Shown: positions 1-50,827 of the stretch, piece after piece
Layout of the letters: every line of letters begins with the position of its first letter
Position numbering within the stretch: the first letter of the stretch is position 1
Assembly: GCF_003260995.1 (NCBI RefSeq)
Contig: NZ_CP030040.1
Coordinates: forward strand, 3,398,130-3,448,956
Direction of reading: 5' to 3'
Length of the DNA: 50,827 nt
DNA from: Acetobacterium sp. KB-1
Lineage (GTDB): Bacteria; Bacillota; Clostridia; Eubacteriales; Eubacteriaceae
Notes under the pieces: model-generated
Told to the model about the DNA's origin: nothing
Seen by the model: only the letters and a program-made list of their open reading frames with translations
Database searches by the model: none
Translations under genes and position numbers: made by a program

Positions 1-93
1 ACACCTGTTCCCATACCGAACACAGAAGTAAAGTCTTCCAGCGCCGAAAGTACTTGGTGGGCAACTGCCTGGGAGGATAGGACATTGCGGGAC
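1..93 (+). rRNA. rrf: 5S ribosomal RNA, 3' part
   Basis: The window opens inside a 5S rRNA. The stretch beginning with the conserved loop ending in CCGAACACAGAAGTAAAG, and continuing through a GGGAGGATAGGACATTGC-like 3' strand, is the usual 5S 3' half. The 5' part lies outside the window. The 3' end is placed within a few bases, where the terminal helix strand stops before an AT-rich spacer. It is presumably the last gene of an rRNA operon, because a strong terminator follows directly. Confidence 0.9.
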
Positions 94-120
94 TTTTATT
101 TAAATGAAGCCGTGCAAAAA

Positions 121-184
121 AATACAGATATGAATATTGATTCAAGTGAGCTTGAAAATCAATATTTATATCTGTATTTTTTTA
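121..184 (+). terminator. rRNA operon intrinsic terminator
   Basis: A very long hairpin has arms at about 121-146 and 151-178. The inner stem is TTCAAG/CTTGAA around a TGAG loop, and the outer arms are AATACAGATAT and its near-complement. It is followed by an unbroken T run to 183. It sits about 28 bases after the 5S rRNA and should end the ribosomal operon. Confidence 0.9.
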
Positions 185-440
185 TGGGGCGAAGCCCCAA
201 ACGGAGGCGTAGCGCAGCGGAGACGGAGTTGCACGGAATCATTAGACGGCAGTAAGGTTTAATCACCGCTCTTTTTATATTTTTAGGAAGGAGCCATCTG
301 GCGACTGAGGCGCAGCGTAGCCGAAGTGCCGCATGAGCGAGTAAAACGGCAGTAAAGTGAAGCGTTGATTCAAGTTCACTTAAAAATCAATATTCATCGC
401 TATTTTTTTATGGGCCAAAGCCCCAAACGCAGGCGTAGCG
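137..440. repeat. Diverged duplicated non-coding element downstream of 5S rRNA
   Basis: The block at 137-214 recurs at 365-440 with a few substitutions and a 2-base gap. Both copies hold the TTGATTCAAG start, a T run, a GC-rich mini-hairpin (GGGGC-GAA-GCCCC at 186-198; GGGC-CAAA-GCCC at 412-423) and AGGCGTAGCG. The word ACGGCAGTAA also occurs at 246-255 and 345-354. The second copy of the terminator hairpin is degraded. No credible gene is visible from 94 to 601, so this looks like a duplicated rRNA-operon tail or a small dispersed repeat. Confidence 0.7.
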
Positions 441-539
441 AGAGCTGTGACGCAGTTGTGAAGGTTAAACAGAAGTTAGTTCTAAAAGCTCTTCTAATAG
501 CCATATTCTTAAAAATTAGCTCATAAGATGATACTTTCA

Positions 540-548
540 TGCTATAAT
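540..548 (+). promoter_or_regulatory. Extended -10 promoter candidate
   Basis: TGCTATAAT is an extended -10 (TGN-TATAAT) 53 bases upstream of the ATG at 602. No good -35 is visible at the 17-base distance, which extended -10 promoters tolerate. Confidence 0.45.
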
Positions 549-601
549 AAATGCATAAAAACTGATATAACTTCAGTTGATTTTGCAAATAGGAGCCGAT
601 T

Positions 602-952
602 ATGAAAAAAAACTTACCCTTACTAATTCCCGTGTTGCCGTATCTGATCATGACCTCTTTGATCTTTTTTATATTACCCACGATGGATGCAAATTCAAAA
701 TTTTTCACATCCATTATGCTGCTGATTATTCCCACTTATTGTTTCATTTCTGCTTTTATATATGGACTGAAAAACGGAAATGTCTGGCTTTATCCAATTT
801 TTATGGGTTTTATTTTTTTCCCACCAATATTTTTGATTGTTGAGATAAGAGCGTTGATATACGGGGGTATTTATGGGGCAGTTGCGTTATTGGGTATGTA
901 TCTAGGCAGCTTACTAAAAAAAAGAAAAACGAATGACGAGAATAAGGAATAA
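602..952 (+). CDS. Small hypothetical membrane protein
   Basis: A 116-residue protein with no recognised family. It consists almost entirely of hydrophobic segments: about residues 6-26, 35-54, 62-82 and 86-107. It ends in a Lys/Arg/Glu-rich tail, as expected for a three- or four-pass inner-membrane protein with a cytoplasmic C-terminus. An AGGAG ribosome-binding site lies at 591-595 and supports the ATG at 602. It stands alone between the rRNA terminator and a hydrolase gene. No catalytic motif is visible, so no function is assigned. Confidence 0.7.
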   Translation: MKKNLPLLIPVLPYLIMTSLIFFILPTMDANSKFFTSIMLLIIPTYCFISAFIYGLKNGNVWLYPIFMGFIFFPPIFLIVEIRALIYGGIYGAVALLGMYLGSLLKKRKTNDENKE

Positions 953-1020
953 ATGCTTATCTTTTAAACCGCAAATCGACGAAATCGGATGTTCAAGTAT
1001 GAAGGAAGGATTGAGTGTAA

Positions 1021-1638
1021 TTGCAGAAGACTAAACAAAAAATAGGATCAGCAAAAGCGGTTGTGATTATCCCGGAAATTTATGGAATTAACCAATACAT
1101 AAAAGACTGGGCAGAATTTTTCATTGGTCACGGTTATGATAGCTTTTGTATGAATCTGAGCAGGCGAGACCATGTTTATAGATACTCCGAAAGTAATGAA
1201 GCATATCGTGATTTTAAGGTGGAAGTGGGCTTTGATCGATACGTAGAGATAGCGCTCAGTATTGAGGAGCTAAAAAATAGTTATAAAAAAATCATCGTTT
1301 TTGGATCAAGTGTCGGAGCCACCATCGCCTGGCGATTGACTGAGAACCGATGTTGTGATGGGATGATTGGCTTTTACGGATCACGAATCCGGGACTATCT
1401 GGAAGTCAACCCGGTTTGTCCCTGTCTACTGGTATTTCCGGAACAGGAAGAATCCTTTGATATTCAGTCGATTATTCCAAAGCTTGACCAGAAAGAAAAA
1501 GTTGAACTATTCGTTTTCCCAGGTAAACATGGCTTTGCTGATCCTTATGGATATGATTTTAACGAGCAGTCAGGCAAAAAAGCGTTAGATATGGTAAAAT
1601 ACTTTTTAAAAGAAATTGAACAATCAGAAAAGATTTGA
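1021..1638 (+). CDS. Dienelactone hydrolase-like alpha/beta hydrolase
   Basis: A 205-residue alpha/beta hydrolase of the dienelactone hydrolase type. An early PE-x-YG motif (Glu19) matches the family's conserved Glu. The nucleophile elbow is GSSVG (95-99), Asp147 lies in a plausible position, and His170 sits in GKHGF near the C-terminus. The elbow carries Ser97, where classical dienelactone hydrolases have Cys. An in-frame stop lies just before the TTG at 1021 and a GGAAGGA ribosome-binding site is at 1003-1009, so TTG is the likely start. The substrate is unknown. The gene ends 14 bases before the broken sirtuin gene and may share its transcript. Confidence 0.8.
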   Translation: MQKTKQKIGSAKAVVIIPEIYGINQYIKDWAEFFIGHGYDSFCMNLSRRDHVYRYSESNEAYRDFKVEVGFDRYVEIALSIEELKNSYKKIIVFGSSVGATIAWRLTENRCCDGMIGFYGSRIRDYLEVNPVCPCLLVFPEQEESFDIQSIIPKLDQKEKVELFVFPGKHGFADPYGYDFNEQSGKKALDMVKYFLKEIEQSEKI

Positions 1639-1652
1639 GAAAAGAGGATAAG

Positions 1653-2455
1653 ATGACCGATATTGAAAACTTAAAAGGATTGGTAGCAGAATCAGGAAAT
1701 ATTGTTTTCTTTGGCGGGGCCGGTGTTTCCACTGAAAGTGGCATTCCGGATTTCAGGAGTGTCGATGGGTTGTACAGCCAAAGCTGATTTCAGGAGTGTC
1801 GATGGGTTGTACAGCCAAAGCTGATTTCAGGAGTGTCGATGGGTTGTACAGCCAAAGCTACAAATATCCACCAGAAACAATTCTTTCGCATGAATTTTTT
1901 ATGAATAATACCGAAGAATTCTATCATTTTTATCGTAATAAAATACTGCATCTGGAAGCAAAGCCAAACTTTGCCCATATAAAGTTGGCAGAGCTGGAAA
2001 CCGAGGATAAACTGAAGGCGGTAATTACTCAGAATATTGATGGACTTCATCAATTGGCGGGGAGTAAAAAGGTGCTGGAACTGCATGGATCGATTTATCG
2101 TAATTACTGTATGCACTGTCATCAGTTTTATCCGGTTCAAACGATTAAGGAAAGTCAGGGAGTGCCGGAATGCGGCTGTGGCGGGACGATCAAGCCAGAT
2201 GTAGTATTGTATGGTGAGGGGCTGAACAGCGATGTCATAAACCAGTCAGTTGGGGCCATCACAAAAGCAGAGGTTCTGATAATTGGGGGAACCTCTTTGG
2301 GTGTTTACCCGGCGGCAGGACTGATCGATTATTATCGTGGCAGGAATCTGGTATTGGTAAATAAATCCTCAACGCCGATGGATTCCCGGGCAAATCTTAT
2401 TATTAAGGGAAGTATCGGGGAAATATTTAAACAACTGAAATGGAGCAAAAAATAA
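1653..2455 (+). pseudogene. Sirtuin (NAD-dependent protein deacylase), disrupted by tandem triplication
   Basis: The 5' part (1653-1787, 44 codons) carries the Sir2 NAD-binding signature GGAGVSTESGIPDFRS. The 3' part carries TQNIDGLH, the catalytic LHGS histidine, a zinc site with two Cys pairs (CMHC and CGCG) and GTSLGVYPA. Between them a 37-bp unit is present three times instead of once. The extra 74 bp create an in-frame TGA at 1785-1787 and shift the frame. With one copy the product would be about 242 residues, the normal size for a bacterial sirtuin. Reinitiation at ATG 1802 (AGGAG at 1792-1796) could give a product starting in the repeat. That product would lack the GAG-x-S loop, so it is probably inactive. 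Upstream is an AGAGGATA ribosome-binding site for ATG 1653. Confidence 0.9.
1749..1859 (+). repeat. Three perfect 37-bp tandem repeats inside the sirtuin gene
   Basis: Identical units lie at 1749-1785, 1786-1822 and 1823-1859, each starting GATTTCAGGAGTGTCGATGG. The unit is native sirtuin coding sequence (DFRSVDGLYSQS), so this is internal amplification rather than an inserted element. Every junction produces a TGA in the native frame, so only contraction to one copy restores the gene. The three copies are identical, which suggests a recent event. Confidence 0.97.
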
Positions 2456-2464
2456 AGAGTCGCT

Positions 2465-3703
2465 ATGGATAGTCAAACAGAACTGAGATACAGACAAAGC
2501 AATCGCTTATTAAGATTACTTTTGGGCAACCATACTGTGGAAGAGGTAGTGGAAACCATTAGTTATTTGGCGGAAAAACCAGTTATATTTATTGACATAA
2601 ACTTCTCGATTCGTGGAATGAGTCGAACTTCTGAGATCACAGATCGCTCATGGCAGTTTGCCATTTCTAAAGGATTCTGCAGCCACGAATTCATTTTTGA
2701 ACTCGTTAATATTGAAGAGGTCAAGCGCTTTCCCAAGGAACGAACGCCCTATGTGGTCGGGCTGGAAAGTGAGACAAAGGCCTTGGTATCGCCTGTGATC
2801 ATTCGGGGGAAATACGCCGGTGCGATGGTGATGTTTTTTAAAAAAACTGAAGTGACGAATGGATATTTAGAGTTATTGCTGCTGGCGAATGAAGTATTGA
2901 CAGAAATTATTATAAAGATTCCCATGTATAAGTATATCCGCGGCAATATGAATGAGGGGATTCTAAAGGATCTGATTGAAGGTAGAGACAAGGAAAATGA
3001 AGATTTCAAAGCCTGGGTCCTGGAGTCAGAGCTTAATACCAGTAATAATCTGTGTGTCCTGGTTTCTGAACAAGATGATGCCAATCTTAATCAGGAGGTC
3101 ATTAAAGACTCACTACGAGATGATTTGTATCACGTCGTTCCTAAATCTCATACAATTTTTTACGGTAATCAGATGGTTGTTTTATGTACGGATCTGGAAA
3201 CAGAAAAAACGGATAAGGGGATCAGTCGGTTAAAAATATTTATGGAAAAACATGGATTGCGAATTGGCATCAGCGAATTTTTTCAGGGGATTGAGAATTT
3301 TCAATGCCATTATTTTCATGCGAAGGCAGCCATTCGCATTGGCTTAACGATTCATGAGAAAGAGCGCCTTTTTAATTATGATGATTATAAGTTTTTTCAT
3401 CTGCTTGAGAAGGTAACCGGTGAAGCTGGAAATAATCTCAGGGATTTTGTTCAAACTGGTTTGCTGAAACTTGAGAAATATGACCGACGACATCAATCTG
3501 AGTTGTTCTATACGTTAAACACACTTATCGATTATGGGTGCAATTATAAAGAAACCTGTGAAGCCCTCCATATTCACCGAAATACTCTCAGTTATCGCAT
3601 CGATCGAATCAAATCGCTTACTCAGCTGGAGTTAACGGCACCGAAGGTACAGTTTGACTTGGCGTACTCGTTTCGAATTTTAGAGTTTTTAAAACATCAG
3701 TAG
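2465..3703 (+). CDS. PucR/CdaR-type transcriptional regulator
   Basis: A 412-residue protein. Its C-terminal region (about 350-410) holds the PucR-type helix-turn-helix, with the characteristic LHIHRNTLSYRIDRI segment. The middle (about 180-330) resembles the GGDEF-like linker of CdaR regulators, and the N-terminal 150 residues look like a small-molecule sensor domain. Family members often control uptake or degradation of small organic acids, purines or sugars. The gene starts 9 bases after the sirtuin stop with only a weak AGAG ribosome-binding site, so it may depend on upstream translation. The next downstream gene is a permease-like protein, a likely but unproven target. Confidence 0.85.
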   Translation: MDSQTELRYRQSNRLLRLLLGNHTVEEVVETISYLAEKPVIFIDINFSIRGMSRTSEITDRSWQFAISKGFCSHEFIFELVNIEEVKRFPKERTPYVVGLESETKALVSPVIIRGKYAGAMVMFFKKTEVTNGYLELLLLANEVLTEIIIKIPMYKYIRGNMNEGILKDLIEGRDKENEDFKAWVLESELNTSNNLCVLVSEQDDANLNQEVIKDSLRDDLYHVVPKSHTIFYGNQMVVLCTDLETEKTDKGISRLKIFMEKHGLRIGISEFFQGIENFQCHYFHAKAAIRIGLTIHEKERLFNYDDYKFFHLLEKVTGEAGNNLRDFVQTGLLKLEKYDRRHQSELFYTLNTLIDYGCNYKETCEALHIHRNTLSYRIDRIKSLTQLELTAPKVQFDLAYSFRILEFLKHQ

Positions 3704-3903
3704 CTTTTCGCATCAGGGTTGGGCTTAGTAAATAATCACAGAGAGAAATTTTTGTAAATACTGTGCACCACGCACAGATTAATAGCATCATTTTGTTAAT
3801 CAATGCGGATGTTTTTTTTCGACCCATCGTTTATTCTAACTAAGAGGGATTGTGACCCCTTACTGGGATGATGTAAAGTCCATACTAGACCCCTTAATCT
3901 AAG

Positions 3904-3923
3904 AGAGCTCCGGCTCTTTTTTT
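3904..3923 (+). terminator. Short intrinsic terminator
   Basis: AGAGC-TCCG-GCTCT hairpin followed by seven T residues. Only five base pairs, so of moderate strength. It lies 200 bases after the PucR-type regulator gene. Confidence 0.55.
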
Positions 3924-4050
3924 GTTTTTTTGAAAAAAATAATAAATGTGTAGAATCATAAGTGATGGTGTACACGGTTTTGATAGCAACCCTTGTAAAT
4001 GGTGCACAACGGAGGACAGATATTTTGGCGATGATGACCATAGTAAAAAT

Positions 4051-4080
4051 TTGACCTTCTTGTTAAACTGAGCATGTAAA
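4051..4080 (+). promoter_or_regulatory. Weak promoter candidate for the permease
   Basis: TTGACC at 4051-4056 with TGTAAA at 4075-4080 (18-base spacer), about 70 bases before the permease start. The -35 is good and the -10 is poor, as expected for an activated promoter. Confidence 0.3.
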
Positions 4081-4151
4081 CATTATCAGAACCACTCGAT
4101 GGCGTTTTTATGTTTACAACAATCAAATTTTATTTAAAAGGAGAAAAAGAG

Positions 4152-5093
4152 ATGGATTTTACATTATTAATTGCTGCTTTTGGCGGCGGGTTATTTGCAG
4201 CCGCTATCGGTGGTGTGCCATCATTTATTTTTACTGGGTTAACAGTCATTGCCGCAATTCTTGCCGGAGATTTTGGAGCCCCAGCCATTGGAATCGTCAG
4301 CTTTGGATCATGGTTCTCACCATGTGTTGCGTTTGCTGGTGCGGTTGCCGCTTCTGCTTATGCTAAAAAAATTGGAAAGTTGGAAGTTGGCGGGGATATT
4401 ATCACCCCACTAGCAGGATTAAAAGACGCATCCGTATTACTGGTCGGCGGAATTTTTGGTATTATTGGTTACTTATTAAACTTTGTTATCGGCACAGTAA
4501 TTGGCGCAAATGTACTTGGTTCCGCAGCATGGACCGACACAGTTGCTTTAAGTGTTGTTATTTCTGCCATTTTAGTACGTTTGATTTTTACCGACTCCGG
4601 TTTAACAGGTAAAACTCCCGCTGGTGTAACACGACATTATCTGCCTCAGGGCTCTGATTTGATGTTCACTATCGTTCTGGGTGCCGGTTTTGGTATTCTG
4701 GTTGGTGGTATTGCGGCGGCTTTCGGCAGTATGGCTTTAGCCGGATCAGGTGAAGCTGGATATCTATTCTCGCAGATGGGTAGTTTTGCCTTTGGTATCG
4801 CCGCCTTTGGACTGATCTTTGCCAGTATGGGACTGCCTTTCTATGGCTGCCATCATATTGTATTGCCAGCTGCTTCAACCGCTATCGTTGTTTTTTCAGG
4901 AACATTAAGCCCAGTGGCCGCCATTGTAGCTGCCGCCATCACGGGTATCCTGGCAGCGATAATCGGAGAGTTTGCGGGCTTAGCCTTTAACAGTTACGCA
5001 GACAGCCACATCGACCCCCCGGCCTGTACAATTTGGGTTTTACAATTGCTTAATTTTTCAGTACTACCTTTAATTTTACCTTCTATTATGTAA
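4152..5093 (+). CDS. Multi-pass permease-like membrane protein
   Basis: A 313-residue, very hydrophobic protein with about nine or ten membrane segments, rich in Gly and Ala (for example AAFGGGLFAAAIGG at the start). No soluble domain is visible. The start at ATG 4152 is preferred over ATG 4110, because AAAGGAG lies about ten bases upstream of 4152 and the intervening codons are not hydrophobic. It follows the PucR-type regulator, an arrangement common for substrate-induced uptake genes. The transported compound cannot be read from sequence. An exact 11-bp inverted repeat (4091-4101 and 5100-5110) flanks the gene. Confidence 0.75.
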   Translation: MDFTLLIAAFGGGLFAAAIGGVPSFIFTGLTVIAAILAGDFGAPAIGIVSFGSWFSPCVAFAGAVAASAYAKKIGKLEVGGDIITPLAGLKDASVLLVGGIFGIIGYLLNFVIGTVIGANVLGSAAWTDTVALSVVISAILVRLIFTDSGLTGKTPAGVTRHYLPQGSDLMFTIVLGAGFGILVGGIAAAFGSMALAGSGEAGYLFSQMGSFAFGIAAFGLIFASMGLPFYGCHHIVLPAASTAIVVFSGTLSPVAAIVAAAITGILAAIIGEFAGLAFNSYADSHIDPPACTIWVLQLLNFSVLPLILPSIM

Positions 5094-5112
5094 TTCAATC
5101 ATCGAGTGGTGA

Positions 5113-5142
5113 GGACTTTTGCTTTGGCAAAAGTCCTTTTTC
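5113..5142 (+). terminator. Intrinsic terminator after the permease gene
   Basis: GGACTTTTGC (5113-5122) pairs perfectly with GCAAAAGTCC (5127-5136) around a four-base loop and is followed by TTTTTC. It separates the permease from the convergent minus-strand gene. Confidence 0.9.
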
Positions 5143-5155
5143 TATTTAATGATAA

Positions 5156-6241
5156 TTACTTCAATGATAAATTTCGCTGTAAATTGACTACAAAATCCTG
5201 GATATTGGTGATGATCGACCGGGAACTGAGGCTGCCCCGGTCCTTTAGTTTATTGACCACAAATTCGGAGATGTCGACGGTATAAAAATAAACCGGCCGA
5301 ATCAGACCATCAACCACCTGGTAGGAAGGGGTCATGTTGCCGGTGGCAATGGTGTGGAGCTGAGTTGCCAGACAGATGATCGTAGTGGCTTTTTTGGTGT
5401 GCACCCGCAGAGCATCCTGGGCGCTGTAAACATCAGCATAGACGCCAGGTAAAGGCCCATCGTCGCGAATTGAACCGGCTAAAACCATGGGGATGTCATT
5501 TTTAATACAGGAATTGACAATACCATCTTCGATTTTATATTTTTCAATTAAATTTTCCAGGGAACCGCAGCCCCGAGCCCGATTGATGGTTTCGATATGG
5601 TGATAGTGACCCAGTGATTTATTTTCTTTGGAATAGATGTCCTGACCCAAGGCGGTGTTAAAAAAGTGGGACTCCAAGTCGTGGGTGGCTAGGGCATTTC
5701 CGGCAAAGAGGGCATCCACATAGCCCATTTCCACCAGATGGGTCATGGCATTTCGGGAGTCCTGGTCAAAGGTTACCGCCGGGCCGAGAACCCATAGAAT
5801 ATAGCCGTTATCCCGTTCGAATTCCAAGAGTTGATAGAGTCGGTCGTAGTCCCGGGAGTAGGCGGTTTCCCGGGAATTGGAGGTACGAAACGAAAAATTA
5901 TCACCATCTGGATGTTTTTTACTGAAGGCAAAATGATCGACATAAACACCGTTTCCGCCATCTTCATGACGTCCGACGACAACGGCATCGCCTTTCTTGA
6001 CATTTCTGAATTCGATGGCATGGGGTCGATCATTGGCAATGACAACCACGCAGTCCATCCGACTTTCAGCCATCAGCTGCCAGGTATCATGGATTTTAAA
6101 ATACTCGGGAAAGATGGTCGTGGCATAAAAGTTCTCCGGAACCACACCATCCATAGGAGCTGGCATCGTTCGGACACTGGGGGCTTTGACAAAAAAGGTT
6201 TCGGTAAAATCAGGAGCTGTATAAACGGGCAAAGTAAACAT
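5156..6241 (-). CDS. Ornithine cyclodeaminase-like protein (TIGR00300, LOR/SDH-conserved region)
   Basis: A 361-residue protein matching the TIGR00300 family, the region shared with the bifunctional lysine-ketoglutarate reductase/saccharopine dehydrogenase proteins. Motifs include an N-terminal RTMPAPMDGVVPENFY segment, ILWVLGPAVTFDQDSR, a nucleotide-site-like region around DALFAGNALATHDLE, and LAGSIRDDGPLPGVYAD. Archaeal homologues deaminate and cyclise ornithine to proline; cyanobacterial ArgZ/AgrE carries an extra N-terminal arginine dihydrolase domain that is absent here. GAGGTG lies seven bases upstream of the ATG. Monocistronic, with its own promoter candidate. Substrate by family inference only. 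Confidence 0.75.
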   Translation of the reverse strand: MFTLPVYTAPDFTETFFVKAPSVRTMPAPMDGVVPENFYATTIFPEYFKIHDTWQLMAESRMDCVVVIANDRPHAIEFRNVKKGDAVVVGRHEDGGNGVYVDHFAFSKKHPDGDNFSFRTSNSRETAYSRDYDRLYQLLEFERDNGYILWVLGPAVTFDQDSRNAMTHLVEMGYVDALFAGNALATHDLESHFFNTALGQDIYSKENKSLGHYHHIETINRARGCGSLENLIEKYKIEDGIVNSCIKNDIPMVLAGSIRDDGPLPGVYADVYSAQDALRVHTKKATTIICLATQLHTIATGNMTPSYQVVDGLIRPVYFYTVDISEFVVNKLKDRGSLSSRSIITNIQDFVVNLQRNLSLK

Positions 6242-6284
6242 ATGAGCACCTCGATATAAGATTTTATAGTAAATTATTCTGTTT

Positions 6285-6293
6285 ATTATACCA
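6285..6293 (-). promoter_or_regulatory. Extended -10 promoter for the TIGR00300 gene
   Basis: On the minus strand TGGTATAAT is an extended -10, about 45 bases before the start codon. No clear -35. Confidence 0.5.
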
Positions 6294-6339
6294 TATCAAA
6301 GTTATCGCTGGCACCGCAAGTGATAATGGCTGAGTGAAT

Positions 6340-6395
6340 AAAAAAACACCACCATGATTAATCGTTCCGGATTAATCATGGTGGTGTTTTTAAAA
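6340..6395 (-). terminator. Strong terminator of the ACT–DUF711–FmdE operon
   Basis: A perfect 20-bp stem (AAAACACCACCATGATTAAT and its complement) with an eight-base loop ends one base before the stop of the FmdE-like gene. The minus-strand transcript runs into a U tract (A run at 6340-6345 on the plus strand). It could act in both directions. Confidence 0.92.
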
Positions 6396-6396
6396 C

Positions 6397-6804
6397 TCAG
6401 TTAAGCTTTTCAGGTAATTCGAAATGGGGTTTTTCGAAATCGAAAAGTTTTGTCGCGTCGGGTTCGTTAAGCAGGAAGGCTTCCATTTCATCACGTTCCA
6501 TTGGCGGAAGTTCTTTTAAAATCAAACGGATACTCGCACCGGTGGTTTGATTAAAAACAGAAAAAGCCTGTTTCCCGCCTTTTATAAAAAATAAGTTGCC
6601 CTTTTCGCCAGTGCAATCCAGCACCGCCCGGATGCCGTCAACACTACAGGACTCATTTTCAGCAACGCAGACAATCTTATCATCTCCGTCCAGATCAAGG
6701 GAAAGCGTTTTGATGGCTTCCAGAGAAGCGCGGACACCAATGGCCAGGCCGGGGCAGTGATGTCCGTGAAAGGTTACACATTTTTCCCATAATTCGACAT
6801 TCAT
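6397..6804 (-). CDS. FmdE family protein
   Basis: A 135-residue single-domain FmdE/FwdE-family protein. The signature FHGHHCPGLAIGVRA lies near the N-terminus (about 12-26), followed by a second Cys-containing motif, AENESCSVDGIRAVLDCT. Homologues were named from the molybdenum formylmethanofuran dehydrogenase operon of methanogens, but stand-alone copies are common in anaerobes without that pathway and their role is poorly known. The conserved His and Cys suggest metal binding. It is the last gene of a minus-strand operon and ends at a strong terminator. The zinc-ribbon tail found in longer family members is absent. Confidence 0.82.
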   Translation of the reverse strand: MNVELWEKCVTFHGHHCPGLAIGVRASLEAIKTLSLDLDGDDKIVCVAENESCSVDGIRAVLDCTGEKGNLFFIKGGKQAFSVFNQTTGASIRLILKELPPMERDEMEAFLLNEPDATKLFDFEKPHFELPEKLN

Positions 6805-6831
6805 TTATTAGCTCCTTTCGATAAAACAGGA

Positions 6832-6849
6832 GACCCACAGTTGTGGGTC
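6832..6849 (-). terminator. Intercistronic hairpin between DUF711 and FmdE genes
   Basis: GACCCACA (6832-6839) pairs perfectly with TGTGGGTC (6842-6849). The minus-strand transcript continues with a short U-containing stretch, not a full U tract. It is probably a partial attenuator or an mRNA-stabilising hairpin within the operon. Confidence 0.4.
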
Positions 6850-6873
6850 CCCCAAGTTGCCAGTCCGATTGCG

Positions 6874-8232
6874 CTAGTTTTTAAAGCTGTGAATAGGGGC
6901 GGGGATCTGTCCGCCACGATTTACAAAAACTGAGCAATCGTTTTTATTCACCGGCATAATCGGTGCTCGGCCCAGCAGTCCACCAAATTCGGCGGTATCG
7001 CCAACGTCTTTTCCATAAACAGGGATAATGCGAACACCGGTGGTTTTATTGTTGATGACGCCAATAGCGGCTTCATCCGCTAAGATCCCAGAAATGGTGG
7101 AAGCTGGGGTATCGCCAGGGATGGCGACCATATCGATACCAACCGAGCAAACACTGGTCATGGCTTCCAGTTTGTCAAAGGTCAGGGCGCCACATTCCAC
7201 GGCTTCAATCATTCCTTCATCTTCACTGACCGGGATAAAGGCACCGCTAAAGCCACCCACCGAGGTGGAGGCCATAATACCGCCTTTTTTAACGGCATCA
7301 TTGAGCATTGCAAGGGCTGCTGTGGTACCATGGGTGCCACAGTGTTCCAGACCCATTTCCTCAAGGATGCGGGCAACACTGTCACCAATTTCCGGGGTTG
7401 GAGCCAGGGACAAGTCTAAAATACCAAAAGGGACATTCAGACGCTCAGCCACGGTGGTACCGACCAGGTGGCCAGCCCGGGTAATTTTGAAGGCTGTCTT
7501 CTTGATGATTTCGGCCATTTCCCCAAAGGAAGCGTCCTGGGCTTTTTCCAGCGCCCGTTTGACAACTCCGGGACCACTGACCCCAACATTGAGAACCGAT
7601 TCGGCTTCGCCGACGCCGTGGAAGGCGCCTGCCATAAAGGGATTGTCTTCAACTGCGTTGGCAAAGGCGACAAACTTGGCACAGCCGATGGAATCCACCT
7701 CCCGAGTCAGGTAGGCGGTTTCTTTAATCACTTCTCCCAGCCGTTTAACAGCGTCCATGTTAATACCGGCTTTCGAGGAACCAAGATTAACGGATGAACA
7801 CACGCAATTGGTTGTTGCCAGGGCTTCTGGTATGGAGTCGATGAGAATCCGATCGCCTTTTGTAAACCCTTTGGGGACAAGGGCGGAAAAACCGCCGATA
7901 AAGTTAATGCCGACCGTTGCGGCGGCGGCATCAAGAATTTTTGCATATTCCACATAGTTTTTGTCATCACTGCTACCGGCGATGAGTGAAATCGGTGTTA
8001 CCGAGATCCGCTTATTGACAATCGGGATGCCCAGTTCATTTTCAATGCGTTCCCCTTCTTTGACTAAATTTTCAGCCAAACGGGTGATTTTTTCATAGAT
8101 TTTCTGGCGACTTTTTAATCCGGAGGAATCAATGCAGTCCAGCAATGAAATTCCCATGGTGATGGTCCGGATATCCAGCCGTTCTTTTTCAATCATTCTA
8201 ACCGTCTCGAGGACGTCTTTAAACATTGCCAT
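6874..8232 (-). CDS. DUF711 / UPF0210 (PFL-like) family protein
   Basis: A 452-residue protein of the UPF0210/DUF711 family, structurally related to glycyl-radical (pyruvate formate-lyase-like) barrels, though no glycyl-radical Gly loop is recognised. Family segments seen include [21 protein letters not shown]-like starts, [13 protein letters not shown] and [18 protein letters not shown]. Its function is unknown. It is preceded 12 bases upstream by an ACT-domain gene, a pairing conserved across Firmicutes and some archaea. A second Met lies two codons after the first, so the start could be 8226. Confidence 0.88.
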
Positions 8233-8244
8233 AATCGTGGCCGC

Positions 8245-8514
8245 CTAAATCGTGTGCATAGCATTGAAAAGATCTTCATGCTGAATACGGATGGACATGC
8301 CGATGGTTTGTCCGACTTCTTCAAGAGCGGCCTTCAGGACATTAAACTCAACAGACATGTTTGTCATGTCCACCAACATGATCATGGTGAAAAAATCATG
8401 CATAACGGTCTGGCTGATATCTTCAATATTGACATCATTTTCAGCCAAAATTTTAGATACATTATAAATTATTCCGGTGCGGTCATTTCCAATAACCGTA
8501 ACTACTGCTCTCAT
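8245..8514 (-). CDS. ACT domain protein (UPF0237)
   Basis: An 89-residue stand-alone ACT domain of the UPF0237 type. The first strand is MRAVVTVIGNDRTGIIYNVS, followed by the ENDVNIEDISQTV helix-strand. ACT domains commonly bind amino acids and regulate a partner enzyme; the partner here is presumably the DUF711 protein encoded 12 bases downstream. AAGGAG lies seven bases upstream of the ATG. It is the first gene of the ACT–DUF711–FmdE operon. Confidence 0.9.
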   Translation of the reverse strand: MRAVVTVIGNDRTGIIYNVSKILAENDVNIEDISQTVMHDFFTMIMLVDMTNMSVEFNVLKAALEEVGQTIGMSIRIQHEDLFNAMHTI

Positions 8515-8547
8515 TCTAAATTACTCCTTAATTTTCATTATTTTATT

Positions 8548-8576
8548 AGTTTAAACCAAAATGCGTACAATCACAA
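8548..8576 (-). promoter_or_regulatory. Promoter candidate for the ACT–DUF711–FmdE operon
   Basis: On the minus strand TTGTGA (8576-8571) is followed after 17 bases by TAAACT (8553-8548), about 33 bases upstream of the start codon. Confidence 0.4.
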
Positions 8577-8711
8577 GTTATAATGTTGATTTTAGGAGGA
8601 AAGACGTTTTGTGAATTTATTTTTAAGTTTTTTGATATAAAATTAATACAATTGATGGGAAATTTTAACAAAATAAAACTTTGTTTTTTGCTTAATAGCC
8701 GGTTTCGTAAC

Positions 8712-8755
8712 TTGTGAAGGGTGGTGGAGTGTGGTATAATGTGGAAGAAAATGGA
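8712..8755 (+). promoter_or_regulatory. mraZ promoter overlapped by four MraZ boxes
   Basis: TTGTGA (8712-8717), a 17-base spacer and a perfect TATAAT (8735-8740) form a sigma-A promoter. Four TGG cores at 8722, 8732, 8742 and 8752 are spaced exactly 10 bases apart, most of them as GTGG. This matches the known MraZ operator layout of short TGG-containing direct repeats at a 10-base period. The boxes cover the -10 and early transcribed region, so MraZ should autorepress the operon. Confidence 0.8.
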
Positions 8756-8784
8756 AGAACAAAGTATGAAGGAGGTAGATCTGG

Positions 8785-9216
8785 ATGTTTTTTGGAGAGT
8801 ATGAACATAATATCGACGACAAGGGACGATTGATCATTCCTTCAAAATTCAGAGAATCTCTGGGTGGACAATTTGTCTTAACAAAAGGACTGGATTGTTG
8901 CCTGTTTGTTTTTTCCATGGAAGAGTGGGAGAATTTTGAAAGTAAACTAAAATCTCTACCGGTATCGGATAAGGATGCGCGAGCGTTTACCCGATTTTTC
9001 TTCGCCGGTGCCGCCGATTGCGAGCTGGATCGACAGGGCCGGGCGAGTGTTCCACTTTCGCTCCGCAAATATGCAAAAATAACAAAAGAGGTGACCATTA
9101 TCGGGGTTTCAAATCGATTAGAAATTTGGGACAGTCAATTATGGGAAAACTATAACGACAATGAAGATTTAAATTATGAGGACATTGCCAATAATATGGC
9201 AATGCTGGGAATATAA
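8785..9216 (+). CDS. mraZ: Transcriptional regulator MraZ
   Basis: A 143-residue MraZ with two SpoVT/AbrB-like halves. Each half has the DxKGR or DRQGR signature: [17 protein letters not shown] near residue 10 and [16 protein letters not shown] near residue 78. MraZ forms a ring-shaped oligomer that binds repeats upstream of its own operon and controls division and wall genes. A GGAGG ribosome-binding site lies nine bases before the ATG. The stop TAA is followed directly by the rsmH ATG, so the two are translationally linked. Confidence 0.97.
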
Positions 9217-10173
9217 ATGAAGCCACAAACATTTTCACATACCACCGTATTACTACGGGAATCCATTGACGGTCTGGACATCAAACCAAATGGTATCTAC
9301 GTGGATTGCACCCTGGGTGGGGGTGGGCATTCCCAATGGATTTGTGAATCATTGGATGAAAGCGGCATTTTGGTTGGCATCGATCAGGATGATTACGCTT
9401 TAGAGTATGCCCAAAATCGTCTGGCGGGTTTTACCTGTCAGCGTCATTTTGTAAAAAGTAATTTTGCCAGTTTAGCCAAGGTTCTAAAGGGCCTCCATCT
9501 CTTTGGAATCGACGGTATTCTATATGACCTCGGGGTTTCGTCATTTCAACTGGATGACGATACCCGAGGCTTTTCTTATCATAACGATGGTCCGCTGGAT
9601 ATGCGAATGAACCAGTCAGCAGAGTTAACCGCCGAAATGGTGGTCAACGACTATGCCCCCGGGGAACTAAAAAAAATACTTTTTCTTTATGGAGAAGAAA
9701 AGTTTGCCAGTCAAATCGTCAAATCAATCGTTCGTGCCAGAACGCTTGCGCGAATTACGACCACTTTAGAGTTAAGTGAAATAATCAAGAAGGCGTATCC
9801 TCCCAAGGAACGTTTTAAAGAGAAACATCCCTCAAGAAAAACATTTCAAGCCATTCGACTGGAAGTCAATGGGGAATTAAAAATATTAGAAGATGCTTTA
9901 ACCCAGGGTCTTGAAGCCTTGAAGCCAGGCGGAAGAATGTGTGTCATTACCTTTCATTCGCTGGAAGATCGGGTTGTTAAGCATCTCTTTAAAGAGAAAG
10001 CCAATCCCTGCACTTGCCCGCCGGATTTTCCCCAATGTGTTTGTGGGAAATTACCGGAAGTAAAGCTTATTTCAAGAAAACCGATTGTTTCAGGTGTTGA
10101 TGAACTTGAAGAAAATCGGCGTTCGCGAAGTGCGAAACTACGGATTGTAGAAAAGCTGGGAACAGAAAGTTAA
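9217..10173 (+). CDS. rsmH: 16S rRNA (cytosine(1402)-N(4))-methyltransferase RsmH
   Basis: A 318-residue RsmH (MraW) that N4-methylates C1402 of 16S rRNA using S-adenosylmethionine. The SAM-binding loop is YVDCTLGGGGHS near residue 30. Further family motifs are DGILYDLGVSSFQLD, RTLARITTTLEL and the C-terminal ENRRSRSAKLRIVEK. A CTCPPDFPQCVCG segment near residue 270 is the usual Cys cluster. It starts right after the mraZ stop. Confidence 0.97.
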   Translation: MKPQTFSHTTVLLRESIDGLDIKPNGIYVDCTLGGGGHSQWICESLDESGILVGIDQDDYALEYAQNRLAGFTCQRHFVKSNFASLAKVLKGLHLFGIDGILYDLGVSSFQLDDDTRGFSYHNDGPLDMRMNQSAELTAEMVVNDYAPGELKKILFLYGEEKFASQIVKSIVRARTLARITTTLELSEIIKKAYPPKERFKEKHPSRKTFQAIRLEVNGELKILEDALTQGLEALKPGGRMCVITFHSLEDRVVKHLFKEKANPCTCPPDFPQCVCGKLPEVKLISRKPIVSGVDELEENRRSRSAKLRIVEKLGTES

Positions 10174-10188
10174 AAAAAGGAGCGTTCC

Positions 10189-10572
10189 ATGGCGACCACA
10201 AAAAAAAGAGTAAAAATGCCCAAACAAAAAGAAAAGCGCATGACAACAAGTTCCTATGTTATGATTATAGGGTTGATTGCGTTTGCGGCAATGGTTGGGA
10301 TCTTATTTCAGCACGCTGTGATCACCGAAAAAAATACGCAGATCAGAGACCTTCAGAAAACCCTGGAAGACGCCGTACAGGTTAACGACAGTAAAGAAGG
10401 TCAATTAGTAACAAATATGAATCTTCAATCGATTGAGGCTCAAGCCAGAGGTTATGGGATGACCGAACCGGTCCAGGAACAATATCGACGCGAACTGGTG
10501 ACGGAGAAAAAAGAAGAGTCACTGATGACGGATTCACAAATTGTGAGAAGTTGGTTTGAGAATTTGTTTTAG
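10189..10572 (+). CDS. ftsL: Cell division protein FtsL
   Basis: A 127-residue bitopic protein with a basic N-terminus, one membrane segment (about 24-46), and an extracytoplasmic coiled-coil-like stretch rich in Gln, Asp and Lys. The position between rsmH and a division transpeptidase identifies it as FtsL, which joins FtsB/DivIC and FtsQ/DivIB in the divisome. FtsL sequence conservation is low, so the call rests on topology and synteny. An AAAGGAG site precedes the ATG. Confidence 0.85.
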   Translation: MATTKKRVKMPKQKEKRMTTSSYVMIIGLIAFAAMVGILFQHAVITEKNTQIRDLQKTLEDAVQVNDSKEGQLVTNMNLQSIEAQARGYGMTEPVQEQYRRELVTEKKEESLMTDSQIVRSWFENLF

Positions 10573-10633
10573 GTTAGGGTTTATTTAAGCTAGATCAGGT
10601 AAGCTTAATTGAATAAAAATTTGGAGAAAAAAT

Positions 10634-13042
10634 GTGAATATAAAAAAGAAGGCACAACGAGAGATTGGACCGATCGGCAAACAAAATCGCATCATGATTG
10701 CCATGGTTGTACTTTCATTGTGCTTAATTGTTGTTATTGGGAGATTATTTTCCCTGCAAATTGTAAATTCAACCGGGAAGTATGAGCGCCAGGTCGATCA
10801 ACTTGTTGAAGAGGTGGCCATTAAAGCATCACGAGGTGATATCTACGATCGGAACAAAAATGTTCTGGCTAAAGATTCCTCAGCGACAGCGGTTAATGTG
10901 ATCCCCTATGAGGTCGAAGACCCCGATCGCCTGGCCCAAACATTAAGTAGCAAGCTGGGTTTAAAAGTTGAAGATATTATGAAAAAGATCATCGTTCTGG
11001 AAAATGATATTGTTGAAGTAAAAACCGGTATCAGTCAGGGCGCTGCGGTTATTGTACTGAGTCATAATTTTGATGGTGTCAGTATTGAGGACGGAACCCT
11101 TTATTTTAAACCGATTAGCATTAAAGATCCGGCTGCGGTGGCTGCGGCCATTTCCAAAGATTTGGATTATAATTATGAGTCCCTTTACGATCGTGCGACC
11201 CGTAAAGAAAACCAGCCGGTGCTAATTTTGGGGAAAGTCGATAATGCCCTGGCTCTGGAAATTAAGCAATCGGAAGCAATCAAAGACGAAGACGGCAACA
11301 TAGAAAGTTATAATGGCATCGAATTGCTGGATGATTATCGGCGTTATTATACCAATGGAAATTTTGCTTCCTATATTCTGGGGTTTACCGGGCGGGACTA
11401 CAGTGGTCTCTATGGGGTGGAATCCACCTATGAAGACGTCTTAAGCGGCGAGGATGGGGTTGTTTACTTCCAAAAAGATGCCAACGGAAACCAGATTCCT
11501 TCGCAAACAAAAATATTAAAAGAACCTGTTCAGGGAGAAGATATTGTTTTAACGATTGATAGCAATATTCAATTGATGGCCGAAAAAGCGGTTGAGGAAG
11601 CAGCGACAACCTGGAAAACAAAAAGTGTAACTGCGATTGTGATGGAAACCAAAACTGGCGAAGTAGTGGCAATGGCGACCACGCCGGATTACAATCTTAA
11701 TGATCCTTTTACTCTGGATGCTAACTTCGTCGCGACACATGCAGAAGATCTGGTTGGTAAAACAGAACAAGAACAACTGGCAGAGATGTATAAGAATCAG
11801 GCCGTTAGTTTTATTTATGAACCGGGTTCCACCTTTAAAGCACTAACTGGCGCAGCGGCCCTGGAAGAAGGGGTAGTAACGCCAGATACAATTGTGTATT
11901 GTGATGGGTCCATCCAGATCGGTGATGCGGTGATTAATTGCGCCACCGGACCACATGGCAGCATTACGGTTTCGGATGCCATCGCCCATTCCTGTAATCC
12001 GGGGTTGGTTCAGATTATTGAAACATTGAATCCGGATGTTTTCTATCAGTATGTGTATAATTTTGGCTTAGGAGAAACCACCGGGATTGAGCTAGATGGC
12101 GAAGAAGCTGGAATTATTAATCGACTATCTACCGCCAATGGCGGGATCAATGAAGTAGATTATGCGACCTTTTCATTTGGACAGGGGTTGGCAGTCACGC
12201 CCATTCAAATCGTCAGTGCGCTAAATAGTGTCGTCAATGATGGCTACTATGTTAAACCGACGATTATCTCCAGCGAAACCACGGGGAAAGCGATTGAATC
12301 CCAAAAACAGATTATTTCGAAAGAAACATCGGCAGCAACCCGAGAAATCATGCGTAAGGTAGTTGGCTATGATTCCGATATGACCAATCTTTCTGAAGGA
12401 TACAGCATTGGCGGAAAAACAGGGACGGCCGAGAAGTTTATCAATGGTGAATATTCCAGTTCCAAATATGTGACCTCCTTTTACTGCTTTGCCCCAGTGG
12501 AAGACCCCAAATATTCGGTTTACGTCGTGTTGGATGAACCGGCAGCAGGTGCTTATGGGAGTACCAGTGCGGCACCTACCGCCATTAGTTTAATAAAACA
12601 AGCTTTGAATTATAACACTGCTGATACCACCCTTGGTGGTGCTGTAACGGAAGAAATTCAAAAGGGAACCATCACTGTTCCTGATCTGGTAGGTCAGAAC
12701 ATTGATTTTGCAGCCAGCATTCTCAATGAGAAGGGGATAAAATATGTTGTTGATCCAGCCACCAGTGGGACCACGGTTGTAAATCAAAGCCTTCCCACCA
12801 ATTCGGTTTATGATCCAAATTCGGAATTGATCCTTGCTTTAGGAGAAACCGATAGTCAGGCGGTTGGAACGGTTATTGTGCCGGATCTAAAGGGACTATC
12901 GATTCAGAGTGCCAATGAAATTCTGACGGGATTGGGACTCAATCTTAAAATCACAGGGAATGGTTTTGCTTCAAGTCAAACGCCGGCAGCCACAACGGTT
13001 GTGGAGAGGGGCAGTGACGTTAACGTAACATTTGCCCCATAA
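10634..13042 (+). CDS. ftsI: Division/sporulation transpeptidase (class B PBP, FtsI/SpoVD type) with two PASTA domains
   Basis: An 802-residue class B penicillin-binding protein. It has an N-terminal membrane anchor (about 20-42), a dimerisation domain and a transpeptidase domain with Ser399 in GSTFK, SCN in AHSCNP, and K595-TG in GGKTGTAEK. Two C-terminal PASTA domains start at TVPDLVGQ and IVPDLKGL. It crosslinks septal peptidoglycan with FtsW. The PASTA tail is typical of SpoVD and PBP2x, so it may be named spoVD; sequence alone does not separate the vegetative and spore roles. The start is GTG 10634 after GGAGAAAAAAT, because the overlapping ATG is followed at once by a stop. It is the last gene of the mraZ unit. 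Confidence 0.93.
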   Translation: MNIKKKAQREIGPIGKQNRIMIAMVVLSLCLIVVIGRLFSLQIVNSTGKYERQVDQLVEEVAIKASRGDIYDRNKNVLAKDSSATAVNVIPYEVEDPDRLAQTLSSKLGLKVEDIMKKIIVLENDIVEVKTGISQGAAVIVLSHNFDGVSIEDGTLYFKPISIKDPAAVAAAISKDLDYNYESLYDRATRKENQPVLILGKVDNALALEIKQSEAIKDEDGNIESYNGIELLDDYRRYYTNGNFASYILGFTGRDYSGLYGVESTYEDVLSGEDGVVYFQKDANGNQIPSQTKILKEPVQGEDIVLTIDSNIQLMAEKAVEEAATTWKTKSVTAIVMETKTGEVVAMATTPDYNLNDPFTLDANFVATHAEDLVGKTEQEQLAEMYKNQAVSFIYEPGSTFKALTGAAALEEGVVTPDTIVYCDGSIQIGDAVINCATGPHGSITVSDAIAHSCNPGLVQIIETLNPDVFYQYVYNFGLGETTGIELDGEEAGIINRLSTANGGINEVDYATFSFGQGLAVTPIQIVSALNSVVNDGYYVKPTIISSETTGKAIESQKQIISKETSAATREIMRKVVGYDSDMTNLSEGYSIGGKTGTAEKFINGEYSSSKYVTSFYCFAPVEDPKYSVYVVLDEPAAGAYGSTSAAPTAISLIKQALNYNTADTTLGGAVTEEIQKGTITVPDLVGQNIDFAASILNEKGIKYVVDPATSGTTVVNQSLPTNSVYDPNSELILALGETDSQAVGTVIVPDLKGLSIQSANEILTGLGLNLKITGNGFASSQTPAATTVVERGSDVNVTFAP

Positions 13043-13051
13043 AAAATTAAA

Positions 13052-13087
13052 AGAAAAGCAAGGGGAGGAATCCTTGCTTTTCTTTAT
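13052..13087 (+). terminator. Terminator after the ftsI/spoVD gene
   Basis: AGAAAAGCAAGG (13052-13063) pairs perfectly with CCTTGCTTTTCT (13072-13083). The T tract is interrupted, so termination may be partial. It divides the dcw cluster before murF. Confidence 0.75.
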
Positions 13088-13097
13088 GTTTAAAGTT

Positions 13098-13106
13098 TGA
13101 TATAAT
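13098..13106 (+). promoter_or_regulatory. Extended -10 promoter for murF
   Basis: TGATATAAT (TGN followed by perfect TATAAT at 13101-13106) lies about 95 bases before murF. No good -35. Confidence 0.6.
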
Positions 13107-13201
13107 GTCATGGTCTTTTTGGACAGTGGACGAGGCTGAAAATTAAATATAGAATTGATTATGATTGACCGAAAATAAAGAAGAAAGTTCAGGTAAGATA
13201 A

Positions 13202-14575
13202 ATGGAAAGTATCAGTATTGATGAAATACTTCACATTACCCAGGGGGAATTGCTCCAGGGAAATCGCTTAATGGCAATTGCAAATGTTGCGATTGATAGT
13301 CGAAAAACAACAGGTAATGACTTATATGTGCCCATTATCGGGGAAACGAATAATGGCCACAATTACATCAGTCAGGCCTTTTTAAATGGCAGTAGAGCTT
13401 GTCTGACCGAGGAAAGAAATCACTCCTTTCCGGCGGAGATGACGGTCATCCAGGTGGCTTCAACATTAGCGGCGATGAAAGCGTTGGCCGGTTTTAATCG
13501 TCATCGTTACAGCATTCCGGTGATTGCCATTACTGGCAGCAGCGGAAAAACCACCACCAAGGACCTGGTGGCATCCGTTCTGTCACAACGGTATCATACC
13601 TTAAAAACCGAGGGTAACTTTAATAATGAATACGGGATTCCCCAGACCTTATTTAATTTAGAAGCAGACCATCAAATGGCCGTCATCGAAATGGGAATGG
13701 ACCATCTTGGGGATATTTCAAAATCAATCGCACTGGTTGATCCCGATATCAGTGTAATCACCAATGTCGGACTTAGTCATATTGAACGCCTGAAAAGCCA
13801 GGAGAATATTTATCGGGCCAAAAAAGAAATTTTGCAGCGTTTAACAAGCGATGGCATTGCCTATGTTAATGGTGATGATGCGTTTTTAAAAAAAATAAAT
13901 AATGAAAAGAATCACTACCAGGTTAAAACCTTTGGCTTGGATGGGGAGCATTCTGTAACAGCCTTTAATTATAGTACAAGTCAAGCGGGTCTTGAAATGC
14001 AGGTAAAATGGGAACATCGAAACGAAGTTTTCACGTTTAATTATCCCGGGGAACATAATATCTATAATTGTCTGGTGGCTATTGGCTTAGGGTATTTCTA
14101 TGACTTGACTCAATCGGAGATTCAACAAGGGCTTAATGCTTTTGTGCCCAGCGGCAATCGGATGGATATTTTCACGATTGGCGAAATCAAGGTGATTAAT
14201 GACTCATATAATGCTAATCCTGATGCGATGCGGGCTTCCCTGGATGTATTGGATACCCTGGGCCGTGACAACAAGCGAAAAATTGCAATTCTCGGCGATA
14301 TGTTAGAAATGGGCGACTTCGGGCCAGCCGCACACCTTGAAGTTGGCAACTACGCAAAGGGTAAAGCGGATATTCTAATCGGTGTTGGTCCATTGGGGCA
14401 GTTAATTTGTCAGGGTTATGACAATGCCGGACCGGTCTACCAGGTTCCTGATGCACGCTCGGCCGGTGCCTGTTTAAAAGAGATTGTCCGGCCCGAAGAT
14501 ATCATTCTGATTAAAGCATCCCGGGGCATGGGTTTGGAACGGGTGATTGATTTTATTAAGGAAGGTGGCTGCTAA
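13202..14575 (+). CDS. murF: UDP-N-acetylmuramoyl-tripeptide–D-alanyl-D-alanine ligase MurF
   Basis: A 457-residue Mur ligase. The ATP loop is ITGSSGKTTTKD near residue 112. Other family motifs are KTEGNFNNEYGIPQT, the AVIEMGMD segment and INDSYNANPDAM near residue 330. It adds D-Ala-D-Ala to the UDP-MurNAc tripeptide in the cytoplasm. NFNNEYG and NDSYNANP separate MurF from MurE and MurD. Its TAA overlaps the ATG of mraY by one base. Many clostridial clusters have murE just upstream; here it is absent. Confidence 0.96.
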   Translation: MESISIDEILHITQGELLQGNRLMAIANVAIDSRKTTGNDLYVPIIGETNNGHNYISQAFLNGSRACLTEERNHSFPAEMTVIQVASTLAAMKALAGFNRHRYSIPVIAITGSSGKTTTKDLVASVLSQRYHTLKTEGNFNNEYGIPQTLFNLEADHQMAVIEMGMDHLGDISKSIALVDPDISVITNVGLSHIERLKSQENIYRAKKEILQRLTSDGIAYVNGDDAFLKKINNEKNHYQVKTFGLDGEHSVTAFNYSTSQAGLEMQVKWEHRNEVFTFNYPGEHNIYNCLVAIGLGYFYDLTQSEIQQGLNAFVPSGNRMDIFTIGEIKVINDSYNANPDAMRASLDVLDTLGRDNKRKIAILGDMLEMGDFGPAAHLEVGNYAKGKADILIGVGPLGQLICQGYDNAGPVYQVPDARSAGACLKEIVRPEDIILIKASRGMGLERVIDFIKEGGC

Positions 14576-15549
14576 TGGAACTGACCGTTTTACAAACCGG
14601 GCTGATTGGTCTGCTGATTTCCTTCCTGGTTGTCTATTTTGTGACACCGCGATTTATCCCCATGCTCAAACGGCTAAAATTTGGTCAGGCCATTAGAGAA
14701 GAAGGCCCGCAAAGCCATTTGGAAAAATCAGGAACGCCAACCATGGGCGGGCTGGTGATTCAATTGGGGGTATTGGTGGCTTTTGCGATCTTGTCAGTGC
14801 TAGTCGGAAACTGGGATTTCTTTCCAATTCTGGTAATGCTCTACTTCGGTGCTGTGGGTTTGATTGATGATTATATTAAGGTAGCAAAAAAACACAATCT
14901 GGGTCTGCGGGCCTGGCAGAAAATGGTGCTCCAATGTATTGGTGCGCTGGCCATTGCCCTCTATGCTTATTATGCGCCAGCCATTGGTTCTGAAATGGTG
15001 GTGCCATTAATGGATCAGACTGTCGATTTTGGATTCTGGTATGTACCATTTACCTTTATTGCGGTAGTATCGATTGTCAATGCGGTTAATTTAACCGATG
15101 GACTCGATGGATTGGCATCCGGCGTTACCTTAATTGTTGCAATATTCTTTTTTGTCGGCTCTCTGGCCCTGCCCCAAGCTAATACCAGCATTTTTACTGG
15201 TGCCATTATTGGCGGATGTTTGGGTTTCTTAAGGCATAATTCAAATCCAGCTGATATCTTTATGGGTGATACCGGTTCGATGGCGTTGGGCGGAGCGGTT
15301 GTAGTCATGGCGATCATTACTCAGCTACAGATTTTTCTGCTCATTGCTGGCGCTTTGTTTGTCCTTGAAGCTTTATCGGTAGTGATTCAAGTGAGCTACT
15401 TTAAATCTACCGGGGGAAAGCGCTTTTTTAAGATGGCCCCCATTCATCATCACTTTGAATTGTCGGGTTGGAGTGAAACCCGGGTCGTCACTGTTTTCTG
15501 GGTGGTTACAGCGATTTCGGTAGTCATTGCATTTATTTGTTTAGGATAG
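14575..15549 (+). CDS. mraY: Phospho-N-acetylmuramoyl-pentapeptide-transferase MraY
   Basis: A 324-residue polytopic membrane enzyme with about ten membrane segments. It transfers phospho-MurNAc-pentapeptide to undecaprenyl phosphate to make lipid I. Catalytic motifs are LIDDYIKV, NLTDGLDGLASG, MGDTGSMALGG and the APIHHHFEL loop near the C-terminus. The ATG overlaps the murF stop in a TAATG arrangement, indicating coupled translation. Confidence 0.97.
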   Translation: MELTVLQTGLIGLLISFLVVYFVTPRFIPMLKRLKFGQAIREEGPQSHLEKSGTPTMGGLVIQLGVLVAFAILSVLVGNWDFFPILVMLYFGAVGLIDDYIKVAKKHNLGLRAWQKMVLQCIGALAIALYAYYAPAIGSEMVVPLMDQTVDFGFWYVPFTFIAVVSIVNAVNLTDGLDGLASGVTLIVAIFFFVGSLALPQANTSIFTGAIIGGCLGFLRHNSNPADIFMGDTGSMALGGAVVVMAIITQLQIFLLIAGALFVLEALSVVIQVSYFKSTGGKRFFKMAPIHHHFELSGWSETRVVTVFWVVTAISVVIAFICLG

Positions 15550-15561
15550 GAGAAGCGCATT

Positions 15562-16923
15562 ATGATAAAAAGGACTCTGGTAGTCGGAGCGGCCCGAAGT
15601 GGGGTTGCGGTCACAGAACTATTACTAAGCCATGGCGAAGCCGTGTTATTAACGGACACCCGATCATCGGGCATCGTCTTAAAAGAGTTTCCCCAGATTC
15701 TGGATTTTGAAAAAAACCCGGAGTTTGAATCGATTTTTGGTGTTCAGCCGAGTCTGGAGATTTTAACGGTGATTGATGAGGTGGTCATAAGCCCGGGGGT
15801 GCCGCTGAGTATTCCCATTATTCAAGCGGCTTACGCGCAGGGTATTCCAGTCACAGGTGAGGTCGAAGCGGCCTATCGATTGACACAAACACCTTTTATT
15901 GCGATTACTGGGACCAATGGGAAAACCACCACCACCACCCTGCTGGGGGAAATATTCAAAGCCTCAGGTCGGGGAACTTATGTGGTCGGAAACATTGGCG
16001 ACCCCATTACCAACTATGTCGATAGCGCGACCGCAGATGAGGTTTTTATAACCGAGATCAGCAGTTTCCAATTGGAGACGATCCATACTTTTCGACCTCA
16101 GGCGGCGGCGATTCTCAATCTGACGCCGGATCATCTGGACCGTCACCTGAGCATGGAAAATTATGTGCATGCCAAAGGCCGGATATTTGAAAATCAACGA
16201 GTCGAAGACCTGCTGGTATTAAACGGGGATGACCCTTTAGTCGGTGAATTGGGTGAAAAGGCGGTTTCAAGAAAAGCCCTTTTTAGTTATAAAAAAACCG
16301 TTGATTATGGTGCCTGGTGTTTAGCGGGCGAAATCTATATTAATAATGGTCAAGAAAGCATCTTGGTTTGTCGGGAAGATGAACTGGGTATTATCGGTCC
16401 TCATAATACCATGAATGCTCTGGCGGCTCTGACCCTGGCATATTTTTCAGGGGTTGAACTGGAAGTCATCGTCCGGGTTCTTAAAACCTTTGCGGGAGTG
16501 GAACATCGTCTGGAGTTGGTGGGCTGTTTTGACGGGGTGACCTACATCAACGATTCGAAAGGAACCAACACCAACGCCACTATTACGGCTGTCAATGCGG
16601 TAACAGAACCGATTATTCTGCTGGCCGGAGGCTATGATAAAAAAGAAGACTATTCCGAGCTGATGGCACTGGTGGCAAAGCGGGTCAAGCAGCTGATCGT
16701 TTTAGGCGTAACTGCGGATGATCTAATCAAAGCCGCTACGGCCAAGGGCTTTACGACCATCACCAAAGTTGACACCTACGAGGAAGCGGTTGCCCACGCA
16801 AAAGCGGTGGCCGTATCGGGTGACACTGTTTTGTTATCGCCAGCCTGTGCCAGTTGGGATATGTTTGATAATTATGAGATCCGAGGTCGAGTTTTCAAGC
16901 GATTGGTGACCGAAAATCAATAA
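15562..16923 (+). CDS. murD: UDP-N-acetylmuramoylalanine–D-glutamate ligase MurD
   Basis: A 453-residue Mur ligase. The N-terminal Rossmann-like UMP-binding part starts VVGAARSGVA. The ATP loop is ITGTNGKTTTTTL near residue 115, followed by GNIG, the SSFQLE segment and HRLELVG near residue 315. YINDSKGTN and PACASWDMF mark it as MurD. It adds D-Glu to UDP-MurNAc-L-Ala. It lies 12 bases after mraY in the same operon. Confidence 0.96.
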   Translation: MIKRTLVVGAARSGVAVTELLLSHGEAVLLTDTRSSGIVLKEFPQILDFEKNPEFESIFGVQPSLEILTVIDEVVISPGVPLSIPIIQAAYAQGIPVTGEVEAAYRLTQTPFIAITGTNGKTTTTTLLGEIFKASGRGTYVVGNIGDPITNYVDSATADEVFITEISSFQLETIHTFRPQAAAILNLTPDHLDRHLSMENYVHAKGRIFENQRVEDLLVLNGDDPLVGELGEKAVSRKALFSYKKTVDYGAWCLAGEIYINNGQESILVCREDELGIIGPHNTMNALAALTLAYFSGVELEVIVRVLKTFAGVEHRLELVGCFDGVTYINDSKGTNTNATITAVNAVTEPIILLAGGYDKKEDYSELMALVAKRVKQLIVLGVTADDLIKAATAKGFTTITKVDTYEEAVAHAKAVAVSGDTVLLSPACASWDMFDNYEIRGRVFKRLVTENQ

Positions 16924-16941
16924 AAATTCGAGGAGTGAACC

Positions 16942-18081
16942 ATGAAAAATGGAAAAATAGATCGACCTTTTTTAATTGCCCTCCTGTTGTTGGCGGGCAT
17001 TGGGGTAATTATGGTATTCAGTGCCAGCATGTACTCATCCACCATTAGTGGGGAAAAAGGTTATTCCCTGTTTTTAAAACAATTAGTATTTGTTATTCTG
17101 GGTGTGACAGTAATGGGAATCATGAGTAAGATTGATTACCGGGTTTACAAAAAATATTATCTTGTGGGCATTGTGATTTCTATTTTTCTTTTGATTATCG
17201 TTTTAATCCCCGGTATTGGCTTAAAGGTTAATGATGCCAGACGGTGGATTGATTTAAAAGTCACCACCTTTCAGCCTTCTGAATTAGCAAAGGTTGCCGT
17301 GATTCTTTATTTTAGCACCGTTATTTCTAGGAAACCCGGCATTATCAAAGAGAATATGCCGTTTTTGTTAAATTGTATGTTGCCCCTGGGGCTCATCTGC
17401 GGCCTGACCGCTATTGAACCATCTTTGAGTGCAGCTATGGCCATCGCCCTGGCCGCTTGTGGGGTCCTTTATTTTGGGGGCGTTGAATTTAAACTCTTTT
17501 ATCCTTATCTGGGATTTGGGGTATTGGCAGTGGCTGGTTTAATGATCGCCGAACCCTGGCGACTGGATCGTTTTAATGTTTTTTTAGGAAAAGGTGGGTA
17601 TGATTATCAGATATCCCAATCTCTCCTGGCAATTGGTACCGGTGGGATGTTTGGCAGAGGTCTGGGTAATGGAAAACAGAAATATCTGTTTTTGCCGGAA
17701 CTGCAGAATGACTTTATCTTTGCCAATATCGCCGAGGAATTTGGCTTCGTGGGATGTTTACTTGTTTTAGGACTGTTTGCTTATGTAATCTGGCGGGGAT
17801 TTCAAATTGCCCAGAAATCTCAGGATACCTTTGCCTATCTGTATACCAGTGGTGTGATGTTATTGCTGGCATTTCAGGTATTGGTGAACATTGGCGTTGC
17901 ATCAGCGATCATCCCGGTAACTGGGATGGCCTTGCCCTTTATCAGCGCGGGTGGTTCCTCGATGGTTATTTTGTTTGCGATGATGGGCCCAATTCTAAAT
18001 ATCTCCCGAACTGTAGACCTTGGCAAGAAACTGGAACCAAACAAGAAAACCATGCATAACAAGAAAAAGATTGTGAGGTAG
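16942..18081 (+). CDS. ftsW: Peptidoglycan glycosyltransferase FtsW (SEDS family)
   Basis: A 379-residue SEDS protein with about ten membrane segments. Family motifs include FQPSELAKVA, the ARRWID loop, GRGLGNGKQKYLFLPELQNDFIFA, and LPFISAGGSSM near the C-terminus. It polymerises lipid II at the septum with the class B PBP. The position between murD and murG favours FtsW, or its sporulation version SpoVE, over RodA. Lys/Asn-rich C-terminal tail. GAGGAG-type ribosome-binding site upstream. Confidence 0.94.
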   Translation: MKNGKIDRPFLIALLLLAGIGVIMVFSASMYSSTISGEKGYSLFLKQLVFVILGVTVMGIMSKIDYRVYKKYYLVGIVISIFLLIIVLIPGIGLKVNDARRWIDLKVTTFQPSELAKVAVILYFSTVISRKPGIIKENMPFLLNCMLPLGLICGLTAIEPSLSAAMAIALAACGVLYFGGVEFKLFYPYLGFGVLAVAGLMIAEPWRLDRFNVFLGKGGYDYQISQSLLAIGTGGMFGRGLGNGKQKYLFLPELQNDFIFANIAEEFGFVGCLLVLGLFAYVIWRGFQIAQKSQDTFAYLYTSGVMLLLAFQVLVNIGVASAIIPVTGMALPFISAGGSSMVILFAMMGPILNISRTVDLGKKLEPNKKTMHNKKKIVR

Positions 18082-18084
18082 ATT

Positions 18085-19191
18085 GTGAAAATACTCATTG
18101 CAGCAGGTGGAACCGGAGGGCATATTTATCCGGGATTAGCGATTGCTGAAAAAATAAAAACTGAAAATCCCGGGGCTGAAATTGTCTTTATTGGATCGAT
18201 GGTGGGGATGGAAAAAAACATCATTCCTCAGTATGGCTATCCGATTGAGTATATCCGGGTCCGGGGATTTGAGCGAAAGGCCTCATTAGAAACACTGGCA
18301 GCAATTAAGGGGATTTTTGACGGGCTTAGCGATGCCAAAAAATTAATTAAAAAGCATCAACCGGATCTGGTGATTGGAACCGGAGGGTTTACCGCGGGAC
18401 CGCTCCTCTTAATTGCCAGCCGACGAAAAATAAAAACAATGATTCATGAACAAAATGCTTATCCCGGGAAAACAAATCTGATGTTGGGGACCCGGGTAAA
18501 TCGGATTGCCATCAGTTTTAAAGAGGCCGAAAAATATTTCCCCCAGGAACGGACTTTTCTGGCGGGAAACCCGGTGCGATCGGACTACCATCAGATTGAC
18601 CGAAGTGAATTGCGAAAAAACCTGAATCTGTCTGACACCCAGAAAATGATTTTAATTATGGGCGGAAGCCAGGGCGCTGGTTCCATCAATCAGAGTGCCC
18701 TGTCTCTGATTGCGTCCTATAAAGACCAAGACGATCGGGTTATTTATCATTTAACCGGAAAAGATCAATATGAATCGATTAAAAAAGAAGTCGATCACCT
18801 GGGGCTTTCACCATCTGGTCATGTTTTTGTTGATGCTTACAGCAATGAGGTGCACCGCCTTTTAGGAGCTGCTGATCTGGTAATTAGCCGTTCCGGAGCA
18901 ATGTCAGTGGCGGAAATCCAGGCGGTGGGTGTACCTTCAATTCTGGTTCCCTACCCGCTGGCAGCCGGCAATCATCAGGAATTCAATGCCCGGGTGATTA
19001 CCGATCCGGGCGGTGGTGTTCTCATTAAAGACAAAGAACTGACGGGGGCGCGACTGATTCAAACTGTTGAGTCGCTATTAGAAGATGAGAAAAAATGTCA
19101 GATGATGAGCCAGATCACTAAAAAACAAAGCATCATTAATGCCGGAGATCGGATTTATGCACAAATAAAAAAATTAATGGAGAATGAATGA
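18085..19191 (+). CDS. murG: Undecaprenyldiphospho-muramoylpentapeptide beta-N-acetylglucosaminyltransferase MurG
   Basis: A 368-residue GT-B glycosyltransferase that adds GlcNAc to lipid I to make lipid II on the cytoplasmic face. N-terminal GGTGGHIYPGLA, middle IGTGGFTAGPLL, HEQNAYPG, then GGSQGAGSIN and the UDP-GlcNAc site SRSGAMSVAEIQAVGVPS with PYPLAAGNHQ. The start is GTG 18085, just after the ftsW stop. The stop overlaps the ftsQ start by four bases. Confidence 0.97.
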   Translation: MKILIAAGGTGGHIYPGLAIAEKIKTENPGAEIVFIGSMVGMEKNIIPQYGYPIEYIRVRGFERKASLETLAAIKGIFDGLSDAKKLIKKHQPDLVIGTGGFTAGPLLLIASRRKIKTMIHEQNAYPGKTNLMLGTRVNRIAISFKEAEKYFPQERTFLAGNPVRSDYHQIDRSELRKNLNLSDTQKMILIMGGSQGAGSINQSALSLIASYKDQDDRVIYHLTGKDQYESIKKEVDHLGLSPSGHVFVDAYSNEVHRLLGAADLVISRSGAMSVAEIQAVGVPSILVPYPLAAGNHQEFNARVITDPGGGVLIKDKELTGARLIQTVESLLEDEKKCQMMSQITKKQSIINAGDRIYAQIKKLMENE

Positions 19192-20033
19192 AACGATCAA
19201 AGAAAAAAAACTCCAGCGAAAAGAAGATAAGGAAACTTCAAAACCTCGAGCCGACAAAGCAAGAGCTCAGGGAACAGCGTCGACGACAGCGAAAAGCAAA
19301 CAAGCGCAAACGCATCATGAAAGGCTTAGTAACCATGTTGATCATTCTGGGAATAATCGGGGCTATTGGTTTCGGTGTTTACCAGGCGGTTAATTTGGGT
19401 ATATTTAACGTGACTGAAATTGAAGTGGTTGGGAATGAAATTGTTGATGCGCAGACGGTCGTTGAGGCCTCAGGAATTAACGTTGGGGAGAGTATTTTTT
19501 TGATCGATGTCAATCAGGCAAATTATAATATCAATGCCTTGATGAATTTGGATGAACTGGAAATTTCTAAGATTATGCCAAACAAAATTCTCATCCGAAT
19601 GGTCGAATCAGCACCAATTTGTGCGGTGAATTATGATAACAAAGTCTACTATCTGTCGGAAGACAAAACGCTGATTGAAGACGGCGAATACCTGAGAAAA
19701 ACAGATATACCGCTGATTTTTGGAAGTGATGAGGTTACCATAACAGAAATTGGTAAAGAAGTAGTGGTTGAACCCTATTGGCGTTTTGACACGATTATGA
19801 ATATTCTTAGAGATTTGAAAAAAGATAGCAACCTGGAAAAAATATCCGAGGTACGGATGACAGAAGTAAACACCTATGAAATTGTGACAAAAAACGGCAC
19901 CGTTTTTATTCTATGGGATTATAATAATTATATTGACAACAAGGCCTATATCCAAAATAATCTGGATAAAAATACCAGTAATATGATTATTAATCTGGCA
20001 GTGGGAACAAAGCCAGTCATCAAACCGCGCTAA
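19188..20033 (+). CDS. ftsQ: Cell division protein FtsQ/DivIB
   Basis: A 281-residue bitopic protein. A strongly basic cytoplasmic N-terminus of about 45 residues precedes one membrane helix (about 45-66). A POTRA domain follows, beginning FNVTEIEVVGNEIV, and then a beta domain. It links FtsL/DivIC to the divisome. ATGA overlap with murG shows coupling. No FtsA gene follows it, unlike in many bacteria. Confidence 0.92.
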   Translation: MKRSKKKNSSEKKIRKLQNLEPTKQELREQRRRQRKANKRKRIMKGLVTMLIILGIIGAIGFGVYQAVNLGIFNVTEIEVVGNEIVDAQTVVEASGINVGESIFLIDVNQANYNINALMNLDELEISKIMPNKILIRMVESAPICAVNYDNKVYYLSEDKTLIEDGEYLRKTDIPLIFGSDEVTITEIGKEVVVEPYWRFDTIMNILRDLKKDSNLEKISEVRMTEVNTYEIVTKNGTVFILWDYNNYIDNKAYIQNNLDKNTSNMIINLAVGTKPVIKPR

Positions 20034-20120
20034 AAATAAAGAATGAGTGAGCGATTCATAAAACATTTGGTCTGATTCTAAAATATTGAGCGTTATTTTA
20101 CTTAATTTATTATTCAATAG

Positions 20121-20149
20121 TTGAAAAATTTGTAAATAAAGGTTAATAT
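20121..20149 (+). promoter_or_regulatory. Promoter for the ftsZ unit
   Basis: TTGAAA (20121-20126), 17-base spacer, TAATAT (20144-20149). It lies after ftsQ and about 50 bases before a possible small ORF and 158 bases before ftsZ. Confidence 0.55.
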
Positions 20150-20199
20150 AAAGAAAGAAAGGGGTGAACATTTCTTTAACTTACAAATAGGGGGAAGAA

Positions 20200-20289
20200 G
20201 TGTTATTAACGATGAAAAAACAACTGAAACGAATCCAATGTTCAGGAAAAAAGATACAAACGATCAATTTTAACGAGAAAGCTGTTTAG
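20200..20289 (+). CDS. Possible 29-residue basic small protein upstream of ftsZ
   Basis: A GTG at 20200 follows the purine-rich ribosome-binding site AGGGGGAAGAA and opens 29 codons (start [12 protein letters not shown], end NFNEKAV) to a TAG at 20287, 17 bases before the ftsZ start. It is rich in Lys, Arg and Gln with no hydrophobic segment. No family is recognised; the Sbp protein found at this position in bacilli is about four times longer. It may instead be a leader peptide coupling translation to ftsZ. Confidence 0.4.
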
Positions 20290-20306
20290 TAAGAGGAGGA
20301 ATAAAA

Positions 20307-21359
20307 GTGTTTGAATTAGATGGGAATTACGATAATTTTGCAAAAATTCGTGTTATCGGTGTCGGTGGTGGTGGAAACAATGCCATTAATCGAATGATTG
20401 AAGCCGGGATGAAGGGTGTGGATTTTATTGCTATTAATACCGATAAACAAGCTCTTGCCTTGGCTTTATCTGAAAAAAAACTTCAAATCGGGGAAAAAAT
20501 TACCCAGGGACTTGGTTCCGGGGGGAATCCCGAGATTGGTCAGAAAGCGGCCGAGGAAAGCAAAGACGCCATTGCTGACATGATTAAAGATACCGATCTG
20601 TTGTTTTTAACAGCTGGTATGGGTGGCGGAACCGGTTCCGGAGCGGCTCCGATTATTGCAAAAATCGCTAAAGACCTGGGAATTTTAACCATTGGTGTCG
20701 TCACCAAACCGTTCTCTTTTGAAGGACGGGTACGGATGCGTAATGCCCAGATTGCCAGTGAGTTTTTACAGGAAAATGTTGACTCTCTGGTAACAATCCC
20801 CAATGACCGACTGCTAAGAATGGCTGATAAATCAACCTCTCTGAAAGACGCCTTCAGGTTAGCTGATGATGTGTTGCTCCAGGGTGTGAAAAGTATCTCA
20901 GATCTAATCGCCATGCCAGGACTGATTAGCCTTGACTTTGCCGATGTTAAAACGATTATGAAAGATACCGGACTGGCTCACATGGGTGTTGGTCAAGCAA
21001 GTGGAGATAACCGTGCCGAAGAAGCCGCCAAACAGGCAATTCTTAGTCCGTTGCTGGAAACCCAGATCGACGGAGCAACCGGGGTATTACTTAATATTAC
21101 GGCTGGCGAAGATCTTTCATTATTTGAAGTCGATAAAGCTGCCAGCATTGCCAGAGAAGCGTCAGATCCCGATGCCAACGTTATTTTTGGTGCGACCATT
21201 GATGAATCTTTAGGAGATGAAATCAAAATTACCGTTATTGCGACAGGATTTTTGTCCGGTGGTGAAAAAGAAAAGAAAGCTGTTATTAAAAAAGTTGTCA
21301 AGAGTGCCAGTGATTCAGTTGGTGAATTTTCAATTCCAGATTTCTTGACTCAAGAATAA
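20307..21359 (+). CDS. ftsZ: Cell division GTPase FtsZ
   Basis: A 350-residue tubulin-like GTPase that forms the Z ring. Nucleotide-binding [13 protein letters not shown] near residue 14, the tubulin signature [10 protein letters not shown] near residue 105, the [12 protein letters not shown] segment, and the synergy-loop region [13 protein letters not shown]. The C-terminal linker is only about 20-25 residues before the terminal SIPDFLTQE peptide, shorter than in many bacteria. The start is GTG 20307 after a strong AGGAGGA site. nrdR follows five bases after the stop. Confidence 0.97.
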
Positions 21360-21364
21360 TACCG

Positions 21365-21847
21365 ATGAAGTGTCCGTATTGTGCATTTGATGACAGCAAG
21401 GTTGTTGATTCGCGGCCATCCGAAGAAGGAACAATGATCCGCAGACGCAGGGAGTGTAATAAGTGCAATAAACGTTTCACGACCTACGAACGGGTTGAAA
21501 ATATACCCCTGATTGTGGTTAAAAAAGGTGGCCAGCGAACAGCCTTTGATAAAAATAAAATATTCAATGGAATGATTAAGGCCTGTGAAAAACGACCAGT
21601 TTCCATTGATGCCATTAAAACGGTGGTGGATGATCTGGAACGACGCTTATATCAAGGCGAAATGAAAGAGGTACCATCTTCGCTAATTGGTGAGCAGGTA
21701 ATGGCAGCCTTAAAGACCATGGATCAGGTCGCTTATGTGCGTTTTGCTTCCGTCTACCGACAATTTAAAGATGTCGCTTCGTTTATGGATGAGTTGGAAC
21801 GATTAATTTCAGAAAAACAGGCCGAGGGTTCCCATGAAACAGTATGA
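21365..21847 (+). CDS. nrdR: Transcriptional repressor NrdR
   Basis: A 160-residue NrdR, the ATP/dATP-sensing repressor of ribonucleotide reductase genes. An N-terminal zinc ribbon has CPYC (3-6) and CNKC near residue 31 with RRRREC and FTTYER. An ATP-cone follows from about residue 46, starting [11 protein letters not shown]. It lies five bases after ftsZ and overlaps the next gene by 14 bases. The ftsZ–nrdR linkage is common in Clostridia and couples division with DNA precursor control. Confidence 0.96.
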
Positions 21848-22382
21848 AAAAACCGTGAAAAGTGAAGTCATCTATGATGGACGGATTGTCAAACTGCGCG
21901 TTGATGAGGTAAAACTACCAAATGGCAGTTTTTCCAAACGGGAAATTATCGAACATCAGGGGGCAGTCGCCGTTTTAGCTGTTAAAGATGGACAGATGAT
22001 CTTTGTGAAGCAATACCGGATTGCCAGTCGGCAGCTGCTGACTGAAATTCCGGCTGGTCTGCTGGAACTTGGGGAAGATCCTGAAGCTGCAGCGATCAGG
22101 GAATGCCGGGAAGAAATCGGTTATCGACCGGTTAATCTTTTTAAGCTGGGAGACTTTATCCCCACCCCGGGTTATTGCTCAGAAAAAATCGCTTTGTTTA
22201 GCGCCACAGAATTTATGTGGGACCCTTTGAAAGAGGACCCGGATGAATTTATCCGAGTTGTTAAAATACCAGTAAGGACAGCCCGAACGCTGTTTATTAA
22301 CGGACAGTTCATTGATGGCAAAACCGTCGCAGCGCTGGGTTATTATTTTTCCATTGCCGCAAGAAGGTCGATAGCAGAATAG
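21834..22382 (+). CDS. NUDIX hydrolase, ADP-ribose pyrophosphatase type
   Basis: A 182-residue NUDIX protein. The box [22 protein letters not shown] fits G-x5-E-x7-RE-x2-EE-x-[14 protein letters not shown], a typical ADP-ribose pyrophosphatase segment, follows about 18 residues later. It probably hydrolyses ADP-ribose to AMP and ribose-5-phosphate. GAGGG precedes the ATG, which sits inside the nrdR end. Given the broken sirtuin at 1653 any NAD turnover link is only circumstantial. Confidence 0.9.
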
Positions 22383-22400
22383 AAATAATGTTCAATGAGG

Positions 22401-22449
22401 ATAGATGGTTTATTTGATGCAGAGCATTAGAATAAATCATCTATTTTGT
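22401..22449 (+). terminator. Terminator after the ftsZ–nrdR–NUDIX unit
   Basis: ATAGATGGTTTATT (22401-22414) pairs with AATAAATCATCTAT (22431-22444) with one G-U pair. TTTTG follows. Confidence 0.7.
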
Positions 22450-22537
22450 ATTATGTGTTAAAGCGTGATGCATTAGATAAACGAAAACGACAAAAATGAA
22501 TTGGTTTGAAGCCAGTTACCGAATCAAACTTTCGGTC

Positions 22538-22546
22538 TGGTAAAAT
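22538..22546 (+). promoter_or_regulatory. Extended -10 promoter candidate
   Basis: TGGTAAAAT, 35 bases before the M50 protease start. The -35 is not recognisable. Confidence 0.45.
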
Positions 22547-22580
22547 CAGGTGTGCAACACTGAAAAAGAGGTAAAAGATA

Positions 22581-23222
22581 ATGTTTAATTTTACACCGGA
22601 CTATTTTTATAGTTTAATATTAAGCCTTCCGGGGATACTGATTGCCATTAGTTTTCATGAAATGGCCCATGGTTATGCCGCTGATTCAATGGGGGATCCT
22701 ACTCCCAAAAATGCCGGACGGTTAACCCTGAATCCCCTTAAACACATCGATCCTTTGGGGTTTATTTCGATGCTGTTATTCCGCTTTGGCTGGGCAAAGC
22801 CAGTGCCCGTGAATCCTGGAAATTTTAAAGAACGTAAAAAAGGGATGATTGTGGTTGCATTGGCAGGGGTTCTTACGAATCTATTGTTGGCTTTTTTTGG
22901 AATGGCAGCTTATTTGGCAGTGGTACCGCTAAACAATGAAGTGTTGATGACGGTCTTGCAATATGTTTACATTTATAACATTATGTTTGCTGTTTTTAAC
23001 ATCATTCCGATTCCGCCTTTGGATGGATCTCAGATTCTGGTCTTGTTTTTACCGCCTAAAGCACTGATGACCTACTATAAGTATCAGCGCTACGGTATGA
23101 TTGCGATCTTTATTTTGGCTTTTACCGGTTTGTTGGGAATTATTATCAATCCTGCAATTAATGGCATTGTGAATTTGTTTTCAGCAATACTACTGCCAAT
23201 TTTTAATCTGATCTGGTCTTAG
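22581..23222 (+). CDS. Site-2 protease family (M50) membrane metalloprotease
   Basis: A 213-residue intramembrane zinc metalloprotease. The catalytic HEMAH lies near residue 26 inside the first membrane helix, and the NIIPIPPLDGSQ motif near residue 139 supplies the Asp ligand. About five or six membrane segments; no PDZ domain is present, so it belongs to the short M50 group. The substrate is unknown. Heads a cluster with scpA and scpB, as in many Firmicutes. Confidence 0.9.
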   Translation: MFNFTPDYFYSLILSLPGILIAISFHEMAHGYAADSMGDPTPKNAGRLTLNPLKHIDPLGFISMLLFRFGWAKPVPVNPGNFKERKKGMIVVALAGVLTNLLLAFFGMAAYLAVVPLNNEVLMTVLQYVYIYNIMFAVFNIIPIPPLDGSQILVLFLPPKALMTYYKYQRYGMIAIFILAFTGLLGIIINPAINGIVNLFSAILLPIFNLIWS

Positions 23223-23225
23223 CTT

Positions 23226-23963
23226 ATGGCATATGCAGTGAGTCTGGATGGCTATGAAGGGCCGCTCGACCTATTAATCAATTTAATCCAGAAAAGCAAG
23301 ATCGATATTTACGATATTCCCATTGCAACGATTACGAATCACTATCTAATGCAGATTAGAACCTGGCAGGATATGGATATGGATGTCGCCAGTGAATTTA
23401 TTGTGATGGCCGCCAGACTGCTCGAAATTAAGGCCAGAGCATTGCTACCTAAAAATGAAGATGAGCAGGAAGACCCAGAAGATCTTAAGGCAAAACTGAT
23501 TCGTCAATTGGTTGAGTATAAGATTTTTAAAGAGATCAGTCGATATTTTCAAACCCGGGAACAGGTTGAGCGCTGCGCCATCTATAGAGATCCGGAGTAC
23601 ATCCCTCAGAATACCGAAGAAGTGCCTCTGGTCATCGATCCCTATTCGCTTGAACAATGCTTTAAACGGCTGTTGTTTCAGAAAGAGGAAGAATTGGAGG
23701 CAATCGCGCCACCGCAGAAGATTATTCGGGAATTGTTCAGCATTGAAGAAAAAATCGCTGAAATAACCGCGGTTCTGGTTCAAGCCGGAACCGCCGGGGT
23801 CAGCTTTTCAGAGCTGCTCCGGCCGGATATATCCCGGGAAGAGGTGGTGGTAACCCTGCTATCACTTTTGGAAATGGTTAAGACCAGTGGTTTGCGGCTG
23901 CTTCAAAATCGGGTATTTATAGATTTTCAGATTCAACAGGAGGTGGACAACAATGAACAGTGA
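23226..23963 (+). CDS. scpA: Segregation and condensation protein A
   Basis: A 245-residue kleisin. The N-terminal YEGPLDLLINLIQKSKIDIYD motif (shown in part) binds the SMC neck, and a winged-helix C-terminus binds the SMC head. With ScpB it forms the SMC condensin that organises and segregates the chromosome. It starts four bases after the protease stop and overlaps scpB by 11 bases. Weak ribosome-binding site, suggesting translational coupling. Confidence 0.95.
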   Translation: MAYAVSLDGYEGPLDLLINLIQKSKIDIYDIPIATITNHYLMQIRTWQDMDMDVASEFIVMAARLLEIKARALLPKNEDEQEDPEDLKAKLIRQLVEYKIFKEISRYFQTREQVERCAIYRDPEYIPQNTEEVPLVIDPYSLEQCFKRLLFQKEEELEAIAPPQKIIRELFSIEEKIAEITAVLVQAGTAGVSFSELLRPDISREEVVVTLLSLLEMVKTSGLRLLQNRVFIDFQIQQEVDNNEQ

Positions 23964-24603
23964 TGAACTGGCTGGGATCATCGAAGGCATTCTTTTTGGG
24001 GCTGGAGAAGGGGTTTCCATGACCGAACTGTGTCGATGCCTGGATAAACCGGTATCGGAAGTGCAGTTCGCGATGGAAATACTTAAACAGGATTATCAAT
24101 CAAAAGCACGTGGTATTCGTCTGGTTCAGATTAAGGATACCTATCAGCTTTCCACAAAACCCGACTATTACGGGTATATCAAAGAAATTACCAGGCATCA
24201 GGAAAAAACCGGTTTATCCCGGGCGGCACTCGAAACCCTGGCGATTATTGCCTATCGCCAGCCCGTTACCCGGTTGGCCGTTGATGAACTCAGAGGAGTA
24301 AGTTCCAGCAGTGCCATTCAGCGCTTGCTGGATCGGGGACTGATTTGTGACAGTGGTCGTCTGGAAGCCCCGGGACGGCCGATTCTCTATAAAACAACCA
24401 ATGCCTTTTTAAAAACCATGGGCTTCACAAGTCTCAAAGAGATACCGGAATTTGAGGTTTTTTCGCAGGGCAAACAGGAAAGTTTTAATCTGGAGTTGCT
24501 CAATCATCAATCAGAAAACAAAGACACCGCCAATGAAGAACAATTGGCCGAGATGCTAAAAAAAACCATGGGAGAGGCCCAAATATTGGAGGCCGCCCAG
24601 TGA
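23953..24603 (+). CDS. scpB: Segregation and condensation protein B
   Basis: A 216-residue ScpB with two winged-helix domains. Characteristic segments are IEGILFGAGEGVS at the N-terminus and LSRAALETLAIIAYRQPVTR followed by GRPILYKTT. It dimerises and binds ScpA. A CAGGAGG site lies nine bases before the ATG. Its stop overlaps the next start in GTGA. The C-terminal tail is acidic and unstructured. Confidence 0.95.
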   Translation: MNSDELAGIIEGILFGAGEGVSMTELCRCLDKPVSEVQFAMEILKQDYQSKARGIRLVQIKDTYQLSTKPDYYGYIKEITRHQEKTGLSRAALETLAIIAYRQPVTRLAVDELRGVSSSSAIQRLLDRGLICDSGRLEAPGRPILYKTTNAFLKTMGFTSLKEIPEFEVFSQGKQESFNLELLNHQSENKDTANEEQLAEMLKKTMGEAQILEAAQ

Positions 24604-25310
24604 GAATTCAAAAATATATGGCTCAATGCGGGGTCGCATCGCGGCGAAAATCGGAAGAACTGATTAAGGCGGGAGTGGTTAGGATCAACGGTGTTACCAT
24701 TTACGAACCGGGTTTTCCGGTTGATCCTAAAAAAGATCAAATTATCGTCTCGGGGAAAAAATTAAACGAAGCCGTAAAAGTATATATCATGGTTAATAAA
24801 CCCAAAGGGGTTGTATCAACTTCTGAAGATACCCATGGTCGCCAGCGGGTACTGGATCTGGTACCGATAAACGAGCGGCTTTATAGCGTTGGACGATTGG
24901 ATATGGATACGGAAGGGCTACTGTTACTGACAAATGACGGTGACCTGACCTTCTATTTGACTCACCCCAGTCATGAGTTTGAAAAGACCTATGTGGGTCG
25001 GGTTAAAGGTTGTCCGGATGAAAACAGTCTGGAATCTTTCCGCCATGGTATGGTGATCGAGGATTACCGCAGCGCCCCGGCAGCTATTAAGATTTTAAAA
25101 ATGGATCGGGATACCAGTTTGCTGGAAATGCGGATTCACGAAGGCAAGAAAAGACAGATTCGTAAAATGTGTGCCGCAATGGGCCACCCGATTATTGATT
25201 TAAAGCGGGTAGCCATGGGAAATCTGACCTTGGGGCGTTTAAAGCCGGGTGAATGGCGGTATTTAAATAATGACGAAATTATTTATTTAAAAGGAGAAAA
25301 GAAATGGTAA
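24600..25310 (+). CDS. rluB: Pseudouridine synthase, RluB/RsuA family
   Basis: A 236-residue rRNA pseudouridine synthase. An N-terminal S4 RNA-binding domain starts MRIQKYMAQCGVASRRKSEE. The catalytic domain has the GRLDMDTEGLLLLTNDGDL motif with the active Asp near residue 103 and KKRQIRKM. The closest clear match is RluB (23S U2605), but RsuA or RluF cannot be fully excluded. GTG start overlaps the scpB stop. The scpA-scpB-rluB order is also seen in B. subtilis. Confidence 0.9.
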   Translation: MRIQKYMAQCGVASRRKSEELIKAGVVRINGVTIYEPGFPVDPKKDQIIVSGKKLNEAVKVYIMVNKPKGVVSTSEDTHGRQRVLDLVPINERLYSVGRLDMDTEGLLLLTNDGDLTFYLTHPSHEFEKTYVGRVKGCPDENSLESFRHGMVIEDYRSAPAAIKILKMDRDTSLLEMRIHEGKKRQIRKMCAAMGHPIIDLKRVAMGNLTLGRLKPGEWRYLNNDEIIYLKGEKKW

Positions 25311-25702
25311 AGATAGGATTTCCAAAAGATTTTAGTCAAATTCAGGCATTGTTCCCAGAAAAAGAAAAAGAACGGGACTTGTACATTGTGGCCGAGGATA
25401 CAGCCAAATCTGAAATTCTGGGTGCGGTGCGTTTTTTTTATGGGGCAGAACAGGTTGATATTTACGAGATGATCATGACCGTGAAGGGCGATCAGGGCAT
25501 GGCTATTTTTGATGGAATAATCAGAACGCTGCTTTATAAAATGGCTGAAGATGGATGTATATCGATAACTGTAGCAGGTGCCACCGGTGAATTTGCAAGC
25601 TACTTCAAAGAACATGAATTTATCGAATCAGGGGATGTCTTGATTCATAAAGCCTTCAGCGGCGAATTTTTCAAGCCTTGTGCAGGCTGCAGTGAAAAAT
25701 AA
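25304..25702 (+). CDS. GNAT-like hypothetical protein
   Basis: A 132-residue protein with a probable acetyltransferase-like fold. It has EILGAVRFF, VKGDQGMAIFDGIIRTLLYKMAEDG and a YFKEHEFIESG end, as in small GNAT proteins, but no clear acetyl-CoA loop. The tail ends PCAGCSEK with a CxxC. An AAAAGGAG site supports ATG 25304, which overlaps the previous stop. It overlaps the next methyltransferase gene by 23 bases. Its role is unknown. Confidence 0.7.
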   Translation: MVKIGFPKDFSQIQALFPEKEKERDLYIVAEDTAKSEILGAVRFFYGAEQVDIYEMIMTVKGDQGMAIFDGIIRTLLYKMAEDGCISITVAGATGEFASYFKEHEFIESGDVLIHKAFSGEFFKPCAGCSEK

Positions 25703-26273
25703 ACCGTTGCGGGTTACCGACCTGGCCCGCGAATTTTTAAGACCGATCATTAACCGGGGTGATCGTGTCGTTGATGCGACTGCTGGAACGGGTCAGGATA
25801 CCCTCTTTCTTTGCCAATGTGTCGGCGAAACCGGACGGGTTTTTGCCTTTGATATTCAGCTGGCAGCTTTGCAACAAACCCGAGATATCCTTAAAAAAAA
25901 CGGCTGCGACGATCAGGTTACCCTGATTCATCAAAGTCACGAATTGATGGTAACGACATTAAAAGCGGCGGCTGTTGGGGAACAAACGGTCAAGGCGATC
26001 ATGTTTAACCTTGGCTATTTGCCCAGCGGTGATCAGACAATTACTACCCAGGTTGAATCAACTCTGGCAGCGCTTCAGGGAGCCTTGTCTTTACTGACTT
26101 CTGGTGGACGAATGACCCTCTGCCTTTATCCGGGTCACCCCGAGGGAATGCTGGAATCTCAGGCGGTAATCAGGTGGTGTGAGACGTTGGAAGCGCCTTT
26201 TGCTGCTCATCATTTTCACACGCTAAACCGGGAATCCCCGCCCACATTGATTATTATCCAGAGAACGAGGTAA
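25680..26273 (+). CDS. mnmM: tRNA 5-aminomethyl-2-thiouridine methyltransferase MnmM (YtqB family)
   Basis: A 197-residue SAM-dependent methyltransferase of the rRNA_methylase/YtqB type. SAM loop VVDATAGTGQDT near residue 30, AFDIQ, and the diagnostic NLGYLPSGD near residue 110. B. subtilis YtqB has been shown to be MnmM, which finishes mnm5s2U at tRNA wobble position 34; assignment here is by family. The start is GTG 25680 or GTG 25692, since neither has a strong ribosome-binding site and both lie in the end of the preceding gene. Confidence 0.85.
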   Translation: MQAAVKNKPLRVTDLAREFLRPIINRGDRVVDATAGTGQDTLFLCQCVGETGRVFAFDIQLAALQQTRDILKKNGCDDQVTLIHQSHELMVTTLKAAAVGEQTVKAIMFNLGYLPSGDQTITTQVESTLAALQGALSLLTSGGRMTLCLYPGHPEGMLESQAVIRWCETLEAPFAAHHFHTLNRESPPTLIIIQRTR

Positions 26274-26275
26274 AG

Positions 26276-27184
26276 ATGAAAGACGTTTCAAGTGTAAAAG
26301 AAAGCCGCGATATTTTTTCAGCAATTAAGAAGTGTTATGCAAAGCTGAGTAAATCTCATAAATTGATTGCCGACTTTATGCTGAGTCACTATGAAAGTGT
26401 TTCAGAAATGTCGGCGGCGACAGTGGCTAAAAGTGTTGGGGTCAGCGAAGCGACCGTCGTTCGTTTTTCGGTTACACTCGGTTATGAAGGGTATCCGGAA
26501 TTCCGGCGGGCAATACGAAATGAAATTAACAGCAAGCTGACGACCATTGAACGCATTGACATGACCTTGAAAAACGAACAAAAAGAAAAGGCCCTACAGG
26601 AAACCGTTCATAATGTCTTAAAATCAGATTTGTCAAATATCAATGCGACTTTTGAGGAGTTTGACTATGAGATTTTTAAATCTTGCATCGACTTGATTTT
26701 AGATGCCCGCAAGGTTGTTATCATTGGTTTTCGGACCACCACCTTGTTAACGGAGCATTTGGGTTATTATCTTAATCTGATCCTGGATAATGTCCGGGTT
26801 GTCAATTATGGGGTTTCCGATATCTATGAGCATTTGATTCGCGTCACTGAAGAAGATGTGGTCATTGCCATCAGTTTTCCGCGTTATGCCCAAAAAACTT
26901 ATGAAGCGGTTGAATTTTTAAAGGACAAAGGGGTAAAAATTATTACAATCTCGGATAATGAAAATGCCCCCATCAATGTGTTTACAAAACATCGGTTGAT
27001 TGCCAAAAGCAATGTTTACTCCTTTGTGGATTCCCTGGTGGCCCCGCTTTCGCTGATCAACGCGCTGGTGATTTCAGTGGGTTTGAGGAATATCGGAAAA
27101 ACAAAAGAGACCTTTAATGAACTTGAAGAAATATGGCGAGAACATTATATCTATACTGGCGATGATGATGAATTGGAAAATTAG
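26276..27184 (+). CDS. MurR/RpiR family transcriptional regulator
   Basis: A 302-residue regulator. An N-terminal RpiR-type helix-turn-helix (about 20-90) has SAATVAKSVGVSEATVVRFS. A C-terminal SIS domain (about 130-270), normally binding a phosphosugar, has VVIIGFRTTTLLTEHL and VVIAISFPRYAQKT. It starts three bases after mnmM. No sugar catabolic gene is nearby, so the effector and targets are not suggested by context. Confidence 0.9.
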   Translation: MKDVSSVKESRDIFSAIKKCYAKLSKSHKLIADFMLSHYESVSEMSAATVAKSVGVSEATVVRFSVTLGYEGYPEFRRAIRNEINSKLTTIERIDMTLKNEQKEKALQETVHNVLKSDLSNINATFEEFDYEIFKSCIDLILDARKVVIIGFRTTTLLTEHLGYYLNLILDNVRVVNYGVSDIYEHLIRVTEEDVVIAISFPRYAQKTYEAVEFLKDKGVKIITISDNENAPINVFTKHRLIAKSNVYSFVDSLVAPLSLINALVISVGLRNIGKTKETFNELEEIWREHYIYTGDDDELEN

Positions 27185-27210
27185 TTCATGAAAGGACAAA
27201 AGCGTAATCA

Positions 27211-28446
27211 ATGAGTAGGATAGCAGTAATTGGAGGCGGCCCCGGCGGCATGATGGCAGCGGTGGCAGCGGCAGAAAAAGGACATCGGGTTGATTTGTTC
27301 GACAGCAATGAAAAGCTGGGAAAAAAACTATATATCACCGGAAAGGGTCGCTGTAATCTGACCAATGCGGTTGATATCAGCGATTATTTTGACAACATCG
27401 TCCATAACCACAGTTTTTTGTATAGTGCTCTTTATTCCTATACTAATACCGATTTTATGGCCTTCCTGGAAAAAAATGGGGTGCCCTTAAAAATAGAACG
27501 GGGGGATCGGGTGTTTCCGGTTTCGGATAAATCTAGCGATGTGATTGGAGCCTTTAAAATGGCATTGAAACACAATCGCTGCCAGGTTCATTTAAATACG
27601 AAAATAACCGGCCTTTTAATTGAGAATAATAACATTAACGGGATCCTCCTCGAAAATGGAGAAAAAAGAAATTACGATGCGGTGATTCTGGCGACGGGTG
27701 GAAAGAGTTATCCGTCCACCGGTTCAGATGGCAATGTGTTTAAGATCTTAAAGAAATATGGTCATGAAATCACATCTCTGGCTCCCGGTCTGGTCCCCAT
27801 TAATACCAAAGAAGACTGGCCCCGCGATCTCCAGGGGTTGTCACTCAAAAATGTGACCTTAACCCTGTCTAAAAAAACACCCAAGGGCCAAAAGAAGGTC
27901 AAATCAATGTTAGGTGAGATGTTGTTCACCCATTTTGGCATATCCGGACCGCTAGTTTTATCACTTAGCTCTGATATGAGCGGCGACATAAAAGATTACA
28001 GTCTGGAATTGGACTTAAAACCGGCTTTAAGTATGGAACAAATGGATGCCCGGATTCAGCGGGACTTTCTTAAATATCAGAATAAGGATTTCGGAAATGC
28101 CCTGGGTGACCTATTACCAGCAAAAATGATTCCGGTCATGGTAGATCTGTCCGGGATTGATCCGGTAGCAAAGGTTAACCAAATTACCAAAGAACAGCGG
28201 AATAAGTTGGTAGCGTGTTTTAAACAGTTAAAGATTGGCATTGCCGGGCTGCGGGATTTTAACGAAGCCATCATCACCGTTGGCGGTGTGAATGTAAAAG
28301 AAGTAGACCCAGGAACGATGGAATCAAAACGGGTTAAAAATCTCTATATTGCAGGAGAGATGCTGGATGTGGACGCGCTGACCGGTGGCTACAATATCCA
28401 AATTGCTGTTTCCACGGGCTGGCTGGCCGGAAACGCCGTTGAATAA
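27211..28446 (+). CDS. BaiN/HI0933 family NAD(P)/FAD-dependent oxidoreductase
   Basis: A 411-residue flavoprotein. The dinucleotide loop is AVIGGGPGGMMAAVAAAEKG at the N-terminus. Family signatures are GKGRCNLTNA, ILATGGKSYPSTGSDG and the C-terminal AGEMLDVDALTGGYN. The HI0933-like group includes YhiN, BaiN and bacterial aminoacetone oxidases; the true substrate is usually unknown. AAAGGAC site upstream. It precedes cmk, as in several Clostridia. Confidence 0.88.
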   Translation: MSRIAVIGGGPGGMMAAVAAAEKGHRVDLFDSNEKLGKKLYITGKGRCNLTNAVDISDYFDNIVHNHSFLYSALYSYTNTDFMAFLEKNGVPLKIERGDRVFPVSDKSSDVIGAFKMALKHNRCQVHLNTKITGLLIENNNINGILLENGEKRNYDAVILATGGKSYPSTGSDGNVFKILKKYGHEITSLAPGLVPINTKEDWPRDLQGLSLKNVTLTLSKKTPKGQKKVKSMLGEMLFTHFGISGPLVLSLSSDMSGDIKDYSLELDLKPALSMEQMDARIQRDFLKYQNKDFGNALGDLLPAKMIPVMVDLSGIDPVAKVNQITKEQRNKLVACFKQLKIGIAGLRDFNEAIITVGGVNVKEVDPGTMESKRVKNLYIAGEMLDVDALTGGYNIQIAVSTGWLAGNAVE

Positions 28447-28477
28447 GTGTTTGTAAAGTTGGATGAGGGAGAGTAAG

Positions 28478-29131
28478 ATGCAAATTGCCATTGATGGTCC
28501 TGCCGGAGCAGGAAAAAGTACCATAGCAAAAAAAATAGCAGCAGCCTATCAGATGACCTATCTGGATACGGGCGCCATGTATCGCTGCATTGCCCATTGT
28601 GTGTTAAATCAGATGGGTGACCGCTTTGATAACGCGGCCGATATTGTAAAAATTGCCCGGGGAACCGTGATCCGGTTTGAAGGCAATCAGGTGTTCTGTA
28701 ATGATAAAGATGTTACCTGGGAGATCCGGACGCCTCTGGTTTCCCGCCATACCTCCGATGTGGCCAGGATTAAAGAGGTCCGGGATCTGCTGGTCGCTCA
28801 GCAGCGGGAATACGCAAAAGACCATGGGGTGGTTATGGATGGAAGAGACATCGGTTCGGTGGTATTGCCGGAGGCTGACCTTAAGTTTTTTCTGGATGCT
28901 GACGTTTTGGAACGGGCACAGCGACGAAAAAAAGAATTGGACGAAAAGGGCAATGGGAAAGCCTTGGAAGAGATAAAAAATGAAATTGAAGACCGCGATA
29001 GTAATGACAAAAATCGGTTAGAAGGTCCATTGGTGCAGGTCGCGGACGCGATTGTCATTGACACAACGGGGAAGAGCATTGAAGAAGTATATGAAGAAAT
29101 GAAAATTCATATTGACGAGGCTTGTCGATGA
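28478..29131 (+). CDS. cmk: Cytidylate kinase
   Basis: A 217-residue CMP/dCMP kinase. P-loop GPAGAGKSTI at residues 7-16, YLDTGAMYR, and VMDGRDIGSVVLP near residue 110. The start at ATG 28478 is preferred, with GGGAGAG five to ten bases upstream; ATG 28463 would add five residues before the conserved QIAIDGPAG strand. The stop overlaps plsC in ATGA. Confidence 0.95.
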   Translation: MQIAIDGPAGAGKSTIAKKIAAAYQMTYLDTGAMYRCIAHCVLNQMGDRFDNAADIVKIARGTVIRFEGNQVFCNDKDVTWEIRTPLVSRHTSDVARIKEVRDLLVAQQREYAKDHGVVMDGRDIGSVVLPEADLKFFLDADVLERAQRRKKELDEKGNGKALEEIKNEIEDRDSNDKNRLEGPLVQVADAIVIDTTGKSIEEVYEEMKIHIDEACR

Positions 29132-29709
29132 TTTATAAAATTGGTCGTTTCATAGCTTATCTCATTAGTTTAATTCTCTTTCGGATCACAATTACCGGTA
29201 GGGAAAACATCCCGGAAACCGGCGGAGCTCTGATCTGTCCCAATCACATCAGTAATATTGACCCGGTGGTGATTGCATTTGCAACACCGCGGGATATTCA
29301 TTATATGGCCAAGGCGGAATTGTTTAAGAATCCGCTTCTGCGATGGTTTTTCAAAAAAGTGAACGCCTTTCCGGTTAATCGCGAAAAGGTAGCTGTGGAG
29401 ACGATTAAGACTTCCTTGAAAATTCTCAAGGAAGACAAGCTGCTGGGTATTTTTCCGGAAGGACATCGCGTCAATCCGGAAGATCGGACACCTCCCGCCA
29501 GCGGCTTTGTCGTCTTTGCCATTAAGACGAAAGCACCGATTGTTCCGGTGCACATTAAAGGAAAATACCGATTCAGAAGTAAAATAGAGATTATTATTGG
29601 CAAGCCTGTTTATCTGGAAGAATACTATGGCAAAAAACTGTCTGAAGAAGAAACTAGGCAGTTAAGCGAAAAGATCATGGATACGGTCTATGCTTTAGAA
29701 TTGACGTGA
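29128..29709 (+). CDS. plsC: 1-acyl-sn-glycerol-3-phosphate acyltransferase
   Basis: A 193-residue membrane acyltransferase that converts lysophosphatidate to phosphatidate. The catalytic NHISNID (HX4D) lies near residue 33. FPEGHR near residue 111 is the phosphate-binding motif. One N-terminal membrane helix. ATG 29128 overlaps the cmk stop, with GAGG at eight bases; an upstream TTG at 29122 is less likely. Eight bases separate it from ispH-rpsA. Confidence 0.92.
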   Translation: MIYKIGRFIAYLISLILFRITITGRENIPETGGALICPNHISNIDPVVIAFATPRDIHYMAKAELFKNPLLRWFFKKVNAFPVNREKVAVETIKTSLKILKEDKLLGIFPEGHRVNPEDRTPPASGFVVFAIKTKAPIVPVHIKGKYRFRSKIEIIIGKPVYLEEYYGKKLSEEETRQLSEKIMDTVYALELT

Positions 29710-29716
29710 GGTTAAA

Positions 29717-31975
29717 ATGGAAGTAATCATTGCCGATAAGTCTGGCTACTGCTTTGGAATCGAAAATGCCATGAAAATGGTCCAGGATACCATCGAATCG
29801 GGCCAACAAAACATTTATACCTTAGGGCCGATTAGCCACAACACCCAGGAAACCAGACGTCTAACGAATCAGGGCGTGGTAATAATTGAAGACGACGATG
29901 TTGATAATTTAGAAACCGGCTGTATCATCCTTCGCTCCCATGGGGTTGGCAAGAAAACCATTGAAGCGATTAAAAAAAAGGGACTCCCAATCATCAATGC
30001 CACCTGTCCCTTTGTCCGGGCAGTTCAGAAAAAGGTTGAAAGTTATGATGTTGCCGGTTATCAGATTGTTATTGTGGGAAATAAAAATCATCCGGAGGTG
30101 ATTGGAGCAAATGGCTGGTGTCAAAATAAAGCTTTAATAATTAATGATATAAATCAGTTGGAAAATATTGAAAGTTATGATAGAATATGTATCGTGGCTC
30201 AGACCACCATCATCGAATCCAAATTCAATGAAATTTGTGATGCGATCAGGTCAAGAGTCAATGAAGTAGTTATATTTAATACTATTTGCAGTGCCACCGC
30301 TGAAAGACAAGCAGCGGCAGCGAAAACTGCAAAAGAAGTAGAATATATGATCGTAATTGGTGGATACCACAGTTCGAATACGCAAAAACTGGCGGATATC
30401 TGTAAATCCCATTGCGCAAAAACTTGTCACATAGAAACCATCCGGGACTTAGATCTCGCTGAAGTAAGAAACTATCAGAAGATTGGTATTACCGCAGGGG
30501 CATCAACACCGGATTGGATCGTTAAGGAGGTATTGGAAGGTATGGAAGAGCAAAACAAAATTGCTGAGGAAAACGTGGTCGCGGAAGTGGCGACTGAAGA
30601 ACAGCCAACTGTTGTAGTTGAGGAAGTGGTGGAAACCATTGAAAAAGACGAATATGATGATGCTAATTTTGATTTCGCAGCAGAAATTGAAGAATCATTA
30701 AAAACAATTCGTCGAGGTGCTGAAATTGAAGGCGAAGTGATTCACATCGCTGAAGATGAAGTGATCTTAAACATTGGCTACAAAGCAGATGGTATCATCA
30801 AAAAGAATGATTTCACATGGAAAAGCGATGAGGTATTATCTGAACTTGTACAATTAGGAGACAAAGTTTGGTGTATCGTTACTGATTTAAATGAAGGTTC
30901 AGGAAATGTAAAACTTTCAAAAATCAAATATGATAACCGTCTCGTACAAAAACAGTTAAGTGACGCCTTTGATAATAAAACAGTCTTAGAAGGAACAATC
31001 AAAGATATTTCTGGAAATGGTTTAATTGTCGATATTGGATTTACAGATATTTATATGCCTGCTTCACAATATCATGTGCGTTACGTTAAAGACTTAAACA
31101 CCTTAATTGGCGAAAAAGTTAAGGGCATCATTATTGATTACAACCCAAAACGACGTCGTGCGATTCTTTCCCAGAAAATTATTCTTGAAAAAGATATGAA
31201 AGAACGTCGGGAACAAGTAAAAGAAATGAAAGAAAAGCGCTTTGAAGAATTAAACGTCGATGATATTGTTAAAGGTGTGGTTAAAACCATTACTAATTTC
31301 GGAATCTTTGTCGATCTTGAAGGCATTGATGGCTTTGTCCATCGATCAGATCTGACCTGGGAAAAAATCAATGAGCCGAAAGACATCATTGAAAAAGGCC
31401 AGGAAATTGAAGCCAAGGTTATCGCTAAAAATGAAGAAGACAAAAAAATCAAATTAAGTGTTAAGGCATTATTGGATCGCCCTTGGGATGATTTCATTGC
31501 TAAATACAATGTTGATGATGAAGTTGAAGTGACGATCACTAATATTTTAGATTTTGGTGCCTTTGCTCAAGTGATTCCAGGCGTTGAAGGCTTGATTCAT
31601 GTTTCTGAAATTAGCTACAACCGGGTTGAGTCTGTTGCTGCAGTTTTAAACACCGGTGATGTCTTAACGGTAAAAATCATCGGAATTAACGCTGAAAAAG
31701 AAAAAATCAGCTTAAGTAAAAAAGCAACCGAAGAAGCACCGGCTCGTCCTGCTCCAACACCAAGAAGCAGCAATAGTAGCAATGCTGGATCTGGCGATCG
31801 TGATAGAACTAGCAATTATGGTGGTGGCGATCGAAACCGCAGACCGCAACAAAGTCATAATAGCAATAACAATCGAAATAAAACAGTTTACGAAGAAACC
31901 GCCAATGTAACCCTTGGGGATTCATTCGGTAACTTGTTCGATGGTCTTTTCGGAGACAACAACGACGAAAAATAA
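29717..31975 (+). CDS. ispH: Fused IspH reductase and ribosomal protein S1
   Basis: A 752-residue fusion. Residues 1 to about 275 are 4-hydroxy-3-methylbut-2-enyl diphosphate reductase (IspH), the last step of the MEP isoprenoid pathway, with three [4Fe-4S] Cys in GYCFGI, NATCPFV and TICSAT. An acidic linker (about 276-330) leads to four S1 RNA-binding repeats, beginning near 334, 417, 502 and 590. An Asn/Arg/Ser/Gly-rich tail of about 60 residues follows. The fusion is known in Clostridia. At the domain boundary AAGGAGG (30524-30530) lies 11 bases before an in-frame ATG at 30542, so a 477-residue S1 could also be made separately. cmk-plsC-ispH/rpsA is a conserved clostridial cluster. Confidence 0.96.
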   Translation: MEVIIADKSGYCFGIENAMKMVQDTIESGQQNIYTLGPISHNTQETRRLTNQGVVIIEDDDVDNLETGCIILRSHGVGKKTIEAIKKKGLPIINATCPFVRAVQKKVESYDVAGYQIVIVGNKNHPEVIGANGWCQNKALIINDINQLENIESYDRICIVAQTTIIESKFNEICDAIRSRVNEVVIFNTICSATAERQAAAAKTAKEVEYMIVIGGYHSSNTQKLADICKSHCAKTCHIETIRDLDLAEVRNYQKIGITAGASTPDWIVKEVLEGMEEQNKIAEENVVAEVATEEQPTVVVEEVVETIEKDEYDDANFDFAAEIEESLKTIRRGAEIEGEVIHIAEDEVILNIGYKADGIIKKNDFTWKSDEVLSELVQLGDKVWCIVTDLNEGSGNVKLSKIKYDNRLVQKQLSDAFDNKTVLEGTIKDISGNGLIVDIGFTDIYMPASQYHVRYVKDLNTLIGEKVKGIIIDYNPKRRRAILSQKIILEKDMKERREQVKEMKEKRFEELNVDDIVKGVVKTITNFGIFVDLEGIDGFVHRSDLTWEKINEPKDIIEKGQEIEAKVIAKNEEDKKIKLSVKALLDRPWDDFIAKYNVDDEVEVTITNILDFGAFAQVIPGVEGLIHVSEISYNRVESVAAVLNTGDVLTVKIIGINAEKEKISLSKKATEEAPARPAPTPRSSNSSNAGSGDRDRTSNYGGGDRNRRPQQSHNSNNNRNKTVYEETANVTLGDSFGNLFDGLFGDNNDEK

Positions 31976-31989
31976 GAATTGACTTTTTA

Positions 31990-32033
31990 AAATCCCAATC
32001 TCCGGATTATTTCTGGAGGTTGGGATTTTTTTA
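31990..32033 (+). terminator. Terminator after ispH-rpsA
   Basis: AAATCCCAATCTCC (31990-32003) pairs with GGAGGTTGGGATTT (32015-32028) with one G-U pair, then a T run. Confidence 0.9.
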
Positions 32034-32058
32034 ATTAGAAATTTTTTAAGTTTACCTA

Positions 32059-32086
32059 TTGAAAAATTCTGATTTCGTGCTATAAT
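32059..32086 (+). promoter_or_regulatory. iscR operon promoter
   Basis: TTGAAA (32059-32064), 16-base spacer, perfect TATAAT (32081-32086) with an upstream TGC extended -10. About 50 bases precede the iscR start, room for an autoregulatory site. Confidence 0.8.
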
Positions 32087-32138
32087 GACATTAAATCCCG
32101 GTGGAATACTCGGAAATAATCCAGGGAGGGTTAAACAC

Positions 32139-32546
32139 TTGAGACTTTCAACAAAAGGACGATATGGTGTATTGGCCATGGTAGAACTGGCGCTTCAATA
32201 CGGAGATGGTCCGGTTTCAATTAAAGAAATTGCCGAAAAACAGAGTTTTTCAGATTCATATATGGAACAGCTTTTTTCCAGCCTGAAAAATGCCGGCTTG
32301 GTAAAAAGTATCAGAGGTGCCCGGGGTGGTTATGTTTTAGCTCGGGATCCCAGCGCTATTACCGTTGGTGAAATCATCAGAGCCCTTGAAGGGCCCATTG
32401 AATTGGCGGAATGCATTGATGGCGGTGGCAGACAGGTTTGTGCAAAATCGCCGGAGTGTGTAACCAGAGGGTTATGGAAAGATATTAGTGATAGTATCAG
32501 CAATATTATCGATAATCGATCATTACAGGACTTACTAAGCAAATAA
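32139..32546 (+). CDS. iscR: Rrf2 family regulator, IscR-like
   Basis: A 135-residue Rrf2 protein starting MRLSTKGRYGVLAMVEL. Winged helix (about 20-65) and three Cys in ECIDGGG-x-x-VCAKSPEC near residues 90-105, the IscR pattern for a [2Fe-2S] cluster. TTG 32139 is the start: GGGAGGG lies nine bases upstream and the family N-terminus begins exactly here. It leads the nifS-nifU operon, so it should sense Fe-S status and control Fe-S assembly; CymR-like cysteine regulation is the alternative. Confidence 0.9.
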   Translation: MRLSTKGRYGVLAMVELALQYGDGPVSIKEIAEKQSFSDSYMEQLFSSLKNAGLVKSIRGARGGYVLARDPSAITVGEIIRALEGPIELAECIDGGGRQVCAKSPECVTRGLWKDISDSISNIIDNRSLQDLLSK

Positions 32547-32565
32547 AGAGAAAGAGGTATAACTT

Positions 32566-33774
32566 ATGAAACGAATCTATTTAGATCATGCAGCAACAAC
32601 AGCGGTTGATCCAGCAGTTGTTGAAACCATGCTACCATTTTTCACCGAATATTTTGGGAATCCTTCTTCAGTGTACGCCGAAGGGAGAGGGGTAAAGAAA
32701 AGCATTGAGGCCGCCAGAATCCAGATTGCCAATGCCATTAATGCTGATCCTCGGGAAATTTATTTTACCGGAAGCGGATCAGAGGCGGACAACTGGGCGA
32801 TAAAAGGCATAGCCATGAAAAATCAGGCCAAGGGGAAACACATTATTACCTCAACCATTGAGCATCATGCGGTGCTTCATACCTGTGAATACCTGGAAAA
32901 ACAGGGATTTGAAGTAACCTATCTGCCGGTCGATCAAGATGGGCTGATATCACTGGATGATTTGCGAAATGCGATCCGTGAAGATACTATTTTAGTCACC
33001 ATTATGTTTGCCAACAATGAGATTGGAACCGTTGAACCGATCAAAGAAATCGGTGAAATTGTTAAGGAAAAAGGGATTATTTTTCATACCGATGCGGTTC
33101 AGGCACTGGGCAATATTCCCGTTGATGTTAAGGATTTAAATGTCGATTTACTGTCCATATCGGCTCATAAAATATATGGTCCTAAAGGGATTGGCGCTCT
33201 TTTTATTAGAAAAGGAGTACCGATTGACAATTTAATCCACGGCGGTGCTCAGGAACGAAAAAAACGAGCCGGAACAGAAAATACGGCCGAAATTGTAGCT
33301 TTTGGAAAAGCGGCCGAGATGGCAACAGAACATCTGGTAGAAAATGCCGCCCATATGAAAAAATTAAGAGATCTTTTAATTAAAGGCGTGATGGACAATA
33401 TCCCACAGGTTCGTTTAAACGGACATCCGGAAAAGCGGCTGCCAGGAAATGCGAATTTCTGTTTTGATTACATCGAAGGAGAATCGATCCTGCTCAGTTT
33501 GGACATTATTGGCGTAGCAGGTTCTAGCGGTTCGGCCTGTACATCGGGTTCCCTGGATCCATCGCATGTGTTACTGGCGATTGGTTTGCCGGCGGGAATC
33601 GCCCATGGATCGTTGCGACTCACTATTGGGAAGCAAACAACGATTGAGGATATCAATTATGTGGTTGACAATCTAATCCAGATTATTGAACGGTTGCGCA
33701 AAATGTCACCGATTAATGCTGATTGTCCGATTGATGATGCTGTTTTTGATAAAGCCGATCATCACCACCATTAA
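32566..33774 (+). CDS. nifS: Cysteine desulfurase NifS/IscS
   Basis: A 402-residue PLP enzyme that takes sulfur from cysteine for Fe-S clusters. IYLDHAATTAVDP start, IEHHAVLHT, the PLP lysine in SAHKIYGPKG, and the catalytic Cys in GSSGSACTSGS near residue 327. The protein ends with DKADHHHH, four consecutive histidines, a natural metal-binding-like tail. Between iscR and nifU, 19 bases after iscR; AGAGG site. Confidence 0.96.
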   Translation: MKRIYLDHAATTAVDPAVVETMLPFFTEYFGNPSSVYAEGRGVKKSIEAARIQIANAINADPREIYFTGSGSEADNWAIKGIAMKNQAKGKHIITSTIEHHAVLHTCEYLEKQGFEVTYLPVDQDGLISLDDLRNAIREDTILVTIMFANNEIGTVEPIKEIGEIVKEKGIIFHTDAVQALGNIPVDVKDLNVDLLSISAHKIYGPKGIGALFIRKGVPIDNLIHGGAQERKKRAGTENTAEIVAFGKAAEMATEHLVENAAHMKKLRDLLIKGVMDNIPQVRLNGHPEKRLPGNANFCFDYIEGESILLSLDIIGVAGSSGSACTSGSLDPSHVLLAIGLPAGIAHGSLRLTIGKQTTIEDINYVVDNLIQIIERLRKMSPINADCPIDDAVFDKADHHHH

Positions 33775-33806
33775 GTATAAAAAAATATAACTAAGGAGAA
33801 ATTAAG

Positions 33807-34184
33807 ATGGACTATACAGATGTAGTAATGGAGAACTTTACCTGTCCTAAACATGTGGGCGAGATTGAAGGTGCAAATGGTATTGGTCAGGTTGGCAGCC
33901 CGGCTTGCGGCGATATCATGAAAATCTTCCTGAAAATTAATGATGACGGCGTCATTGAAGATGCGTCTTTTAAAACCTTTGGATGCGGTGCAGCCGTTGC
34001 CAGTAGCAGTATGGCAACCGATATGATTATCGGCAAGACCATTGAAGAAGCCGGAAAATTCAAAAATTCGGATGTGGTTGACGCTTTGGGGGGATTGCCA
34101 GCCGAAAAAATACATTGTTCGGTCTTGGCCGCTGAGGCCATTCAAGCGGCGATTGAGGACTATCACAATAAAAAAGCACAATAA
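33807..34184 (+). CDS. nifU: Fe-S cluster scaffold NifU/IscU
   Basis: A 125-residue IscU-type scaffold. Three cluster Cys in PACGDI, FGCGAA and HCSVLA, with the conserved Asp after the first. It holds the cluster assembled with sulfur from NifS. It lacks the C-terminal Nfu and central [2Fe-2S] domains of full NifU. AAGGAG site. Last gene of the Fe-S operon. Confidence 0.96.
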   Translation: MDYTDVVMENFTCPKHVGEIEGANGIGQVGSPACGDIMKIFLKINDDGVIEDASFKTFGCGAAVASSSMATDMIIGKTIEEAGKFKNSDVVDALGGLPAEKIHCSVLAAEAIQAAIEDYHNKKAQ

Positions 34185-34210
34185 AAAATAGTATCAAGCA
34201 TAATAAATTA

Positions 34211-34249
34211 AAAAACGCAGTTTCTGTTAACGGGAAACCGCGTTTTTTT
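34211..34249 (+). terminator. Terminator after the Fe-S operon
   Basis: AAAACGC and GTTTC arms pair with GAAAC and GCGTTTT around a nine-base loop, then seven T residues. Confidence 0.88.
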
Positions 34250-34273
34250 GACACTACAAATAAAAAACAACGT

Positions 34274-34282
34274 TGCTATAAA
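34274..34282 (+). promoter_or_regulatory. Extended -10 promoter candidate
   Basis: TGCTATAAA, about 52 bases before the PRC-barrel gene. A TTGACA at 34248-34253 is too far for standard spacing (23 bases). Confidence 0.4.
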
Positions 34283-34333
34283 AAAAAGAATAGGGTAAGA
34301 TATGGATATGACAGAAAATGAAAGGAACACGAA

Positions 34334-34861
34334 ATGAAGGCGAATATTTTGCTCAATGTAGAAGTCGTTTCGAAAAAGAATGGGCGACGGCATGGATTGG
34401 TCAAGAGTCTGGTAGTGGTGAATCATGTCATTAGATACTTGGTGATCAATCCCGGTGGGGTTTTCTCAAAGGCTCAGTTTTTTAAACCGGAAAATATTTT
34501 GGATGTTAATTATAAGCGTTTGGTAATCGAGAGTGAAAAAGTCATTATTAAAGCAAAAGGCCAAAAAGTGAAAGACTATCTCGATGAGGCGTTTCCACTG
34601 ATGGATTATCCGGTGGTGGATAAAAATAAGGAGTCATTTGGTCATGTTGTTAATGCGACCATTGAAGAAGGAACATTTGCCATTACAGAATACGAAATTT
34701 CCAGAAGCTTTTTTGATGATATCGATCACGGCTTTGCGATTATTCCAGCCGAAGAACTTACGTATAAAGATCAGGTGCTTTATTATGAAAAAGATATGTA
34801 CGATTTGGGATTTAAAGAACAGGGCACCGGAATTGCCAATAAACTTCTGGGGGTAAAATAG
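34334..34861 (+). CDS. PRC-barrel domain protein
   Basis: A 175-residue protein with two PRC-barrel-like halves (about 1-75 and 85-160), the second starting FPLMDYPVVDKNKESFGHVVN. PRC barrels bind proteins or RNA; RimM and photosynthetic reaction-centre H subunit are the namesakes. Specific role unknown. Its TAG is followed immediately by the ATG of the AI-2E family transporter. Confidence 0.8.
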   Translation: MKANILLNVEVVSKKNGRRHGLVKSLVVVNHVIRYLVINPGGVFSKAQFFKPENILDVNYKRLVIESEKVIIKAKGQKVKDYLDEAFPLMDYPVVDKNKESFGHVVNATIEEGTFAITEYEISRSFFDDIDHGFAIIPAEELTYKDQVLYYEKDMYDLGFKEQGTGIANKLLGVK

Positions 34862-35941
34862 ATGGACAATTCTTCAAACAAAAAAAGACTACTAGTTCTC
34901 AATCTCATCGTCGTTGTTTTAATTGGTGCGGTTTGCTTTTTTATCTGGCCAACGCTTTCGGGCATGTTTGCACCATTTTTCTTTGCCATTGTCCTGGCTT
35001 ATTTGCTTAACCCGCTGGTTAGAAATCTTGAAGATAAAGGTTTAGATCGGGGGGCGGCGGTTCTAATTGTTTTCTTTTCGGTATTGGCACTGGTGATTGG
35101 CGCCTTTATGAGCTTTGTTCCCAGTTTGATTACCAATATTGCCAGTATGATCAGAAGCATTCCAAACTTTGTGACACAAACCCAGACCTATATCACTAAT
35201 TTGTCGGACTATATTTCGAATTTTACCGGATATGACATTACCCAGTTTTTTAACCTGGAACAGGTTCTGGGAAATGTAATCCAGGGGTTTGCAACGGCAC
35301 TCCAGGGGATATCAAATGCCATTCTACAAAATAGCGGCCAGGTGATGAATATCATTATCGTGCCATTAGTCACTATTTTTCTGCTGATGGATAAGGAACT
35401 CTTTATCAAGGGGATCATGTATCTGGTGCCACTATATTATCGCAACAGCATGCTTAAAATGTGCTGTGACATCGATCTGGTTATTGGTGGTTTTATCAAG
35501 GGTCAAGGTCTGACATCCCTGATCGCTGGGATTGCAACCGGGATTGGAGCCTTTGCTCTGGATTTGCCTTACGCAAGTATTATTGGTGTTATTGCCGGGG
35601 TCACAACCATGGTTCCTTATTTTGGACCAGCGGTAGGTAGTTTTGTGATTGTAGTACTGGTACTGTTTATTAATCCACTACTGATTATTCCGATGCTAAT
35701 CGTTATTGGGGTGGTTCAGGTGATCTGTGGTAATTTTCTGGCACCGGCACTGATGTCCGGAAATGTCGGTCTTCATCCGGTGTTTATTATCTTTTCGATC
35801 TTCTTTTTTGGGGCTATGTTTGGAGGCGTGGGAATGATTATGGCGGTGCCGATGGCGGGAACCATTAAGGTAATTGCCGGGTATATTATTTCCATCTTTG
35901 CATCAAAAGACGCTACTGACCAAAAAAGGATTGACATTTAA
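34862..35941 (+). CDS. AI-2E family transporter (TqsA/PerM-like)
   Basis: A 359-residue polytopic membrane protein with about eight membrane segments and the central amphipathic loop of the AI-2E exporter family. Recognisable parts are ILAYLLNPLV near residue 40, IIVPLVTIFLLMDKE, and VPYFGPAVGS. The family includes exporters of autoinducer-2 and sodium/proton antiporters, so substrate is not inferred. Its 3' end holds the -35 of the alaS promoter. B. subtilis has yrrI, a homologue, near alaS. Confidence 0.88.
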   Translation: MDNSSNKKRLLVLNLIVVVLIGAVCFFIWPTLSGMFAPFFFAIVLAYLLNPLVRNLEDKGLDRGAAVLIVFFSVLALVIGAFMSFVPSLITNIASMIRSIPNFVTQTQTYITNLSDYISNFTGYDITQFFNLEQVLGNVIQGFATALQGISNAILQNSGQVMNIIIVPLVTIFLLMDKELFIKGIMYLVPLYYRNSMLKMCCDIDLVIGGFIKGQGLTSLIAGIATGIGAFALDLPYASIIGVIAGVTTMVPYFGPAVGSFVIVVLVLFINPLLIIPMLIVIGVVQVICGNFLAPALMSGNVGLHPVFIIFSIFFFGAMFGGVGMIMAVPMAGTIKVIAGYIISIFASKDATDQKRIDI

Positions 35942-35959
35942 ATATGGAATTAATATAAT
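35931..35959 (+). promoter_or_regulatory. Consensus promoter of the alaS T-box leader
   Basis: TTGACA (35931-35936), exactly 17 bases, TATAAT (35954-35959): both hexamers match consensus perfectly. The -35 lies inside the last codons of the AI-2E family transporter gene. It should drive strong transcription held in check by the T-box. Confidence 0.9.
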
Positions 35960-35983
35960 CATCTATCATAGGTTAATATAAAA

Positions 35984-36228
35984 ATGCATTGAGAACGAAG
36001 GCTCTAAAAATAACAATCACAGAGAGAGAGACACGGCTGAGAGTCTTTTAAAGTTAGTTTAGGGTTGCCCCGTTCGAGCAGCTGGGAAGAAAGATTAAAT
36101 GAGAGGTTCATTGAGTATTTTCAGTCGGGAAACCGTTATTAATAAAGTGAGTTGCCAATTATATTGCAGCTAATTTGGGTGGTACCGCGGATTAAACCGT
36201 CCCTTGCAGACTTGCAGGGGATTTTTTG
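35984..36228 (+). promoter_or_regulatory. T-box riboswitch (alanyl-tRNA sensing)
   Basis: A T-box leader upstream of alaS. It has AGAGAG and GGCTGAGAG elements of stem I (from about 36018), a long stem I region, then the invariant T-box core GGGTGGTACCGCGG at 36177-36190. The competing terminator is TCCCTTGCA/TGCAGGGGA (36200-36221), with T6 after it. Uncharged tRNA-Ala should pair with the T-box bulge and favour the antiterminator. The specifier codon could not be placed with confidence; alanine is inferred from the downstream gene. Confidence 0.93.
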
Positions 36229-36296
36229 TTTTTTATAGACACCGAGAAGTATCAAGTACGCACAACTAAAAATTAAAAATGCAATAAGGAGAAAAA

Positions 36297-38936
36297 ATGA
36301 AACCATTAGGATTAAATGAAATCAGAGAGAAATATTTAGCGTTTTTTGAAGAAAAAGGACATCTGCGATTAAACAGCTTTCCACTCGTGCCGATTAACGA
36401 CAAGAGCCTGTTATTGATTAACTCGGGGATGGCACCGCTAAAAGCTTATTTTACCGGTGATGAAATACCGCCAAGAAATCGGATCACCACCTGTCAGAAG
36501 TGTATTCGTACCCCGGATATTGAAAATGTCGGGAAAACAGCCAGACACGGCACATTTTTTGAAATGCTGGGTAACTTTTCCTTTGGTGATTACTTCAAAA
36601 AAGAAGCCATTCCCTGGGCCTGGGAATTCTGTACCAAAGTGATGGAAATACCGGAAGATAGAATCTGGATCACGATCTATCTGGATGATGACGAAGCCTT
36701 TCAAATCTGGAATGAAGACGTGGGAATACCCAAAGAAAAAATTGTGAGACTGGGAAAAGAAGACAATTTCTGGGAGCATGGATTGGGCCCCTGTGGCCCC
36801 TGTTCCGAGCTTTATTTCGACCGGGGTGAAGAATACGGCTGTGACAGCCCCACCTGTAGTGTTGGTTGCGACTGTGACCGTTATGTTGAATTCTGGAATT
36901 TGGTTTTCACCCAGTTTGATAAAGATGAAGCGGGTAACTATAACCCCTTACCAAAACCCAATATTGATACCGGTATGGGATTAGAACGTCTGGCTGTTGT
37001 GATGCAGGGTGTGGGTACCATCTTTGAGATTGATACGGTTGGCCATGTACTCAACTATATCTGTAAAAAAGCGGGGGTAAATTATGGCGATGATCCTCAG
37101 GACGATATTTCGATCCGAGTTATTACAGACCATATCCGCAGTGTCACCTTTATGATTGCTGATGGCGTGATGCCAGGAAATGAAGGCCGCGGTTACGTGT
37201 TGCGACGATTGCTTCGCCGGGCCGTTCGGCATGGAAAATTATTGGGTATCAAGGATCTTTTCCTTTATGATGTCGCTAAAGAAGCCATCCGGGTTTCTGA
37301 AGGGGCTTATCCTGAACTACGCGAAAAACAGGAATTCATTCAAAAACTGATCCGCATTGAAGAAATACGTTTTAAAGAAACCATCGATCAAGGTTTGGCA
37401 CTGTTAAATAAAGAACTGGATAAAATTATCGAAATGGAAGAAACAGTATTCCCGGGCGGTGGGGCATTTAAACTCTACGACACCTATGGATTCCCTTATG
37501 ACTTAACCAGAGAAATTGTTGAAGAACGGGGCCTGACCATTATCGCGGAAGACTTCGAAAAAGAAATGCAGGCACAGCGGGACCGAGCCCGACAGGATCG
37601 CCTCAATAGCGATTTAGCAGTATGGGCTGATGATCCCTTTAATCCTTTGGGACCGGATGCCGTCAATACCTTTGTCGGCTATGACAATCTGGAAGCGGAA
37701 GGCACCATCTTAGGGCTCTATGTGAATGAAGCCTTGGTGGACGAAGCAAAAGCTGGCGATGAGGTACTGGTACTGTTGGATCAGACCTCGTTCTATGCCG
37801 AAAGTGGAGGCCAAACCGGGGATCATGGGATCATTCAAAAAGGCGATGGCTTAATTGAAATCAGGGATTGTAAAAAAGGCAGCCTAAGCCGACATATTCA
37901 TTCGGGTATCGTGAAGTCAGGAACCTTTAAGGTAGGGGAGAGTGTCATTACAGAAGTCAACAAAGACTTACGGGATGCCGTTCAGCGGAACCATACGTCG
38001 ACTCACTTATTGCAAAAAGCCCTGAAACAGGTTTTAGGCGACCATGTGGAGCAGGCGGGGTCATTTGTATCTCCCGACCGGTTGCGTTTTGACTTTAACC
38101 ATTTCCAGGCCATGACCCGGGAGGAAAAACGACAGGTGGAAGACATTGTCAACGCAGCGATTTTAGCGGCCTATGATGTATCTATTTTTGAGACCAACAT
38201 TGATCAAGCCAAAGAATTGGGAGCGACCGCTTTATTTGGCGAGAAGTACGGTGAAATTGTCCGTGTTGTCAAAGTTGGTGACTTTAGTACCGAGCTTTGC
38301 GGTGGCTGTCATATCAGCAATTCTGCTAAAGTCGGTCTCTTTAAAATTATCAGTGAAGGTGGTGTTGCTGCTGGGGTTCGACGAATTGAAGCGGCAACCG
38401 GTTTTAATGCCTGGCATCTGGTGGAAAAAATGGATGATACTCTGGTTGAAGTGTCCAATTTGATGAAAACAAATCCGGATCAATTGCTTGAAAAAGTAAT
38501 GGAATTAGCTGAAATCAACAAACAAAAAGAACGCACCATCGCTGAACTAAAACAGAAGTCGGCCGGAAATGCGATAATGGATATCCATCAGAAAATGGTG
38601 ATCATCAGTGGCGTTCAGGTTACCATTGCTGACGTTGAGAAAATGCCGATGGAAGAGCTTAGAACCATTGGAGACTTACTAAAAGACCGAATGGGATCGG
38701 GAATTGTACTGTTGGGGAGTGCCTTAGATGGCAAGGTTAATTTTGTTGCAACAGCGACTCCGGATATCGTTAAACGCGGCTTCCATGCGGGTAAAGTCAT
38801 TAAAGAAGTGGCGACAATAGCTGGCGGAGGCGGTGGTGGACGCCCGGATATGGCGCAGGCTGGGGGGAAACTTCCGGAAAAATTGGCTGAATCACTGTCA
38901 AAGGGAGAGGCATGCATTCGGGAGCAGTTGAATTAA
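36297..38936 (+). CDS. alaS: Alanyl-tRNA synthetase
   Basis: An 879-residue class II synthetase. Catalytic core from about 1-240, with RTPDIENVGKTARHGTFFEMLGN-like motif 2 and GMGLERLA motif 3. The editing domain has HTSTHLL near 564 and CGGCH near 667; the C-terminal C-Ala domain has GGGGGGRPDMAQAGG near 840. AAGGAG site. Under T-box control. Confidence 0.97.
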   Translation: MKPLGLNEIREKYLAFFEEKGHLRLNSFPLVPINDKSLLLINSGMAPLKAYFTGDEIPPRNRITTCQKCIRTPDIENVGKTARHGTFFEMLGNFSFGDYFKKEAIPWAWEFCTKVMEIPEDRIWITIYLDDDEAFQIWNEDVGIPKEKIVRLGKEDNFWEHGLGPCGPCSELYFDRGEEYGCDSPTCSVGCDCDRYVEFWNLVFTQFDKDEAGNYNPLPKPNIDTGMGLERLAVVMQGVGTIFEIDTVGHVLNYICKKAGVNYGDDPQDDISIRVITDHIRSVTFMIADGVMPGNEGRGYVLRRLLRRAVRHGKLLGIKDLFLYDVAKEAIRVSEGAYPELREKQEFIQKLIRIEEIRFKETIDQGLALLNKELDKIIEMEETVFPGGGAFKLYDTYGFPYDLTREIVEERGLTIIAEDFEKEMQAQRDRARQDRLNSDLAVWADDPFNPLGPDAVNTFVGYDNLEAEGTILGLYVNEALVDEAKAGDEVLVLLDQTSFYAESGGQTGDHGIIQKGDGLIEIRDCKKGSLSRHIHSGIVKSGTFKVGESVITEVNKDLRDAVQRNHTSTHLLQKALKQVLGDHVEQAGSFVSPDRLRFDFNHFQAMTREEKRQVEDIVNAAILAAYDVSIFETNIDQAKELGATALFGEKYGEIVRVVKVGDFSTELCGGCHISNSAKVGLFKIISEGGVAAGVRRIEAATGFNAWHLVEKMDDTLVEVSNLMKTNPDQLLEKVMELAEINKQKERTIAELKQKSAGNAIMDIHQKMVIISGVQVTIADVEKMPMEELRTIGDLLKDRMGSGIVLLGSALDGKVNFVATATPDIVKRGFHAGKVIKEVATIAGGGGGGRPDMAQAGGKLPEKLAESLSKGEACIREQLN

Positions 38937-38970
38937 TTGATTAATAAAATGAAAAATTACATCATTTGAC

Positions 38971-38999
38971 TTGTCTTTTCTTTATCTTTGGGTTAAAAT
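38971..38999 (+). promoter_or_regulatory. ireB promoter
   Basis: TTGTCT (38971-38976), 17-base spacer, TAAAAT (38994-38999), about 30 bases before ireB. Confidence 0.55.
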
Positions 39000-39027
39000 G
39001 ATATAAATTGATTGTGAAGGAGGTCAG

Positions 39028-39300
39028 ATGACAATGGGAGAAAATACGGTGATTGATCGAGGAACCATTATGTTTGAGGTCGATAGCGAAAAGTCTCAGA
39101 AGATCGACGAAGTGATGCGCAATGTACATAAGGCTCTAGTTGAAAAAGGGTATAACCCTGTCAATCAAATTGTAGGTTATGTCATGTCAGGAGATCCGAC
39201 CTATATCACAAGTCACAGAGAAGCGCGAAACGCCATACAGAAAATTGAACGGGATGAGTTGCTCGAGGAACTTGTTCGACGTTACTTAAAAAGTATTTAG
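39028..39300 (+). CDS. ireB: IreB family regulatory protein (UPF0297)
   Basis: A 90-residue IreB/YrzL protein, whose Enterococcus homologue is a substrate of the PASTA kinase IreK and affects cephalosporin tolerance. Conserved [26 protein letters not shown] spans the middle. ATG 39028 lies four bases after AGGAGGT; ATG 39034 is an alternative with better spacing. It lies just after alaS as in most Firmicutes. Confidence 0.93.
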
Positions 39301-39314
39301 TAGGCTGATAATTT

Positions 39315-39347
39315 GGGGCTGTCTCAACCGAGGCAGTCCTATTTTAG
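39315..39347 (+). terminator. Terminator after ireB
   Basis: GGGGCTGTCTC (39315-39325) pairs with GAGGCAGTCCT (39330-39340) with three G-U pairs; ATTTTAGTTTT follows. Confidence 0.7.
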
Positions 39348-39463
39348 TTTTGGTATGGCGACGGGCAGATGGAGTTTTGATTGTAGAAGTTGGTGTTTAG
39401 TCACCGTACCGATCAATTGTTAATCTGTACACATAACGCTTGTGGTTAGGAAATGATTAGAAG

Positions 39464-40408
39464 ATGATATTAAATACCCTGGGTAATACTGGAATCAAGG
39501 TCTCGCGGATGTGCTTTGGCAGTTTGACGATTGGGCCGCTCCAGAAAAACAAAACTCTTTTAGAAAGTCGGGAAATTATCGCGGCGGCTTTGGATTGTGG
39601 TGTTAATTTTTTTGATACGGCGGATCTGTACAATAATTACGATCATCTGCGTGCGGCGATCCAGATGCAACAGGATGTGGTGATTGCGACAAAATCCTAT
39701 GATTATACAGCAGCGGGTGTTCTGAGCAGCTTGCATCGGGCCCTTTCGGAACTGGGGCGGGATTATGTTGATCTTTACCTGCTCCACGAACAGGAAAGCA
39801 AAAAAACCATTGAAGGCCACTGGGAAGCCATTGAAGCGCTGATTGCCGCAAAAAAAGCGGGAAAAGTAAGAGCCATCGGCATTTCCACTCATCGGATAGA
39901 AGGTGTTTATGGGGCAAATCTGTTTTCTGAGCTGGATGTGATTCATCCGCTGATTAATTTAACCGGCATTGGTATTGAAGATGGAACTACCGAAGAAATG
40001 GCGGCGGCCATCCACCAGGCAAAAAGGTCTGGGAAGGGCGTTTACGGCATGAAGCCGCTAGGCGGTGGTAATCTGCTCTCTCAGAAACAGGCCAGTTTTG
40101 AGTATGTCTTGAACCTGGCAGATCTGGACGCCATTGCGATTGGGGTTCAATCGATTAATGAAGTGCGGTATAATGTCAAAAAATTTAACGGCGAGACCAT
40201 ACCAGACGCTTTGGAAGTGGCTGTTTCCAGTGCTCCAAAGAGACTACATATCAGTGACTGGTGCACCGGCTGTGGAGAATGTCTCAAACGCTGCAACCAC
40301 AAGGCGTTAACCTTAGTTAACGGAAAAGCCACCGTTTTACAGGAAAACTGTGTGCTTTGCGGCTACTGTGGTTCCGTCTGTAAAGACTTTTGCATCAAAG
40401 TAATTTAA
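39464..40408 (+). CDS. Aldo/keto reductase with C-terminal two-cluster ferredoxin domain
   Basis: A 314-residue protein. Aldo/keto reductase barrel (about 1-250) with FFDTADLYNN, the DYVDLYLLHEQE segment, and KPLGGGN near residue 197. A bacterial ferredoxin domain (about 265-314) has CTGCGECLKRC and CVLCGYCGSVC, enough for two [4Fe-4S] clusters. This fusion is common in anaerobes, suggesting ferredoxin-linked redox. The substrate is unknown. Start at ATG 39464 has a weak AGGAAA site. It interrupts the usual ireB–ruvX linkage. Confidence 0.92.
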   Translation: MILNTLGNTGIKVSRMCFGSLTIGPLQKNKTLLESREIIAAALDCGVNFFDTADLYNNYDHLRAAIQMQQDVVIATKSYDYTAAGVLSSLHRALSELGRDYVDLYLLHEQESKKTIEGHWEAIEALIAAKKAGKVRAIGISTHRIEGVYGANLFSELDVIHPLINLTGIGIEDGTTEEMAAAIHQAKRSGKGVYGMKPLGGGNLLSQKQASFEYVLNLADLDAIAIGVQSINEVRYNVKKFNGETIPDALEVAVSSAPKRLHISDWCTGCGECLKRCNHKALTLVNGKATVLQENCVLCGYCGSVCKDFCIKVI

Positions 40409-40438
40409 TACAGTCATAACAATAAGATGGGATAATGA

Positions 40439-40855
40439 ATGGAAAGAATTTTAGGAATTGATGTTGGTGACAAACGGATTGGGGTTGCTGTAACGGACCC
40501 GTTGCAGATTACGGCCCAGGGGGTCATGACCCTCAAACGAAAGACCCGGGATGATGATTTAGAAGCATTTCGGAATCTCATTGCAAAATATGAGATTAAA
40601 AAGGTGGTAGCTGGTCTGCCACTGAACATGGACGGTTCAGAATCCGCTCAGACCCGGAAAACAGTGAATTTTTGTCAATTTATAAAAAAACGGCTAAATA
40701 TCGAAATCATCTATATTGATGAGCGTTTAACCTCATCCTGGTCGGAAAAAGTGTTGATCGAAGGAAATGTTTCCCGGGAGAACCGCAAAGATTATATTGA
40801 TATGCTGGCAGCTCAGATCATTCTCCAGTCTTACATGGACCGGGCCGTTAAATAA
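40439..40855 (+). CDS. ruvX: Holliday junction resolvase-like RuvX (YqgF)
   Basis: A 138-residue RNase H-fold protein. GIDVGDKRIGVAVTDP at residues 6-21 carries the first catalytic Asp; VAGLPLNMDGSE and YIDERLTSSWSE follow. E. coli YqgF helps mature the 16S rRNA 5' end, and a Holliday junction role is proposed. 30 bases after the aldo/keto reductase. Confidence 0.95.
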   Translation: MERILGIDVGDKRIGVAVTDPLQITAQGVMTLKRKTRDDDLEAFRNLIAKYEIKKVVAGLPLNMDGSESAQTRKTVNFCQFIKKRLNIEIIYIDERLTSSWSEKVLIEGNVSRENRKDYIDMLAAQIILQSYMDRAVK

Positions 40856-40888
40856 TTCATAATAATGGATTCTTTAAGCATAAAAAGG

Positions 40889-40894
40889 TATAAT
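40889..40894 (+). promoter_or_regulatory. Possible -10 element before the DUF1292 gene
   Basis: A perfect TATAAT, 44 bases before the start codon, without a good -35 (TGGATT at 17 bases). Confidence 0.3.
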
Positions 40895-40937
40895 TTAAAG
40901 ATTATGAGCGAAAAATAAAATTGAAAGTGAAGTTGAT

Positions 40938-41219
40938 ATGGAAGAAAAAATAATTTTAGAAGATGAAAATGGCGTTGCACGAGAGTTTGATTTAGAAGTC
41001 TCCTTTCCTCTGGGTGAAAAGACATATGTGCTTTTAACAGAAGGCGAAGAAAGTGACGATGTATTTGCGTTCTTTATCGATGAAGACGAAGAGGGTGAAA
41101 TTCTGGTACCCGTAGAGGATGAAGCAGAATTCGCTTTAATTGAAGCAGAATACGATCGCATCATGGACGAAGAATATGATGATTTAGAAGAAGACGAAGA
41201 TGAAGGTGAAGTTGAGTAA
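40938..41219 (+). CDS. DUF1292 family acidic protein (YrzB-like)
   Basis: A 93-residue, strongly acidic protein of DUF1292. N-terminal EEKIILEDENGVAREFDLE, then YVLLTEGEESDDVFAFFIDEDEEG (motif cut) and an Asp/Glu-only-like tail. Function unknown. The ruvX–DUF1292 pair is conserved in Firmicutes. A weak hairpin, GCCC/GGGC at 41221-41236, then TTTCTT, may end transcription. Confidence 0.9.
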   Translation: MEEKIILEDENGVAREFDLEVSFPLGEKTYVLLTEGEESDDVFAFFIDEDEEGEILVPVEDEAEFALIEAEYDRIMDEEYDDLEEDEDEGEVE

Positions 41220-41249
41220 CGCCCCTTGCTAGCGGGCTTTCTTAGCTGA

Positions 41250-41615
41250 TCGAATCGTTTTATCAAAGTAAATGATTAACGCCTGGAAAAAAAGATAGCT
41301 GCTCATGTGCCCAAGCGGTCACATGAGTGAGCTTCTTGTTTCAAACACCTCGCTGAATTTAATCAGGGCTTATCAGGAAGGGCACCATACAGGGGTTATT
41401 TTTGTTATGCAACGCAATGATGCCAAAGCGTTTTACCAAACAAAGTAAAAGATCCGATATTTTCACGTTTATTGGATCAATGTCATAGTCTGGGAATAGA
41501 GATCCGTGCGCTTTCCTGTGATATTGATGGAGTAAATATAGAAATTATCGGAGCATTGCCTGTCACTGTTTTATTTAAGAAAAGACTTAAAAAGAGGTGT
41601 GACCACTATGAATAA
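41250..41615 (+). pseudogene. sfsA: Degraded sfsA-like gene remnant
   Basis: Three pieces in different frames match SfsA (sugar fermentation stimulation protein). The first (from 41250) reads SNRFIKVND, a stop at 41277, then EKKIAAHVP, like the family's PNRF and AHVP motifs. After a one-base shift near 41312 it reads SGHMSELLV, then jumps to LIRAYQEGHHTGVIFVMQR-NDAKAF and a stop at 41446. A third frame (41451-41615) reads DPIFSRLLDQ, GIEIRALSCDI and GALPVTV, the family's C-terminus. About 110 internal codons are missing. The last piece runs 8 bases into the fur start. No functional product is expected. Confidence 0.8.
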
Positions 41616-42066
41616 CAAAAAACAAATTGTGGATGCACTCAGAAAAAGAGGGAACAAAGTAACCCCTCAACGTCTGGTTACCATTGAGGTTCTGTTGACC
41701 TTTAGGCAGCAGCATTTTAGTGTTGAAGAGTTATTTCTGGGTGTCAAACAGCGCAATCCTGATGTGGGAATGTCGACCATTTATCGAACGGTGCAAATAT
41801 TAGAAGAAATGGGACTCATTACCAAACGTAATTTTGATGATGGCTTTGCTCGGTACGAACTCTGTGAGTTGGATGAAAAACACTGGCATCATCACTTAAT
41901 CTGCTTAAAATGTGGAAAGGTAATCGAAATGCAAGACGATTTCCTGGAAGCTCTGGAAAAAGAAATAGAAGAAAAGAAGGATTTTATGATTATCAATCAC
42001 GAACTTAAGGTGTACGGATACTGTTCGGATTGTTATGCAATAACGAAAGGAGTTAAATTTGACTGA
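41608..42066 (+). CDS. Fur family transcriptional regulator
   Basis: A 152-residue Fur-type repressor. Winged helix with GNKVTPQRLVTIEVLL and the recognition helix VGMSTIYRTVQILEEMG. Metal site HWHHHLICLKCGKV and structural zinc pairs CLKC and CSDC. Fur, PerR and Zur cannot be separated by eye. ATG 41608 (AGAGG ten bases upstream) is preferred over GTG 41599, which would overlap the ribosome-binding site. It overlaps the next gene by eight bases. Confidence 0.92.
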   Translation: MNNKKQIVDALRKRGNKVTPQRLVTIEVLLTFRQQHFSVEELFLGVKQRNPDVGMSTIYRTVQILEEMGLITKRNFDDGFARYELCELDEKHWHHHLICLKCGKVIEMQDDFLEALEKEIEEKKDFMIINHELKVYGYCSDCYAITKGVKFD

Positions 42067-43798
42067 AAATAAAAACTTAATAACGACGGAAACCCAACGC
42101 GTGGAGGGCCGTTCACGATCGAGACGAAAGCCTCAACCTCAGAAAAACAAAGATAAACTGAGATTAGTACCATTGGGGGGCTTAGGTGAAATCGGGAAAA
42201 ACCTGAACGTATTTGAATACAAGGATGACATCATTCTTGTGGATTGCGGGCTGAAATTTCCAGATGACGATATGTTCGGAATTGACATTGTGCTGCCGGA
42301 TTATAATTATATTCTGGAGAATCAGGATAAGGTCAAGGGCGTTGTCATAACCCATGGGCATGAGGATCACATTGGCGGACTTGTTTATCTGCTCAGAAAG
42401 ATTAACATTCCCATTTATGCCACGAAATTTACCATGGGCCTGATTGATAAAAAGCTCAAAGAGCATGGCTTACTAACCAAAACCACCCGAATTATTGTTA
42501 AGCCGAAAGATCGGATTGACATTGGTGAGTTCAACGTAGAATTTATTCGCGTTAATCATAGCATCGCGGATGCCGTGGGATTGTGTATCAAGTGTGCGGC
42601 GGCAACGGTTGTCCACACCGGGGATTTTAAAATTGACTATCATCCAATTGGTGGTGAAGTAATCGACTTGCAGCGATTCGCCAAAATTGGATCACAAGGT
42701 GTAGACCTGCTGATGTCTGATAGTACCAATGTTGAAGGGACTGGATTTACCCAATCTGAGAGCACGGTTGGACCAACACTTTTCAACTTGTTCAGAAACG
42801 CTAAAGGACGAATCATCGTTACGACTTTTGCCTCTAATGTGCATCGCCTCCAACAAGTGATTGATGCTGCGGTAGAGTATAACCGTAAGGTTATTATCTG
42901 TGGGCGAAGCATGGAAAATGTCAGCGAAGTGGCCATGGATTTGGGTTACATGAAAATGCCCCCCAATGTACAGGTTCAGTTGCGAGACATTAATAAATAC
43001 AAAGACAAAGAATTAGTAATCATAACCACCGGCAGCCAGGGCGAACCGATGGCTGCCTTGGGACGAATGGCACTGGGTGAGCACCGTCACCTGACCATAA
43101 AAAAAGAAGATCTCGTCGTCATTTCGGCTTCCGCAGTGCCGGGAAATGAAAAAATGGTCTCAGAGGTTATTAATAAACTCGTGGAATTAGGTTCGGATGT
43201 TGTTTATGGCGGATTTGCTGAAATTCATGTCTCTGGTCACGCCAGACAAGAAGAGCTAAAACTGATGATTACGCTAGTCCGTCCCAAACATTTTCTTCCT
43301 GTACATGGGGAAAGTCGGATGCTAATGAAGCATGTGGAGTTAGCACAAAGTGTTGGGATTAAAAAGGAAAGAACTCTGATTGCTGAAAATGGAAATATCC
43401 TGGAAATTGATAAACGCAGTGTTCAGATTGTTGGTAAAACTCAAGCTGAACCGGTTCTGGTTGATGGGCTGGGAGTCGGTGATATTGGTAACATTGTTCT
43501 CAATGACCGAAAACGTCTTTCAGAAGACGGGCTCTTTATTGTGGTTTGTACCATGCACAAGGGCAAAGCGGTATCGGGACCAGATATTATCTCTCGCGGC
43601 TTTGTTTATGTAAGAGAATCTGAAGAACTCATTAATAACGCCCGCGAAGAAGTCAAGAAAGCCTTGCTATCTTGTGAAGAAAAGGGTATTATTGACTGGA
43701 ATTCCATTAAAAATGTCATTCGGGAGAGCCTGTTTAAATACCTTTATGCAAAAACTCAGAGAAAACCAATGATACTACCCATATTGATGGAAGTATAA
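42059..43798 (+). CDS. rnj: Ribonuclease J
   Basis: A 579-residue metallo-beta-lactamase/beta-CASP ribonuclease with 5'-3' exo- and endonuclease activity in mRNA decay and rRNA maturation. Zinc motif THGHEDHIGGL near residue 97, SDSTN, the beta-CASP block with ITTGSQGEPMAALGRMA, SGHA and LPVHGE. TTG 42059 start eight bases after AAAGGAG, inside the fur end. J1 and J2 not separable. Confidence 0.95.
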   Translation: MTENKNLITTETQRVEGRSRSRRKPQPQKNKDKLRLVPLGGLGEIGKNLNVFEYKDDIILVDCGLKFPDDDMFGIDIVLPDYNYILENQDKVKGVVITHGHEDHIGGLVYLLRKINIPIYATKFTMGLIDKKLKEHGLLTKTTRIIVKPKDRIDIGEFNVEFIRVNHSIADAVGLCIKCAAATVVHTGDFKIDYHPIGGEVIDLQRFAKIGSQGVDLLMSDSTNVEGTGFTQSESTVGPTLFNLFRNAKGRIIVTTFASNVHRLQQVIDAAVEYNRKVIICGRSMENVSEVAMDLGYMKMPPNVQVQLRDINKYKDKELVIITTGSQGEPMAALGRMALGEHRHLTIKKEDLVVISASAVPGNEKMVSEVINKLVELGSDVVYGGFAEIHVSGHARQEELKLMITLVRPKHFLPVHGESRMLMKHVELAQSVGIKKERTLIAENGNILEIDKRSVQIVGKTQAEPVLVDGLGVGDIGNIVLNDRKRLSEDGLFIVVCTMHKGKAVSGPDIISRGFVYVRESEELINNAREEVKKALLSCEEKGIIDWNSIKNVIRESLFKYLYAKTQRKPMILPILMEV

Positions 43799-43870
43799 AT
43801 TTAATATGGCAATTGGTGAAATACATATCGTTAGCAGTTGTCGATAAAATTTTAAAAGTAGGAGTAACAG

Positions 43871-44239
43871 ATGAACGTCTATGATGAAGCCAATAATTTG
43901 GCACGAGCACTCAAGGAATCCACAGAATATAAGAATTTTTTAGCCGCGAAAGAAAAGCTGGAACAAGATCCCGAAAAGTATGAAATGGCCAAGGATTATA
44001 TGCGTAAGCAAATGGAAATTCAATCCTTCCAAATGTTGGGAAATGAACTGACAGAAGATCAGATTACTTCTTATAATGCCATTGCGAATACCATAATGGG
44101 CATCCCTGAAATCGCTGAATTTTTTCAGGCCCAGATGTATTTTTCAGTAGTCTTTCAGGACATTACCGATATCATGGCAAAAGCAGTTGATTTGGATATG
44201 GGACTGTTTGATTCAGAAGATGAAGGCTGTGGCGCTTAA
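43871..44239 (+). CDS. YlbF/YmcA family regulator
   Basis: A 122-residue helical protein of the YlbF/YmcA family. MNVYDEANNLARALKES start and an extended helical coil through TEDQITSYNAIANTIM. In B. subtilis YlbF, YmcA and YaaT form a complex that controls RNase Y and biofilm, competence and sporulation; location directly after RNase J fits an RNA-decay role. It ends in ACGCGC-like Cys: EDEGCGA. AGGAG site. Confidence 0.88.
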   Translation: MNVYDEANNLARALKESTEYKNFLAAKEKLEQDPEKYEMAKDYMRKQMEIQSFQMLGNELTEDQITSYNAIANTIMGIPEIAEFFQAQMYFSVVFQDITDIMAKAVDLDMGLFDSEDEGCGA

Positions 44240-44265
44240 ACAACGATTGAAATAGAAACGATTTA

Positions 44266-44310
44266 AAAAGAATATAGGTGCCAACCTCTAGCGGTCCTAT
44301 ATTCTTTTTT
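44266..44310 (+). terminator. Terminator before mltG
   Basis: AAAAGAATATAGG (44266-44278) pairs perfectly with CCTATATTCTTTT (44296-44308) around a 17-base loop, then T residues. Confidence 0.75.
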
Positions 44311-44336
44311 ACAGTTTAGGAAAGGAAGGTGAACGG

Positions 44337-45413
44337 ATGAGTAACGGAACAAATCGACAGCCGCCTCGAAAAAAAACGGGAAAACTGATTGCCATTATTC
44401 TTTTATTATTAGTCGTCTTTGGTGCGACTGGTGTGTTCAGCTTTAATTACTTTATCGGACAAATGTTAGAACCAGTGGGAGCCGGAGAGCTTGTTTATGT
44501 TCAAATAGAACAAGGTGCCGTTATCAGTGATGTGGCAGAGTTACTGGCTGAAAATAATTTAATTCGGGATGTTTTTGCCTTTGAAATGTTGGCCAAAAAA
44601 GAGAATACCGCTCACCAGATCCAGTCCGGCTACTATGCTTTTAGCCCGGCAGAATCGGCCCAGCAGATACTTGATCGTCTGGTAGCAGGGGACGTAGCTG
44701 ATGCCACCGTGACGATTCCTGAAGGACGTAATATTTCAGAGTTCGCTAAAATATTTGAAGAGAAAAATATATGTGATGCGGATGCATTTATCGAAGAAAC
44801 AAAAAAAGTAGCAGAATATCAGGAAGAATATTCCCTTCTTAGAAGCATTCCCCTGACTGAAAAAGACGGGATGAGTCGAACTCTGGAGGGCTACCTCTTT
44901 CCCGATACCTACAGTTTTTCTCCAAATACGGACCCATCAGAAGTGGTCACCGCCATGCTGGATCGGTTTGTGGAGGTCTATGATCAGGATCTGCAAAAAC
45001 AAACCAAAAAAATGGATAAAACCGTGGATGAAATTGTGATTATGGCTTCTATTGTGGAATTAGAAACAAAATTAGTTGAGGATAAGGCCAATGCGGCCAG
45101 TGTGTTTTACAATCGGATTGCCGAGAACATGCCGCTTCAATCGGATATCACCGTGGACTATGCCCGGGGTGAAAAAACGGCCGTATTAACAACCGAGCAA
45201 ACGCAGTTTTCATCACCTTATAATACCTATATCAATACCGGATTACCCTTTGGGCCGATTTGCTCCTTTGGTGAAACTTCCTTAGAAGCGGCTTTAAATC
45301 CGGCGCAAACAAACTATTTATATTTTGTTGCCGATATGGATTCGGGAAAGATCTATTTCAATGAAACCTATGATGAGCATTTAGAAGACGTAGAAAAATA
45401 TATGGGAAACTAA
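44337..45413 (+). CDS. mltG: Endolytic transglycosylase MltG
   Basis: A 358-residue YceG/MltG protein. Basic N-terminus, one membrane helix (about 15-38), LysM-like part, then the catalytic domain with MASIVELETKL (conserved Glu), VFYNRIAENMPLQSD and GLPFGPICSFG. It cuts nascent glycan strands and sets their length. GAAGGTG site. In B. subtilis (yrrL) it also precedes trmR and U32 genes. Confidence 0.94.
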   Translation: MSNGTNRQPPRKKTGKLIAIILLLLVVFGATGVFSFNYFIGQMLEPVGAGELVYVQIEQGAVISDVAELLAENNLIRDVFAFEMLAKKENTAHQIQSGYYAFSPAESAQQILDRLVAGDVADATVTIPEGRNISEFAKIFEEKNICDADAFIEETKKVAEYQEEYSLLRSIPLTEKDGMSRTLEGYLFPDTYSFSPNTDPSEVVTAMLDRFVEVYDQDLQKQTKKMDKTVDEIVIMASIVELETKLVEDKANAASVFYNRIAENMPLQSDITVDYARGEKTAVLTTEQTQFSSPYNTYINTGLPFGPICSFGETSLEAALNPAQTNYLYFVADMDSGKIYFNETYDEHLEDVEKYMGN

Positions 45414-45478
45414 TTAAGACAACGAAATATGCCAGCGCTATAAAGAAGTTGCCAATAAAAAAGAATGAAGGCCAGACA

Positions 45479-46129
45479 GTGAGTGAGATTGTTAAAGATT
45501 ACATCGAGGATTATATTAGAGGATTAATTCCGGCTAATCGTCCCCAAATAGAAGCATTCAGAAAAAGAGCTATGGATGATAATATTCCGATTATCCATCA
45601 AGAAGTTCAAAAACACATTGAATTATTAATCGCCGCAAAAAAAACCAGGACTGTTCTGGAAGTTGGCACAGCTGTAGGCTTTTCGGCGTCTATCTTTGCC
45701 GAAGCGATGGGCCCTCAGGGGCAGGTGGATACCATTGAACGCAATTTTAAAATGGTGGTTCAGGCAGAAGAAAATATTGCCAGCCTGGGACTTAGCCATC
45801 AGATTAATCTGATGGTTGGGGATGCCCAGGAAAAACTGGCAGTACTGGATAAAAGCTATGATTTAATTTTTTTGGATGGGGCCAAAGGCCACTATATCCA
45901 TTTGCTGGGCGATTGTCTGCGGTGTTTAAAGCCCGGAGGACTATTGATTTCTGATAATGTATTGTTCAAAGGCATGATCGCCAGTAATGAACTGGTTATT
46001 CGTCGCAAAATAACCATTGTCAAGCGGATGCGGATGTATCTGGAAACTATCGCCAACCATCCCCAATTGGTTACCAGTATTCTGCCACTGGGTGACGGTT
46101 TGGCGATCAGCTTAAAAAAAGACGATTAA
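45479..46129 (+). CDS. trmR: tRNA 5-hydroxyuridine O-methyltransferase TrmR-like
   Basis: A 216-residue class I methyltransferase. SAM site VLEVGTAVGFSASIFA near residue 60, TIERN, and LIFLDGAKGHY. In B. subtilis YrrM is TrmR, which methylates 5-hydroxyuridine at tRNA position 34; the same mltG-trmR-U32 order here supports this. GTG 45479 follows GAAGG by seven bases and gives an N-terminus matching YrrM in length; TTG 45449 is the alternative. Confidence 0.85.
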   Translation: MSEIVKDYIEDYIRGLIPANRPQIEAFRKRAMDDNIPIIHQEVQKHIELLIAAKKTRTVLEVGTAVGFSASIFAEAMGPQGQVDTIERNFKMVVQAEENIASLGLSHQINLMVGDAQEKLAVLDKSYDLIFLDGAKGHYIHLLGDCLRCLKPGGLLISDNVLFKGMIASNELVIRRKITIVKRMRMYLETIANHPQLVTSILPLGDGLAISLKKDD

Positions 46130-46172
46130 GTACGAAGAGCAGCGCAAGGAAAGAAAAGAACGGAGAAACAGC

Positions 46173-47396
46173 ATGAAAAAACCGGAACTTTTGGCACCGG
46201 CAGGAAATTTTGAAAAACTAAGGTATGCCCTTCATTATGGGGCTGATGCGGTCTATTGTGCCGGTAAGAAATTTGGGCTCAGAGCAAAGGCCGATAATTT
46301 TGATCAGACCGCTCTGGCCGAGGCGGTTAAGTATGTCCATGAACGCGATAAAAAGATTTACGTCACACTCAATATGATTCCCCACAATGCAGATTTAGAC
46401 GGTCTGCCTGAATATGTAAGCGAACTAAAAGACCTGGGAATTGACGGTGTGATTGTAGCCGATCCCGGGGTTTTTTCTGTCGTCCAGGAAGTAGCTCCTG
46501 ACTTAAAAATATCCGTCAGTACTCAGGCCAATAATACCAATTGGCGCAGTGTGGCATTCTGGCATGCCCAGGGTGCCAGGCGGATTGTACTGGCCCGGGA
46601 ACTGGGACTTATTGAAATTCAGGAGATCCGGGAAAAAGTGGCTCCGGAAATGGAGATTGAGATCTTTGTTCACGGTGCCATGTGCATTTCCTATTCGGGA
46701 CGATGTCTGTTAAGCCATTATATGACCGGTCGAAATTCAAATCAGGGAGATTGCGCCCATCCTTGCCGGTGGAAGTATCACCTGATTGAAGAAACCCGGC
46801 CCGATGAAGCCTTTACCATTGAAGAGGATGCCACCGGTTCCTTTATTTTTAACTCCAAGGATCTTTGCCTGATCGATGAAATTCCCGCCTTGATGGCATC
46901 AGGAGTAGACAGCTTTAAAATTGAAGGTCGGATGAAAAGCCTCTATTATGTGGCCACCGTGGTATCCGCTTATCGCAGTGCCATTGATTATGCCTATGAT
47001 AATCCCGCGGTAAAAAAGCTTGATAAGGGCTATTATGATGAACTGACAAAGGTCAGTCACCGCAATTACACCAAAGGGTTTTATAGCGGCAAAACAACAT
47101 CAGAGGATCAAAATTACGGCACCAGCAGTTATACCCGGCATTATGACTTTGTCGGTCTGGTTCTGGAATACGACGAGAATACCGGGATGGCTTTAATTGA
47201 GCAGCGTAACAAGGTTGTATTAGGTGATGAGATCGAGATCATGATTCCGGGAGACGGGTTCGTTACGCAAGCGATTAAGGTAATGACGGACGTATCCGGT
47301 CAGGCAATCGAGTCGGCACCGCATCCCAAAATGCATTACTATTTACAAATGTGTACACCGGTTAAACCGATGGATATCATCAGAAAACGGGATTAG
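46173..47396 (+). CDS. U32 family protein, TrhP-like tRNA hydroxylation protein
   Basis: A 407-residue peptidase-U32-family protein. KPELLAPAGNFEKLRYALHYGADAVY start (shown in part) and FVHGAMCISYSGRCLLS, GDCAHPCRWKY with the conserved Cys set, then FKIEGRMKS. E. coli YegQ and B. subtilis YrrN/YrrO (TrhP) are needed for prephenate-dependent 5-hydroxylation of tRNA U34, the step before TrmR. Only one U32 gene is here, unlike the pair in B. subtilis. Confidence 0.88.
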   Translation: MKKPELLAPAGNFEKLRYALHYGADAVYCAGKKFGLRAKADNFDQTALAEAVKYVHERDKKIYVTLNMIPHNADLDGLPEYVSELKDLGIDGVIVADPGVFSVVQEVAPDLKISVSTQANNTNWRSVAFWHAQGARRIVLARELGLIEIQEIREKVAPEMEIEIFVHGAMCISYSGRCLLSHYMTGRNSNQGDCAHPCRWKYHLIEETRPDEAFTIEEDATGSFIFNSKDLCLIDEIPALMASGVDSFKIEGRMKSLYYVATVVSAYRSAIDYAYDNPAVKKLDKGYYDELTKVSHRNYTKGFYSGKTTSEDQNYGTSSYTRHYDFVGLVLEYDENTGMALIEQRNKVVLGDEIEIMIPGDGFVTQAIKVMTDVSGQAIESAPHPKMHYYLQMCTPVKPMDIIRKRD

Positions 47397-47461
47397 CTTT
47401 GGTAAAAAGACTCTTTTAAACACCGAGCCGCAAACAAAATAACACCCCAATTGGAGGAATC

Positions 47462-47863
47462 ATGAGAATATATATTGCCGCTTCATGGAAGCATCAGCAT
47501 GCCGTTGAAATGCTGACGGATTTGTTGGAAACTCGGGGCCATACCATTTTGTCATGGATCCGCGAGGGACGACCGGAAGAAGCCTTTCTTTCACAAAAAG
47601 AGCTCACCCATTTTATTGAGTCTGCTGAAGGAGAACGCGTTTTTGATTTTTGTATCAGTTCGGTTACCAGTGCCGATCTGATTATTTATATTGGTCCCTC
47701 CGGTTGTGATGCCTGGGCTGAGATCGGCGCGGCTTATGGCTCCAAAATTCCGGTTTTTGGTCTACTGGCCAAGGCCGAACAGGTCGGGCTGATGCGCCAT
47801 ATGATTAAAAACTGGTACAGTTCTATTTCGGAGTTGATGGCCGCCGTGGATGCCATCAGTTAA
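47462..47863 (+). CDS. Nucleoside 2-deoxyribosyltransferase-like protein
   Basis: A 133-residue protein with an NDT-like fold: MRIYIAASWKHQ start, ADLIIYIGPSGCDAWAEIGAAYG with the family's catalytic-type Glu, and short C-terminus. It may cleave or transfer deoxynucleoside bases, but many such proteins have other roles. TTGGAGGA site eight bases upstream. Followed by a terminator. Confidence 0.75.
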   Translation: MRIYIAASWKHQHAVEMLTDLLETRGHTILSWIREGRPEEAFLSQKELTHFIESAEGERVFDFCISSVTSADLIIYIGPSGCDAWAEIGAAYGSKIPVFGLLAKAEQVGLMRHMIKNWYSSISELMAAVDAIS

Positions 47864-47893
47864 TAAATCGATAGTTTAGTAGAAAAAGATTTT

Positions 47894-47939
47894 AACAGTA
47901 TCAATAAACAGCTTGCTGTTTATTAATACTGTTTTTTTT
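47894..47939 (+). terminator. Terminator before the agr locus
   Basis: AACAGTAT and AATAAACAGC pair with GCTGTTTATT and ATACTGTT, with one mismatch, followed by eight T residues. Confidence 0.92.
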
Positions 47940-47978
47940 GATTGATAAACACAAATTTAAATTATTTTATTGGCAAGG

Positions 47979-48007
47979 TGGACAGTTGTTTTATTTTCAG
48001 GTAAAAT
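47979..48007 (+). promoter_or_regulatory. Promoter of the agr-type regulator pair
   Basis: TGGACA (47979-47984), 17-base spacer, TAAAAT (48002-48007), 31 bases before the response regulator start. Confidence 0.65.
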
Positions 48008-48037
48008 GAATTTAGTGTCTATAAAAGAGGTGAGAAA

Positions 48038-48760
48038 ATGTTTAGAATAGGAATTTGCGATGATCAAAGAGCCATCTGTTCTCAAATGGAAGGGATTATT
48101 TTGGACCATCGAAATATGTTTGCGGAGGAAGTCGAAATCGATGTGTTTTATTCCGGTGAAAGACTGGCAGAGTTTATAAAACATGAACATGATTTCGATT
48201 TGATTTTTCTGGACATCGAAATGGAAGGGCTAAACGGCCTTGATTTAGGCCGGAAAATTCGTGAAGAGATGGATAATCAAACGATGCAGATTGTCTATGT
48301 GTCTGGGAAAGAAAATTATTATAAGGATCTTTTTGAGGTGCGACCCATGCATTTTCTTTCAAAGCCCATTGAACCAGCAATACTGATAAAAGACATTAAC
48401 CTGGCAATGAAATTAAGCGGCTGCCTAGGTGGCGTTTTCTGTTATCGAAAGGGAGCCGTAACATATAAGATTCCCATCAAAGACATTCTCTACTTTCAAA
48501 GCGTGAATCGGGAGATTAAGATTACCACGACAACAGGGGAAGATTTGTTTTATGGGAAGCTACGAGATGTCACCCCCCAGCTAGAAGGTGATCAATTCAT
48601 GAAAATTCATAAATCCTATCTAGTTAACTATGAGCATGTAGTAAAATTCAAGTATGACGAGGTCAGGATGTCCAATTCGGACTGTCTGCCAATTAGTCAG
48701 CTAAAGCGGAAAGAAATCAGGGGTTTGCAAATGCGATATGAACTCGAAAGGTTGGAATAA
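48038..48760 (+). CDS. agrA: LytTR response regulator (AgrA-like)
   Basis: A 240-residue response regulator. Receiver domain with acidic CDD at 7-9, phosphorylated Asp59 in FLDIEM, and LSKP. C-terminal LytTR DNA-binding domain (about 135-235) with IKDILYFQSVNREIKITT and FMKIHKSYLVN. Paired with an AgrC-type kinase and an AgrD gene, so it should activate the agr locus. AGAGGTG site. Its stop overlaps the kinase ATG (TAATG). Confidence 0.88.
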   Translation: MFRIGICDDQRAICSQMEGIILDHRNMFAEEVEIDVFYSGERLAEFIKHEHDFDLIFLDIEMEGLNGLDLGRKIREEMDNQTMQIVYVSGKENYYKDLFEVRPMHFLSKPIEPAILIKDINLAMKLSGCLGGVFCYRKGAVTYKIPIKDILYFQSVNREIKITTTTGEDLFYGKLRDVTPQLEGDQFMKIHKSYLVNYEHVVKFKYDEVRMSNSDCLPISQLKRKEIRGLQMRYELERLE

Positions 48761-50037
48761 TGGAGCTAAGTACCTATGAAGTGGTATATCTGATAGCTAA
48801 TATTTTTGGAACATATATCGTTTATAAATTTATGCATGTATTCTTTGAGACCAAAGAAGCCAATCATAAGATAGAACTCTTATCCTATGTGGGATATTAC
48901 ATATTTATTGCGCTGGTATATTTGACGATTAATATACCGGCAATTATGATAATCAGTAATATTCTTGCTTTTTTAGGTCTGTCATTAAACTATAAAGTAG
49001 GAATTAAAAAACGGCTTCTATCAGTATTTTTGATTTATTTGATTGTAATGTGTGTCGAACTGATTGTTGGATTGCTTTCAGGATATTTTAATTTTCCTTT
49101 GATGTCCACTAACAATTATTCCTCAGAATATGGGCTGATTATAGTTCAAATCATATTGTATTTTGTCGTTCGAGTTTTCAATAATTACAAAAATATCAGA
49201 CTAGGAGAAACAATCCCGCTGGCCAATTGGATCGCAATTATTTTGATCCCGATTTCATCCTTATATATCATTTTAACCTTATTTCAAGCAATAGGTTTGT
49301 CCTGGAAGCAAGTTCTAATCGGAGTAGTATTGATACTACTTGTCAATTTCACAATCTTTTATTTGTATGATGTCATTTCAGCTTTCATGGTCGATAAAAT
49401 GGATAAAATCATGGTTGATCAGCAAAATAAATACTACCAAAAACAATTCGAACTAATGGAGTCATCATTAAAAACAACGAAAGCAATGCGGCATGATCTG
49501 CGAAATCACTTAGCGGTTATCTATGCATTGGTTGAAAAAGGGGAAAGAGACGCTGCTTTAAAACATCTAACAAAGATGACTGATGTTTATGACGATAAGA
49601 AACAATACGCGTGTACCGAAAACATTGATATTGACAGTATTTTGAATTTTAAAATTCAGGAAGCAGCGCAACAAAATATAAAAATAGCGCTTGATCTGAG
49701 TATTCCCGAAAAAATGAGTATTGCATCATTTGATTTGGCGATAATTTTAGGAAACCTGCTGGATAACGCCATTGAGGCCGTTGCTGAGATGGAAAAAGAA
49801 AGACAGATAAAAACAAACATAAACTATGACAAAGGGCGTTTAATTATTCTGGTGGAGAATCCATATCTGGGTGAACGTGTAAAAGTCGGCAATCGATATC
49901 TTACAACCAATAAAGAGCCAAGCCAACATGGTTTAGGCCTGGAAAATGTAAAAAGTGTTTTACAAAAATACGATGGGACGATGGATATTACCCAGCGGAG
50001 TAATATCTTTTCGGTTTCCCTGCTGTTGTTTGTATAG
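48760..50037 (+). CDS. agrC: AgrC-like sensor histidine kinase
   Basis: A 425-residue GHKL histidine kinase. About six membrane segments in the first 210 residues form the peptide sensor. Phospho-His lies in KAMRHDLRNHLA near residue 245; ATP-binding N box LGNLLDNAIEAV and HGLGLENV follow. It should sense the cyclic peptide from the agrD gene downstream. TAATG overlap with the response regulator. Confidence 0.88.
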   Translation: MELSTYEVVYLIANIFGTYIVYKFMHVFFETKEANHKIELLSYVGYYIFIALVYLTINIPAIMIISNILAFLGLSLNYKVGIKKRLLSVFLIYLIVMCVELIVGLLSGYFNFPLMSTNNYSSEYGLIIVQIILYFVVRVFNNYKNIRLGETIPLANWIAIILIPISSLYIILTLFQAIGLSWKQVLIGVVLILLVNFTIFYLYDVISAFMVDKMDKIMVDQQNKYYQKQFELMESSLKTTKAMRHDLRNHLAVIYALVEKGERDAALKHLTKMTDVYDDKKQYACTENIDIDSILNFKIQEAAQQNIKIALDLSIPEKMSIASFDLAIILGNLLDNAIEAVAEMEKERQIKTNINYDKGRLIILVENPYLGERVKVGNRYLTTNKEPSQHGLGLENVKSVLQKYDGTMDITQRSNIFSVSLLLFV

Positions 50038-50047
50038 AGCCTTGTTG

Positions 50048-50079
50048 CGAGCATTCTTTTATTAAGATTGCTCGTTTTT
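50048..50079 (+). terminator. Terminator after the kinase gene
   Basis: CGAGCATTCTT pairs imperfectly with AAGATTGCTCG and is followed by T5. It separates the regulator genes from agrD. Confidence 0.65.
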
Positions 50080-50200
50080 ATTTGAATAAAATAAAAAATC
50101 TTAGTTCACTACAAAAAAATATAGTAATTTCAACATAATATCGCACAAATAAAAATATATGGTAGATTTAGGACATAAAAGATAAAAAGAGGAGGTTGTT

Positions 50201-50344
50201 TTGAAAAATCTATCATTAAAGTGCTATCGGGTTATTGCGGCTATGGCGTTGATGGTAACAACGTTAAACGTTAATACGGCTTGTTTTTTTATTATGCACC
50301 AGCCCAAATTACCTGAGGGTGCAGATAAACTCAGGAAGTTCTAA
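50201..50344 (+). CDS. agrD: AgrD-type cyclic lactone autoinducer peptide precursor
   Basis: A 47-residue AgrD-like precursor. TTG start five bases after GGAGG. Basic, amphipathic leader (1-24), then NTAC-FFIM-HQPKLPEG: Cys28 followed by FFIM (29-32), then the acidic PKLPE recognition tail cut by AgrB. The predicted thiolactone ring is Cys28 to Met32 (C-F-F-I-M); tail residues before Cys are open. S. aureus AIP-IV has ring C-Y-F-I-M. Order agrD then agrB differs from the S. aureus BDCA order. The agrB ATG overlaps its stop (TAATG). Confidence 0.88.
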   Translation: MKNLSLKCYRVIAAMALMVTTLNVNTACFFIMHQPKLPEGADKLRKF

Positions 50345-50586
50345 TGAGAATCGCAATAACTGAGAGAATTACAGATATCCTTGTAAGCCATGAAATTATT
50401 ATAGAGGAGAACAGAAATTTGTATACCTATGGATTACAGCAAGGACTGTTGATGATCCTCAACATTGCTACGATTCTGGGAATCGGGATTGTGTTAAATA
50501 TGGTTTGGGAAAGTATTATTTTCCTCTTAACATATGTTCCACTTCGGGGAATAGCGGATAGCGCTATAGATAAATATAAACGTTAG
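50344..50586 (+). pseudogene. agrB: Truncated AgrB (peptide-processing protease), 5' part
   Basis: An 80-codon reading frame. Residues 1-68 match the AgrB N-terminus: ITERITDILVSHEIIIEENR, YTYGLQQGLLMILNIATIL and FLLTYVPLR. Intact AgrB has about 190-210 residues and continues PLR with the AGGYHA region holding the catalytic His and, further on, Cys. Here the sequence diverges after PLR (about 50547) to GIADSAIDKYKR and stops. Both catalytic residues are missing, so this copy cannot process AgrD. A rearrangement or deletion near 50550 is likely. Confidence 0.75.
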
Positions 50587-50607
50587 TTATCCTCTTGATA
50601 TGAGTAG

Positions 50608-50827
50608 CGTTATATAACATTTACAGAAGGTGTTTCTGTTTCTATACTTGCTGGCGTTATTGCAGCAGTTATGCCATATATAGGACCAGCTGGAGTAATT
50701 GCTTCAATGAGTTTTGGATCATTAGCTGCAATTGCGGGTCCTTCGATTGGATCAACTGTAAATTATAGTCTTTATAGATTTTCTTCTTTATATTATAACA
50801 ATATAAAAATTAATTGGTCTCTCTATA
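50608..50827 (+). other. Hydrophobic reading frame running off the window edge
   Basis: From just after the stop at 50605-50607 a frame stays open to the end of the window (73 codons). It reads FTEGVSVSILAGVIAAVMPY and IGPAGVIASMSFGSLAAIAG, then NYSLYRFSSLYY. The first ATG in frame is at 50668 with no clear ribosome-binding site. It is not AgrB. It may be the beginning or an internal piece of a gene joined here by the same rearrangement that truncated agrB. Family not recognised. Confidence 0.4.

Follow-up and report, generated by a model that had tools for sequence, protein, structure and literature searches.

An Acetobacterium agr cassette with a predicted CFFIM ring and a truncated agrB

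In an intact Agr system, as known from other species, AgrB cleaves the precursor AgrD behind its ring and links the ring to the cysteine as a thiolactone, AgrC binds the exported peptide, and AgrA alters transcription. Cyclic lactone autoinducers form the family described by the model TIGR04223. In Staphylococcus aureus, AIP-I and AIP-IV both carry a YST tail, and AIP-IV reads YSTCYFIM (PMC5007282, excerpt). Excerpts of PMC10482373 state that removal of the three tail residues of AIP-1 abolished its agonist activity, that competitive inhibitors of AgrC may vary in sequence, and that an Asp-to-Ala exchange in the AIP-1 ring produced a strong cross-group inhibitor. For S. aureus AgrB, R70, G75 and H77 are described as required for proteolysis and C84 as the active-site cysteine (PMC10196373, excerpt). 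In Listeria, the five-residue ring CFMFV was shown with a synthetic peptide and mass spectrometry (PMC4916163, excerpt).

Here, we analysed a window of 50,827 nucleotides (C1:3398130-3448956 of the host genome, G000) that ends just behind an agr cassette. The original prediction had pointed to a precursor whose ring lies one residue from AIP-IV and had read this as convergent or shared signal chemistry with possible cross-talk or inhibition; it overlooked the adjoining agrB and its truncation. The observation was right, while the biological inference largely fails: the gene encodes an ordinary Agr precursor, its ring is common to a few Acetobacterium, and the processing peptidase is truncated. 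Among the titles listed in literature searches there was no study of Acetobacterium agr and nothing related to CFFIM; the single paper that brought together Acetobacterium, quorum sensing and agrB mentions the genus solely among its references, and searches on clostridial AgrD, AIP-IV cross-inhibition, ring surveys and agrB-deficient listeners listed nothing on this locus.

The cassette and its precursor

The genes lie on one strand in the order A-C-D-B (Table 1). AgrC and AgrA belong to the two-component systems, with a GHKL kinase domain (PF14501) in the former and a receiver (PF00072) and LytTR domain (PF04397) in the latter, all over cut-off. AgrC is full length, since it aligns over residues 1-425 with its counterparts in the relatives G001, G003, G004 (contig C81), G009 and G013. 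The conserved block upstream of agrD, a candidate AgrA operator region, occurs once in the genome outside the N stretch described below when up to three mismatches are allowed, and a generic promoter scan placed no site within it. The host genome is a single contig of 3,988,268 bases and is 99.99% complete. At this locus the host is nearest, among named relatives, to Acetobacterium tundrae DSM 9173 (G013) and the Acetobacterium MAG STD2_190 (G004), so that the earlier description as an acetogenic Clostridium holds for the acetogen and gives way to Acetobacterium for the genus.

Table 1. Positions of the agr features in the window
Feature	Position	Strand	Evidence or remark
agrA, response regulator, 240 aa	48038..48760	+	PF00072 57.5 bits, PF04397 70.9 bits, each above its cut-off
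agrC, membrane sensor kinase, 425 aa, GHKL ATPase	48760..50037	+	PF14501 81.7 bits
Block nearly invariant among relatives, upstream of agrD	50101..50134	+	Candidate AgrA operator region
agrD, signal precursor, 47 aa	50201..50344	+	TIGR04223 50.6 bits, cut-off 19
Predicted ring codons Cys-Phe-Phe-Ile-Met	50282..50296	+	Motif position; boundary inferred from relatives
agrB remnant, 80 aa, without catalytic half	50344..50586	+	PF04647 positions 2-65 of 185
Break point, end of similarity to relatives' agrB	50546..50547		Same in seven loci, six genomes
DNA of no traced origin joined to agrB	50547..50827 (window end)		blastn against 11 relative loci gave no match

The agrD reading frame, with the exact bounds originally given, starts with TTG, and its product matches TIGR04223 (quorum_AgrD) with an E value of 1.4e-13. 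No Pfam family matched the product at E ≤ 1, hence neither did the AgrD model PF05931. As predicted, Cys28 is followed by FFIM and then by HQPKLPE, which gives the AgrD layout of a cysteine (serine was also accepted as first ring residue), a short hydrophobic ring and a proline-rich tail (CFFIM-HQPKLP); the relatives share this layout. The motif C-x4-[HYNF][QEK]P-x2-P occurs at a single place in the six frames of the window, namely at agrD. Because of this unique motif and the adjoining agrA, agrC and agrB remnant, agrD is, by its sequence context, more than a chance reading frame.

The residues preceding Cys28 are N-T-A. Among the relatives the leader NTA-C and the tail QPKLP are fixed and the residues between them vary, which supports a five-residue ring; the boundary that had been proposed is thereby backed, as it is by homology with Listeria CFMFV. 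Sequence comparison likewise bore out that the predicted ring CFFIM lies one residue from the CYFIM of AIP-IV. The exact S. aureus ring C[D/Y]FIM is thus not present, and N-T-A stands in the precursor where the exocyclic Y-S-T tail would be expected. Elsewhere in the genome, the sole PF05931 match is a 49-aa open frame at 733838 (E 0.87); no agr gene was recognised by eye among its flanking ORFs, and it was rejected as a second AgrD candidate.

Truncation of agrB in the assembly

The frame following agrD matches the AgrB family (PF04647) with 51.6 bits, over the cut-off of 23, and the match is confined to the N-terminal positions given in Table 1. In blastn comparisons with 11 relative loci, similarity stopped at L002:4676, which is base 50546 of the window, in all seven loci that retain agrB (G001, G003, G004 twice, G009, G012 and G013; six genomes). 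The agrB ORF of six of these loci encodes 187-194 aa (232 aa where it is extended upstream), and the seventh (G004 contig C77) encodes 151 aa when read from the first start codon in frame. Just past this end point, all seven have the stretch GG[YC]HAKTQ[LV]RC, its cysteine variant (GGCHA) only in A. tundrae. In the remnant, the frame departs from that of the relatives at codon 68 and is only 80 residues long, and no counterparts of the S. aureus catalytic residues G75, H77 and C84 were found. Counting residues, the relatives' AgrB proteins place the counterparts at R68, G73, H75 and C82, with a constant offset of two from S. aureus; on that basis the remnant would keep the R70 counterpart and lose the other three. 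Compared with its relatives (the distant G013 left out), the remnant carries six synonymous and five non-synonymous changes unique to this genome, a slight change that is compatible with a recent truncation.

No second AgrB above the PF04647 cut-off was found in the single-contig genome outside the N stretch, and a relative's full AgrB used as query returned only the remnant and one weak match (E 0.004, 29% identity). The weak match, which pairs residues 13-77 of the query with a 676-aa frame, was not counted as AgrB. The same applies to three weaker PF04647 matches, which cover positions 87-173 of the profile and lie in frames of 392-407 aa, and to one of 12.9 bits (E 0.11, positions 62-96) in a 75-aa frame opposite longer ORFs. 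Since the catalytic part of agrB is gone and no other AgrB exceeds the cut-off, this strain is not expected to produce a thiolactone. The truncated agrB thus argues against a secreted cyclic peptide from its AgrD, and cross-talk by this organism is not supported.

Besides lacking blastn matches, the DNA beyond the break gave only weak tblastn matches in the 11 relative loci (E ≥ 2.3), and its open frame had no Pfam match at E ≤ 1. No direct repeat of at least 9 bases is shared by the two visible flanks of the break. Immediately behind the window, 1932 bases (L002:4958-6889) read N in the genome record and lie outside all searches. At L002:7158-7213, where there is a gene for a DUF3267 putative zincin-peptidase, the sequence again resembles G001, G012 and, to a lesser degree, G013. 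The cargo behind agrB differs from relative to relative, being an ORF of 234 aa in G001 and G004, of 261 aa in G012 and of 210 aa in G003, while A. tundrae has a 66-residue GG-leader-like peptide followed by a C39 peptidase ORF. The break in the present genome falls where this variable zone begins, so that the truncation may plausibly have come from an exchange of cargo in which agrB was clipped.

Two further observations come from other genomes. The A. tundrae segment L043:8861-10197 combines the GG-leader-like peptide, a DUF3267-like protein and the C39 peptidase ORF and is possibly a bacteriocin module adjoining agr; the 66-residue peptide scored 13.3 bits against PF10439 (Bacteriocin_IIc), below the cut-off of 27.1. 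At G056:C222:8380-8595, in a genome of the same taxonomic order, a short AgrB match covers profile positions 2-73 in an open frame of 89 aa, which may represent another agrB truncation or the end of a contig.

Rings and receivers in Acetobacterium and other Clostridia

An agrD of this type was found in 8 of 19 Acetobacterium genomes (E ≤ 6.4e-17), with a ninth, weak match in G018 (E 0.0258). G000 and G013 each encode the ring CFFIM once and G004 encodes it twice; the other rings are CFVFM (G003), CWFFM (G012) and CVFFF (G001 and G009); in G010, a glycine replaces the cysteine before VYFF. Throughout, N[VI]NTA before and QPKLP after the ring are fixed, and the four residues after the cysteine and the next one (H/Y) vary. 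In A. tundrae and STD2_190, CFFIM stands beside a retained agrB, which marks it as a predicted signal type within the genus Acetobacterium.

The receptor side shows a related pattern. In the AgrC sensor domain, all three complete FFIM cassettes (G000, G004 C81 and G013) share SGYFNFPL-x3-NNYSSEYGLIIVQI, and the FVFM and VFFF cassettes differ from this loop segment. Although the AgrC of A. tundrae is one of the least similar to that of G000 (77% over 210 residues), its segment 106-140 is 83% identical, compared with 69% for the FVFM and 54% for the VFFF cassette. Against a clean rule stand G010 (VYFF) with 77% and G018 (ring unread) with 74% over the same segment, as well as an orphan AgrC in G001 that has an FFIM-type loop although the agrD of G001 encodes VFFF. 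The covariation of ring and AgrC loop, drawn from few sequences with three FFIM cassettes, is therefore only suggestive.

The locus is often incomplete. All four agr genes are full length and side by side in 4 of the 9 agrD loci of the eight genomes (G003, G004 C81, G009 and G013), a count that leaves out partial extra copies in G010. The G010 cassette (L061:4430-9323) has agrC in two frames, the Cys-to-Gly AgrD, a scrap of agrB and an integrase-core (transposase-like) ORF. In G001, fragments of agrA and agrC adjoin an intact agrD-agrB, and a complete agrA-agrC lies downstream without agrD-agrB. In G012, an agrC fragment precedes agrD and a complete agrA-agrC is found on another contig, a separation that may be an assembly split. 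The agrD leader is frameshifted in G012 and in G004 C77; frameshifts in G004 may be errors, because this MAG has about fivefold coverage.

Some of these loci hold additional copies. The G001 region (L041:4700-12500) is a duplicated agr region with complementary losses, and L061:4430-9323 of G010 also bears further partial agrD-like copies. Moreover, G010 has a second agrD (L223, G010:C1:663201-663511) near an intact AgrB match at 662637. Its ring, CFLFV, is one residue from Listeria CFMFV as given in the excerpt of PMC4916163.

A search for CFFIM-type AgrD cores, proposed along with the original prediction, was carried out as a scan of the genome collection with the pattern C[DVYF]FIM-xxP[KE]xP, in which the tail was fixed as P[KE]xP. 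Within this scope of P[KE]xP tails, and with the window's own genome records maybe left out, it returned 17 stretches, comprising three AgrDs, all from Acetobacterium, and 14 chance-like matches. Among the latter, CVFIM of Ligilactobacillus salitolerans (L079) lies in a 30-residue frame with no AgrB-like ORF recognised by eye next to it, and the other 13 non-Acetobacterium matches were judged by eye not to be AgrD-like.

To place the likeness to S. aureus in a wider frame, rings were read from 391 sampled Clostridia genomes, 107 of which had a TIGR04223 match at E ≤ 1e-4. Among the matches listed, 128 loci were read, leaving out the window's ring, that of G001 and the VYFF locus of G010; a ring was obtained for 103 and none for 25. 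Rings starting with serine (34 of the 103) were compared by their four following residues. Four of the 103 differed from a S. aureus ring by at most one residue (S-YFIL, S-MFLL, C-SSTF and C-SSLF), and CSSLF (L250) is identical to the AIP-II ring. Drawing positions independently from the 88 distinct rings, 1.6% came to lie no more than one residue away from one or other of the four S. aureus rings, and 0.55% when only groups I and IV were considered. None of the 103 was equally close to group I or IV with the cysteine in place, S-YFIL having a serine. The match between CFFIM and AIP-IV would accordingly be uncommon for one ring and expected among many. The CSSLF AgrD is itself flanked, at L250:56-2666 (G110:C3, Clostridia), by an AgrB (PF04647, 122.9 bits), a GHKL kinase and a LytTR protein.

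With four look-alikes among 103 rings and CFLFV near the Listeria ring, near-identity of rings is poor evidence of shared signalling. The likeness of CFFIM to AIP-IV looks like a coincidence in a fast-changing hydrophobic ring. Convergence with or transfer from S. aureus is not needed to account for it, given a precursor of TIGR04223 type with no PF05931 match and the frequency of look-alikes. The broken agrB, the several hydrophobic rings within Acetobacterium and the N-T-A in place of Y-S-T all speak against shared signal chemistry, which is not supported. Because competitive inhibition tolerates sequence variation, it is conceivable that CFFIM with a short tail, if secreted by A. tundrae or the STD2_190 organism, would inhibit S. 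aureus AgrC in vitro; activation is unlikely, by analogy with the known AIPs.

Explanations and comparison with known systems

We consider it very probable that the locus is an agrA-agrC-agrD-agrB cassette of Acetobacterium whose sending half is broken and whose ring resembles AIP-IV by coincidence. A rearrangement at base 50546 would have cut off the catalytic half of agrB and fused the rest to unrelated DNA, with agrD, agrC and agrA left intact. Most likely, the strain makes no CFFIM ring, and it may respond to CFFIM from other Acetobacterium; judged from its genes, it probably cannot make the peptide and might sense it. Counted against this explanation are the 1932-base N stretch, which could hide a displaced agrB end or another gene, the slight decay of the agrB remnant, and the 0.55% expectation for a ring like those of groups I and IV; despite the N stretch, the visible agrB frame ends at 50586. 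A truncation that is an assembly or sequencing artefact, or an agrB end lying inside the N stretch after a recent insertion, appears improbable. The break is 281 bases from the N stretch, and the relative G056 likewise has a short AgrB match at positions 2-73. However, the genome is a nearly complete single contig, the conserved downstream genes resume past the N stretch, and the joined DNA is no simple indel and finds no match in the 11 relative loci; even after an insertion, the gene would still be broken.

That the strain makes an AIP-IV-like CFFIM thiolactone which activates or inhibits S. aureus AgrC is more improbable still, and we give it very little credence. The intact AgrD, the single residue that separates its ring from CYFIM, and the tolerance of AgrC inhibition together with the Asp-to-Ala AIP-1 inhibitor (PMC10482373, excerpt) would allow for it. 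Set against these are an agrB that ends before the catalytic residues with no substitute above cut-off in the genome outside the N stretch, the missing Y-S-T tail, look-alike rings that are not rare in Clostridia, and an AgrD of TIGR04223 type with no PF05931 match. The question whether the remaining genes still have a role is evenly poised: with agrB lost, they may be roleless and bound to decay, agrC and agrA being intact only because the loss is recent. The repeated decay at this locus, with fewer than half of the agrD loci complete and G010 heavily decayed, fits this, and so does the little-changed remnant, which agrees with a recent event. On the other hand, neither agrA nor agrC is shortened, both encode the domains expected of them, and the block ahead of agrD has been preserved. 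In addition, G001 and G012 (the latter maybe through an assembly split) carry a complete agrA-agrC apart from agrD-agrB, indicating that receivers persist on their own.

Returning to a cassette with a broken sending half, one may extend it, tentatively and with considerable doubt, to a strain that acts as a natural eavesdropper, having lost the sender and kept an FFIM-type AgrC and AgrA, with which it would respond to the CFFIM peptide of co-occurring Acetobacterium. In this doubtful extension, the locus would be a genus-wide site of repeated sender loss, at which rings and receptor loops are exchanged along with the secreted or bacteriocin-like genes that follow agrB. Provided that the intact receiver is functional, sender loss and listening in Agr could be studied in Acetobacterium, in a non-pathogenic setting. 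More generally, a S. aureus-like signal does not follow from a ring that differs from AIP-IV by one residue, as look-alikes occur in Clostridia, and an AIP should be assigned to a strain only once the adjoining agrB has been checked.

In comparison with S. aureus agr group IV, the locus shares a ring one residue off and the general logic of AgrB, AgrD, AgrC and AgrA. In contrast, its precursor has no PF05931 match, no Y-S-T and the tail HQPKLPE, its agrB is broken, and its gene order is A-C-D-B instead of the agrBDCA given for S. aureus in the excerpt of PMC4916163. Listeria monocytogenes AgrD (TIGR04223, CFMFV) resembles the present precursor in family, in a cysteine followed by four hydrophobic residues, in a P-K-x-P-type tail and in a predicted ring of five residues (PMC4916163, excerpt), whereas the ring CFFIM, the order A-C-D-B and the truncated partner agrB set the present locus apart. 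The cassettes of A. tundrae DSM 9173 and MAG STD2_190 have CFFIM, synteny, full-length AgrA and AgrC and the AgrC loop segment in common with it. They differ in that they retain an agrB with the catalytic region, of 194 and 187 aa, respectively, and the second STD2_190 locus (C77) differs from these in its agrD leader frameshift and short-started agrB frame.
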